A stretch of DNA of 46,217 nt from Betaproteobacteria bacterium. Its GTDB lineage: Bacteria; Pseudomonadota; Gammaproteobacteria; Burkholderiales; Burkholderiaceae_A. The DNA is taken from assembly GCA_018970545.1 (NCBI GenBank), contig JAGWWC010000007.1, positions 1 through 46,217 on the forward strand. The letters are read 5' to 3'. The notes beneath the pieces are model-generated. The model was not told where the DNA came from. It worked only from the letters and a program-made list of their open reading frames with translations, and searched no databases. Below are positions 1-46,217 of the stretch, piece after piece (the first letter of the stretch is position 1; each line of letters begins with the position of its first letter). A program made the position numbers and the translations under genes.

Positions 1-1
1 T

Positions 2-361
2 GTCAATACGGCAGCCCGCACCGAGGGTGTCAACAAATACTTCGGCACCCGAATTTGCTGCACCGAAGAGATCATGCAAGGATGTCTTGACCTGGCGTTT
101 CGTCCCATTGGCGAAGTAATTCTTAAGGGAAAAGAGACGCCGGTCATGCTGTATCAGCCCCTTGGTGGCTCCGACGGTGAGCGTGCATGGCTGCCGGACT
201 ATTGCGCGGCGTATGCCGAGCTAACTGCGGGCGCTCCACGTGCAGTCCAGGCCTTTGAGCGCCTAAGAGCAAACTATCCGCAGGATCCGCTGGTTGATTT
301 TTACTGGCGACGCACACAGTCCGGAAACCTCTCCACCCATATTGTCATGGATGAGAAATAG
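2..361 (+). CDS. Class III adenylate/guanylate cyclase, C-terminal fragment
   Basis: The gene is cut by the left window edge; the open frame runs from base 2 to the TAG at 359-361. The first residues read VNTAARTEG, which matches the end of the class III cyclase catalytic domain, where the Asn and the Arg four residues later stabilise the transition state. The following stretch, with LKGKETPVMLYQP, matches the usual final strand of this domain, and the tail (about 60 residues, ending IVMDEK) resembles the C-terminus of CHASE2-type membrane cyclases. The N-terminal sensor is outside the window, so the input signal is unknown. The enzyme would make cAMP or cGMP at the inner membrane. The stop lies 11 nt before the TpsB gene, so the two are probably cotranscribed. 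The family call is firm; the CHASE2 subtype is inference. Confidence 0.85.
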   Translation, partial: VNTAARTEGVNKYFGTRICCTEEIMQGCLDLAFRPIGEVILKGKETPVMLYQPLGGSDGERAWLPDYCAAYAELTAGAPRAVQAFERLRANYPQDPLVDFYWRRTQSGNLSTHIVMDEK

Positions 362-372
362 AATATTGGCCT

Positions 373-2106
373 ATGAGGACTCCACCCCGCCTTGCCCCGA
401 CCCTGACCAGTGTTGCACTGGCCTGTCTGGCCGCTGCCGCGCAGGCGCAGGTCCTACCAAGAATCATTCCGCCCGATGCAGACACCTCTCGGATGCGGGT
501 GCCGGTGCCATTGCCGCGGCTGCCCGAGTTTGACCTGCGGATTCAGTCACCGGAAAAGTCAGCGACGCCACGCGCGGTCGATGAGCTGGAATTTGAGCCA
601 AAAGGCGTCAAATTCGAGGGCGGCACGCGCTACTCAGAGCAGGAAATGCTGGCGCTTTTTCAGCCGCTTTTCGGCAAGAAGATCTCTCTGGAGGCATTTC
701 GGGAGCGCGTCCGGCAGCTCGAGGACCGCTATCGTCGAGATGGGTTTTTTCTCACCAGGGTGCTGATTCCGCCGCAGCAGGTCAGAGATGGTGTTTTCAC
801 CGTTCAGATTATTGAGGGCTTTATCAGCGAAGCGTTTGTGGATGGCGCAGACGGCCCGGACCGTCGTCTTGTAGAGCGAATCATCTCAAAGGTCAAAGAT
901 AAAAAACCGATTGATCTGAGATCTTTGGAACAAGCGCTGCTGGTTTTGAACGATCTCCCCGGTATGGGGGCGACCGGCACCCTTCGGCCGGGAGCGCTGC
1001 CAGGCTCCTCGGAACTGGTCGTCACACTCGCCCCGCCACAAAAGGTCAGCTATAGCCTCGGCTTAAATAACTTTGGATCAAAGTCGATTGGTCCGTGGGG
1101 CATGTCGGTCAACACAACGATGCCGCGGCCTTTCGGGCAGCTAGGATCGCTGGGCCTTGGGCTGTCCAACTCGGCGTTTGGTTTTGACCGGCTTCATGCG
1201 GTCACCACCTCTTACTCGCGGCCAGTGGGTGACTCCGGCGCCGTGTTTTCCATCGGTACGCTGGCGGCGATCGCACAGCCCGCAGGATCCATCAAAAGCC
1301 TGAAAATTTACAGCGAAAGCTGGTCGCTGAGCCCCCGGCTGCGCATGCCACTGCTGCGAACAGTACGGCATTCCTTTTTTTTGGACACGGGCCTGTCCAT
1401 TAATGAAAGCGAAGCTTTCTTAAACCACGGTACACCCGAACGAACCGCCATTTCGCATGATCGCTCGAGCGTTGCCGAGGTCGCGCTCAGCTACCAGCAA
1501 TCGGGTTTTGGGGGCGGCAGCACCCAAGCAAGCCTCAGTCTGTTTCAGGGGCTGGACGCATTTGGATCCTTGAGCCCCTCGCACGCTCCGCTGTCGTCTG
1601 CGCAAGGATTTCGGCAGCGATTTCAAAAGCAAACCCTCTCGGTCTCCCGTCAGCAAATGCTGCCGAATCGATTCAGTCTGTCGCTGCTGGCGCAGGCCCA
1701 AAATGCAAACGATATCCTGCTCTCCGGCGATCAGACGTTTTTTGGTGGCACGGGAATTGGGCGCGGCTATGACGGCGGTGTTTTGTACGGCGAGCGAGGC
1801 TTTGGTGTGCTGGGCGAGCTTCGCTGGGATCACGCCAAGCCAGCGACGCTGGGCCTGCCCGAGAATGTAACCTTGCAGCTGTTTGCTTCGTATGATTTCG
1901 CGCGCGCAACGCGCCTTGCAAATCCCACTACCGAAACACCTCAGAGCTCTGGATCGATTGCCTCAACCGCCATTGGTTTTCGAATTCGAACCCCAAAGGG
2001 TTTGAGTGTTGAAACGATGCTGGCCAACGCCAATACCTATGTCCCGAGCAATGATCGCAAGCCCGACCCACGGCTTATTTTTAGTCTGAACAAAGCCTTT
2101 TTCTGA
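373..2106 (+). CDS. TpsB/ShlB-FhaC family two-partner secretion transporter
   Basis: A 577-residue outer-membrane transporter of the Omp85/TpsB class, which binds an exoprotein (TpsA) in the periplasm through POTRA domains and threads it through a 16-strand barrel. Residues 1-25 form a signal peptide ending AQA. A proline-rich linker follows, then a POTRA_2 region at about 75-155 (GVKFEGGTRYSEQEM, then the RDGFFLTRVLIPPQ segment) and a second POTRA-like part to about 220. The barrel fills 225-577 and ends in Phe, as outer-membrane proteins do. The conserved L6-loop arginine is in GIGRGYDGG (R464). No TpsA partner lies downstream; it may be upstream of the window. There is no clear ribosome-binding site before the ATG at 373. 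Confidence 0.9.
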   Translation: MRTPPRLAPTLTSVALACLAAAAQAQVLPRIIPPDADTSRMRVPVPLPRLPEFDLRIQSPEKSATPRAVDELEFEPKGVKFEGGTRYSEQEMLALFQPLFGKKISLEAFRERVRQLEDRYRRDGFFLTRVLIPPQQVRDGVFTVQIIEGFISEAFVDGADGPDRRLVERIISKVKDKKPIDLRSLEQALLVLNDLPGMGATGTLRPGALPGSSELVVTLAPPQKVSYSLGLNNFGSKSIGPWGMSVNTTMPRPFGQLGSLGLGLSNSAFGFDRLHAVTTSYSRPVGDSGAVFSIGTLAAIAQPAGSIKSLKIYSESWSLSPRLRMPLLRTVRHSFFLDTGLSINESEAFLNHGTPERTAISHDRSSVAEVALSYQQSGFGGGSTQASLSLFQGLDAFGSLSPSHAPLSSAQGFRQRFQKQTLSVSRQQMLPNRFSLSLLAQAQNANDILLSGDQTFFGGTGIGRGYDGGVLYGERGFGVLGELRWDHAKPATLGLPENVTLQLFASYDFARATRLANPTTETPQSSGSIASTAIGFRIRTPKGLSVETMLANANTYVPSNDRKPDPRLIFSLNKAFF

Positions 2107-2125
2107 CAATGTCCCGCGGATTAGG

Positions 2126-2905
2126 CTACTGATCCTGGCTTCGAATGTGCTTTTCAAAAACGGGCCAAGACTCTGCGGTGGGCATCGATTCCCAATCCGG
2201 ATCGGCAATTTGATTAAAAGCCTTGCGAAGTTCCTGCCCCCAGAACGAGCGTATCGAATTAAAGTAAGTGTTATCTGAATTGATCGTTGCGTACTTCGTC
2301 ACATGCAGAGAATCTCGCCCATAGACCAGCAAGTCGAGCGGCATGCCCACTGAAATATTTGAACGCAAGGTGGAATCCATCGAGATGAGCGCGCACTTCG
2401 CGGCCACATCCAGCGGCGTCTCGGGTGTCACCACCCGATCAAGAATGGGTTTGCCATACTTGAACTCTCCGATTTGAAAATACGGACTCTCGGCGTGGGC
2501 CTCAATGAAGTTTCCCGCAGAATAAATATTAAACAGTCGGCAATCCTCACCAGCAATCTGGCCACCGAGTATGAAACTGCAATTGAAGTCTAGCCCAAAC
2601 TGCTGCATCGAGCCGCCATCGCGGCGATGGACTTCTCGGATTGCCTCACCCACGACTTCAGCGCCTTTTGCGACTGACGTTACTGTCCAGAGATTGTCGA
2701 TCCGAGACGGCTCCGAGAGCAGCTGGGTCACGGCCTGAGTCACCGCTAAGTTGCCGGCACACATCAACACCAGTACACGATCACCGCGCCGCTCAAACAC
2801 CGTCATCTTGCGGACGGTGGAGACCTGATCAACACCCGCATTGGATCGGCTGTCGGCCAGAAATACCAGCCCGGAGTTCAAACGCATACCCACGCAATAT
2901 GTCAT
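2126..2905 (-). CDS. Anbu, proteasome-type N-terminal nucleophile peptidase
   Basis: A 259-residue bacterial relative of HslV and proteasome beta subunits. The protein begins MTYCVGM, so removal of Met exposes the catalytic Thr1. Counting from that Thr, Asp17 (LADSRSNAG) and Lys32 (VRKM) sit where the family places its catalytic Asp and Lys. The length suits Anbu (about 240-260) rather than HslV (about 175). It is the last gene of a three-gene minus-strand operon with alpha-E and ATP-grasp genes, the hallmark neighbourhood of Anbu, and starts 15 nt after the alpha-E stop. The transglutaminase normally found here is absent. Substrates of Anbu are not established; a role in processing a peptide made by the ATP-grasp partner is inference from gene context. 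Confidence 0.92.
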   Translation of the reverse strand: MTYCVGMRLNSGLVFLADSRSNAGVDQVSTVRKMTVFERRGDRVLVLMCAGNLAVTQAVTQLLSEPSRIDNLWTVTSVAKGAEVVGEAIREVHRRDGGSMQQFGLDFNCSFILGGQIAGEDCRLFNIYSAGNFIEAHAESPYFQIGEFKYGKPILDRVVTPETPLDVAAKCALISMDSTLRSNISVGMPLDLLVYGRDSLHVTKYATINSDNTYFNSIRSFWGQELRKAFNQIADPDWESMPTAESWPVFEKHIRSQDQ

Positions 2906-2920
2906 AGACCGTCCTTGTGC

Positions 2921-3832
2921 TCAGGCGGCCGAAGTCTGCCGCGTATGCCCGAGATATTCGCTACTGATACAGATGCCGAGATAATATATCTGCTCAAGGA
3001 AGCGCTGTAAAAATCCGTGGATTTCCTGCTCAAATTCGGCATCAATACGCAAAAACTGGAGATCAGCCCGCAGCCTGCCCGCCAATCGATGGGATTCGTT
3101 GCGCGGATCACCAACCGCCGCTAGATTGACACAGACCTCGTTGAGGCAGGCCAGCAGTGACCGCGGCATATCCAGCCGCTGAATCAAGAGCTCCGCGACC
3201 CGCCGCGAGGAGACCACATCCCGATAGACTCGCCGATAAACATCGAACGCCGACACCGCTCGGAGAATAGAGGCCCAATAGTAATAATCGAGCCGCTCAT
3301 CATTGCCCACGCCCGCCGACGTCTTACCCGTGAACTCAGCAGGATTGAAGTCAAATTTTGAGTCGAGAATTCGGGCGGTGCTATCTGCACGCTCGATAAA
3401 AGTGCCCAGACGCATGAAATGAAAGGCCTCATCTTTCAGCATGGTGCCGATGGCGACTCCACGAAATAAGTGCGAGCGGGTTTTGACCCACTCGAAAAAC
3501 GCTCCGGGGTCCTTGTGCCAGGCGGTCTGAGCCAGAAGCGACTGCAGCTCCAGCCATGTCGCGTTGACGGTCTCCCACACATCGGTGTTCACTGAGTTTC
3601 GGGCGATCCGACAGTTCTCGCGTGCGGCCGAGATACTGTTTCGAATACTTGATGGATTGTTGCCGTCTGCGACCAGTTCGAGCAGTAGTTGCTCGTAGGA
3701 CGCGTTTTGCATCGCAAACGCGCTGGGCAGCAGCACAGCCTGGCGTTGAACATCCAGCTGCCGGGCAGTGTTCTCCGCCCGCTCGATATATCGGGCCATC
3801 CAAAATAAGCTATCAGCGGTGCGGCTTAGCAT
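2921..3832 (-). CDS. Alpha-E domain protein
   Basis: A 303-residue, largely helical protein beginning MLSRTADSLFWMARYIERAE, the typical opening of the alpha-E family (DUF403). Members have a conserved Glu/Arg-rich helical core and almost always accompany a circularly permuted ATP-grasp ligase, either fused to it or next to it. Here the gene starts 3 nt after the ATP-grasp stop, so translation is probably coupled. The biochemical role is unknown; comparative genomics has proposed that alpha-E and ATP-grasp proteins act together in forming or attaching a small peptide. No signal peptide or membrane segment is visible, so it should be cytoplasmic. Confidence 0.9.
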   Translation of the reverse strand: MLSRTADSLFWMARYIERAENTARQLDVQRQAVLLPSAFAMQNASYEQLLLELVADGNNPSSIRNSISAARENCRIARNSVNTDVWETVNATWLELQSLLAQTAWHKDPGAFFEWVKTRSHLFRGVAIGTMLKDEAFHFMRLGTFIERADSTARILDSKFDFNPAEFTGKTSAGVGNDERLDYYYWASILRAVSAFDVYRRVYRDVVSSRRVAELLIQRLDMPRSLLACLNEVCVNLAAVGDPRNESHRLAGRLRADLQFLRIDAEFEQEIHGFLQRFLEQIYYLGICISSEYLGHTRQTSAA

Positions 3833-3835
3833 GGG

Positions 3836-5308
3836 CTACGCGGCGTCCTGGAGCACCCAAGTGTCCTTGGTGCCACCCCCCTGAGAGGAATTGACCACAA
3901 GAGAACCCTCGCGCAGCGCGACGCGGGTCAATCCGCCCGGTACGATCGACATCTCCTCGCCCGAGAGTACGAAAGGCCGAAGATCGATATGTCGGGGCGC
4001 CACGCCCGAGGCGACAAAGGTGGGGCAGGTCGACAGCGCGAGCGTTGGCTGAGCGATGTAGCTGGCTGGATTTTGTACCAGCAGACTTCTGAATTTTTCA
4101 ATCTCTGCTTGCGATGCGCAGGGCCCCACCAGCATGCCGTAGCCGCCTGCGCCGTGAGTTTCCTTGACCACCAACTCATCCAGATGATCCAGTACGTAGG
4201 CCAAATCATCCGGCTTGCGGCAGAGGTAAGTGGGTACGTTGGCCAGCAGCGGCTCTTCGCCGAGATAAAAACGGATCATTTCCGGCACATACGGGTAGAT
4301 CGACTTGTCATCGGCCACTCCAGTGCCTGGGGCGTTACAGATTGTGATCCGACCCGCCCGCAGAGCCTGCATCAAGCCATGCACGCCCAGGGTTGAATTC
4401 GGGCGAAAGATTTGAGGATCCAGGAAGTCGTCATCGATTCGTCGGTACAACACATCCACTCGCTGGGGCCCGCGCGTGGTTTTCATGTAGACCCGCTGCT
4501 CCGAGACAAAAAGGTCTTGGCCCTCTACAAGCTCCACCCCCATTTGCTGCGCCAAAAAAGCATGCTCGAAATACGCGGAGTTATAACTGCCTGGGGTCAG
4601 CACTGCCACGGTCGGCTCACTGATGCCTCCAGGTGCTACCGAGCGCAGATGCTTCAGAAGCATGTCGGGGTAGTGCTCCACCGGGGCGACCCGGTGCAAG
4701 GCAAACAATTCCGGGAAGAGCCGCATCATCGCCTTGCGGTCCTCGATCATGTAAGACACCCCAGAGGGCACACGCAAGTTATCCTCCAGCACATAGAACT
4801 CGCCTTTACCCGCTCGAACGATATCGATCCCACTGATGTGGGCATAGATATCACTTGGCACATTGATGCCCTGCATCTCGGCTCGATATTGCGCGTTTTG
4901 CAATACCAGTTCCCGGGGAATCACATTGGCGCGGAGAATCTCCTGATGATGGTAGATATCGTGGATGAATCGATTCAATGCCGTCACGCGCTGCCGCAGG
5001 CCCCGATCCAGCATCTGCCATTCATGAGACGGCAGAATCCGTGGAATCAGATCGAATGGGATGAGCCGCTCGGTGCCTTGCTCATCGCCATAGACATTGA
5101 ACGTGATGCCAACTCGGCGGAAAAAAAGATCTGCCTCGGTTCGGGCACGATCCATCGCGTCGGGTGACTGGGACGACAGCCAAGACCAGAACTTTTGATA
5201 ATGGGCGAGTGGCAGCGCTGCATCCCGGGGCGCCATTCCCATTACCTCATCCACACTCGGTGGGCGTTTCACGGCGGCGGCGACCGCCGAGCGAAGCAGA
5301 CTTGCCAT
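3836..5308 (-). CDS. Circularly permuted ATP-grasp type 2 protein
   Basis: A predicted carboxylate-amine ligase of the circularly permuted ATP-grasp family (formerly DUF404/DUF407), 490 residues from the start chosen here. ATP-grasp enzymes join an acid to an amine via an acyl phosphate. Family segments visible are the FNVYGDEQGTERLIPFD opening, FYVLEDNLRVPSGVSYM, VDVLYRRIDDDFLDP and the glycine-rich KETHGAGGYGMLVG near the C-terminal half. The open frame extends to 5338, but ATG 5308 has AGGAGAG seven bases upstream and matches the usual family start, so I prefer it. It is the first gene of the ATP-grasp/alpha-E/Anbu operon. The substrate is unknown; peptide or amide synthesis is the family-based expectation. 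Confidence 0.92.
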   Translation of the reverse strand: MASLLRSAVAAAVKRPPSVDEVMGMAPRDAALPLAHYQKFWSWLSSQSPDAMDRARTEADLFFRRVGITFNVYGDEQGTERLIPFDLIPRILPSHEWQMLDRGLRQRVTALNRFIHDIYHHQEILRANVIPRELVLQNAQYRAEMQGINVPSDIYAHISGIDIVRAGKGEFYVLEDNLRVPSGVSYMIEDRKAMMRLFPELFALHRVAPVEHYPDMLLKHLRSVAPGGISEPTVAVLTPGSYNSAYFEHAFLAQQMGVELVEGQDLFVSEQRVYMKTTRGPQRVDVLYRRIDDDFLDPQIFRPNSTLGVHGLMQALRAGRITICNAPGTGVADDKSIYPYVPEMIRFYLGEEPLLANVPTYLCRKPDDLAYVLDHLDELVVKETHGAGGYGMLVGPCASQAEIEKFRSLLVQNPASYIAQPTLALSTCPTFVASGVAPRHIDLRPFVLSGEEMSIVPGGLTRVALREGSLVVNSSQGGGTKDTWVLQDAA

Positions 5309-5341
5309 AGTTGAACTCTCCTGGCCTCTTCTAAGCACTTA

Positions 5342-5363
5342 CCGTGCCATGCATCGGGCACGG
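5342..5363. promoter_or_regulatory. Perfect 7-bp inverted repeat in the divergent intergenic region
   Basis: CCGTGCC at 5342-5348 and GGCACGG at 5357-5363 are exact reverse complements around an 8-nt spacer. They lie between the divergent ATP-grasp (start 5308) and cyclotransferase-like (start 5397) genes. This could be a regulator site serving both promoters or a hairpin in the leader of the plus-strand gene. No promoter hexamers are clear enough to call. Confidence 0.4.
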
Positions 5364-5396
5364 CTTTTGCTCCGTTTGGCATCGAGGGGGTCCGTT

Positions 5397-5813
5397 GTGA
5401 AACAGATGGATGACACTGATCGCACCAACGTTTTTACCTACGGATCGCTGATGTTGTCTTTTGTCTTCCAGCGTGTTGTAGGCCGATGTCCGCAATCGGT
5501 CGAGGCCGTTCTCGACCACTGGAAGCGAGTCCGCGTGGATCAGGAAACCTTTCCTGCAGCGCTTCCCGCAAGCGGTGAACAGGTGCGGGGCATCCTGTGG
5601 TTCGACCTGTCGGCCGCTGAAATCGAACGGCTTGATGCTTTTGAGGGCGATCACTATCGGCGTGTTCGGGTTCAGGTGTCGGATGTCAGCGGCCACCGAC
5701 ACTCTGCTCAGGTCTATCAGTGGTCACGCGAGGCCGGACTGATCAACGAGCCCTGGGACATTGATTGGTTCAAGACCGTCGGCATCAAGGACTTCTCGAG
5801 TAAGTATCTTTAG
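5397..5813 (+). CDS. Gamma-glutamylcyclotransferase-like (AIG2/GGCT fold) protein
   Basis: A 138-residue protein of the GGCT/AIG2 family, which cleaves gamma-glutamyl or gamma-glutamylamine bonds to give 5-oxoproline. The nucleotide-binding-like YGSLM motif is at 15-19 and the general-acid Glu of the family is E83 in LDAFEGDHYRR. The frame is open from ATG 5349, but that ATG lies in the loop of an inverted repeat and has no ribosome-binding site. GTG 5397 follows GAGGGGG at 5384-5390 with 6-nt spacing, and the fold begins just after it; ATG 5406 is the other candidate. The gene diverges from the ATP-grasp/alpha-E/Anbu operon with 88 nt between starts, which suggests, but does not prove, a link to gamma-glutamyl-type peptides. 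Confidence 0.85.
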   Translation: MKQMDDTDRTNVFTYGSLMLSFVFQRVVGRCPQSVEAVLDHWKRVRVDQETFPAALPASGEQVRGILWFDLSAAEIERLDAFEGDHYRRVRVQVSDVSGHRHSAQVYQWSREAGLINEPWDIDWFKTVGIKDFSSKYL

Positions 5814-5976
5814 GGCGTGCCTTCCCAAGTCGGTGCATCACGTCATCAATCTGGTGCATTCACTCCCTGATAAGCAGCGCGGGCGACCCCTTTTGTGCCG
5901 AAGAGTCCAACGGGAGGCCTGCAGCGATGCGAGGCTGCCAGAGCGATCCGGGATGGCATGCTATTTGCATACTTTC

Positions 5977-5986
5977 TTGTATACAA
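5977..5986. promoter_or_regulatory. Candidate GntR/FCD operator TTGTATACAA
   Basis: A perfect 10-bp palindrome ending 12 bases before the allophanate hydrolase ATG at 5999. It fits the TNGTNNACNA half-site pattern typical of FadR/FCD-type GntR regulators, and such a regulator is the last gene of this operon (10431-11168). Its position over the leader suits repression. The assignment of regulator to site is inference. Confidence 0.55.
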
Positions 5987-5998
5987 ATAAGGATTCCG

Positions 5999-7708
5999 AT
6001 GACGGCCCGCCCCCTTCCCGCCCTTGCCAGCAACGCCTGGATTGGGCAGTTCGATCAGCCCCTGGTCTCACAGCAGGCAGGTCGCCTTGCGGGTCTTCGA
6101 TTCGCGGTCAAGGACAACATCGATGTCGCAGGAATTCCCACGACCGCCGCCTGCCCAGAATTCGCGTTCACGCCCACCGCCCACGCCACGGTTGTGGAAA
6201 AACTATTGGCCAACGGCGCTGCGCTATGCGGCAAAACCAATCTAGATCAGTTCGCCTGCGGCCTGAACGGCACGCGCTCGCCGTTTGGTCCGGTACCAAA
6301 TGCAGTCAATCCCGCTTACGTCAGCGGCGGGTCCAGCTCGGGCTCAGCCTATGTCGTCGCCAGCGGCCAGGTCGATTTCTCGCTCGGCACCGACACGGCG
6401 GGATCGGGCCGTGTACCCGCGGGCCTCAACCATATCGTTGGCCTGAAACCAACCAAGGGGCTCATCAGTACGCATGGAGTGCTGCCCGCCGCCCGGAGCG
6501 CAGACGCGGTTTCAATTTTTGCCCGAGATGTTCAGACCGCATGGCAGGTGCTGCTATCAGCAATCGGCCCAGATGAGCAGGATCCTTACTCCCGAGAACT
6601 ACCGCTAATCTCAACCCCACTGCCACAACAGTTTCGATTCGGCGTTCCCGATCGGTTAGAGTGGTTTGGCGATGAATTCGCAAAAGAAGAGTTTGAGAAG
6701 TCGATCGCACGCTGCATTCGATTGGGTGGAACACCAATCACAATTGATTACCAGCCGCTGGCTGATGCCGCCGAGTTACTTTACGGCAGCGCGCTGCTGG
6801 CCGAGCGGCTCGAAGTGCTGGAATCGTTTTTTCAGCAGCATCCCGAGGCGGTCATTGAGCCGGTCAAAACCTTGCTATCCCCAGGCATGGCGATGTCGGG
6901 AACGGAGGTCTTCCGTGCCCAGACCCGCTTGCGAGCGCTGGCACAACAGGCGGCAAGAATGTGGAAATCCATCGATGTCTTGCTGGTGCCCACCGCGCCA
7001 ACAATATATCGCATCGATGAGATGCTGGAAGCACCGATTGAGCTGAATCGCCGGCTTGGGTACTACACGAACTTTGTAAACCTTCTGGATTACGCGGCGA
7101 TCTCAATACCCGCCAGCTTTCGTCGTGATCAACTGCCCTTTGGCATTACGCTCATTGGGCCCACCGCCAGTGATTGGCAGCTAGCGAGTCTGGCCCTGCG
7201 CTTTGAGCAGTCAGAGTCGCCCGGCTCTTCGACTCCGAAAAATCAGCTTGAAGGATTGCCACTTGCGCTGCCGCACGAGACCGCCAGCACAGCCACGGTT
7301 CAGGTTGCTGTTGTCGGAGCACATTTGAGCGGTATGCCGTTAAACCCACAGCTGACTGAACGCGGCGCCAGGCTGATCAAAACAACCACCACTTCCTCCT
7401 GCTATCGGCTATATGCCTTGGCCAATACACAGCCAGCGAAACCCGGACTGATTCGTGTTGGCGACACAGGCACGCCCATTGAGATTGAGGTATGGCAGAT
7501 GCCTGTGAGCCAGTATGGGAGTTTCGTCGCCATGATTCCACGCCCCTTGGGCATAGGGCAGATTGAGACCCGCGACGGCGAATTGATCCAAGGCTTTCTC
7601 TGCGAGCCCACAGGCTTGGAGGGCGCTCGAGACATCAGTGAGTTTGGCGGCTGGCGCCGCTTCATGGCCTCGCTTGCCTCGCCGACATCGACGACCGCCT
7701 TGCGCTGA
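5999..7708 (+). CDS. atzF: Allophanate hydrolase (AtzF/DUR2-type amidase)
   Basis: A 569-residue amidase-signature enzyme that hydrolyses allophanate to CO2 and ammonia. The Ser-cisSer-Lys triad is visible: K38 (FAVKDNIDVAG), S112 (SGGSSSGSA) and the nucleophile S136 (LGTDTAGSGRVPAG), with the same spacing as K91/S165/S189 of Pseudomonas AtzF. The NLDQFACGLNGTRSP segment is typical of allophanate hydrolases rather than GatA. A C-terminal domain of about 130 residues follows the amidase, as in full-length AtzF. I chose ATG 5999 (AAGG upstream, fold begins there) over the open-frame start at 5927. No urea carboxylase or biuret or cyanurate hydrolase gene is adjacent, so the source of allophanate is not shown here. 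It heads an operon with an ABC importer and a GntR regulator. Confidence 0.9.
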   Translation: MTARPLPALASNAWIGQFDQPLVSQQAGRLAGLRFAVKDNIDVAGIPTTAACPEFAFTPTAHATVVEKLLANGAALCGKTNLDQFACGLNGTRSPFGPVPNAVNPAYVSGGSSSGSAYVVASGQVDFSLGTDTAGSGRVPAGLNHIVGLKPTKGLISTHGVLPAARSADAVSIFARDVQTAWQVLLSAIGPDEQDPYSRELPLISTPLPQQFRFGVPDRLEWFGDEFAKEEFEKSIARCIRLGGTPITIDYQPLADAAELLYGSALLAERLEVLESFFQQHPEAVIEPVKTLLSPGMAMSGTEVFRAQTRLRALAQQAARMWKSIDVLLVPTAPTIYRIDEMLEAPIELNRRLGYYTNFVNLLDYAAISIPASFRRDQLPFGITLIGPTASDWQLASLALRFEQSESPGSSTPKNQLEGLPLALPHETASTATVQVAVVGAHLSGMPLNPQLTERGARLIKTTTTSSCYRLYALANTQPAKPGLIRVGDTGTPIEIEVWQMPVSQYGSFVAMIPRPLGIGQIETRDGELIQGFLCEPTGLEGARDISEFGGWRRFMASLASPTSTTALR

Positions 7709-7748
7709 CATCAATTTATCTATCCCCCCCCACCCCAAGGAGAGCATC

Positions 7749-8780
7749 ATGAAAAACGCAAAGGAGTCTTCACCCAATGGCAATACTGCCGAGTCATTGG
7801 CTTTTGGCCAGCGACGCACGGTACTGAAAGCAGGTTCTGCCGCTGCTGCCATGCTCGCCGCCCCGGCAATTGTCAAAGCACAGGCCGGCCCAAAGATCCG
7901 AGTGGGCTATTGGCCAGTCGCCTCGGGGATTCCGTTTTTCGCAGCAGTCGAGCGGGGATTTTTCAAAGAGGCAGGACTCGATGTTGAGGCGGTTCGCTTT
8001 GCGAGTCCGCAGCAGGTAGCAGAGGCCATGCTCGCCGGCCGGCTTGAGGGCAGCTCGAACGGCACTGCTTCGGCCGCTCTTGGAATCGCAGAGCTGGCTC
8101 AGCCGGGACTGTTGAAAATTTTCTGCACCAATCCGACCAACGCAAAATTTGTGCTGGACCAATTCATCGTGGCAAAAGACAGCCCACTGAAGTCGGTGGG
8201 CGATCTGTCTGGAAAAAAAGTCGGCTGTGGCCCAGGTGTACAGAATGTGACCTTGACCCGCGCTGTTTTGGAGCGTGCAGGATCGAAAAACAACCAAATC
8301 ATTGAACTGCCCATCGCGCAGCATGTCGCTGCAATCGCTGCGGGACAAGTGGATGCCGTCTACACACTCGAGCCTACCGGCACCGTTGGCCGTTTAAATG
8401 GAACGACACGCAACCTGGAGGTTGGTGTCATTGCAAAATATGTCCTGGGCGATCCCATGGCGCCTTGGCACGGTGGCTCAGCGAGCCTGACCTCAGAGTT
8501 TATTCAAAAGAATACGGAGGTCACACGTCGCTATATCGCCGCCTACCGAAGGGGTGTTGACCTGGTGAAGAATAAGCCCGCCGAGGCAAGGCCATTTCTG
8601 AAGGGCTATACCGCTATTGAAGGCGCACTCACCAACGAGGTGCCGATGGCTGATTACATGTTCTCCACTGACTTTAAAGCCTCTGATATCGCGGCTTTTC
8701 AGAAATTCTTCGATCTGTTTTCAGACCGCGGCATCTTTAGCAAACGCATCTTGATCGACAGCATCCTTTACAAAGGCTAA
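7749..8780 (+). CDS. NitT/TauT-family ABC transporter substrate-binding protein
   Basis: A 343-residue periplasmic binding protein (SsuA/TauA/NMT1-like). A twin-arginine leader is present: R22-R23 in QRRTVLKAG, a short hydrophobic alanine run, and cleavage probably after AQA46. The mature part starts KIRVGYWPVASGIPFFAAVE and carries the family's GFFKEAGLDVE segment. ATG 7749 is preceded by AAGGAG at 7738-7743; the longer frame from 7638 lies inside atzF and is discounted. Its position after allophanate hydrolase suggests it captures a nitrogen compound (urea-, guanidine- or triazine-like), but the ligand cannot be read from the sequence. An 8-base C tract lies just upstream of the ribosome-binding site. 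Confidence 0.88.
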   Translation: MKNAKESSPNGNTAESLAFGQRRTVLKAGSAAAAMLAAPAIVKAQAGPKIRVGYWPVASGIPFFAAVERGFFKEAGLDVEAVRFASPQQVAEAMLAGRLEGSSNGTASAALGIAELAQPGLLKIFCTNPTNAKFVLDQFIVAKDSPLKSVGDLSGKKVGCGPGVQNVTLTRAVLERAGSKNNQIIELPIAQHVAAIAAGQVDAVYTLEPTGTVGRLNGTTRNLEVGVIAKYVLGDPMAPWHGGSASLTSEFIQKNTEVTRRYIAAYRRGVDLVKNKPAEARPFLKGYTAIEGALTNEVPMADYMFSTDFKASDIAAFQKFFDLFSDRGIFSKRILIDSILYKG

Positions 8781-8782
8781 TC

Positions 8783-9616
8783 ATGTCCAACGAAGGCGTC
8801 AGCACCAACGCCGTAGCCCCTTGGTCCGATCCGCGGGCCGACGGGGCAGCACCCCGCAAAACCGCGGATCTCGCGAAATTTCTCCCGATCGTTGGGCCCT
8901 TCGTCCTGGTGTTGATCTGGGATCTGGTGGTGCGCTTTGGGCTGATCAAAGCAATCCTTTTGCCACCGCCGGCCGCCACGATCGCGACCCTCGTCTCGGG
9001 CATGCTCGGCGGCCCGCTGCTCTTTGACTTCTGGGTGACGCTGTACCGAACGCTCGTTGCCTTTGGGATCGCGGTGCTGCTGGGCATGCCGCTGGGGATC
9101 GCACTGGGCAGCAACGAGCGGGCCTATCGGAGTGTTGAATTTGTCATCGATTTTTTCAGGTCAACACCAGCCTCGGCACTCATTCCACTGTTTCTATTGA
9201 TTTTTGGTACTTCGGACATCAATAAGATTGCGATCGCCTGCTTCGGCGCCTGGTTGCTGGTGGTGTTTAACTGTGCTTACGGCGTGATCAATGCCCGTAA
9301 GCAGCGCATCGCGGCGGCAAAGGTCATGGGGGCTTCTCGCTGGCAGATTTTTAAAGATGTTTTGATTTGGGAAAGTCTACAGGCCTCGTTTGTAGGGCTG
9401 CGATCGGCAGTGTCCATGGCCTTGGTGATTGTGGTGGTGGCCGAGATGTTCATTGGCTCAGAGAGCGGGCTCGGTCACAAAATTATCAATGCGCAACAAG
9501 TGATGAACACGAAAATGATGTATGCCGCAATTATGTCGGCTGGCGTTCTTGGCTACGCACTCAATGTTGCATTTCTGGCACTCGAGAGAAAAATTGTGCA
9601 CTGGAGCGGGCGATGA
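8783..9616 (+). CDS. NitT/TauT-family ABC transporter permease
   Basis: A 277-residue inner-membrane permease of the SsuC/TauC type with about six membrane segments. A non-conserved polar N-terminus of about 30 residues precedes the first segment (FLPIVGPFVLVLIWDLVV). The cytoplasmic EAA loop, which contacts the ATPase, lies near AAKVMGASRWQIFKDVLIWE. It starts 2 nt after the binding-protein stop, and its TGA overlaps the ATG of the ATPase gene (ATGA), so the three are translationally coupled. Confidence 0.9.
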   Translation: MSNEGVSTNAVAPWSDPRADGAAPRKTADLAKFLPIVGPFVLVLIWDLVVRFGLIKAILLPPPAATIATLVSGMLGGPLLFDFWVTLYRTLVAFGIAVLLGMPLGIALGSNERAYRSVEFVIDFFRSTPASALIPLFLLIFGTSDINKIAIACFGAWLLVVFNCAYGVINARKQRIAAAKVMGASRWQIFKDVLIWESLQASFVGLRSAVSMALVIVVVAEMFIGSESGLGHKIINAQQVMNTKMMYAAIMSAGVLGYALNVAFLALERKIVHWSGR

Positions 9617-10434
9617 CCCAAGTCATTAATGCGCCGATGATCGTTGATGTACCCAAACCCCATTTTCGGCCGGGTCCGCTGGGCACCCACATCACGATCC
9701 GTGGCCTCACCAAATACTTTGCGGGATGGCCACTTTACGAAAACTTTGACCTTGATATTCCCAAGGGCAAGATTGTGTCGATCTTCGGTCCGAACGGCTG
9801 CGGTAAGTCGACCCTGATCAATATGATTTCTGGACTGATTCCGATCGATTCAGGTGAGATTCTCTTTGATGGAAAGTCGCTGAAAGACACCACGATCGGC
9901 TATGTATTCCAAAACTACCGCGAAGCGCTTTTTCCGTGGTGGAGGACAATCGATAACATCGCCTATCCACTCAAACTCATGGGAAAATCCAAGGCAGAAG
10001 TAGATCGACGCGTCGAAGAGCTGGTCGACTCCTTTGATGTGAAATTTGATCTGAACCGCTACCCCTACGAACTTTCAGGGGGGCAGCAGCAGACCGCTTC
10101 GATCATGCGAGCGCTCGCTCCCAATCCAGAGGTTCTCTTCTTGGATGAACCATTTTCTGCTCTGGATTTTGAGATGACACTTTTTATCCGGGAAAAGCTT
10201 CAAGAAGTCTTTATCAAAACCCAGACTACGATGATGCTCGTGTCTCATGATCTCGAGGAGGCGGTCTATCTCGCCGACCAGATCTTACTGCTGACCAAGC
10301 GGCCGACCTCAATCGCCGATATACTTTCTTATGATGACCCGCGGCCCCGAACGACTGCAACCCTTTCCGAAGCAAGTTTTATCGCAACCAAGAAGAAGAG
10401 CCTAGAGATCTTCCAACGCGAAGTCCGCAAATGA
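9613..10434 (+). CDS. NitT/TauT-family ABC transporter ATP-binding protein
   Basis: A 273-residue ATPase that powers the adjacent permease. Walker A is GPNGCGKST at 59-67, the Q-loop is in FQNYREALFPWW, the signature is LSGGQQQ at 154-160, Walker B is VLFLDEP (D178, E179), and the H-loop is LVSHDLEEA. The residue after the signature is T161 where most relatives have Arg. The frame is open from 9367, but ATG 9613 overlaps the permease stop and begins the true protein. Its TGA again overlaps the ATG of the GntR gene (ATGA at 10431). Confidence 0.92.
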   Translation: MTQVINAPMIVDVPKPHFRPGPLGTHITIRGLTKYFAGWPLYENFDLDIPKGKIVSIFGPNGCGKSTLINMISGLIPIDSGEILFDGKSLKDTTIGYVFQNYREALFPWWRTIDNIAYPLKLMGKSKAEVDRRVEELVDSFDVKFDLNRYPYELSGGQQQTASIMRALAPNPEVLFLDEPFSALDFEMTLFIREKLQEVFIKTQTTMMLVSHDLEEAVYLADQILLLTKRPTSIADILSYDDPRPRTTATLSEASFIATKKKSLEIFQREVRK

Positions 10435-11168
10435 TTTCCCAACCGGCCCCCGAGAGTTCGCGCGCTTTATTAAGCGAGGACGCCTACCAGCAAATCAAGG
10501 ATGCGCTGAACAATTTTCTCCTGGTTCCTGGAGATCGATTCACTGAAACCCAACTGTCTGAGCAGCTCAATGTCTCGCGTACACCCATTCGCCAAGCACT
10601 TTTTCGCCTTCAGCAAGAGGGCTTCGTGGAGGTCTTGTTCCGTAACGGCTGGCGGGTACTTCCCCTGGACTTCGCGAAGTTCGATGCACTCTACGACTTT
10701 CGAATTCTGATTGAGACCGACGCAATTCAGCGGCTTTGTGATGGCCGCTCATCGGGTCGCCCACCCAAATCCAACATCCAGCTCCAGGCGCTCAGCGAAG
10801 TCTGGCTTGCCCCAAAAGCGAAACGACTTTCCGAGGCGCATCAAGTAAGCCAGCTCGATGAGGCCTTTCATTGCGCAATTGTTGAGGCGGCAGGTAATCC
10901 TGCAATCGCCCGGACTCACCGGGAGATCACGGAGAAAATTCGGGTGATTCGACGCCTTGATTTCACTCGAAATCCCAGAATCGATACGACCTACGATGAG
11001 CATGCCAAGATTCTTCGGGCCATCTTGAATCAGCGCGCCGATCAGGCCCGCATGCTCATCAAAGCCCATATCGAAGTCAGCCAGCTTGAGGTCCGTAAAA
11101 TTACGCTCCATCAACTCGAGTCGGCCCGCAGCCGGCCGAGGACGTCACGAGAGCTTGCCGAGGGCTAG
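10431..11168 (+). CDS. GntR/FCD-family transcriptional regulator
   Basis: A 245-residue regulator with an N-terminal winged helix (residues about 10-80, recognition region TETQLSEQLNVSRTPIRQAL) and a C-terminal all-helical FCD ligand domain. The FCD metal ligands are all present: D143 and H147 (LDEAFHCAIVEAAGN), H191 and H213. It is coupled to the transporter genes by an ATGA overlap and very probably controls this operon. The TTGTATACAA palindrome upstream of atzF is the best candidate site. The 3' end overlaps the convergent aminotransferase gene by 24 bp. Confidence 0.9.
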   Translation: MISQPAPESSRALLSEDAYQQIKDALNNFLLVPGDRFTETQLSEQLNVSRTPIRQALFRLQQEGFVEVLFRNGWRVLPLDFAKFDALYDFRILIETDAIQRLCDGRSSGRPPKSNIQLQALSEVWLAPKAKRLSEAHQVSQLDEAFHCAIVEAAGNPAIARTHREITEKIRVIRRLDFTRNPRIDTTYDEHAKILRAILNQRADQARMLIKAHIEVSQLEVRKITLHQLESARSRPRTSRELAEG

Positions 11169-12272
11169 CCGCAGATGGCCCAGGGTGCGATCTGGGTTCT
11201 GAAGTTTTTCTAAGCCAAACAAGCCAATCCGCCAACTCCTAAATTCGGCAGACTCATCGCACTGCAGAGGCACCCCCGCCGCGGTCTGCAGGCCAAGCGC
11301 TATAAATTTCTTGCCAGATTGAATGTCGGGATCAGTGGTAAAACTGACCACCACGCAGGGCGCCTGAAATCCCTCGGCAGCAACACTCGGATACCCAGCG
11401 GCCTCAATGAGCTTTCGGACTTGCTTCCCAAGGGATTCCTGTTGATGTCGTGTCTGCTCAAAGCCGCAGTCTCGCGTCTCCTGCATCACATCCCTTAAGC
11501 GGGTGAGCGCATCCGTTGGCATGGTGGTGTGGTAGACATGGGATCCTGCCTCATAGGTCTCCACAACCTGCAGCCACTTTTTTAAATCGCAGGCATAACT
11601 GGAGCTTACGGTCTGATCAATGGCTGCTCTGGCGCGCTCACTTAACATCACCATTGCGCAGCAAGGTGAACCACTCCAACCTTTTTGAGGCGCCGAAATC
11701 AGAACATCAACCCCTGTGGCCCGCATATCGACCCACATTGCGCCAGAAGCAATGCAATCCAGAACAAACAAGCCGCCAGCGGCATGCGTGGCTGCCGCAA
11801 CCCGACTCAGGTAATGATCCGGGAGGATCATTCCAGCGGAGGTCTCCACATGAGGAGCAAAAACAACTGCCGGACGCTCTCGCAGAATCGTTGCCTCGAC
11901 CTCTTCGATCGGGTGCGGCGCCCAAGGCGCCTGCGCACTCGGGCCCATTGGCCGAGCCTTCAGCACAACGGATTGACTGGTAATGGCCCCCATCTCGATG
12001 ATCTGGCTCCAGCGATAACTGAACCAACCATTGCGCAAAATAACGACCTTTTTTCCTCCGGCGAACTGCCGGGCGACTGCCTCCATGCCGAAAGTACCAC
12101 TTCCCGGAATCAACGCCACGGAGCGGGCGCCATAAACCTGCTTCAGTATGGCGGAGATATCGCAGACCACGCGCTGAAAGCGCTTGGACATGTGATTCAA
12201 TGCGCGGTCGGTGTAGACGACCGAAAACTCCAGCAATCCATCGGGATCAACATTTGGCAGCAGACCCGGCAT
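11145..12272 (-). CDS. Class V PLP-dependent aminotransferase (alanine-glyoxylate aminotransferase-like)
   Basis: A 375-residue aminotransferase of fold type I, class V. The PLP Schiff-base lysine is K197 in SAPQKGWSG and the pyridine-contacting aspartate is D172 in FVLDCIASG. The phosphate-binding GSGTFGMEA and the HVETSAG segment match the AGXT/serine-pyruvate/phosphonate group. Substrates cannot be separated by eye: alanine-glyoxylate, serine-pyruvate or 2-aminoethylphosphonate-pyruvate transamination are all possible. A GGGAG ribosome-binding site precedes the ATG at 12272. It is divergent from the cupin gene (111 nt between starts) and its 3' end overlaps the GntR gene tail to tail. Confidence 0.85.
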   Translation of the reverse strand: MPGLLPNVDPDGLLEFSVVYTDRALNHMSKRFQRVVCDISAILKQVYGARSVALIPGSGTFGMEAVARQFAGGKKVVILRNGWFSYRWSQIIEMGAITSQSVVLKARPMGPSAQAPWAPHPIEEVEATILRERPAVVFAPHVETSAGMILPDHYLSRVAAATHAAGGLFVLDCIASGAMWVDMRATGVDVLISAPQKGWSGSPCCAMVMLSERARAAIDQTVSSSYACDLKKWLQVVETYEAGSHVYHTTMPTDALTRLRDVMQETRDCGFEQTRHQQESLGKQVRKLIEAAGYPSVAAEGFQAPCVVVSFTTDPDIQSGKKFIALGLQTAAGVPLQCDESAEFRSWRIGLFGLEKLQNPDRTLGHLRLALGKLS

Positions 12273-12383
12273 AGCTCTCCCTTTCCTTTTTTTCTAATTT
12301 CTTTGGCATTTCAACATCAAAGCGCCACGATTTCAACCGGCTCAGCCCATTCGAACAACGGTTTCGGCGTGTAAACTCACACT

Positions 12384-12653
12384 ATGAGCCCCAAAGATTT
12401 TCTTGTCATGGCCCAGACTGAAGGCTTTGCAAATCCCGTAGAGGTTCACCGGGAGCCGGACGGATTTCTCGATCTTCACGAACACTCATTTGAAGCCAAA
12501 GCCTTGATCCTCGATGGCGAGATTGAGATCGGCGATGCCCAACAACGCCGTCAATACCGAGCCGGCGAAATATTTCATCTTCAAAAAAACCAGCCGCACT
12601 GGGAACGCTATGGTCCTTCAGGAGTTCGTTATCTCTCCGCACGAAAAGAGTAG
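12384..12653 (+). CDS. Small cupin-domain protein
   Basis: An 89-residue single-domain cupin. Motif 1 is seen in DLHEHSFEAKALILDGEIEI and motif 2 in YRAGEIFHLQKNQPHWERYG; H33, H35 and a Glu in motif 1 and H76 in motif 2 are plausible metal ligands. Such proteins are often ascribed sugar, quercetinase-like or sensory roles, none of which can be chosen here. There is no ribosome-binding site, and a TAAACT hexamer (12372-12377) lies 6 nt before the ATG, so the message might be leaderless. An MFS gene follows after 42 nt. Confidence 0.75.
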   Translation: MSPKDFLVMAQTEGFANPVEVHREPDGFLDLHEHSFEAKALILDGEIEIGDAQQRRQYRAGEIFHLQKNQPHWERYGPSGVRYLSARKE

Positions 12654-12695
12654 CGTCCGATTGAATCAAAAGAAATCAATGACGAAGACTCCAGC

Positions 12696-13880
12696 ATGAC
12701 CGCTCGTGGGTCTGCCGAGAGTATTTTGGGGGTTACGCTGGCCGCCTTTTGTAGCATGGCCGCCATGCGGCTTTCCGATCCCCTGCTGCCGGCGATTTCG
12801 AATGAATTCAGTATTCTCACGGGCGAGGCCGCACAGATTGCCAGTGCGTTTGCGATTGCCTATGGCATCAGTCAATTTGTATTTGGCCCGCTTGCCGATC
12901 GATTCGGCAAACTCAGAACACTGGGCTGGGCCGTATGTTCATCCGTCGTGGCCAACTGCGCCGTGGGGCTATCGACGCACTTTGAGACCATCGTGTTTTG
13001 GCGGGCAGTCGCGGGGGCAACTACCGCCGGTGTCGTGCCATTGGCAATGGCCTGGATTGGCGAAACGGTCTCGTATACGGATCGACAGACCACACTTGCT
13101 CGGTTTCTCTTTGGGGTGCTCGGCGGTGCGATTGGCGGCCAGATCATTGGGGGAGTCTGTGCCGATCTCGGTCATTGGCGAGCCGGTTTTTTTCTAATTG
13201 CGGCGCTGTATCTGCTTTGCTGGCTGCAGCTGCGCCTGAGTGGCCAACTGAAAGTCTCAATCGAACGTGGTCATTCCGCTTATCGCGTCTCTGCACTGAC
13301 CCATTTTCGGAATGTTTTCTCGGCGTCCTGGTCTCGATTTATCCTGCTCGTAGTCGGTATCGAAGGCTGCTTTCTGTACGGTGCGCTCGTCTTTATTCCC
13401 TCTTATCTTCACTTGGAGCAGCACTTCTCACTTACCGAAGCGGGCCTGCTGATGGCCAGCTTTGGCTTGGGCGGCCTGCTTTACGCGAGCACTGCAGGCC
13501 GACTGTTGAAACGACTCGGGGAGGCGGGCCTTGTTCGCAGCGGTGGGGTCTTGCTGTGCGCGGCTTTTCTCACGCTCTTGGCGACAGGTCTCTGGCTTAT
13601 TCCCGCAGTGGCAATATTTGCGATGGGTCTCGGGCTTTATATGTTGCACAACACATTGCAAACCCAGGCTACACAAATGACCCCCGCATCAAGGGGCACT
13701 GCGATGTCACTCTTTGCTTGTTCCTTGTTTCTCGGGCAGTCAATCGGCATCAGTGCTGCGGGATCAATTGTCAATCAATTCGGTTTCGATCCTCTGTTTT
13801 GGATCGCGGGGATTTCGCTTTTGGTTCTATCGATTTGGATTGCAGCGATATTAAATCGCGGTCATCGAAACCAGGATTAA
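12696..13880 (+). CDS. MFS transporter
   Basis: A 394-residue major facilitator with about 12 membrane segments. Motif A between TM2 and TM3 reads FGPLADRFGKLRTLGWA. The N-terminus contains MRLSDPLLPAISNEFS, which resembles the drug:H+ antiporter 1 (arabinose-efflux/YbfB-like) subgroup. Direction of transport and substrate are not evident. The gene follows the cupin gene with a 42-nt gap and is convergent with ligC, with only 7 nt between the two stops and no visible terminator. Confidence 0.85.
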   Translation: MTARGSAESILGVTLAAFCSMAAMRLSDPLLPAISNEFSILTGEAAQIASAFAIAYGISQFVFGPLADRFGKLRTLGWAVCSSVVANCAVGLSTHFETIVFWRAVAGATTAGVVPLAMAWIGETVSYTDRQTTLARFLFGVLGGAIGGQIIGGVCADLGHWRAGFFLIAALYLLCWLQLRLSGQLKVSIERGHSAYRVSALTHFRNVFSASWSRFILLVVGIEGCFLYGALVFIPSYLHLEQHFSLTEAGLLMASFGLGGLLYASTAGRLLKRLGEAGLVRSGGVLLCAAFLTLLATGLWLIPAVAIFAMGLGLYMLHNTLQTQATQMTPASRGTAMSLFACSLFLGQSIGISAAGSIVNQFGFDPLFWIAGISLLVLSIWIAAILNRGHRNQD

Positions 13881-13887
13881 AGAGGCC

Positions 13888-15710
<1,823 letters not shown>

Positions 15711-16163
15711 TTAAGCACCCTTCAGATTTCTGGATTGACCACCGCTGCCCTGGGGCTGACGATGGGGCTGGGCATCACCGTCTTCTCCAAGAATTCGGTT
15801 GCCCTCTGGCGAACGGCCACCACGAACCATCATCTCCCGATACTCCTGCTCGGTCATGCCGGTCATGCTTCCAGCCATCTGCTGAAAACTCAGGCCATCG
15901 GTGGCGCCAATCTTGGCCAAGAAATAAATATTTCCGCCCAGACGAATACACCAGTTCAGATCGCGGGCCAACACTGCCTGCCTCTGCTCCGCAGTCATGG
16001 GCCATTCACTCAAATAGGCCCGCTCGTCTGATTTAAACCGAGCGCGATTCTCAGGCTTCATTAACGACATACAGAACTGATTGAGCCAATAGCCCTTACG
16101 CGATTGATCGGCATCAAAAATCGTGGTGCCCGGGATATCCAGGTAAGGCTTATTCAGTGCCAT
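15711..16163 (-). CDS. ligA: Protocatechuate 4,5-dioxygenase alpha subunit (LigA)
   Basis: A 150-residue helical LigA subunit that caps the LigB active site. The opening LDIPGTTIFDADQSRKGY and the internal RDLNWCIRLGGNIYFLAKIG are diagnostic. The C-terminal 30 residues are rich in Gly, Gln and Arg and look disordered. The gene starts 3 nt after the ligI stop and ends exactly where ligB begins. It has no activity alone; the functional enzyme is LigA2B2. Confidence 0.97.
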   Translation of the reverse strand: MALNKPYLDIPGTTIFDADQSRKGYWLNQFCMSLMKPENRARFKSDERAYLSEWPMTAEQRQAVLARDLNWCIRLGGNIYFLAKIGATDGLSFQQMAGSMTGMTEQEYREMMVRGGRSPEGNRILGEDGDAQPHRQPQGSGGQSRNLKGA

Positions 16164-16166
16164 GGT

Positions 16167-17099
16167 CTAGCACTCCTCGGGCCAATAAAGCCGCATTGGA
16201 TTATTCACCAGCAGTTTTTTCTGCAACTCGACTGTCGGGGCAATCTGGGGGATAAAGTCCACCAGCAGACCGTCATCCGGCATATGGTCTTTTAAGTTTG
16301 GGTGCGGCCAGTCGGTACCCCAAAGCACACGATCCGAAAATTCATTCACAACGCGAAGCGCAAACGGCACGACATCTCGATAAGCGCGGACCTCGCCGTT
16401 TAGGGCGGGCGGGCCGGAGACCGAGAGTCGCTCTGGGCAGCTGACCTTACTCCAGACATTTGGATGCTCGCGCATGAACTTTAGAAACAAACCGAACTGC
16501 GGTCCCTCGACGGGCTGACGGACATCGGGCCGGCCCATATGGTCCACCACTACCGTTGTGGGTAATGACGTGAAAAAATCCCAAAGCTCTGGCAGATCAA
16601 CCGCTTCAAAGTAAATTACAACATGCCACTTCCAATTGACGATTCGGTTCGCGATCTCCAAGAGCTCATCTTTAGGCGTAAAGTCGACGAGCCGCTTTAC
16701 AAAATTAAATCGCACCCCCCGCACGCCAGCATCATGCAGTGCCTGAATTTCCGTGTCGGTGATGCTGCGGCGAACAGTCGCAATCCCTCGGGCCCGGCCC
16801 CCACTATGGCTGAGCGCATCGACCATCGCGCGGTTGTCCGCACCGTGGCAGGTGGCCTGCACCACGACATTTCGCGCCACCCCGAGGTGGTCCCGAAGGG
16901 CAAAGAGCTGGGCTTTTGACGCATCACAGGGCGTGTACTTTCGCTCTGGCGCATAAGGAAATTGATCTCCCGGCCCGAACACGTGGCAGTGCGCATCGAC
17001 TGTGCCTGCCGGTAACTGAAATCGCGGCTTCGACGGCCCGGAGCACCAATCCAGCCATCCTGCGGTTTTTACAAAATCACCCGTTGTTGGAGCGCTCAT
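16167..17099 (-). CDS. ligI: 2-pyrone-4,6-dicarboxylate hydrolase (LigI)
   Basis: A 310-residue amidohydrolase-superfamily lactonase that opens 2-pyrone-4,6-dicarboxylate to 4-oxalomesaconate. The first-strand motif is D35-A-H37-C-H39 (DAHCHVFGP) and the catalytic aspartate is D263 (VLWGTDWPHPN), as in the metal-independent LigI family. ATG 17099 starts 7 nt after the ligK stop. The longer frame from TTG 17114 would overlap ligK and is less likely. It sits between ligK and ligA. Confidence 0.93.
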   Translation of the reverse strand: MSAPTTGDFVKTAGWLDWCSGPSKPRFQLPAGTVDAHCHVFGPGDQFPYAPERKYTPCDASKAQLFALRDHLGVARNVVVQATCHGADNRAMVDALSHSGGRARGIATVRRSITDTEIQALHDAGVRGVRFNFVKRLVDFTPKDELLEIANRIVNWKWHVVIYFEAVDLPELWDFFTSLPTTVVVDHMGRPDVRQPVEGPQFGLFLKFMREHPNVWSKVSCPERLSVSGPPALNGEVRAYRDVVPFALRVVNEFSDRVLWGTDWPHPNLKDHMPDDGLLVDFIPQIAPTVELQKKLLVNNPMRLYWPEEC

Positions 17100-17106
17100 G
17101 ATTTGC

Positions 17107-17790
17107 CTAGTCAATGTATTTCAGGCCTTTGTTGGCCAGTGGCTCCCGCATGCTGTACATATCCAGGCCCAATACGCCACTGGCGAGTTTCTCCCGCTTT
17201 GCGGCCTCGTTGGCTTCACGGGCTAGCGCAGCCTTCAAAGTCGCGGCGGCCTTTGCCCTGGGCACACAGACGATACCGTCGTCATCAGCCACGATCACAT
17301 CACCAGGATGGACCAGCATGCCTGCGCAGACCACCGGGACATTGACCGAACCAAGGGTTTCCTTGATACAGCCCTTGCTAGAGACTGTCTTACTCCAGAC
17401 AGGAAAAGCCATTTCGTTGAGCGTCTTGATATCGCGCACACCCGCGTCAATCACCAAAGCGCGGGCGCCCCGGGCCTGAAAGCTTGTCGCGAGTAAATCA
17501 CCAAAATAACCATCGGTACATTCGGCTGTGACGGCGGCCACCACAATATCGCCAGGCTGAATCTGCTCAGCGACCACATGCATCATCCAGTTATCTCCGG
17601 GGTGCAGCAAAACGGTAACCGCCGTCCCAGAGATCTGTACGCCGCGCTGAATGGGGCGCATATAGGGCGCAAGCAGGCCAACTCGGCCCATGGCTTCGTG
17701 AACAGTCGCAGAGCCCAATGGCCCAAGCGCATCTGCAGTTTGCCGGTCTGTGCGCACGATGTTTCGATACACCACGCCAAGCTCAAACAT
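17107..17790 (-). CDS. ligK: 4-carboxy-4-hydroxy-2-oxoadipate aldolase/oxaloacetate decarboxylase (LigK)
   Basis: A 227-residue class II aldolase of the RraA-like fold that splits 4-carboxy-4-hydroxy-2-oxoadipate into pyruvate and oxaloacetate, the last step of the pathway. The family segments [51 protein letters not shown] and [12 protein letters not shown] (divalent-metal and substrate region) are all present. ATG 17790 has AGAGGA eight bases upstream and starts 1 nt after the ligJ stop. The longer frame to 17880 overlaps ligJ and is discounted. Confidence 0.95.
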
Positions 17791-17791
17791 C

Positions 17792-18838
17792 TTAAAGTCC
17801 TCTCGCGTTAAGGGCAGCATCCAATCGGGGGTAAACGCGCCGAGCGTTTGCTTCGAACACTTTATAGCGCTGCTCAGCATTTAAATTCGGGGTCGCCAGA
17901 ACATAACGCTTTGTATCATCGAAATAATGACCAGTCTCTGGATCGATTCCTCGCACTGCACCGATCATTTCGGAGGCAAAGAGAATGTTGTCCACCGGGA
18001 TGACTTGCGTTAAAAGATTAATTCCGGGCTGATGGTATACACACGTGTCAAAAAAGATATTTTTCAGTAAATGCTCAACGAGCAGGGGCTTTTTCAGCTC
18101 TTGTGCAAGCCCCCGATAACGACCCCAATGATACGGCGCCGCTCCGCCACCATGCGGAATCACGAATTTCAGAGTTGGAAAATCTTTAAATAGATCGCCT
18201 TGAATCAGCTGCATGACGGCGGTCGTATCCGCATTAATGTAATGGGCACCTGTTGTATGAAAGCAGGCATTGCAGCTTGTGGAGACGTGAATCATTGCAG
18301 GAATATCCAACTCCACCATCTTTTCGTAGATCGGATACCAATGACGATCGGTGAGCGGCGGGCTATTCCAGTGGCCGCCAGACGGATCCGGATTCAGATT
18401 AATGCCGACCATACCGAACTCTTTAACACAGCGCTCCATTTCAGGGATACAGGTCTTTGGATCGGCGCCGGGTGACTGCGGCAGCATGGCAGCACCAATG
18501 AAATGTTCCGGAAAAAGCTGAGATACCCGGTAACAAAGCTCATTGCAGATGGCCGCCCAGGTCGACGACACATTGAAATCGCCGATGTGATGCGCCATGA
18601 AGCTGGCCCGCGGACTGAAAATCGTGAGATCCGAGCCGCGCTCACGCATCTTTGCCAGCTGATTGGCTTGAATTGACTCCCGAAGCGCATCATCGCTGAT
18701 GTGCAGCTCGGAGACCTTCGGCATCACAACTGGGTCTTTGATTCCTGCGATCTGACGATTCCTCCAATCCTCTAGCGCTTTCGGCGCAGTTGTGTAGTGG
18801 CCGTGTATATCAATGACGATTGGCTGCTGAAGGCTCAT
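17792..18838 (-). CDS. ligJ: 4-oxalomesaconate hydratase (LigJ)
   Basis: A 348-residue amidohydrolase-fold hydratase that adds water to 4-oxalomesaconate, giving 4-carboxy-4-hydroxy-2-oxoadipate. The metal-site motif D10-I-H12-G-H14 is at the N-terminus, with [19 protein letters not shown] and [18 protein letters not shown] in the body as in characterised LigJ/PmdE proteins. The C-terminal [15 protein letters not shown] carries the superfamily's conserved acidic position. ATG 18838 follows the ModA-like gene by 8 nt, and ligK follows after 1 nt. Confidence 0.95.
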
Positions 18839-18846
18839 GGGTGATC

Positions 18847-19554
18847 TCAGTCAAAAGAAGGGATAACGGGGCTCATTCCATGGGCGCGTATCACGCAAGC
18901 GGCCTGAACTGAGGCAATAAAATCGAGTATTTGATGGGCCCGAGCACTGCGCGCGTCGTCGCGATCGCCTTGACCGAGCCCGCCAGAAAAAATGGTCTCG
19001 ATCGCGGCCGATTCCGGCAGTGGACCCACCACGGTGACGCCAGGATGCCCGAGAAATTCCGAACGCTGCTGAAAACCGATCGCCGCCCTTCCCTCGGAAA
19101 CGAGCTGCCCCACCGGCACACCTGCGGGTGCCAAGACCAGCCGCGGCTTGAGTTCCGCCGACAGGCCCCAGCGCTCAAAGAGCGCCAAAAGTGCAGAGCC
19201 ACTCGGACCTGTGGAATAACCAATGCTCTCGGCCGCACGGACGGCGCTCTTTAAGGCCGCTTCGGTATTGATGATCGGCGTAGGGCTGCCCGCAGCAACC
19301 GCAAGCACCACTTCGCTTCGCATGAGCGGGCGCCGACTGCCGGAAAGCAAGCACCCATCTGACTCAAGACTTGCCAATGCATCGTCCGCGAGAAAGACCA
19401 AGTCAAACCGCTCGCCTGCGCGGACCCTCTTTGCCGCTTCAACGCCGCCCAATGATTCGACCACCAGCAGGCAATCGAGATGTGAGGCGCACTGTGTAGC
19501 CAACTCAGCCAGAATCTGCCGCGTGGCCATGGACGAGATCGCAGTCAGATTCAC
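18847..19554 (-). CDS. ModA-like substrate-binding-fold protein without signal peptide
   Basis: A 235-residue protein with the type 2 periplasmic-binding fold of the ModA group. The stretch RFDLVFLADDALASLESDG and the MRSEVVLAVAAGSP strand match ModA-like proteins. Unlike transport proteins, it begins MNLTAISSMATRQIL, directly at the first beta strand of the mature fold, with no leader and no upstream open codons that could supply one. The start is a GTG (19554) that overlaps the TGA of the reductase gene, so it is fixed by coupling. It should therefore be cytoplasmic, and no permease or ATPase is nearby. It may bind a pathway metabolite as a sensor or chaperone; this is inference. Confidence 0.75.
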   Translation of the reverse strand: MNLTAISSMATRQILAELATQCASHLDCLLVVESLGGVEAAKRVRAGERFDLVFLADDALASLESDGCLLSGSRRPLMRSEVVLAVAAGSPTPIINTEAALKSAVRAAESIGYSTGPSGSALLALFERWGLSAELKPRLVLAPAGVPVGQLVSEGRAAIGFQQRSEFLGHPGVTVVGPLPESAAIETIFSGGLGQGDRDDARSARAHQILDFIASVQAACVIRAHGMSPVIPSFD

Positions 19555-20783
19555 GCCGATACACCATCGCGCTGAAAAAGCTGATTGAGTAAAAACGACT
19601 CATCTGCAGCCTGCTGCGGCGTTACGGCCACACGCTGATCCAGCAGGCGGCGCCCAGCCATGTGGTCCTGCGGCCGGTTAAGGCTATCAATGCCGATCAG
19701 TTGCTCGCCGGCAAAATAAAAGATTGAACATTTATAGGCGGTCGTATCGCCGCGGATCGCCGTGCGCTCATGACCCCGCGATGTGCCCACCATTTGTAGT
19801 TTTACATCGTACTGATCCGACCAGAACCAGGGAGCGGCGGTAAAAGGCCGCTCTCTATTCATGATGGATGCTGCACAGGATTTTGCCTGCTCGATCGCAT
19901 TCTGAACTGATTCAAGCCGCCTAAAGTCACCATTTTCAAGCCGTGTCGCTGTGCAATCGCCACAGGCAAAAATAAATGGGTCAGAGGTTCGGCCACCAGA
20001 ATCAATAATGACTCCAGATGCACACGAAATACCTGCAGCCTCGGCAAGCTCCTGATTGGGAAGGATGCCGATTCCCATCACTATAAGATCAGCACTCACG
20101 CTGCTGCCATCGCTCAGTGTGACGCCCGATACCTTGCCACCGGTCGAAGTGAATCCCGCCACACTGGACCCAAGCCGCAGCACAACCCCCTGCTCGGTAT
20201 GAAGTCGAGCATAAATCTCCGAGACCTCAGCGGAGACCGCCCTTGCCATCAGGCGATTCGCCGCCTCAATGACGGTGACGGATTTGCCTTTTTTTCTTGC
20301 CACCGCTGCGAACTCGAGGCCGATAAATCCGCCGCCAATCACAGCGATGTTGTGAGCGGTCGCCATCGCTTCGCTGATCCGGGTGCAATCCTCAAGCGTG
20401 CGTAATTGAAAGACGCCGTGCAAATCAGCACCCGGCAGCTGCCGAGCCCGGGCGCCCGTGGCCAGCACAAGGCGGTGGTACGGCAGACTGCTGCCATGAC
20501 TGAAATGAAGCGTCTTCTCGGCAGGATCAATACGCATAACCCGACTGCTTTTGCGCAGGGTAATGGCCTTGCGCTCAAGGGCCTCCGGTCCGCGCATGGT
20601 GAGTTGCTCCACGGTGGACTCACCCAATAAATATGCTTTCGAGAGCGGTGGGCGGTGATAGGGAGCGTAGGGCTCATCTCCCAACAAAATTAGATCGCCC
20701 TGCCAGCCTTCAGCCCGCAGCGCCTCTGCAGTCTGCAGGCCGGCCTGGCCCGCACCGATAATGACAATGGGGTGGTTCCTCAC
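19551..20783 (-). CDS. FAD/NAD(P)H-dependent ferredoxin reductase (putidaredoxin-reductase type)
   Basis: A 410-residue flavoprotein of the class I P450/dioxygenase reductase family. The FAD-binding motif IIGAGQAGLQTAEALRAEG is at the N-terminus, the NAD(P)H-binding motif VIGGGFIGLEFAAVARKKG in the middle, and the second FAD motif near FACGDCTATR. A reductase C-terminal dimer domain follows (APWFWSDQYDVKLQMVG), diagnostic of this family. It passes electrons to the ferredoxin encoded 25 nt upstream, and on to the P450. The start is GTG 20783, right at the fold, with a weak ribosome-binding site. Confidence 0.93.
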   Translation of the reverse strand: MRNHPIVIIGAGQAGLQTAEALRAEGWQGDLILLGDEPYAPYHRPPLSKAYLLGESTVEQLTMRGPEALERKAITLRKSSRVMRIDPAEKTLHFSHGSSLPYHRLVLATGARARQLPGADLHGVFQLRTLEDCTRISEAMATAHNIAVIGGGFIGLEFAAVARKKGKSVTVIEAANRLMARAVSAEVSEIYARLHTEQGVVLRLGSSVAGFTSTGGKVSGVTLSDGSSVSADLIVMGIGILPNQELAEAAGISCASGVIIDSGGRTSDPFIFACGDCTATRLENGDFRRLESVQNAIEQAKSCAASIMNRERPFTAAPWFWSDQYDVKLQMVGTSRGHERTAIRGDTTAYKCSIFYFAGEQLIGIDSLNRPQDHMAGRRLLDQRVAVTPQQAADESFLLNQLFQRDGVSA

Positions 20784-20808
20784 TTCGCGGCGATAAACGG
20801 CTTCTAAT

Positions 20809-21129
20809 TTAGATCTGTGCCTCGGGAAATCTCACTACCAAGCCCGCGAGGTCTTCCGACATTTTGATTTGGCAGGATAAACGGCTGTTGGCACGGATCT
20901 CGGCAACGGCGTTTTGCAGCATGTCACGTTCGCCTTGCTCGGCGGCCGGTACCTGACTGGCGTGAGACTCAACATAGCAATGGCAGGTCGCGCAGGCGCA
21001 TGACCCGCCACACTCTGCTTCAATGCCTTCAACACCATTACTTGTTGCGGCTTGCATGAGACTCCAGCCAACTGGGACATCAATCACGACCTCATTTCCG
21101 GACGGCTCGATGTACGTTACTTTTGGCAT
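20809..21129 (-). CDS. [2Fe-2S] ferredoxin (putidaredoxin/adrenodoxin type)
   Basis: A 106-residue vertebrate-type ferredoxin. The cluster ligands lie in ECGGSCACATC (Cys-X5-Cys-X2-Cys) and the fourth Cys in RLSCQIKM near residue 88. The N-terminal strand PKVTYIEPSGNEVVIDV is typical. It lies 20 nt downstream of the P450 and 25 nt upstream of the reductase, so the three genes make a complete class I P450 electron chain. An additional Cys (HCYV) follows the third ligand. Confidence 0.95.
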   Translation of the reverse strand: MPKVTYIEPSGNEVVIDVPVGWSLMQAATSNGVEGIEAECGGSCACATCHCYVESHASQVPAAEQGERDMLQNAVAEIRANSRLSCQIKMSEDLAGLVVRFPEAQI

Positions 21130-21149
21130 GACCGCTCCTTCGTTAGCTC

Positions 21150-22316
21150 TTAATGAATTTTGACCAGATCTAACCGCATCGGACTACGGAAGGTCGAAGA
21201 CGGTATCCACGGCAGTTGGTCCGCAGCCCTTCGATAGTCCGGAACAATCTTGTGAAACTCCTCCATCGCAGTCTTCACCGCCAATCGGGCAATCATGGTT
21301 CCGAGGCAGGCGTGCACGCCGCCGCCAAAGCCCAGATGGCCCCGGGGCTTGCGGCCAAGATCATAGACATCCGCATTCGGAAACTGACGTTCATCGCGAT
21401 TGCCGGAGCCATAGGCCAAGCAGACAAAGTCGCCGGCTTTCATCTTCTGGCCGTGCAGCTCAAGATCTTTCTGTAGGCAGCGACGAAATCGCTGAGCAGA
21501 GGTATTAAAGCGCAGGGATTCTTCGATAGCATCGGGCAATAGGGCCGGGTTGGCCACGCACTGTCGCCGTGCCTCTGGATGATCGGCCAAGTTGTAGACA
21601 AACATCGACATGAATCCTGCCAAGGACTCCACCCCTGCCATGATCAAGGTGGTAGTAGTCAGCAGCACCTCACGCTCATCAAGCCGATCGCCATCAATCT
21701 CAGCCATCGAGAACTGCGAAATCAAATCGTCCTGAGGATTTTTTCTTCGATCAGCAATGACCTGGGCGGCGTAATCCTGCATCCACTGATAAGCGGCGAG
21801 ATGCTCGGGTCCTTTGGTGCGCGTTGCAGGATCCGACTGAACCATCAACACGGCCTTCTCACGCGCTGTGGCCTCATCGCCGGCTGGCAAGCCCAGCACC
21901 GCCCACAGAACCTTCACTGTAAATTGCGAGGAAAAATCACTAATGAAGTCAAACTGATCCTGATCCGCCAGAGGCTCAACCACCGAACGGGCAATCTCAC
22001 GAATCGGACCAGAGAGGCTCTCGAGATTGCGACGCATAAACGCGTGCTGAATCAGTCCCCGCAGCCGATCGTGGCGCGGGGGATCGGTCGTGCCCAGCGT
22101 ATTACCCGCGCGATTGGGCAATTCAGTCATCAAATTACCCTTTGCCGAGGAGAACGTCTGCCAGTCGTTTAACGCTGTAACGATGTCCGCATATCGGGAA
22201 AGGATCCACATATTGGCCTCCTGACTCCAGAAGGCGGGATAGTTATCTCGAAGCGTCTTATAAAACGGGAACGGGTCCGCGTCCACCGCTGGCGAATAGG
22301 GGTCGAAGCTAAACAT
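21150..22316 (-). CDS. Cytochrome P450 (class I)
   Basis: A 388-residue soluble bacterial P450. The haem-thiolate loop is FGGGVHACLG with C337; the K-helix ExxR is E266-R269; the DPPRHDRLR segment that follows helix B' is intact. The I-helix oxygen-activation site reads A227-G228-V229-E230-S231, so the usual Asp/Glu-Thr pair is Glu-Ser here. ATG 22316 has AGGAG seven bases upstream; the frame to 22343 is a non-preferred extension. It lies 23 nt after the MFS gene and directly before its ferredoxin and reductase, in line with the protocatechuate cleavage genes. O-demethylation or hydroxylation of a benzoate to give protocatechuate is the context-based guess. Confidence 0.93.
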   Translation of the reverse strand: MFSFDPYSPAVDADPFPFYKTLRDNYPAFWSQEANMWILSRYADIVTALNDWQTFSSAKGNLMTELPNRAGNTLGTTDPPRHDRLRGLIQHAFMRRNLESLSGPIREIARSVVEPLADQDQFDFISDFSSQFTVKVLWAVLGLPAGDEATAREKAVLMVQSDPATRTKGPEHLAAYQWMQDYAAQVIADRRKNPQDDLISQFSMAEIDGDRLDEREVLLTTTTLIMAGVESLAGFMSMFVYNLADHPEARRQCVANPALLPDAIEESLRFNTSAQRFRRCLQKDLELHGQKMKAGDFVCLAYGSGNRDERQFPNADVYDLGRKPRGHLGFGGGVHACLGTMIARLAVKTAMEEFHKIVPDYRRAADQLPWIPSSTFRSPMRLDLVKIH

Positions 22317-22339
22317 GACAGGCTCCTCTGATAACCCCC

Positions 22340-23569
22340 TCATTGTACTTTTTCGTCTGCAAGGACCATCCGGGGCAGCACCATCCGGACAGCGATCACC
22401 AACAAAAAGCCCCAGAAGCCAATGCCCCAGAGGTAGCCGTCCATACCCTGATCCAGCGAGGTCGACAGGTACAAGCCTGTTGCCACCGCGGCAAATGCCA
22501 TCAGCATGCCCATCAGCGATGACGCTGTCCCCGCCATTTCGGGAAACCGCCCTGGCGCAGCCGCGTTACTGCAAGGCTGATGAAATCCGTGGGCAAGTCC
22601 GTAGAGCATTTGAAGACATAAAGTGAAAAAGAACGACTGCATTTGGAAAAGCACGAAAATCACTGCAGTCACTGCAATTAACAGCGATATCCATGAGGCG
22701 AGCCGAACAGTGCCGAGTAGCCCATATCGGGCAATCCATCGGCGACAGACGAGCGTACCCAGCAAATAGCTGAGCGAGCCGGCGGCAATCACGGCGCCAA
22801 ACGTCGATGCGGAAACCTCCAGGACCTGAAGGAAAACAAATGGGCCGCCTGAGAGGATTAAGAATAACCCCCCATACGTGCTCATCGCCACCAAAGACCA
22901 AGACAGAAATTCCGAATGACTCAGGATTTTTTTATAGTTGCGCCACAAGCTCGGCCATTGCGTAGCCTTGGCATTGCGATGGTAAAGCGTCTCCGGGACA
23001 AACCACCAAACCATCAATAAGCACATCATCCCTACAGAAGCAATCGCAAACTGATTCGATCGCCAGCCGAAGATGTCGGTAAGAAATCCACCAAATAGCG
23101 GGCTTGCTATAGCAAAAAGGCCAAGGCCAGATAAGCCACGGGCAAGCACCTGCGCACCGTCTCTCACCTCGTAGAGATCTCTCACCATGGCACGTGCGCA
23201 GACGACCGAAGCGCCTAACGCCGCTCCCTGAAGCACTCGCGTCAAGAGCAGCGTCTCCATTTGTTGGGTGATGGCGCCCCAGATTCCGCTAACAAAAAAT
23301 AGCGCCAATCCCCAAAGCAATATGGGGCGCCTTCCAAAACGATCCGATAACGCGCCCCATAGAAGCTGTCCGAAGCCGAAAGAGATCATGACGCCAAACA
23401 TCGTCGCCTGAACCTGTATCGCCGACGCAGCAAACTCCTGTCGTATTACGGGCATTGCAGGAATAAATAGATCAGTCAAAACCGGCTGCAAACCCAACAA
23501 GAAGGCAAGGAAGATCGCGACCTGAAGTGGACCTAAAAAGTTTTTAGATTTAACGAGATTTCCCCACAA
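22340..23569 (-). CDS. MFS transporter (Bcr/CflA-like)
   Basis: A 409-residue, 12-segment major facilitator. Motif A is WGALSDRFGRRPILLWG after TM2, and TM1 contains VLTDLFIPAMPVIRQEF as in the Bcr/CflA drug-resistance group. The start is a TTG at 23569, 8 nt after the IclR stop with AAGG in front; the first ATG (residue 39) would remove TM1. Embedded in a catabolic operon, it may import an aromatic acid or export a toxic intermediate. The sequence does not decide between these. Confidence 0.85.
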   Translation of the reverse strand: MWGNLVKSKNFLGPLQVAIFLAFLLGLQPVLTDLFIPAMPVIRQEFAASAIQVQATMFGVMISFGFGQLLWGALSDRFGRRPILLWGLALFFVSGIWGAITQQMETLLLTRVLQGAALGASVVCARAMVRDLYEVRDGAQVLARGLSGLGLFAIASPLFGGFLTDIFGWRSNQFAIASVGMMCLLMVWWFVPETLYHRNAKATQWPSLWRNYKKILSHSEFLSWSLVAMSTYGGLFLILSGGPFVFLQVLEVSASTFGAVIAAGSLSYLLGTLVCRRWIARYGLLGTVRLASWISLLIAVTAVIFVLFQMQSFFFTLCLQMLYGLAHGFHQPCSNAAAPGRFPEMAGTASSLMGMLMAFAAVATGLYLSTSLDQGMDGYLWGIGFWGFLLVIAVRMVLPRMVLADEKVQ

Positions 23570-23577
23570 AACAGGCC

Positions 23578-24375
23578 TTAGGCTACCGATTGATTCGCAT
23601 TAAAGCCAAGTCGATGTGAAACTTGGTTCGCGGCACTCTTCAGGGCCCTTGCAATCGGGCCGTCAATAGCAACCGAAAAATTCTCTGCGGGCCCAAGGGC
23701 CGTAATCGCTAGTGCCAACGCTCCAAACTGATCAAAAACTGCGGCGCTCAATGCGTGAATTCCGGGTATGGGCTGTCCGATGGCTTGCGCTAAACCATCT
23801 TTACGAATTCGTGCAAGCTCAGTCACCGGCACGCCAGTAGCGACCACTTTTTCATCAGCGATCCGATCACCAAGCGCACCGACTCTCAAAGCATGCAACT
23901 TTTCTGGGGGCATAAAGGCTGCGAAAATTTTTCCAGTGGCGGTGCGATTCACCGACATGACGGTACCGACCCGCATATTGACGTGAATCGGCTGGTGTGA
24001 CTCAATCATTCGCACAACTGTCGGCCCAAGGTTTCCCCAGACCGCAATCACGACGGATTGCTGAATGCGCTCTGACAACCCCTCCATCAGAGGGCCTGCG
24101 ATTTTTAATGGGTCAAGCTGACGCAGGCAGCTCAATCCAAGCTGCAGCGCTGCAGGGCCCAGCCGATACTGGCCGGAGTCGCGCTCCTGCTCGATGAGAC
24201 CGAGCCGGCCAAAACTAACGAGATAGGGGTGGGCCTTCGAGGGTGTCATCTCAGCAGCCTGCGCGAGCTCCTTTAAGCTCATCGGGCCAGACTGAAGGGC
24301 AAGCGCCTTCAGCAGTCGGCCGCCGATTTCGATGGACTGAATCGAGCGCTGATTTTCGAGGTCACTGGCTGGCAT
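23578..24375 (-). CDS. IclR-family transcriptional regulator
   Basis: A 265-residue regulator with an N-terminal winged helix (residues about 15-75; MSLKELAQAAEMTPSKAHPY is the HTH) and a C-terminal IclR effector domain (from about 95; FSVAIDGPI near the end). IclR proteins commonly respond to aromatic acids or their ring-fission products. ATG 24375 lies 2 nt after the fumarylacetoacetase stop (TGA-CC-ATG), so the regulator is inside the operon it probably controls. The frame to 24450 overlaps the preceding gene and is not preferred. No partner operator could be assigned with confidence. Confidence 0.88.
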   Translation of the reverse strand: MPASDLENQRSIQSIEIGGRLLKALALQSGPMSLKELAQAAEMTPSKAHPYLVSFGRLGLIEQERDSGQYRLGPAALQLGLSCLRQLDPLKIAGPLMEGLSERIQQSVVIAVWGNLGPTVVRMIESHQPIHVNMRVGTVMSVNRTATGKIFAAFMPPEKLHALRVGALGDRIADEKVVATGVPVTELARIRKDGLAQAIGQPIPGIHALSAAVFDQFGALALAITALGPAENFSVAIDGPIARALKSAANQVSHRLGFNANQSVA

Positions 24376-24377
24376 GG

Positions 24378-25667
24378 TCAACGCAGCGCCGACTGAATCC
24401 AGCCAACGCACTCCCCCAGCCCAATACGGACGGCATCCGGGGACTCGCAATACGCCTTTAGGACAACAACATCGCCGTCCTCCAGGAAGGTTCGCGTCTC
24501 GCCATTGGCCAGCATGACGGGGGCCTTCCCGCCTGCCGTCAGTTCCAACAAAGAGCCCGCCTCAGAAGGCTTGGGTCCGGACATCGTGCCACTGCCCAGC
24601 AGATCACCAGCCTGCAGATTGCAGCCATTGCTGGTGTGATGGGTCAGCATCTGCGCAAATGTCCAGTAGGCATATCGCAGATTGCTCACCGAGAGCTGCT
24701 GCGGCGGCTGTCCTGCCGCTCGCATTTTTGCGGTCTGAAGCAAAAACTCCAGTGTCATATTGATTCCACCCTGGCTGCGATCTTCGGGGCTGCTGATATA
24801 AGGCAGCGGCGGTGGATCGTCGGCAGGCCGCTGGGTTGGAACACGAAACGGCGCAAGGGCCTCCATCGTGACAATCCAAGGAGAGATCGTCGATGCAAAG
24901 TTTTTTGCAAGAAATGGGCCCAGCGGCTGATACTCCCAGGCCTGGATATCACGGGCCGACCAATCGTTAAGAATGCAAAGGCCAAATAAATGATCCTCCG
25001 CATTGGTCATCGAAACCGGCTGACCCAGCATGTTCTCGGCACCAATGAATGCACCGACCTCGAGCTCTATATCCAATCGCCGGCATGCGCCGAACTCAGG
25101 CGGCTGGCCGTCGGCGGCGGCTTTGATCTGGCCCGTCGGCCGGACAATCTGCTGGCCACTTACGCCGATCGATGATCCGCGGCCGTGATAGCCAATCGGT
25201 ACCCACTTATAGTTCGGCAGCAAGGGGGCATCAGGCCGAAAGAGTTTTCCGACTGCCGTGGCATGATGGATTGACGCATAAAAGTCTGTGTAATCACCAA
25301 TTCGGCAAGGCAGCTGCATCTGAACATCGGATTGCGGCACCAAGGCAGCCTTTAATCTCGAGGCCTCGCTTGCATCCGCCCCGAGCCAGCCCGTTAATTG
25401 GTGACGAAACGATTGCCGCACCGATGGGCCCATCGCCATAAAGGCATTTAAATCACCTTGGCGCAGTGGTGCAGGAATCGCCTCGGCCCCAAGAATCTCT
25501 GCCACGCTTGTGAAGTCCAGAATCTGATCGCCGATCGCGACACCGGTCCGAGCCAGCTGCTGAGGCGCGCTGAGCCGAAATGTGCCGTAGGGAAGATTTT
25601 CGATCGGAAAATCATTGCCAGGCCGATTGGCGCTTTCGACCCAGCTGCCCTGGGTTATTTTTCCCAC
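24378..25667 (-). CDS. Fumarylacetoacetase-like beta-diketone hydrolase
   Basis: A 429-residue protein with the full two-domain FahA architecture: an N-terminal SH3-like domain (about 1-115) and a C-terminal FAH catalytic domain. Metal and catalytic segments are visible: DYTDFYASIHHA (Asp ligand and the His/Asp dyad region), DIELEVGAFIG (two Glu ligands) and ILNDWSARDIQAWEYQPLGPFLAKNF (Asp ligand). The classic role is to split fumarylacetoacetate in homogentisate breakdown. No homogentisate dioxygenase or maleylacetoacetate isomerase is adjacent, so here it may hydrolyse another C-C bond. The start is GTG 25667, 15 nt after the VOC stop. Confidence 0.9.
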   Translation of the reverse strand: MGKITQGSWVESANRPGNDFPIENLPYGTFRLSAPQQLARTGVAIGDQILDFTSVAEILGAEAIPAPLRQGDLNAFMAMGPSVRQSFRHQLTGWLGADASEASRLKAALVPQSDVQMQLPCRIGDYTDFYASIHHATAVGKLFRPDAPLLPNYKWVPIGYHGRGSSIGVSGQQIVRPTGQIKAAADGQPPEFGACRRLDIELEVGAFIGAENMLGQPVSMTNAEDHLFGLCILNDWSARDIQAWEYQPLGPFLAKNFASTISPWIVTMEALAPFRVPTQRPADDPPPLPYISSPEDRSQGGINMTLEFLLQTAKMRAAGQPPQQLSVSNLRYAYWTFAQMLTHHTSNGCNLQAGDLLGSGTMSGPKPSEAGSLLELTAGGKAPVMLANGETRTFLEDGDVVVLKAYCESPDAVRIGLGECVGWIQSALR

Positions 25668-25682
25668 GATGTGGTGCCCCAG

Positions 25683-26216
25683 TTATTGAAGAGATCCATC
25701 ATGCATCCAACGGGCATGATCCGGTGCCCGCTTGGTTTGGCTCCACTCGTTGAGCATATCCCACTTCACGCGGTCTAACTCTTGCATCATTTTTGGCGTA
25801 CCGGTGTTCACGGCCAATTCAAGCCGATGACCATTCGGATCGAAGAAATAAATCGACTTAAAAATCGTGTGATTGGTTGGACCCACCACCTCAATACCAT
25901 CACGCTCAAGCCGTTCCTTAACGTTCAGCAGGGTCTCCAGTGTTTCGACTTCCAGCGCCAAGTGCTGCACCCAATTGGGCGTGTTCATGTCGCGTGACAT
26001 TTCGGGGCTATTGGGGAGCTCGAAAAACGCCAGAATATTGCCGCCGCCCGCATCTAAAAATACGTGCATATATGGATCGGGCGCCTTGGTCGAGGGCACC
26101 TCGTTTTCGGCAATGGCCAGCACAAACTCCATCTCCAGATATTTCTGATACCACTGAACCGTCTGCTTGGCATCCTTGCAGCGATACGCGACATGGTGGA
26201 TTTTTGACAGCTTCAT
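25683..26216 (-). CDS. VOC-fold (glyoxalase/dioxygenase superfamily) protein
   Basis: A 177-residue protein with two beta-alpha-beta-beta-beta modules. Four potential metal ligands sit as in glyoxalase I: H8 (KIHHVAYR), E66 (ILAFFELP), H85 (WVQHLALEV) and E133 (NGHRLELAV). An extra helical tail of about 35 residues follows. It is much shorter than two-domain extradiol dioxygenases (about 300 residues), so ring cleavage is possible but unproven; a glyoxalase-like isomerase acting on a ring-fission product is the alternative. GGAGG lies 7 nt before ATG 26216. It is flanked by DUF2783 and the fumarylacetoacetase-like gene. Confidence 0.85.
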   Translation of the reverse strand: MKLSKIHHVAYRCKDAKQTVQWYQKYLEMEFVLAIAENEVPSTKAPDPYMHVFLDAGGGNILAFFELPNSPEMSRDMNTPNWVQHLALEVETLETLLNVKERLERDGIEVVGPTNHTIFKSIYFFDPNGHRLELAVNTGTPKMMQELDRVKWDMLNEWSQTKRAPDHARWMHDGSLQ

Positions 26217-26234
26217 GTGAGTCCTCCGTAAAAT

Positions 26235-26468
26235 TTACGGCTGCGTGACCGATTCGCGGGCGAGCCGAAACGCCTCGCGCAGGACGCGTAAATCGCCGAT
26301 GTGATTGGACAAAAATAAGACCAACTTGGCATTTAATTCATGGCTCTGTGCCTCCGATAGCCCCTCATGAGCCGCGATCAGGGCCTCATAGAAATCGTCT
26401 CCGGGGCTAAAGTCACGAAAGACGGGCCGATCAAACTCCTTGAAATTCGGTTCAGTCATCAGTGGCAT
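26235..26468 (-). CDS. DUF2783 small protein
   Basis: A 77-residue acidic helical protein of the DUF2783 type, with FSPGDDFYEALIAAHEGLS and LNAKLVLFLSNHIGD as its conserved parts. Function is unknown. The family is usually coded beside a FAD aromatic hydroxylase, as here, where the hydroxylase TGA overlaps the start: ATG 26468 lies inside the upstream gene, and ATG 26459 (residue 4) forms a TGATG junction and is equally possible. A small accessory partner of the hydroxylase is a reasonable inference. Confidence 0.8.
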   Translation of the reverse strand: MPLMTEPNFKEFDRPVFRDFSPGDDFYEALIAAHEGLSEAQSHELNAKLVLFLSNHIGDLRVLREAFRLARESVTQP

Positions 26469-28153
26469 GAGGCATTCCTTGTCGTTGAGTTGCAGGTGGC
26501 CCGGGCCAGTGCAGCAGCAAGCCCCTCATGGGTGGGGTTTCGCCAGCGGGCAGCCACATGCTGATCCGGCCTTACGAGATATGCCGTGCCGTGGGCGGCG
26601 TCGTAACGCTCTTTAAAACGGCCCTTGTGATCCACAAGGACCTGCGCCTGCGTGTCACATGCCGACGCAAGCTTGGCATCAGCCACGACCACAACTACAC
26701 GAGCGGCCAGCCCCTGGACACGGCAGTCTTGCAGTGCACGAATCAACTCGGCAGCAATTGGCTGATGGTCCGCATACACCAGCAGCACAAATGCATTACC
26801 GAGATGGCGCAGCAGCCAGCCTGGCTTACCTTGCGACACCATCGGCGCGTCCTCCATCGGTGCGCCAGGGATCATCTTCCCTGAGAACGGTTCCCGATCC
26901 GGCGTATTTAAACTGGACTGATACAGAAACGACGGCACCGAAAGCCGGCCGGAATTCACCAGCGCCCGTGCAAACCGATGCTGCCGTGCAAGATCAAGAA
27001 CTGAATTTCGAAACAATCTGCTGATCGCAGACTTTGGCGTGATGAAATCTGTTGAACGGGTCGAATTCATGATGTTCTCATCAGCCGCATAGGAACGCTC
27101 TTCGTGGTACGTGTCCAGTAGCTGCTCCGGGGCGCTACCACTGATCACCAGCATGAGCTTCCAGGCCAGATTATCGGCATCCTGCAGGCCCGAATTGGCA
27201 CCGCGGGCCCCAAAAGGCGAGACTTGATGGGCAGCATCCCCGACAAAAAACACTCGCTCGTGCCGAAAATTTTTCATCCGCCGACATTGAAAGGTGTACA
27301 CACTGACCCACTCAAGATCAAACGCGTGCTGCTCACCCAGCATCGCTCGAATACGCGGAATTACTTTCTCAGGCTTCTTTTCCTCCTCGGGGTCCGCATC
27401 CCAGCCCAGCTGAAAGTCAATGCGCCAAACATTATCGGCCTCGCGGTGCAGCAGCACAGACTGATTCGGATGAAAAGGGGGATCAAACCAGAACCAACGC
27501 TCGGCAGGAAAATCCGCCTTCATCACCACATCCGCAATGAGAAAACGGTCTTGAAAGACCCTGCCCTCGATATCGAGCCCAAGAAGCCGACGAATGCCGG
27601 AGCGGGCACCGTCACCCACGATCAGCCACTCAACATCGAGCAGGTAGCTGCCATCCGAAGTTTCTACTGTTATGGTGGAGCCGGTCTTGTGTGCATCCAC
27701 CGCAACGACTTTACTTTGCCAACGAATCTCGAGATTGGTCAGTTCATTGGCTCGCTTTAACAAAAACTCTTCCAGGTAATACTGCTGTAGATTGATCATG
27801 CCGGGCCGCTCATGATCGGGCTCTGGAGAGAGATTAAAGGAGTAGACCTCGTCGTTGCCGTTAAAGGTGCGGCCCACATTCCAGGAGACGCCCTTCTCCA
27901 TTACCGACTGTCCGGCGCCAAGCCGATCCAGAATCTCCAACGTACGCTTGGCGTAACACAAGCCGCGGGACCCAACGGATACGGTGTTGTCATCATCGAG
28001 CAGCAGCACCGAATTACCGAGCTGCGCCAGATCAATGGCCGTAGCCAATCCGACCGGGCCCGCCCCTACCACCACAATTTGACGCGCGGCGCGGCCGCCG
28101 ATCTCAGCGGGCCGACAATAGTCGAACTTCGGATAACGGTAAGTCGATAGCAT
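26459..28153 (-). CDS. FAD-dependent aromatic hydroxylase (MhpA/PHBH-type monooxygenase)
   Basis: A 564-residue group A flavoprotein monooxygenase. The Rossmann GAGPVGLATAIDLAQLG binds the FAD ADP part, the DG motif is VGDGARSGIRRLLG, and the GD motif is VFFVGDAAHQVSPFGARG. A C-terminal thioredoxin-like domain of about 140 residues follows, as in MhpA and phenol hydroxylases. These enzymes hydroxylate phenols next to or opposite an existing hydroxyl with NAD(P)H and O2. I chose ATG 28153, 13 nt after the MBL-fold gene stop, over the frame to 28249, which would overlap that gene. The substrate is unknown. Confidence 0.9.
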   Translation of the reverse strand: MLSTYRYPKFDYCRPAEIGGRAARQIVVVGAGPVGLATAIDLAQLGNSVLLLDDDNTVSVGSRGLCYAKRTLEILDRLGAGQSVMEKGVSWNVGRTFNGNDEVYSFNLSPEPDHERPGMINLQQYYLEEFLLKRANELTNLEIRWQSKVVAVDAHKTGSTITVETSDGSYLLDVEWLIVGDGARSGIRRLLGLDIEGRVFQDRFLIADVVMKADFPAERWFWFDPPFHPNQSVLLHREADNVWRIDFQLGWDADPEEEKKPEKVIPRIRAMLGEQHAFDLEWVSVYTFQCRRMKNFRHERVFFVGDAAHQVSPFGARGANSGLQDADNLAWKLMLVISGSAPEQLLDTYHEERSYAADENIMNSTRSTDFITPKSAISRLFRNSVLDLARQHRFARALVNSGRLSVPSFLYQSSLNTPDREPFSGKMIPGAPMEDAPMVSQGKPGWLLRHLGNAFVLLVYADHQPIAAELIRALQDCRVQGLAARVVVVVADAKLASACDTQAQVLVDHKGRFKERYDAAHGTAYLVRPDQHVAARWRNPTHEGLAAALARATCNSTTRNASCH

Positions 28154-28166
28154 GCGGCAGCCCCGT

Positions 28167-29129
28167 TTAGCTCTGAAGGGCCTGCCACATCTCCTGATCT
28201 CGCTGGGCCGTCCAGATACGTGGATGCGAAATTCCACTCGCCTCATCAAATGCGCGAGTCACATCAAACGGAAGGCAATGCTCATAGATGAAAACCTGAG
28301 AGAACTTGGGATCCATCTTGGCACGCACATGGGCCATGGTGGCCTTGAGATCTTTGCCGGCACGGACTGCCTCTTGGGCGGACTCGTAGAGCGTCGCAAC
28401 AAAATCACGTGTGTAGGCAATTCCGGCCTGGACCTCTTTCGGACTCATCAGTGCGGGGCCTCTGCCGGGCACAAGCTTATCGGCCTGCATCTGGGCAAGC
28501 CGATCCAGCGTTCCCGGCCACTGTGCGAGATGGGCATCGCCTGCATAGCAGGCAGCGTCGTACTCCACCAGGTCTCCGGAAAACAACACCTTTTCATTGG
28601 GCAGCCAGGCGATCGTATCGCCCTTGGTGTGGCCCGCTCCGAGTTGCTTGATCTGCACCTCAAGCTTGCCCATCCAGATCGACATCTCACCTTTGAACGT
28701 GAGTGTTGGCCAGGTCAGTCCGGGCACCGACTCGACTGCCTGAAAAAGCCGCGGAAAGCGGCCGATCTCAGAATCCATATCCTGTTGGCCACGCTCGATG
28801 ATTAGGTCATAGGTATCCCGGCTGGCAATGATGTGCTCAAGGCCTTCGCTGCGGTAACCCGATGCGCCAAGCACTCGCACGGCGTGATAGTGCGTTAACA
28901 ACACATACTTAATCGGCTTATCCGTAATGCTGCGCACACGCTCAATCACGCTTTGCGCCATCACCGGGGTGGCAGTTGCATCGATGATCATCACGGAGTC
29001 ATCGCCGATGATGATCCCCGTATTCGGATCCCCTTCGGCGGTGTACGCCCAGGCGTGCTCCGAGAGTTGCTCGAAACTTACTTTTTTTTCCTCAAGATCA
29101 GCCTGCGAAGCGAATGCTTTTGTTGTCAC
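28167..29129 (-). CDS. Metallo-beta-lactamase-fold protein with a degenerate second metal site
   Basis: A 320-residue MBL-fold protein, first in the long catabolic run. The normal HxHxDH motif is H80-Y-H82-A-V84-R85, so the Asp and the last His are gone. H167 (GAGHTKGD) and the bridging D186 (FSGDL) remain, and the C-terminal His expected in PGHGP is R223 (PGRGP). Thus site 1 ligands are kept and all three private site 2 ligands are replaced. The open frame reaches GTG 29147, but GTG 29129 has a strong AAGGAGG five bases upstream and is preferred. A role in lactone or thioester hydrolysis in the pathway is possible; activity may differ from ordinary dinuclear members. Confidence 0.85.
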   Translation of the reverse strand: MTTKAFASQADLEEKKVSFEQLSEHAWAYTAEGDPNTGIIIGDDSVMIIDATATPVMAQSVIERVRSITDKPIKYVLLTHYHAVRVLGASGYRSEGLEHIIASRDTYDLIIERGQQDMDSEIGRFPRLFQAVESVPGLTWPTLTFKGEMSIWMGKLEVQIKQLGAGHTKGDTIAWLPNEKVLFSGDLVEYDAACYAGDAHLAQWPGTLDRLAQMQADKLVPGRGPALMSPKEVQAGIAYTRDFVATLYESAQEAVRAGKDLKATMAHVRAKMDPKFSQVFIYEHCLPFDVTRAFDEASGISHPRIWTAQRDQEMWQALQS

Positions 29130-29159
29130 AACTGCCTCCTTGCCCACGAATGAGGTTCA

Positions 29160-29188
29160 GTTTAGACAAATTAATTTGATATTGTCAA
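29160..29188 (-). promoter_or_regulatory. Candidate sigma-70 promoter of the catabolic run, with overlapping dyad
   Basis: On the minus strand TTGACA (29183-29188) is followed 17 nt later by CTAAAC (29160-29165), leaving a short leader before GTG 29129. The -10 is weak (3 of 6). Overlapping it on the plus strand is an imperfect inverted repeat, TTAGACAA (29162-29169) and TTGTCAA (29182-29188), and the inner TTGATATTGTCAA is itself nearly palindromic. The AT-rich dyad looks like a repressor site. Confidence 0.5.
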
Positions 29189-29190
29189 AC

Positions 29191-29664
29191 TCAGGATGAG
29201 GCCAGGAGCCCGCAAACAAGGGACAGGCAGGCAATCGTTGACAGCCTTGCCCGAAGCCGGGGGTACCAAGGCGGCAAGTTGGCCCGATTCGCCAGATCCG
29301 CGTCCTGCCAATAGGCCAGCGCAAAGCCCACAATCAGCAGGCTCAGGGACAGAGAAGAGTCCATCGCTATTGCAAGAAAACCCATCAAAGCAGGGATCAC
29401 GCTCCAGATGTAGCCGCGGTGTTTTCGGGCCCGATCCAGGCCGGGCAGGGTCATCGCGAAGCCCCAGTGCAACGCCCCGACAAAACTCAGAATCACCGCG
29501 CCATAAGCAATCAACAGGCCTCGGGCAAACGCCATCGCATCAGGGGGGCTGAACATCACAAAACCGGCAAAACCAACAAACGGGATCAGGCCTCCGTAGC
29601 CCAGGGCCGCTATCAATGCGGGGGGCCGCATCACGGATGCTGAGGCAGGAGTCGGCACATTCAT
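29191..29664 (-). CDS. DUF3429 membrane protein
   Basis: A 157-residue hydrophobic protein with about five predicted membrane segments (for example PALIAALGYGGLIPFVGFAG and LLIAYGAVILSFVGALHWG). The FVGALHWGFAM segment is typical of DUF3429. Function is unknown. ATG 29664 is chosen because the family begins there; the frame to 29715 overlaps the HtrA-like gene. It lies 10 nt downstream of that gene, so the two are probably cotranscribed. Confidence 0.75.
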   Translation of the reverse strand: MNVPTPASASVMRPPALIAALGYGGLIPFVGFAGFVMFSPPDAMAFARGLLIAYGAVILSFVGALHWGFAMTLPGLDRARKHRGYIWSVIPALMGFLAIAMDSSLSLSLLIVGFALAYWQDADLANRANLPPWYPRLRARLSTIACLSLVCGLLASS

Positions 29665-29674
29665 TTTTCGCAGG

Positions 29675-30679
29675 CTACAAGCCGTCTGGTTTTTTGAAAA
29701 ATGTCGTCCGGTCAATCGAGTTAATCACCATCGGAAATCTTCGGCCATCGCGTTCCACCTCAATCGGTATCCGCGTGCCCGCCCCACCCAATGCCCAGGC
29801 ACTTCGGTATAAATCGGCCAGCGTTCGAACCTCTTTGCCCGCTACCCCCGTAATGAAATCTCCGGCCCGAAGGCCAGCCTGATCGGCAGGCCCATCTTTA
29901 CTGACTCGCAAAATCGCCACGTATCCGCTGCTGTCATCGGGCGTAATCCCCATCCACGGATGAATGCCTGAAGCGCGAACCCCTTTGGTCAGAAGATCCC
30001 GCTGAATGGGTTTTAGCAAATCGATCGGCACAAAAAGGTTTCCAGGCGAAAACGTTCCCTGCGCCATCGCGTCGCGAATATAGAGCGAACCTAGGCCAAC
30101 CAACTCGCCGCGCTCATTTAAAAGCGCTGCGCCCGCCCAGGCTGCATTGGGTGGAAAGGTGTAAAGCGCCGACTCCAGCAGATATTCCCAGCTGCCCGCA
30201 AACGGCCGACGTGACACCAGCTGGGTCGCTGAACCCGGACCCAGGCCCTCAAACGGCAGCACGATCATCAACTCCTGATCGATGAGTTTCCCGGACGATC
30301 CGATCGCAAGCGGCTTAAGCTTCAATGGCAACAGGGGCCGCAAGACTGCAAATCCAGTCGCGTGATCGTAGCCAATCACGCGTGCAGGATATGTCACACC
30401 GGAAGACACCATGACATCGACCTCTTCGGATTCGATGACCAGATAGCCGATGGTCAGGATATGGCCCTGCCCGTCGATGACCACGCCAGAACCAAGACGC
30501 TCGCGGCCCAGCGTTTCGTTTGATCGAGCATCTTCCACGGCCCGGCTACGCACCGCGACTACCGACTCCCGCAAGGCAGAGAGCACATCGGTCGAGGCGG
30601 TCTGCCCAATCGCTGGGGCCATGGCAAAGCCCTGCAGCCCCAAAAGGGCCAACAGTATCTGAGCAAGGCATCGGCGCAT
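29675..30679 (-). CDS. HtrA/DegP-like S1C pseudoprotease with PDZ domain
   Basis: A 334-residue exported protein of the trypsin-like S1C family: signal peptide 1-25, protease fold about 30-220, one PDZ domain about 235-325 (GPADQAGLRAGDFITGVAG). The fold markers are clear (GSGVVIDGQGHILT, and FVPIDLLKPI at the domain end), but all three catalytic residues are replaced. The His of TNxHV is Y79 (LTIGYLV), the Asp of TDLAV is G109 (ATGFAVL), and the Ser of GNSGG is A182 (AWAGAAL). It is therefore expected to bind rather than cut peptides in the periplasm. The frame is intact, so this is a divergent gene, not a decayed one. Confidence 0.85.
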   Translation of the reverse strand: MRRCLAQILLALLGLQGFAMAPAIGQTASTDVLSALRESVVAVRSRAVEDARSNETLGRERLGSGVVIDGQGHILTIGYLVIESEEVDVMVSSGVTYPARVIGYDHATGFAVLRPLLPLKLKPLAIGSSGKLIDQELMIVLPFEGLGPGSATQLVSRRPFAGSWEYLLESALYTFPPNAAWAGAALLNERGELVGLGSLYIRDAMAQGTFSPGNLFVPIDLLKPIQRDLLTKGVRASGIHPWMGITPDDSSGYVAILRVSKDGPADQAGLRAGDFITGVAGKEVRTLADLYRSAWALGGAGTRIPIEVERDGRRFPMVINSIDRTTFFKKPDGL

Positions 30680-30747
30680 GTGGTCTATTGTTCTCCGGCG
30701 AGACTTTTGTGGTCAAGGAAATACTGTGCCATCTTACAATTTGAGCC

Positions 30748-31479
30748 ATGGCGCACCTTTTAATCACTGGCCACAGCCGGGGGCTTGGCGCAGCGCTCAC
30801 ACAGCAGCTGCTTGATCAAGGCCATTGTGTGCTCGGGATTTCTCGGCATCCCATTCGCGGTCTTCGTCGATCTCAATCCTCAGTCATTAAAGAGTGCTGC
30901 GTGGATCTCGGCCAGCATTCCAGCATCGCTGAGCTTCTTGATTCGAATACCCTCGAGGATTTTTTTCGCAATGCCGAACAGGCAATTCTGATCAACAACG
31001 CCGGCCTGCTGAGTCCGATTGGTCTGGCCGGCCAGGCGCACAGCGCTGAAATCATCCACTCCATCACGGTCAATGTCGCGGCACCGCTCGCGCTGTCAAA
31101 CCGCTTTCTCGCCATCACCGGTCAGTGCATCGATCGTCGAATCATTCATGTATCCAGCGGCGCAGCCCGAAGCCCTTATGCCGGGTGGAACGTGTATTGC
31201 GCATCCAAGGCTGCTCTTGATCACCACGCGCGCTGTGTCAGCATGGAGGGGCCTGAACACTGCCGAATCGAAAGTATTGCTCCAGGTGTCATTGATACCC
31301 AAATGCAGGCCGCGATTCGGGCCAGCGCCCTCGAACAATTTCCGATGCGGCCGAGGTTCGATCAGCTCAAAGAATCGGGTAGCCTTGCCTCTCCAGAGGA
31401 AGTTGCTCGAAAATTAATTCAGCATCTCTTGAGTCAATCATTTGGAGTGAGCCCCTGCACCGATTTACGCGATCTCTAA
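30748..31479 (+). CDS. SDR-family oxidoreductase
   Basis: A 243-residue classical short-chain dehydrogenase. The cofactor motif is TGHSRGLG, the structural NNAG motif is in ILINNAGLL, the catalytic Ser is in HVSSGAARS and the Tyr-Lys pair in YCASK; SIAPGVIDTQMQ follows as usual. The substrate is unknown. There is no ribosome-binding site, and TACAAT (30735-30740) lies 7 nt before the ATG, so the message may be leaderless. It is divergent from the HtrA-like gene. Confidence 0.85.
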   Translation: MAHLLITGHSRGLGAALTQQLLDQGHCVLGISRHPIRGLRRSQSSVIKECCVDLGQHSSIAELLDSNTLEDFFRNAEQAILINNAGLLSPIGLAGQAHSAEIIHSITVNVAAPLALSNRFLAITGQCIDRRIIHVSSGAARSPYAGWNVYCASKAALDHHARCVSMEGPEHCRIESIAPGVIDTQMQAAIRASALEQFPMRPRFDQLKESGSLASPEEVARKLIQHLLSQSFGVSPCTDLRDL

Positions 31480-31485
31480 AATAAA

Positions 31486-32397
31486 TCAACTTGTAAGCAA
31501 AATCTCGCGCGCTCGGGCGATTCCTTTGTAGGCCAAGACCGCATCGGACATTGAAGCCAGAGATTGCATCAGCCGATCACGACGGCCCGGTACTGCGAGT
31601 GTTTCGTGAAGTGGCTCAACGAACACCCGAATGAGAAAAAGACTGCCCTGATTAAATAGTGGCACCGTGATCTGCCGCTCACACCGAAACCAGAGCTGCT
31701 CTGCTTTGGAAATATTCACAAAAGAATCCTCACCCGGATCGCGCGAGAGCGCGCCACTTCCTGACAGAGTCCAGACATAGCGCACAAAGGGGCCCTTACA
31801 CTGCATGGCCTCAGACAGCGCGCGGGCCGAGCGCTGCAGCGCCTGGTTCTCTGCAACCGGCGTATGAATCTCAAACATCGATTGGCCCAGCTTCTCCCCG
31901 GGCCGCCAGCCGCTGGGAAAGGCCACCGATAAAAGGCTCGCCCGCAAATGCCCGCCCGCGCCCGGCCGCATCACGACAAAGTCCTCCTGCAGGCTCAGGG
32001 TCAGGGCCTGAAAAAACTCGTAAGCCGACTGAGGCTGAAATCCGCCGAGCCAGGCCAAGCCGCCCCGCGCATCGATGGGGCCGGACGGGCTGGCCAAGGC
32101 CTGGATGACCGCCTGCTGCAGGGCGATCCAGTCACCCTCGGGGAGGTCCTTAGCGAAAATCGGGCAGCGGCCCTGGGCCATCAGCTGACGCTTTTTCGCT
32201 GTCCAGCGCGGCCAATCCAGGTCCTCCATCCAAAGCGGCTCGCCACCTAGCTTGGCCAAATCAGGCTTGACCTGAAACGACTCCTCAACCGGAAAAGGCG
32301 CGGGCAGGCGCTGCGGCCAGGACTCAAAACCGGCGGGCATGGCCTGCTCGGGAAGTCGATCAAGAAGGGTTGGGGGCGCAATCACAAGCGGCTTCAT
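31486..32397 (-). CDS. DUF3445 protein, haem-dependent oxidative N-demethylase alpha-like
   Basis: A 303-residue protein resembling the DUF3445 family, whose characterised member is the haem-binding alpha subunit of a dimethylamine oxidative demethylase. Visible family features are SGWRPGEKLGQSMFEIHTPV, the VRYVWTLSGSG segment, and RCERQITVPLFNQGSLFLIRVFVEPL. The other subunits (ferredoxin/flavin reductase) are not in the vicinity, so it may act alone or with distant partners. The 3' end is convergent with the SDR gene, 6 nt apart. Confidence 0.7.
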   Translation of the reverse strand: MKPLVIAPPTLLDRLPEQAMPAGFESWPQRLPAPFPVEESFQVKPDLAKLGGEPLWMEDLDWPRWTAKKRQLMAQGRCPIFAKDLPEGDWIALQQAVIQALASPSGPIDARGGLAWLGGFQPQSAYEFFQALTLSLQEDFVVMRPGAGGHLRASLLSVAFPSGWRPGEKLGQSMFEIHTPVAENQALQRSARALSEAMQCKGPFVRYVWTLSGSGALSRDPGEDSFVNISKAEQLWFRCERQITVPLFNQGSLFLIRVFVEPLHETLAVPGRRDRLMQSLASMSDAVLAYKGIARAREILLTS

Positions 32398-32515
32398 CCT
32401 GCTCTCAACGGGGCTGGGGACCTAGGGCAAACACGGGGTCCGCCAGAATGTAAAAAGATGTTCGTACTTTTAGGCGAAAATTACCCTGTTTTATTCCAAA
32501 AGAAAGCCCACTTCC

Positions 32516-33364
32516 ATGATTAAGTCGATTCGCCTGCTGACAGGCCTGATGTTCGCATTCCTTCTGGTTCAGGCGGGCCTTGCCCTGGCCGATACGCCCC
32601 ACGGAGATGATAAGTACCGGCCCAATGTCGGCCAAGAAGGCAAAGATGTGATTTGGGTTCCGACCAATGATGAGCTGGTCGCGAAAATGTTGGATGCCGC
32701 CAAAGTCACCGCCGCCGATATCGTGTATGACCTCGGCGCAGGCGATGGCCGAATCGCAATCGCAGCAGCAAAGCGCGGTGCGCGCTCCGTGGGTATTGAA
32801 TTTAACCCTGACATGGCCGCCTTAGGCCGACGCAATGCGCAACGCTCGGGTGTTGGCGATAAAGTCAAGATCATCAATGGCGACATCTTCAAAGAAAATT
32901 TTTCTGAAGCCACAGTGATCACGATGTATCTGCTGCCCGATCTGAACATGCGCCTGCGGCCGACTATTCTAAAAATGCGGCCGGGAACCCGTGTGGTCTC
33001 GCATGCATTCGATATGGGCGACTGGGAGCCCGATCAGCGTATTGAGACCAGTCGGGCCAATGGCTATTACTGGGTCGTACCCGCTGACGTTGCCGGCGAG
33101 TGGTCGCTGGAGGGCCTAGACGGTGGACCGAAAGGCACGCTGCAGCTCACACAGCGCTTTCAGCGTGTTGGGGGCAATCTGACAATCGGCAAAACTATGC
33201 AGCCCATTCTCGGTGCTCAGCTCGAAGGCAATCGGCTGTCATTTCGCTACCTCTCCGCCAGTGGCTCGCTTCAGACGGTGAAGGCCGTCATCAAGGGCAA
33301 CGTGCTGGAGGCCGATCAACAAGGCGGCACCTCGTACTCCCAAGTCAAAGGCAGCCGCCGCTAA
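32516..33364 (+). CDS. Exported SAM-dependent methyltransferase-fold protein
   Basis: A 282-residue protein with an N-terminal signal peptide (hydrophobic 7-22, cleavage probably after ALA25). A class I methyltransferase domain follows: motif I YDLGAGDGRI (71-80), an acidic residue in GIEFNPDM (E95), and motif III INGDIF (D123). A beta-rich C-terminal domain of about 90 residues comes after it (about 190-282). The combination is unusual, since no S-adenosylmethionine pool is known in the periplasm; it could be anchored facing the cytoplasm, or bind something else. The APC permease gene starts 12 nt later. Confidence 0.8.
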   Translation: MIKSIRLLTGLMFAFLLVQAGLALADTPHGDDKYRPNVGQEGKDVIWVPTNDELVAKMLDAAKVTAADIVYDLGAGDGRIAIAAAKRGARSVGIEFNPDMAALGRRNAQRSGVGDKVKIINGDIFKENFSEATVITMYLLPDLNMRLRPTILKMRPGTRVVSHAFDMGDWEPDQRIETSRANGYYWVVPADVAGEWSLEGLDGGPKGTLQLTQRFQRVGGNLTIGKTMQPILGAQLEGNRLSFRYLSASGSLQTVKAVIKGNVLEADQQGGTSYSQVKGSRR

Positions 33365-33376
33365 GAAAGTCTGAGC

Positions 33377-34726
33377 ATGACTGAGGAGAAAGCGCCGCAG
33401 CGCCTGCTGCGGCCTCTCGGTGCGGTTGCGATCATTGTTGGCATCGTTATCGGTGCCGGCATTTTCAAAACCCCATCAATGGTGGCTTCCGTCACAGGAG
33501 ATATCGGCTGGCTGGTACTGATGTGGTGCGCCGGCGCTGTGATCTCGTTGGCCGGCGCACTCTGTTATGCCGAGCTGTCCACTGCCTACCCGCACGCTGG
33601 AGGCGACTATCACTTCTTAAGCCGGGCCTATGGCAAGAATGTCTCATTTCTGTATGCCTGGGCCAAGGCCATGGTGATCAATACGGGATCCATTGCGCTG
33701 CTTGCATTTGTGTTTGGCGATTACATGAGCAAGGTAATTCCGCTGGGCAGCGGCTCATCGGTCATCTGGGCTGCTGGGATCATCATCTTGCTGACTGCCA
33801 TCAATATTCTAGGGCTGCATGTCTCCTCCAATCTTCAATCCGCCCTGACTAGCTTAGAGGTGCTGGGATTAATCTTGATTGTGATTGCCGGCTTTTCGGT
33901 GGCAGGTCCATCGACACCGCAGCCTGAAGCGTTCTCCTCGACGCCGCCAGTGGGCTTATTGGGCCTTGCGCTGGTGTTTGTACTGCTGACCTTTGGCGGC
34001 TGGAATGAGGCCGCTTACATTTCGGCAGAGGTAAAAGGCGGCGAGAAAACCATCGTGCCGGTCATCATCATCAGCCTTTTTGCAATTACGGTGATTTATT
34101 TACTAGTCAATCTCGCGCTCTTATCCGGCTTGGGCATTAAGGGGTTGGCCGATAGCAAAGCGCCAGGCGCAGATCTGCTCAGCAGCGCCTTTGGTCCGAT
34201 CGGCGAGAAAGCAATGGGAATTTTTGTCGCAATCGCCACACTCACCAGCATCAATGCAACGCTGATCGTCGGTGCACGGGCCAATTACGCCTTAGGCCGG
34301 GACTGGCCCACACTGCGGTTTCTTGGTTATTGGCAGCCGTATCGCGGCTCGCCGACTGCCGCCTATATCTCTCAGGGCGTGATCAGCCTCGCGCTGGTGG
34401 GTTTCGGTGCGCTGCAGGCCAGCGGCTTTGAGGCGATGGTGGAATTCACGGCCCCCGTCTTTTGGAGCTTCCTGTTTCTGGTGGGGGTCTCGGTTTTTGT
34501 CATGCGTGTCCGAGATCGCGAAGGCCATCGGCCCTTTCGCGTGCCGCTTTATCCGGTCACGCCGCTGATCTTCACCGCAAGCTGCGGCTACCTTGCTTAC
34601 TCGAGCGTGATGTACGCCCAAAGTAAAGGCGCATTGCACGTATCACTGGCCGTCATGGCCTTTGGCCTCGGAGCACTCGTGCTGATGGTGCTGGGTGCTC
34701 GCAAGGCCAATTCAACAGCAAGTTAA
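33377..34726 (+). CDS. APC-family amino acid permease
   Basis: A 449-residue inner-membrane protein with about 12 segments. TM1 has the unwound IGAGIFKTP motif that binds the amino group of the substrate in APC transporters; the family's CYAELSTAYPHAGGDYHFL is intact. The resemblance is to basic or neutral amino acid exchangers and permeases, but the substrate cannot be named. It is the second gene of a likely pair with the exported methyltransferase-fold gene, and its 3' end overlaps the convergent Bug gene by 4 bp. Confidence 0.9.
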   Translation: MTEEKAPQRLLRPLGAVAIIVGIVIGAGIFKTPSMVASVTGDIGWLVLMWCAGAVISLAGALCYAELSTAYPHAGGDYHFLSRAYGKNVSFLYAWAKAMVINTGSIALLAFVFGDYMSKVIPLGSGSSVIWAAGIIILLTAINILGLHVSSNLQSALTSLEVLGLILIVIAGFSVAGPSTPQPEAFSSTPPVGLLGLALVFVLLTFGGWNEAAYISAEVKGGEKTIVPVIIISLFAITVIYLLVNLALLSGLGIKGLADSKAPGADLLSSAFGPIGEKAMGIFVAIATLTSINATLIVGARANYALGRDWPTLRFLGYWQPYRGSPTAAYISQGVISLALVGFGALQASGFEAMVEFTAPVFWSFLFLVGVSVFVMRVRDREGHRPFRVPLYPVTPLIFTASCGYLAYSSVMYAQSKGALHVSLAVMAFGLGALVLMVLGARKANSTAS

Positions 34727-35712
34727 TCCACCTTCGCGCCTGAATCCTTCACCACCTTGGTCCACTTGGTGATCTCAGTGCTGACCAGGCGGCCGAGGTC
34801 TTCCGGCGACTGGCCCCCCGCCTCTGCGCCAAGAGCCCGCCAGGCCTCCTGAAGTTCTTTGGTCTGAAGCGCCTTGGCGACCTCCTGCTGCATACGCACG
34901 ACAATGTCCCGCGGCGTGCCGGCCGGCGCCCAGAGGGCATACCAGGTCTTGCCGTCAAATCCTTTGAGCCCCAATTCCGCCAACGACGGCACGTTAGGAA
35001 GAGCAAACGAGCGTTTCTCTGTCGTCACCGCGATGGGAGTCAGCTTTCCTCCATTGATCTGCGGCACTGAGGAGCCCAGGCCGTCGAACATCATGTCAAT
35101 CTGACCGGCGAGCAGATCAGCCATGGCCGGGCCCGCGCCACGGTAAGGAATGTGCGTGATGAAGGTGCCAGTTGCACCCTTGAACATCTCGCCAATCAGA
35201 TGATGGGTGGTGCCGCTGCCCGCAGAACCAAAATTCAGTTTGCCAGGCCGGGCCTTTAGGTAGGCAAGGAACTCCTGATAGTTCTTCACCGGTACGCGCG
35301 AGGGATTGACCACAATCACATTCGGCACCGAAGACACCAAGGTGACCGGCACCAGATCTTTTTGCAGGTCATAGCCCAGCTTGGGATAAAGAGAGACTGC
35401 GATGGTGTGATGAACCGCACCCACCAAAAATGTATAGCCATCAGGGGCAGACTTCGCTGCCGCTTCCGCACCGATGGTGCCACCACCGCCGCCGCGGTTA
35501 TCGATCACGATGGTCTGGCCAAGTTGGGACGTAAGCAGTTTGCTTAAGGGTCGTGCAAAGGCATCCGTGCCTCCGCCGGGGGGAAACGGCACGATGAATC
35601 GAATCGGTTTATTGGGCCATGCCGACTGCGCAAAGGCGGGGGCCACCCCCGAGGACAGCAGCGCACCCGCGCCCACTGCCCCGATAAATTTACGACGCGT
35701 TACTGTAGACAT
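34723..35712 (-). CDS. Bug/TctC-family solute-binding protein
   Basis: A 329-residue periplasmic receptor of the tripartite tricarboxylate transporter type. A twin-arginine leader is visible ([10 protein letters not shown], cleavage after FAQ or AFA near 27). The mature protein starts [19 protein letters not shown] and carries [20 protein letters not shown] and the [17 protein letters not shown] loop. ATG 35712 has AGGAG six bases upstream. No membrane components (TctA, TctB) are adjacent, which is common for these orphan receptors. The ligand is likely a carboxylate but unknown. Confidence 0.93.
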
Positions 35713-35853
35713 TCTGGCTCCTCTGGCAGAAAAGACTGGCCGAAACAATGGCAGAAAAGGGCCTGCTTGTGCCTCGGGGAAATCCCCCGCCTGGTCCGAT
35801 GTTATCGGTTCGGCTGGCCAGGCCGCTCATGCCGAAATGGCATAATCCTCGCT

Positions 35854-36126
35854 ATGTCGCGAACCGTGCAATGCATTAAATTGGGCAAAGAAGCCGAGGG
35901 CTTAGATTTCCCGCCGGTGCCGGGAGAGTTGGGTAAAAAACTCTGGCAATCGGTGTCAAAACAGGCCTGGCAGGACTGGATCCGCCAACAGACCATGCTG
36001 GTCAACGAGTATCGGCTCAACCTGTCGGATCCTAAGGCGCGAAAGTATTTAAGTCAGCAGATGGAAGCCCACTTTTTCGGCGCTGGCGCCGAGACGGCAT
36101 CGGGCTATGTGCCGCCCAAGGGCTAG
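35854..36126 (+). CDS. yggX: YggX-family Fe(II) trafficking/oxidative damage protection protein
   Basis: A 90-residue protein matching Ygg[20 protein letters not shown] with the conserved Cys7, PFPGxxG-like [13 protein letters not shown], and [19 protein letters not shown]. It protects iron-sulfur proteins against oxidants and has been linked to labile iron. The start at 35854 is set by family alignment; the frame is open from 35767. There is no ribosome-binding site, and CATAAT (35841-35846) lies 7 nt before the ATG. Confidence 0.95.
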
Positions 36127-36155
36127 CACCCCGGCAGCGCTCGAACCCTGCTTGC

Positions 36156-36848
36156 CTAGACCTGCTTTTCGACGTCTTCGATATCTTGGTGACGGACGTC
36201 GCGGCCTTTCACCATGTAGACCACGTGCTCCGACATATTCTTGGAGTGGTCTCCAATTCGCTCAAGGGCCTTGGCGATAAAGAGTAAATCGATTGAGCGC
36301 GAAATGGTTCGGGAATCCTCGATCATGTAGCTGATCAGCAGCCTGAGTGTGTTTCTGAATTGATCATCGACTGCGATGTCTTCCCGAATGACTTCGGCAA
36401 GCGACGACGAATCATTTCGGGCAAAGCCATCAAGGGACTGGTGCATCATCTTCATCACCAGATCAAACATGGCCGAGAGTTCAATGCGGGGCGTAAACCG
36501 AGCATTGCTTTCATGGATGAACAGGCCCATGCGGGCGACCTTTTCTGCCTCATCCCCGATTCGCTCTAGATCACGAATCATCTTCATGCAAGTCAGTACA
36601 AATCGTAGGTCGTAGGCGGTGGGCTGACGTCGGGCAATCACATGATTGCAACGGTCATCGATCTCGACCTCCATACGGTTGACCTGCTTCTCTCGATGAA
36701 GCACATCGCGCAGCAAAGCAACGTCGCCCTCATCAAGGCCGGAAATCGCGCTTCGAATCATGCCCTCGACCAGGCCGCCCAGCTCTAAAACACTGGTGCG
36801 AATGGCTTCGAGCTCCTTATCAAATTCTTTAGACGTGTGCTGTGGCAT
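36156..36848 (-). CDS. phoU: Phosphate-specific transport system accessory protein PhoU
   Basis: A 230-residue cytoplasmic protein with two three-helix PhoU repeats (about 15-105 and 120-210). Metal-binding acidic motifs are seen in EVEIDDRCN and the repeat VDDQFRNTL. PhoU mediates between the Pst transporter and the PhoR/PhoB system. No pst or pho genes are beside it; rpiA lies upstream in the same direction, 48 nt away. AAGG stands about 8 bases before ATG 36848. Confidence 0.95.
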   Translation of the reverse strand: MPQHTSKEFDKELEAIRTSVLELGGLVEGMIRSAISGLDEGDVALLRDVLHREKQVNRMEVEIDDRCNHVIARRQPTAYDLRFVLTCMKMIRDLERIGDEAEKVARMGLFIHESNARFTPRIELSAMFDLVMKMMHQSLDGFARNDSSSLAEVIREDIAVDDQFRNTLRLLISYMIEDSRTISRSIDLLFIAKALERIGDHSKNMSEHVVYMVKGRDVRHQDIEDVEKQV

Positions 36849-36896
36849 GAAAGGGCCTTACGGTTTGTAACCCTAAGAGTCTAAACCCATCTTGTT

Positions 36897-37571
36897 TCAT
36901 TTATGTTGCAGCCGGATCACGCCCTGATTGGAGGCGACCAAGGCCAGATCTGCCGGCCGGAGGGCAAAAATCCCGTTGGTCACAATCCCGGGGATCTGGT
37001 TTAAGGCGGTCTCCAGGGCCTTTGGATCCTGAATGGTCAGGCCCCGAACATCGAGAATCGGGTGACCGTTATCCGTCATCACCCCCGGCCGTAGGCTGGG
37101 CTCACCACCCAAGGCCCGAACCGCCCAACTCACCGATGGGATGGCCGCCGTAATCACCTCAAGGGGCAAGGGAAACCGGCCCAGGACCTCGACCCGCTTG
37201 GAGGCGTCCACGATGCAGATGAATCGGCGGGCGGCGCTCGCCACGATCTTTTCCTGGGTGAGCGCACCCCCGCCGCCCTTGATCATGCAGAGATTGGAAT
37301 CGATTTCATCTGCACCATCAATGTAAAGGTCCATTGGTCCGGCCAGCGCCTCCAGGCCGATGACCTTATAGCCGAGTGCCGTTAGCCGCTCGGTCGTGCG
37401 CCGCGAGCTCGATATTGCCGCCTCAAGCTTGACCTTTGCGTGGGCCAGTTCATCGATAAAACAATCCACTGTCGAGCCGGTGCCGACGCCAAGAATGGCG
37501 CCTGCGGGCACCTCCGCCACAGCCGCCTTGGCCACTTCGATCTTTAAGCGCTGCTGGTCGGAGATCGTCAT
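36897..37571 (-). CDS. rpiA: Ribose-5-phosphate isomerase A
   Basis: A 224-residue pentose phosphate enzyme interconverting ribose 5-phosphate and ribulose 5-phosphate. Conserved segments are GVGTGSTVDCFI (phosphate loop), DGADEID (catalytic acid) and KGGGGALTQEKI (catalytic Glu region). The length equals the typical bacterial RpiA. It is divergent from the YkgJ-type gene, with 35 nt between the starts. Confidence 0.97.
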   Translation of the reverse strand: MTISDQQRLKIEVAKAAVAEVPAGAILGVGTGSTVDCFIDELAHAKVKLEAAISSSRRTTERLTALGYKVIGLEALAGPMDLYIDGADEIDSNLCMIKGGGGALTQEKIVASAARRFICIVDASKRVEVLGRFPLPLEVITAAIPSVSWAVRALGGEPSLRPGVMTDNGHPILDVRGLTIQDPKALETALNQIPGIVTNGIFALRPADLALVASNQGVIRLQHK

Positions 37572-37606
37572 ACAATGCCCATGAATTTGTGAGAGGGAAT
37601 TGTGCC

Positions 37607-37993
37607 ATGGCCAAAGTGAAATACGACTGCAGTAAATGCCCCGGCTACTGCTGCAGCTATCCCCGCATCTCGGTCACCAAAAAAGATGTGCGACGGCTTG
37701 CAGATCATTTTGGCATTACGGAGGCAGCCGCCTGGAAAAAATTCATTCGTCGCTATGTCGTTGAAGATGGCGAAGACAAAGGTGAAATTGAATACATTCT
37801 GAAGCATCGGAAAGACCATATTTACGCCACGATCTGCCAGTTCTTTGATCAAGACGAGCGCCGCTGCACAATCTATGAGGCCCGGCCCAGCGTCTGCAGG
37901 GAGTATCCCGATGGCAAGATCTGCGGCTATTACAACTTTCTGAAATTTGAGCGCAAGCACCAAGACGACAAAGAATTTATTCCAAGTGCTTAG
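37607..37993 (+). CDS. YkgJ-family cysteine cluster protein
   Basis: A 128-residue protein with eight cysteines in the pattern of the YkgJ/CxxCxxCC group, formerly UPF0153: C8, C11, C15 and C16 in CSKCPGYCCSYPRI, then C77, C87, C97 and C106 (PSVCREYPDGKIC). They probably bind zinc or an iron-sulfur cluster. Function is unknown. ATG 37607 has GAGAGGG nine bases upstream; GTG 37589 is an alternative start six codons earlier. Confidence 0.88.
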   Translation: MAKVKYDCSKCPGYCCSYPRISVTKKDVRRLADHFGITEAAAWKKFIRRYVVEDGEDKGEIEYILKHRKDHIYATICQFFDQDERRCTIYEARPSVCREYPDGKICGYYNFLKFERKHQDDKEFIPSA

Positions 37994-38003
37994 TGGCAAT
38001 GCC

Positions 38004-41000
38004 CTAGTGATCGGGCATCGCATCACCACTGGTCAGCCATTTGGGCCGACGCTGAGCCACCCAGGCATAGAGCACGGGCAACACAATTAACGTGAGCACC
38101 GTGGCACTCACCAGGCCACCGATCACCACCACGGCAAGCGGCCGCTGGGTCTCCGCGCCGATGCCCCGCGATAGCGCCATCGGCAAAAGCCCAAGCATCG
38201 CCAGCAGCGAGGTCATCAAGACCGTGCGCAGTCTCACCAAGGCGCCCTCGCGCACTGCCTGAAGCGGTGCAACGCCGGCGGCAAGACGGCCGTTAAAGTC
38301 CGAGACAATGACCACGCCGTTGAGTACCGCCTGGCCAAAGAGTGCGATAAAACCGATCGCCGCTGAAACCGACAACGGAATTCCAGTCAACATCAGGGCG
38401 AGAATTCCACCAATCATGGCCAATGGAATATTGATGATAATGAGTGTGGCGCTTGCGACTGATCCGAAGGCATTAAAAAGCAGCAGAAAGATCAAGAGAA
38501 TCGATAGCGGTACAACCCACGACAGCCTGGCCATCGCACGCTGCTGATTTTCAAATTCCCCAGACCAGATAATCGAATAACCGGCCGGCAAAACCACCCG
38601 CTCGGCCACGCGCTTTTGCATATCGGCGACCACACTGCCCATGTCTCGATCGCGAATAAACACACCAATCGCTGCAACTCGCTGGCCATTTTCGCGGCTG
38701 ATGTTCATGGCGCCCTCAGTCATATGAAATCGGGCAAACTCCGCAAGCGAAATCTGCCCGCCATTGGATGACGGCACCAGCACCCGGTCCAAGCTTGGCA
38801 GATCCCGAGACTCGGGTTTAAGCCTCACCACCACGCTGAATCGCCGCTCGCCTTCCCATAATTCTGTAGCCGCCTTTCCAGCAAGCGAGGCCTCCACGAC
38901 ATCCTGAACGTCGGTGATGTTGATGCCGTAGCGGGCAGCAGCAAGGCGATCAATCTCGAGCCGAAACTGTGGCAGATTGCCATCGCGATCAATAAAACTG
39001 CGTCTCACCCCTTCCACATTGGCGACCTGCTCCCGGACCTGACGGGCCAGCTCTTTGAGCTTCAAAATGTCATCGCCCTGAAGCTTGATCACGATCTGGC
39101 CATCGATCTGGGAGATGCTTTCCAGCACGTTATCGCGTATGGGCTGAGAAAATGTCGGCTCAATGCCTGCGATCGGCGCCAAGGCCTGTTCCATCTCGCG
39201 AATCAGGCCCTCTTTGTTCATGCCAGCTCGCCACTGCGCCAGCGGCCGCATCTCAACATAAAACTCTGCCGAACTGAAGATTTTCGGGTCCGTGCCGTCA
39301 TCAGGCCGGCCAACTTTTGAAATCACTGTAGAGACTTCGGGCACCTGTTTTAAAGTCTCACGAATCATTCGCGCCGACCGGGCGGATTCTTCCGGAGAAA
39401 CCGAAGGGGGAAGCGCCACGTTGACCCAGATCGAGCCCTCGTTGAGTTCAGGCAAGAACTCACTGCCCAACTGAGAGGCGACGATGCCCGCCGCAACCAC
39501 TGCTCCGATGGCCATCACAAATACCTTCTTGGTCTGGCGCAGACTCCAATCCAGAATTCGGGCGTATCGGGCCTTACACCACTCCACCACCCGGTTATCG
39601 TGATCCGGCACTTTGCGCAACAACCAAAAGCAGGCCAAAGGCACCAAGGTCAGGGAAAGAATCAATGAGCCCACCAAGGCGGAGCTGACCGTCCAAGCCA
39701 TCGGTGAAAAGATGCGGCCCTCATGCCGCTGGAGCGTGAAAATCGGCACATGGGCAACGATGATGATGAGCATCGAAAAAAGCGTGGGCCGGCCGACCTC
39801 GGTGGCGGCCTTGAGCACGGCAAAGCGCCGAAGACGTGCGTTCTGAATTCGCCGCTGCCCCAATTCACCAAGTCGGCGAAAGATATTCTCAACCACAATG
39901 ACTGCACCATCGATGATGATGCCAAAATCCATTGCACCGAGCGAAAGCAAATTGGCCGGTATTCCGACAAAGGTCAGCCCAAGAAATGTCGAAAGCAAAG
40001 CCAGAGGAATAATCGTTGCCACGATCAAGGCGGCCCGCAGGTTGGTTAAAAAAAGAAGTAACACCGCCACAACCAATAACGCACCCTCGAGCAGATTGGT
40101 AAATACTGTCGTGAGGGTTTTATCAATCAACCAAGAGCGATCGTAGTAGGCCTGAATCTCCACGCCTTTGGGCAGCTGGGTGCGATTGATGAATTCAATT
40201 TTCTGCTTTACACCCGCCAAGACATCCGATGGGTTTTCGCCCTTACGCATCACCACAATGCCATTGACCATGTCATCGAGGTTGCCCTCTGGGCCGGTCT
40301 GTCCCATCACACCCTGGGCTGGCGCGCCGCCTTGCCTGACCTGGGCAATATCGCGCACCAGAATCGGTACGCCTTTATTGGCAACGACAACAATGTTGGC
40401 AATATCAGCAGATGATCGTAGCTCGCCCAAAGATCGAATCAGATACTGCTGACTGCCGTGGCTCACGGCACCGCCACCCACATTGGCGCTGGCTCGAGAG
40501 ATCGCTTCAAAAAGCTGCGGCAGCGTAATCTTGTAGTCCCGCATCTTGGCCAAATCGGGATTGACCTCATACTGCTTGACGGTGCCGCCCATGGTGACCA
40601 CATCCGCAACGCCAGGAACGCGCCGCAGGTGCCGTTCGACCACCCAGTCCTGCAGTGTCCTTAAATGCTGGGTGGTGTAGCCCTCGCCTACCAATCGAAA
40701 GCGAAAAATCTCACCAATTGCAGTCTGCGGTGGCTGAATTCGAATCTCAGCACCCCTCGGCAGACTGACATTCTGAAGCCGTTCATTGACCCGCTGCCGC
40801 GCAAGCTGATCCGATGGCCGATCATTAAAAGTAATCACGGTGTAAGAAAGCCCAAACTGCGTATGCGAGAAAAGTCGTACTGAATCCGGAAGGCCTGAAA
40901 GCGCCACTTCAACCGGCAGGGTCAGTTGCCGCTCGACTTCCTCTGCGGCCCGCCCGGGATAAAGCCCGATCACGGTAACCTGGGTATCTGAGACATCAGG

Positions 41001-41117
41001 AAATGCCTCAATTGGCAGATTTTTAAAGGCAATTAAGCCGGAGACAACCAGCACCAGTAACAAAAACACCATCAGCAAAGGCTGATGTAGTGCGACAAAT
41101 ACCGTCCGACGAATCAA
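38004..41117 (-). CDS. Heavy-metal efflux RND permease (CzcA/CusA type)
   Basis: A 1037-residue inner-membrane proton antiporter of the HME-RND subfamily with 12 membrane segments and two large periplasmic loops. TM4 carries the HME proton-relay motif D397-x5-D403-x6-E410 (DFGIIIDGAVIVVEN), as in CzcA. The start is a TTG at 41117 overlapping the adaptor stop (TTGA); the first ATG would fall inside TM1, so TTG is required. Whether the metal is divalent (Co, Zn, Cd) or monovalent (Cu, Ag) is not decided by eye. It is the last gene of the tripartite efflux operon. Confidence 0.93.
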   Translation of the reverse strand: MIRRTVFVALHQPLLMVFLLLVLVVSGLIAFKNLPIEAFPDVSDTQVTVIGLYPGRAAEEVERQLTLPVEVALSGLPDSVRLFSHTQFGLSYTVITFNDRPSDQLARQRVNERLQNVSLPRGAEIRIQPPQTAIGEIFRFRLVGEGYTTQHLRTLQDWVVERHLRRVPGVADVVTMGGTVKQYEVNPDLAKMRDYKITLPQLFEAISRASANVGGGAVSHGSQQYLIRSLGELRSSADIANIVVVANKGVPILVRDIAQVRQGGAPAQGVMGQTGPEGNLDDMVNGIVVMRKGENPSDVLAGVKQKIEFINRTQLPKGVEIQAYYDRSWLIDKTLTTVFTNLLEGALLVVAVLLLFLTNLRAALIVATIIPLALLSTFLGLTFVGIPANLLSLGAMDFGIIIDGAVIVVENIFRRLGELGQRRIQNARLRRFAVLKAATEVGRPTLFSMLIIIVAHVPIFTLQRHEGRIFSPMAWTVSSALVGSLILSLTLVPLACFWLLRKVPDHDNRVVEWCKARYARILDWSLRQTKKVFVMAIGAVVAAGIVASQLGSEFLPELNEGSIWVNVALPPSVSPEESARSARMIRETLKQVPEVSTVISKVGRPDDGTDPKIFSSAEFYVEMRPLAQWRAGMNKEGLIREMEQALAPIAGIEPTFSQPIRDNVLESISQIDGQIVIKLQGDDILKLKELARQVREQVANVEGVRRSFIDRDGNLPQFRLEIDRLAAARYGINITDVQDVVEASLAGKAATELWEGERRFSVVVRLKPESRDLPSLDRVLVPSSNGGQISLAEFARFHMTEGAMNISRENGQRVAAIGVFIRDRDMGSVVADMQKRVAERVVLPAGYSIIWSGEFENQQRAMARLSWVVPLSILLIFLLLFNAFGSVASATLIIINIPLAMIGGILALMLTGIPLSVSAAIGFIALFGQAVLNGVVIVSDFNGRLAAGVAPLQAVREGALVRLRTVLMTSLLAMLGLLPMALSRGIGAETQRPLAVVVIGGLVSATVLTLIVLPVLYAWVAQRRPKWLTSGDAMPDH

Positions 41118-42328
41118 GGCCGGCTGCCCTGGGCTGGGGTTGCATCCTGTCGGCTGGCAGCAGCGCGCAACAGAATCTGCTGCATGTACAGGTTGCCATC
41201 GGTCACGACCCGCTGATTCTGTTCCAGACCCCTCACAATCGCACGGCCAGCGATTTCGCGGGTTACGCGGATCTCTTGACGCGAAAAGCTGGTCTCAGAA
41301 TTCTGAATAAAGACGTAGCGCTTTTCGCCCACCAGGAAAACTGCATTGGTGGGGATTGCAAAAAACTGATCTGCCCCGCCTGCCTCAATTCCGGTCGGAA
41401 GGCTCACCGTGACATACATCTCTCCTTTGAGCTGACGGGTCGGGTTCTGAACAATGCCCCTGAGCCGAAAGGTGCGCGTCGTGGGATCTAAGGACTCCGA
41501 AAACTGAACCACCTCACCGCGAAAGCCTTGATTGCGAAACGCGATGGAGCTGATGGTGACCGCAAACGGCAGGCGAAAGGGCTGCAGCTGCTGCAAATCG
41601 AGTTCACCCAAATCAATCCAAATCCAAAGCAAGGCCGGATCGGTCACCAAAAACAATGGCCCGGCCGACTCCTGATCGGCCCGAATTTCTTGGCCTGGAT
41701 TAATCGCCATCTCGGCAACCACACCGCTAATCGGCGAGCGCAGCAGAAAATTTGCCCCCGTCGTGCTGGGCGAAAGCTCAGCCTCAGCAGGCTGTGCGCG
41801 CATAAACTCAGCCTTGGCCCGTCGGTACTCACCCTCGGCGAGTTGAAGCTCACGCTTGGAGAGTATTCCGGCCTGATAAAGCGTACCCGCCCGCTGCAGG
41901 TTGGCATCGGCAAGCTGATAGTCGGCCTCAGCCCGCGCGTAGTCACTGGATTGAATCTCGGCAAGCGGCTGGCCCGCCTGCACACGATCGCCAACTTTTA
42001 CCAGTCCACGGACAACGCGGCCATTAAACGGTGACCGAATACGGCTGGTCCGATCCTCTGCCCAGACAAGTCTTCCGGGATAACCCGTCTCGACCGCACC
42101 GGCAGCATCTACCGCTTCAGTGCGAATTCCATCAGGCCGACTGCTGAAAGTGATCGTGCTGTCATTCACAGTTGGCGGAATGCCTGGCCGAACGCGTTTG
42201 TCCTCGTGGCCGATCCAGAATAAAGCCCCTGCCAAAATCACGAAAAACAGGGTCCACGAGAGTGTAAGCCGCCATCGACGGCGAAGCGTCTGGAAAAAAT
42301 ATTGGAGCGTAAGTGGTTTGGACTGCAC
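41114..42328 (-). CDS. RND efflux periplasmic adaptor (membrane fusion protein)
   Basis: A 404-residue adaptor joining the RND pump to the outer-membrane channel. One N-terminal membrane anchor (about 20-38, WTLFFVILAGALFWIG) replaces a lipobox. The lipoyl halves are RIRSPFNGRVVRGLVKVGD and SPISGVVAEMAINPGQE, flanking a helical hairpin of about 60 residues (YARAEADYQLADANLQRAG). No C-terminal metal-binding extension is obvious. The start is GTG 42328 with no strong ribosome-binding site, 20 nt after the channel gene stop. Confidence 0.9.
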   Translation of the reverse strand: MQSKPLTLQYFFQTLRRRWRLTLSWTLFFVILAGALFWIGHEDKRVRPGIPPTVNDSTITFSSRPDGIRTEAVDAAGAVETGYPGRLVWAEDRTSRIRSPFNGRVVRGLVKVGDRVQAGQPLAEIQSSDYARAEADYQLADANLQRAGTLYQAGILSKRELQLAEGEYRRAKAEFMRAQPAEAELSPSTTGANFLLRSPISGVVAEMAINPGQEIRADQESAGPLFLVTDPALLWIWIDLGELDLQQLQPFRLPFAVTISSIAFRNQGFRGEVVQFSESLDPTTRTFRLRGIVQNPTRQLKGEMYVTVSLPTGIEAGGADQFFAIPTNAVFLVGEKRYVFIQNSETSFSRQEIRVTREIAGRAIVRGLEQNQRVVTDGNLYMQQILLRAAASRQDATPAQGSRP

Positions 42329-42348
42329 AGTTTTTAGAATTTCAAGAA

Positions 42349-43686
42349 TTAAGGTTGAGTTTCGGGAATACCAACAAAACGAAAAACGGGATCGTTGGCT
42401 TGCGGTGAGACCCGCAGTAAAGCCCGCGCCAAGGCATCCGATTTTTCAAACTGCAATCGCGCCTCAAGCGTATCGGCCTGCAGTAGCCGATAGACCCGTA
42501 GTGAATCCAGCATGTCCAACAGGCTGATCGCTCGTTGTTCGTAAGCGAGGCGAATGCTTGCTGAGAGCCGATCTCCCAGAGGCAGCGCATTTTCGCGAAG
42601 CCGTCGCCAGCGATTCAGTGCAATATCTCGGTCTTGCAGCAATACAGCCTGCTGCGCATTTGCCTGCTGCGAGAGCCGCTGAACATTAATCTGGGCGGCC
42701 GTCACTTCCGTATCCGCCCGGGCGATTTCGCCTTCGAAGCGGTGCCATGTAAAAAGCGGCACCGAAAAGTACAGGCCAAACGTATTGCCATCCCCGGCAG
42801 GCGCCGGATAACGATCGGCCTGAAAGCCTACCGAAATATCTCGAGTCGCAAGCCGCCGGGCGAGTTCGCGGGCCGTAGTGGCCTGATCCAGCTGCGCCTG
42901 CGCCGCGGCAATCTCTGGCCGCAGCCCCAGGGGATCAGCATCCGGAAAGCTCGACTGCAATGCAGGCCACGGGCCAAAGAGTGCCAAATCGGTGGGCGGT
43001 GTTGACAGGCCCAAGACAAAGCCCAAAAGTTGCTGTGCCCGAATACGATCTGACTGGGCCTGAGCACGATCGTTTTCAATCCGCTGTAAATCAATCACTA
43101 CACGGCTGTAATCTGCTTGAGCAATATCGCCTGCATCCAAACGAATGCGTGAGACCTGCTCAATGCGCTGAAAGTCACGCAGTGCAGACTCCAATAAGGC
43201 TTCGCGCTGCTGATTGGTCCAGAGCTCGCTCCAGGCATGCGATAGGGCCAATAACCCAGTCCGTCTGGCCTCAGCGGCCTGCCATCGGCTCGCCAGCAGC
43301 CCGCTCTCTGCACGTGCGATTCGCAGGCCACGCTTTCCCCCGCGCTCAATCAACTGATCGATCCGCATGAGCCAATCGACCTGATAGTCTTGGTTCGATC
43401 CCTTGATGCCCCTCTGAGGGTTAATGCTACCCGCACCAAATGACGCCTGAGGATTTGGAATCTGTCCGGCGATTTGCCGCTCCGCACGGGCACCAGCAAT
43501 TGCCGTATTAGAGAGCAAGACCTCGGGGTTGCAGCGTACCAAGCGCTCCACCGCATCAGCCCACTGAATCGGTAAGGCAAGAGTCTCGGCGCAGGCGTGG
43601 GCGTCGCTGGCGAATGCGGCGGGCACGAGTACCCCCAAACTCAGGCTTGACGCGGCTGCGATCACGATTTGTTTAAAGGCGACCAT
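42349..43686 (-). CDS. TolC-family outer-membrane efflux channel (CzcC-like)
   Basis: A 445-residue outer-membrane factor with a signal peptide (cleavage after AFA near 26) and two repeats of long helices and barrel strands. NPEVLLSNTAIAGARAERQIAGQIPNP-type spacing near the N-terminus and the coiled-coil segments rich in Ala, Gln and Arg are typical; the last repeat ends in YEQRAISLLDMLDSLRVYR. It is the first gene of the efflux operon, divergent from the response regulator gene with 91 nt between starts. Confidence 0.9.
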   Translation of the reverse strand: MVAFKQIVIAAASSLSLGVLVPAAFASDAHACAETLALPIQWADAVERLVRCNPEVLLSNTAIAGARAERQIAGQIPNPQASFGAGSINPQRGIKGSNQDYQVDWLMRIDQLIERGGKRGLRIARAESGLLASRWQAAEARRTGLLALSHAWSELWTNQQREALLESALRDFQRIEQVSRIRLDAGDIAQADYSRVVIDLQRIENDRAQAQSDRIRAQQLLGFVLGLSTPPTDLALFGPWPALQSSFPDADPLGLRPEIAAAQAQLDQATTARELARRLATRDISVGFQADRYPAPAGDGNTFGLYFSVPLFTWHRFEGEIARADTEVTAAQINVQRLSQQANAQQAVLLQDRDIALNRWRRLRENALPLGDRLSASIRLAYEQRAISLLDMLDSLRVYRLLQADTLEARLQFEKSDALARALLRVSPQANDPVFRFVGIPETQP

Positions 43687-43708
43687 GCCAGCAATCTAAG
43701 TCGGTAAA

Positions 43709-43725
43709 CTTTCAAAAGCCTTTCA
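43709..43725. promoter_or_regulatory. Candidate response-regulator box: CTTTCA direct repeat, 11-bp period
   Basis: CTTTCA occurs at 43709-43714 and again at 43720-43725, exactly 11 bp apart, in the 91-nt region between the divergent efflux operon and the two-component genes. OmpR-type regulators bind tandem half-sites with about this period. A second short direct repeat, CAAAAGC, lies at 43713-43719 and 43731-43737. Confidence 0.45.
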
Positions 43726-43777
43726 GTTCCCAAAAGCAGCCCACCGCCAAGCCATTACCCCTTTATCGCTCATCGAC

Positions 43778-44455
43778 ATGCCCGGAGAAACAATACTCAT
43801 CGTTGAGGATGATCCTCAGATCGGTCAGGCGATACGCTTTCGACTACAACGCGAAGGCTTCTCACCCATACTGACCACGGATACCCGCTCGGCGGATGAA
43901 GAGTTGCAACGCAACATTCCGAACCTGATCATTCTGGATATTGGCCTGCCCATCGAGGATGGATTTGGTTGGCTCAATCGTAAGCCGGAACTTGCCAAAT
44001 CCATTCCCGTGCTGATGCTCACCGCGCGGGGGAAAACCGAAGATAAAGTCCGCGGCCTCGGGCTCGGTGCAGATGACTACCTCACCAAACCCTTTGAGTT
44101 TGCGGAGCTGCTGGCCCGCATTGCTGCCATTTTAAGAAGGCAGCCACGGCGTACTGATCAGATGATCGAGATTGGGAATCTGCTGATTCACCCGAACGCA
44201 AAGCAGGTCTTAGTGGATGGCCAAGAAGTGGAGCTTTCACCCCGTGAGTACAATGTGCTGATGGTCTTGGCAAGCCAACCACAACGGGTCATTAGTAAAT
44301 CCCAGATTCTTCAACATCTCACCGATCATGATTTGAGGGCGGCCGATCTCAATGATGCGGCCATCGAAGTCATCGTTCACCGGATTCGCAAAAAACTGGA
44401 ATCCGCAAGCCTACAAATCGAAACCGTCCGCGGATTTGGCTACGTGATGCGATGA
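43778..44455 (+). CDS. OmpR/PhoB-family response regulator
   Basis: A 225-residue regulator. The receiver domain (1-120) has the acidic pair in VEDDPQ, phospho-acceptor D54 in LIILDIGLP, the switch Thr in VLMLTARG and the Lys in LTKPFEF. A winged-helix Trans_reg_C domain follows (about 130-225; ending ETVRGFGYVMR). Its ATGA overlap with the sensor kinase gene and its divergence from the RND operon make metal-responsive control of that operon likely. Confidence 0.95.
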   Translation: MPGETILIVEDDPQIGQAIRFRLQREGFSPILTTDTRSADEELQRNIPNLIILDIGLPIEDGFGWLNRKPELAKSIPVLMLTARGKTEDKVRGLGLGADDYLTKPFEFAELLARIAAILRRQPRRTDQMIEIGNLLIHPNAKQVLVDGQEVELSPREYNVLMVLASQPQRVISKSQILQHLTDHDLRAADLNDAAIEVIVHRIRKKLESASLQIETVRGFGYVMR

Positions 44456-45855
44456 CCACCGCACCCAGTCTTCTCGCAAGTCTTTTAAAACGACTGCTCC
44501 CCGTCATGCTTGCTGCAATGTTGATTTCGGGAGGCTTGTCGTATGTGGGCGCACAGTACTATGTCAATCAAGTCTTTGATCGGGTACTGATTGATACCTT
44601 GAATGGTATATCGAGCCGTATTCTCATCAAAGACCAGCGAATTATTTTTGACTTTCCAGAGGCTGCACAAAAAATCTTTGAGTGGGATATTGATGATGCC
44701 GCCTATTTTCGTATCGAGAGCCTCAAAAAAGGCCATGTCGCGGGACAGACCGATCTTGAGCCCTCACTTGGGCCCATCTCGGCACAGACCAGCCTGGCAG
44801 TTGTAAAAGACAGTGTGTATCGGCAGCGTCGCATTCGCGTTGCGGTGAAAACGCTGACCCTGGCTGGTGCAAGCGACCAGATCCGAGTCATTGTTGCCGA
44901 GACTACAATTTCCCGGGAGCGCATGATTCAAGAGATTGCATTTACAGTCTTGGTTGCAGAACTCTTACTCATTGCACTGGCCGTGATTGTGGTTTGGCTT
45001 TCTATGCGGCGGGCGATTGCGCCCATATCAGAAGCAGCCCGAGATTTAGAAAAACGCACGCATCACACCCAGGATCGACTGGATGACTCTCAGGTGCCGC
45101 AGGAGATCCGGCCCTTAACTGCTGCATTGAACGATCTGCTGACCCGGCTACAGCAAGCCCTGACGCTGCAGCGGCAGTTCGTGGCAGATGCCGCCCATCA
45201 GCTTCGCACGCCCCTCACCGCCTTACAGCTGCACCTAGAAAACGCCCGGTCGACCAGCTCAACCAGCGAGGTCACAGCGATGCTGGATCAGATCCAGATT
45301 GCCTCCGATCGGGCGACCCGCTTGGCCCAGCAGCTCCTGGCGCTCGCTGAATCGGAGGAGCAGCTGCTGCGCGGTGACCGCAGCCCAATCCATCTTCGAT
45401 CCCTGCTCAATGAAACCGTGCAGCTCTGGAAGCCGAAAGCAGAACGTAAATCGATTTCGATGGTGCTTAGCTTTGATCCCGAAGACCGAGAGATTACGAT
45501 GCTAGGGCATCCCGACTTACTGATTCAGGTCATGAATAATTTGATCGATAACGCCTTGCGTTACTGCCCAGTCGGATCCAGTTTGTATCTGCATGCCCTG
45601 CAATCCGAACACGGACTTCAGATCAGCGTTGAGGACAATGGGCCCGGCATTGCCGCCTCGGAGCGGCCCTTGGTGATCCGACGTTTTTATCGTGGAGATC
45701 AGTCGCCCAACGCCCAGCCTGAACAGGCCGCCGGCAGCGGCCTAGGCCTTGCGATTGCTTTTGAAATCATGACTCGGCTCGGTGGGCGATTTGAAATTAC
45801 TGATCCCGCCAGTGGTCGGGGTACACGAATTGAGCTGATGCTGCCTGCCGCTTAA
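44452..45855 (+). CDS. Sensor histidine kinase
   Basis: A 467-residue membrane kinase. TM1 is near 14-33, a periplasmic sensor of about 125 residues resembling the 2CSK_N domain follows, TM2 is near 165-185, then a HAMP-like linker. The phospho-acceptor is H249 in DAAHQLRTPLTALQLHLE, the N box is NNLIDNALRYCP, and G boxes are DNGPGIA and GSGLGLAIAFEI. No His/Cys/Met-rich metal site is obvious in the sensor part, so the signal is inferred only from the neighbouring efflux genes. Confidence 0.95.
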   Translation: MTTAPSLLASLLKRLLPVMLAAMLISGGLSYVGAQYYVNQVFDRVLIDTLNGISSRILIKDQRIIFDFPEAAQKIFEWDIDDAAYFRIESLKKGHVAGQTDLEPSLGPISAQTSLAVVKDSVYRQRRIRVAVKTLTLAGASDQIRVIVAETTISRERMIQEIAFTVLVAELLLIALAVIVVWLSMRRAIAPISEAARDLEKRTHHTQDRLDDSQVPQEIRPLTAALNDLLTRLQQALTLQRQFVADAAHQLRTPLTALQLHLENARSTSSTSEVTAMLDQIQIASDRATRLAQQLLALAESEEQLLRGDRSPIHLRSLLNETVQLWKPKAERKSISMVLSFDPEDREITMLGHPDLLIQVMNNLIDNALRYCPVGSSLYLHALQSEHGLQISVEDNGPGIAASERPLVIRRFYRGDQSPNAQPEQAAGSGLGLAIAFEIMTRLGGRFEITDPASGRGTRIELMLPAA

Positions 45856-45906
45856 AAGTTTGCAAAACCCTTCCGCTACTTTTCAACCTAAGGAGTCCTC
45901 ATCAAC

Positions 45907-46217
45907 ATGAAAGTTGCTCTCATCACCGCCGCAGGCCGCGGCATCGGCGCAGGTGTTGCACAGGAACTCCACCAAAGAGGCTATCAACTCGGGTTGCTCT
46001 CGCCCTCTGAAGCTGCCACCCGGCTTGGCGAAGAACTCGGCGGCATCGGCATTCAGGGCTCGGTTCTTGAGCCCAAAGATTTGTCGAGTCTGGTAGACGA
46101 AGCGCTTGCGCGCTGGGGAAGAATTGATGCCGTGGTCAACCACACCGGCCACCCGCCAAAAGGCGATTTACTCGAGATTCCCGCCGAGGATTGGCAGCGG
46201 GGCCATGACATGGTGCT
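45907..46217 (+). CDS. SDR-family oxidoreductase, N-terminal part
   Basis: The gene runs off the right window edge; 103 residues are visible. It starts MKVALITAAGRGIGAGVAQE with the SDR cofactor motif, and DAVVNHTGHPPKG takes the place of the usual NNAG (here NHTG). The AAGGAG upstream is 11 nt from ATG 45907, a little far. The substrate is unknown. Confidence 0.85.
   Translation, partial: MKVALITAAGRGIGAGVAQELHQRGYQLGLLSPSEAATRLGEELGGIGIQGSVLEPKDLSSLVDEALARWGRIDAVVNHTGHPPKGDLLEIPAEDWQRGHDMV

Follow-up and report, generated by a model that had tools for sequence, protein, structure and literature searches.

Proteases of the HtrA group (DegP, DegQ and DegS; MEROPS S1C, Do family) combine a trypsin-like double barrel with a following PDZ domain, and the active members carry a His/Asp/Ser triad together with the oxyanion glycine of the GNSGG motif. 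Relatives that no longer cut proteins are already known. For example, MamO of magnetotactic bacteria is an HtrA-derived pseudoprotease selected beside active paralogues; it keeps His and Asp, has Thr in place of Ser, and carries a surface di-His metal site and a TauE-like transporter domain (PMC4794232). PflC, a periplasmic HtrA homologue of the Campylobacter jejuni flagellar motor, has two PDZ-like domains and an atrophied catalytic triad, has lost the loop bearing the catalytic His and forms a motor disk (PMC12222027). In plants, the second domain of Deg7 and Deg16 are Deg/HtrA domains with mutated triads (PMC3473262). A 2008 survey counted only two inactive trypsin homologues in 91 genomes (PMC2605481). 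Inactive HtrA variants have chaperone activity (PMC11642142). With MamO, PflC and the degenerate plant Deg domains as precedents, the protein described below is not new in kind; no description of its family was found in the open-access literature searched.

This protein is encoded in the window, a 46,217-nucleotide stretch of contig JAGWWC010000007.1 from a Betaproteobacteria bacterium (Table 1). The original prediction of an HtrA-like protein with intact fold markers, signal peptide and PDZ domain holds. The N-terminus, read directly from the sequence, is a predicted Sec-type signal, MRRCLAQILLALLGLQGFAMAPAIGQ. Pfam Trypsin_2 aligns above its cut-off with residues 63-196 over all 144 model positions and is followed by a single PDZ domain, after which the chain ends. 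Domain order, predicted structure and fold matches place the protein in the HtrA/Deg fold superfamily as an S1C homologue, and DegS, DegQ and DegP are its best sequence and fold matches. However, it matches the NCBIfam models of that group (degP_htrA_DO, DegS, DegQ and DegP) far under their cut-offs (for example 78.3 against 416.2 bits and 73.7 against 408 bits). The MamO model scores 16.7 against a cut-off of 800. Among its matches there is no Pfam or NCBIfam model dedicated to the family.

Table 1. Features of the pseudoprotease locus (positions within the window)
Feature	Position	Strand	Remarks
HtrA-derived pseudoprotease gene	29675..30679	-	334 aa + stop; ORF open, placement correct
Pseudoprotease protein layout			signal peptide ~1-26, pseudo-protease domain ~39-230, PDZ ~242-320
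Predicted Sec signal peptide region	30602..30679	-	residues 1-26, read from sequence
Y79 codon	30443..30445	-	catalytic His position, motif ILTIGYLVIE
G109 codon	30353..30355	-	catalytic Asp position, motif DHATGFAVL
A182 codon	30134..30136	-	catalytic Ser position, motif PPNAAWAGAALL
FAGSWEYL, residues 160-167	30179..30202	-	family signature hairpin; loop L3 there in active HtrAs
PDZ domain, residues 242-314	29738..29956	-	Pfam PDZ_2 43.7 bits, over cut-off
DUF3429 membrane protein gene	29191..29664	-	Pfam PF11911 E=1.4e-35; 10-base gap downstream of pseudoprotease

An AlphaFold2 monomer model, built with 67 family sequences, is confident (mean pLDDT 90.6, pTM 0.86), with disorder confined to the leader. 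Its best fold matches are Deg/HtrA proteases (Z 22-26); PflC is absent among the best 50 fold matches listed. In the model, a hairpin formed by strands 150-162 and 166-175, with an invariant WEY, takes the place of the sensor loop L3 of active HtrAs.

Aligned with active HtrAs from related genomes, the window protein has all three positions of the S1C triad replaced, with Y79 at the His, G109 at the Asp and A182 at the Ser position, which confirms the earlier observation at residue level. Unlike DegS, DegQ and DegP, the window protein has neither the triad nor the GNSGG oxyanion glycine, reading PPNAAWAGA where active HtrAs have NPGNSGG. The Gln of 'IQTD', which belongs to the activation cluster of DegP (PMC11642142), is missing too, both here and in the whole pseudoprotease family. 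Across 165 distinct members, Tyr at 79 and Gly at 109 occur in all 164 relatives. Because the pattern in the scan of genome contigs included GYL and might have biased the sample towards Tyr, the matches drawn by profile only were compared, and these gave the same answer (65/65 with both residues). At the level of sequence, the loss of His and Asp across the family is certain.

The serine position behaves differently. In one set of 99 members it holds S 62, A 18, G 11 and Q 8 times, and in another set of 65 it holds G 35, S 17, A 10 and Q 3 times. It switches at least 14 times on the family tree, which argues that no nucleophile is needed. The change from Ser to Ala is specific to some lineages, with position 182 drifting among S, G, A and Q. 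To the earlier question of whether orthologues share all three changes, the answer is yes within the genus; family-wide, Ser is variable and His to Tyr and Asp to Gly are the fixed changes. As a defining feature, the full triple substitution is only partly right because relatives often keep the Ser. Position 180, that of the oxyanion glycine, is occupied by N, A, D, E, S and others, with Gly in 2/99 and 1/65 members, and the former GNSGG loop is 2 to 3 residues longer in the family (PPxxxW-S/A/G-GA).

An alternative intact triad, named beforehand as one finding that would overturn the pseudoprotease reading, was searched for in sequence. No column across the 165 relatives holds a conserved His, Lys or Cys (the best are K223 at 65% and H106 at 55%). 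This speaks against a substitute triad or dyad, and the candidate was rejected. Loss of proteolysis in the family is very likely. The surroundings of the old active site are nevertheless among the most conserved parts of the protein (T76, Y79, E83, D105, G109, W164-E165-Y166, P176 and G183), suggesting a cleft that may have been reused rather than neglected. Invariant residues comprise Y79, G109, W164-E165-Y166 (165/165 for each of the three), P176 and N214. In one betaproteobacterial clade, an insert of about 8-14 residues lies directly before the ILTIGYL motif (L116, L117, L127, L130, L123 and L136).

Members share the signature TxGYLxxE ... DxxxG ... GxWEYL, which the window protein carries, and all of them, including the window protein, form one clade (support 100) on a long stem from the active HtrAs. 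A class search showed a corresponding score gap, with members reaching E 1e-97 and the next active HtrAs with H/D/S starting from 1e-33, and no intermediates between the two were found in 369 genomes of the class. Profile searches recovered members in 52/200 genomes of the order, in five genomes from other orders of the wider class and in 35/398 genomes of the phylum, and a scan of 84,980 species yielded 73 loci. By organism title, almost all carriers belong to the alpha-, beta- or gammaproteobacteria, including Verticiella, Tagaea, Azospirillum, Rhizobium, Neorhizobium, Pararhizobium and Phyllobacterium; a few metagenome-assembled carriers titled as other taxa, such as Chitinophaga, look mislabelled. 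The family is large, old, common to alpha- and betaproteobacteria and apparently unnamed.

Near-identical orthologues of the window protein occur in two genomes (G016 and G013, 96 and 95% identity), with more distant ones in G014 (74%) and in two other genomes of the same bacterial family (44 and 37%). For the closest orthologues, at dS 0.4-0.8, dN/dS is 0.03-0.045 (larger distances being saturated), a sequence-based estimate that indicates strong purifying selection within the genus. Together with the triple change shared in the genus, this excludes both chance and decay. On the tree, the genus copy groups with AT-rich, Pelagibacterales-like genomes (L089, G909; GC about 0.3) and stands apart from the other copies in its bacterial family. 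The nearest relatives outside the genus are L089 and L154/L185 (G909:C1:315947-316858), and one Pelagibacterales-like carrier retains the gene in a single-contig genome of 1.2 Mb. This grouping points to a possible horizontal transfer or, alternatively, to differential loss.

Not all members appear to be exported. A simple scan of stop-to-stop frames for hydrophobicity found a signal-like N-terminus in 55/62 members of the branch of the window protein, and found it missing in 17/18 members of the other branch, which is mostly Rhizobiales. Among annotated proteins, four from Rhizobiaceae/Phyllobacteriaceae start directly with the domain (e.g. MDLEKIMRSVVAVRASVPEKAFTAGTLG), and leaderless Rhizobium proteins begin MDLEKIMRSVVAVR. 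The leaderless loci are L157-L180, L181-L184, L118-L121 and L128, whose annotated proteins begin a few residues ahead of the domain. The PDZ domain is retained in three annotated leaderless proteins and in two more leaderless ones that were scanned, as well as in exported members. Frame reading and composition thus suggest two compartments; if the leaderless branch is confirmed, a function common to the family cannot depend on periplasmic DegP.

Gene neighbours vary from clade to clade. The DUF3429 gene is arranged operon-like with the pseudoprotease gene in its own genus only (G000, G013, G014 and G016), and ORF neighbour clustering of 73 and then 48 loci showed no conserved neighbour beyond single clades. 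ATP synthase genes lie nearby in some Burkholderiales, and one family of alphaproteobacteria has an amidohydrolase-like gene and others there. An operon partner was consequently rejected as a guide to function. In three Rhizobiales loci, a small secreted DUF992 gene lies directly upstream of a leaderless member (L181:4200-4742, L184:4237-4773 and L170:2654-3181).

The best explanation, and a probable one, is a conserved non-proteolytic pseudoprotease that serves as a PDZ-bearing binding scaffold, chaperone/holdase or adaptor. A conserved non-proteolytic role had been suggested from the sequence, and it is strongly supported by the sharing of the family by many species, by purifying selection and by the missing alternative triad. 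A peptide-binding chaperone, as originally suggested, is plausible because fold and PDZ domain appear intact. In the proposed course of events, a duplicate of an ancestral HtrA would have exchanged His and Asp for Tyr and Gly, a change that happened once and became fixed, and would have lost the oxyanion hole and the activation cluster too. The Ser would have drifted later, with fold and PDZ domain kept throughout. The window protein would not cut proteins and, in its source species, would be periplasmic. There its PDZ groove, with the motif PWxG, and its remodelled cleft may hold envelope clients by their C-termini or by segments, which would make the protein a holdase, an adaptor or a scaffold. 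Members of the leaderless branch would do likewise with cytosolic clients. Ligand binding by the PDZ domain is assumed from its presence; in PflC, the groove of PDZ2 is not used for canonical binding (PMC12222027). More tentatively, and with somewhat less than even likelihood, the family may be an ancient undescribed one in which the HtrA fold was converted once into a peptide-binding module, with exported and cytoplasmic leaderless branches and the old cleft as a new conserved binding surface.

Other roles appear less likely. The protein could instead be a regulatory subunit for an active HtrA of the same cell (MucD-, DegS/AlgW- or HtrA-like paralogues), joining it in an assembly, activating or inhibiting it, or titrating substrates away from it. 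The draft genome that carries the gene (1.87 Mb, 118 contigs) encodes four Trypsin_2 proteins, of which the three besides the window protein keep H, D and S; MamO activates proteolysis by MamE without an active site of its own, and pairs of active and inactive HtrAs arose repeatedly in magnetotactic bacteria (PMC4794232). However, no HtrA gene linkage was noticed near the pseudoprotease, and the whole leaderless branch, as such, would not meet periplasmic HtrAs. This makes a regulatory subunit unlikely, and the predicted partnership with an active DegP, which may still apply to the exported branch, given the three intact HtrAs of this genome, is weak for the family as a whole, given the leaderless members and the lack of a wider gene neighbour. 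Co-option of the HtrA scaffold as a building block of an envelope assembly is harder still to credit. PflC, a triad-less HtrA homologue, forms the medial disk in the Campylobacter flagellar motor (PMC12222027), and a degenerate protease domain of plant Deg7 is used for oligomerisation (by the title of Schuhmann 2011, cited in PMC3473262), but no flagellar or secretion gene linkage was noticed, a leaderless branch exists and the family is kept in streamlined, AT-rich Pelagibacterales-like genomes. The window protein has one PDZ domain, as opposed to the two of PflC, and its family keeps the His loop with an invariant Tyr. The plant Deg7 and Deg16 proteins are eukaryotic, differ in architecture and are not known to be kin of the family of the window protein.

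That the protein is a cryptic protease working by some unconventional mechanism, or that the gene is decaying and has no function, is very improbable and largely refuted. Ser at 182 is kept in 62/99 and 17/65 members of the two samples, but the remaining members have A, G or Q there, no general base is conserved and the oxyanion glycine is lost; the low dN/dS rules out decay. Least credible is a metal-binding pseudoprotease like MamO. Both are degenerate HtrAs, but the window protein has only three His (H73, H106 and H240), none of them conserved, and no transporter domain; its family has Tyr and Gly where MamO keeps His and Asp, and the MamO model matches far more weakly than the DegP models (E 0.0018 against 5.6e-22). 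A MamO-like metal site was rejected for want of a conserved His.

An old family in which Tyr and Gly invariably occupy the His and Asp positions represents a natural experiment on what an HtrA does without cutting, and with its leaderless branch HtrA-type binding can be tested beyond the envelope. Members occur in cultured rhizobia and in Azospirillum, which makes genetics possible. Of four annotated plasmid records from Rhizobiaceae/Phyllobacteriaceae, three name the product 'S1C family serine protease' and one 'signal protein PDZ', so that some members, at least, bear the name of an activity that is very probably absent. Several genomes (G030, G153, G190 and G432) carry two or three family members, and in G432 one of these is exported and one leaderless.
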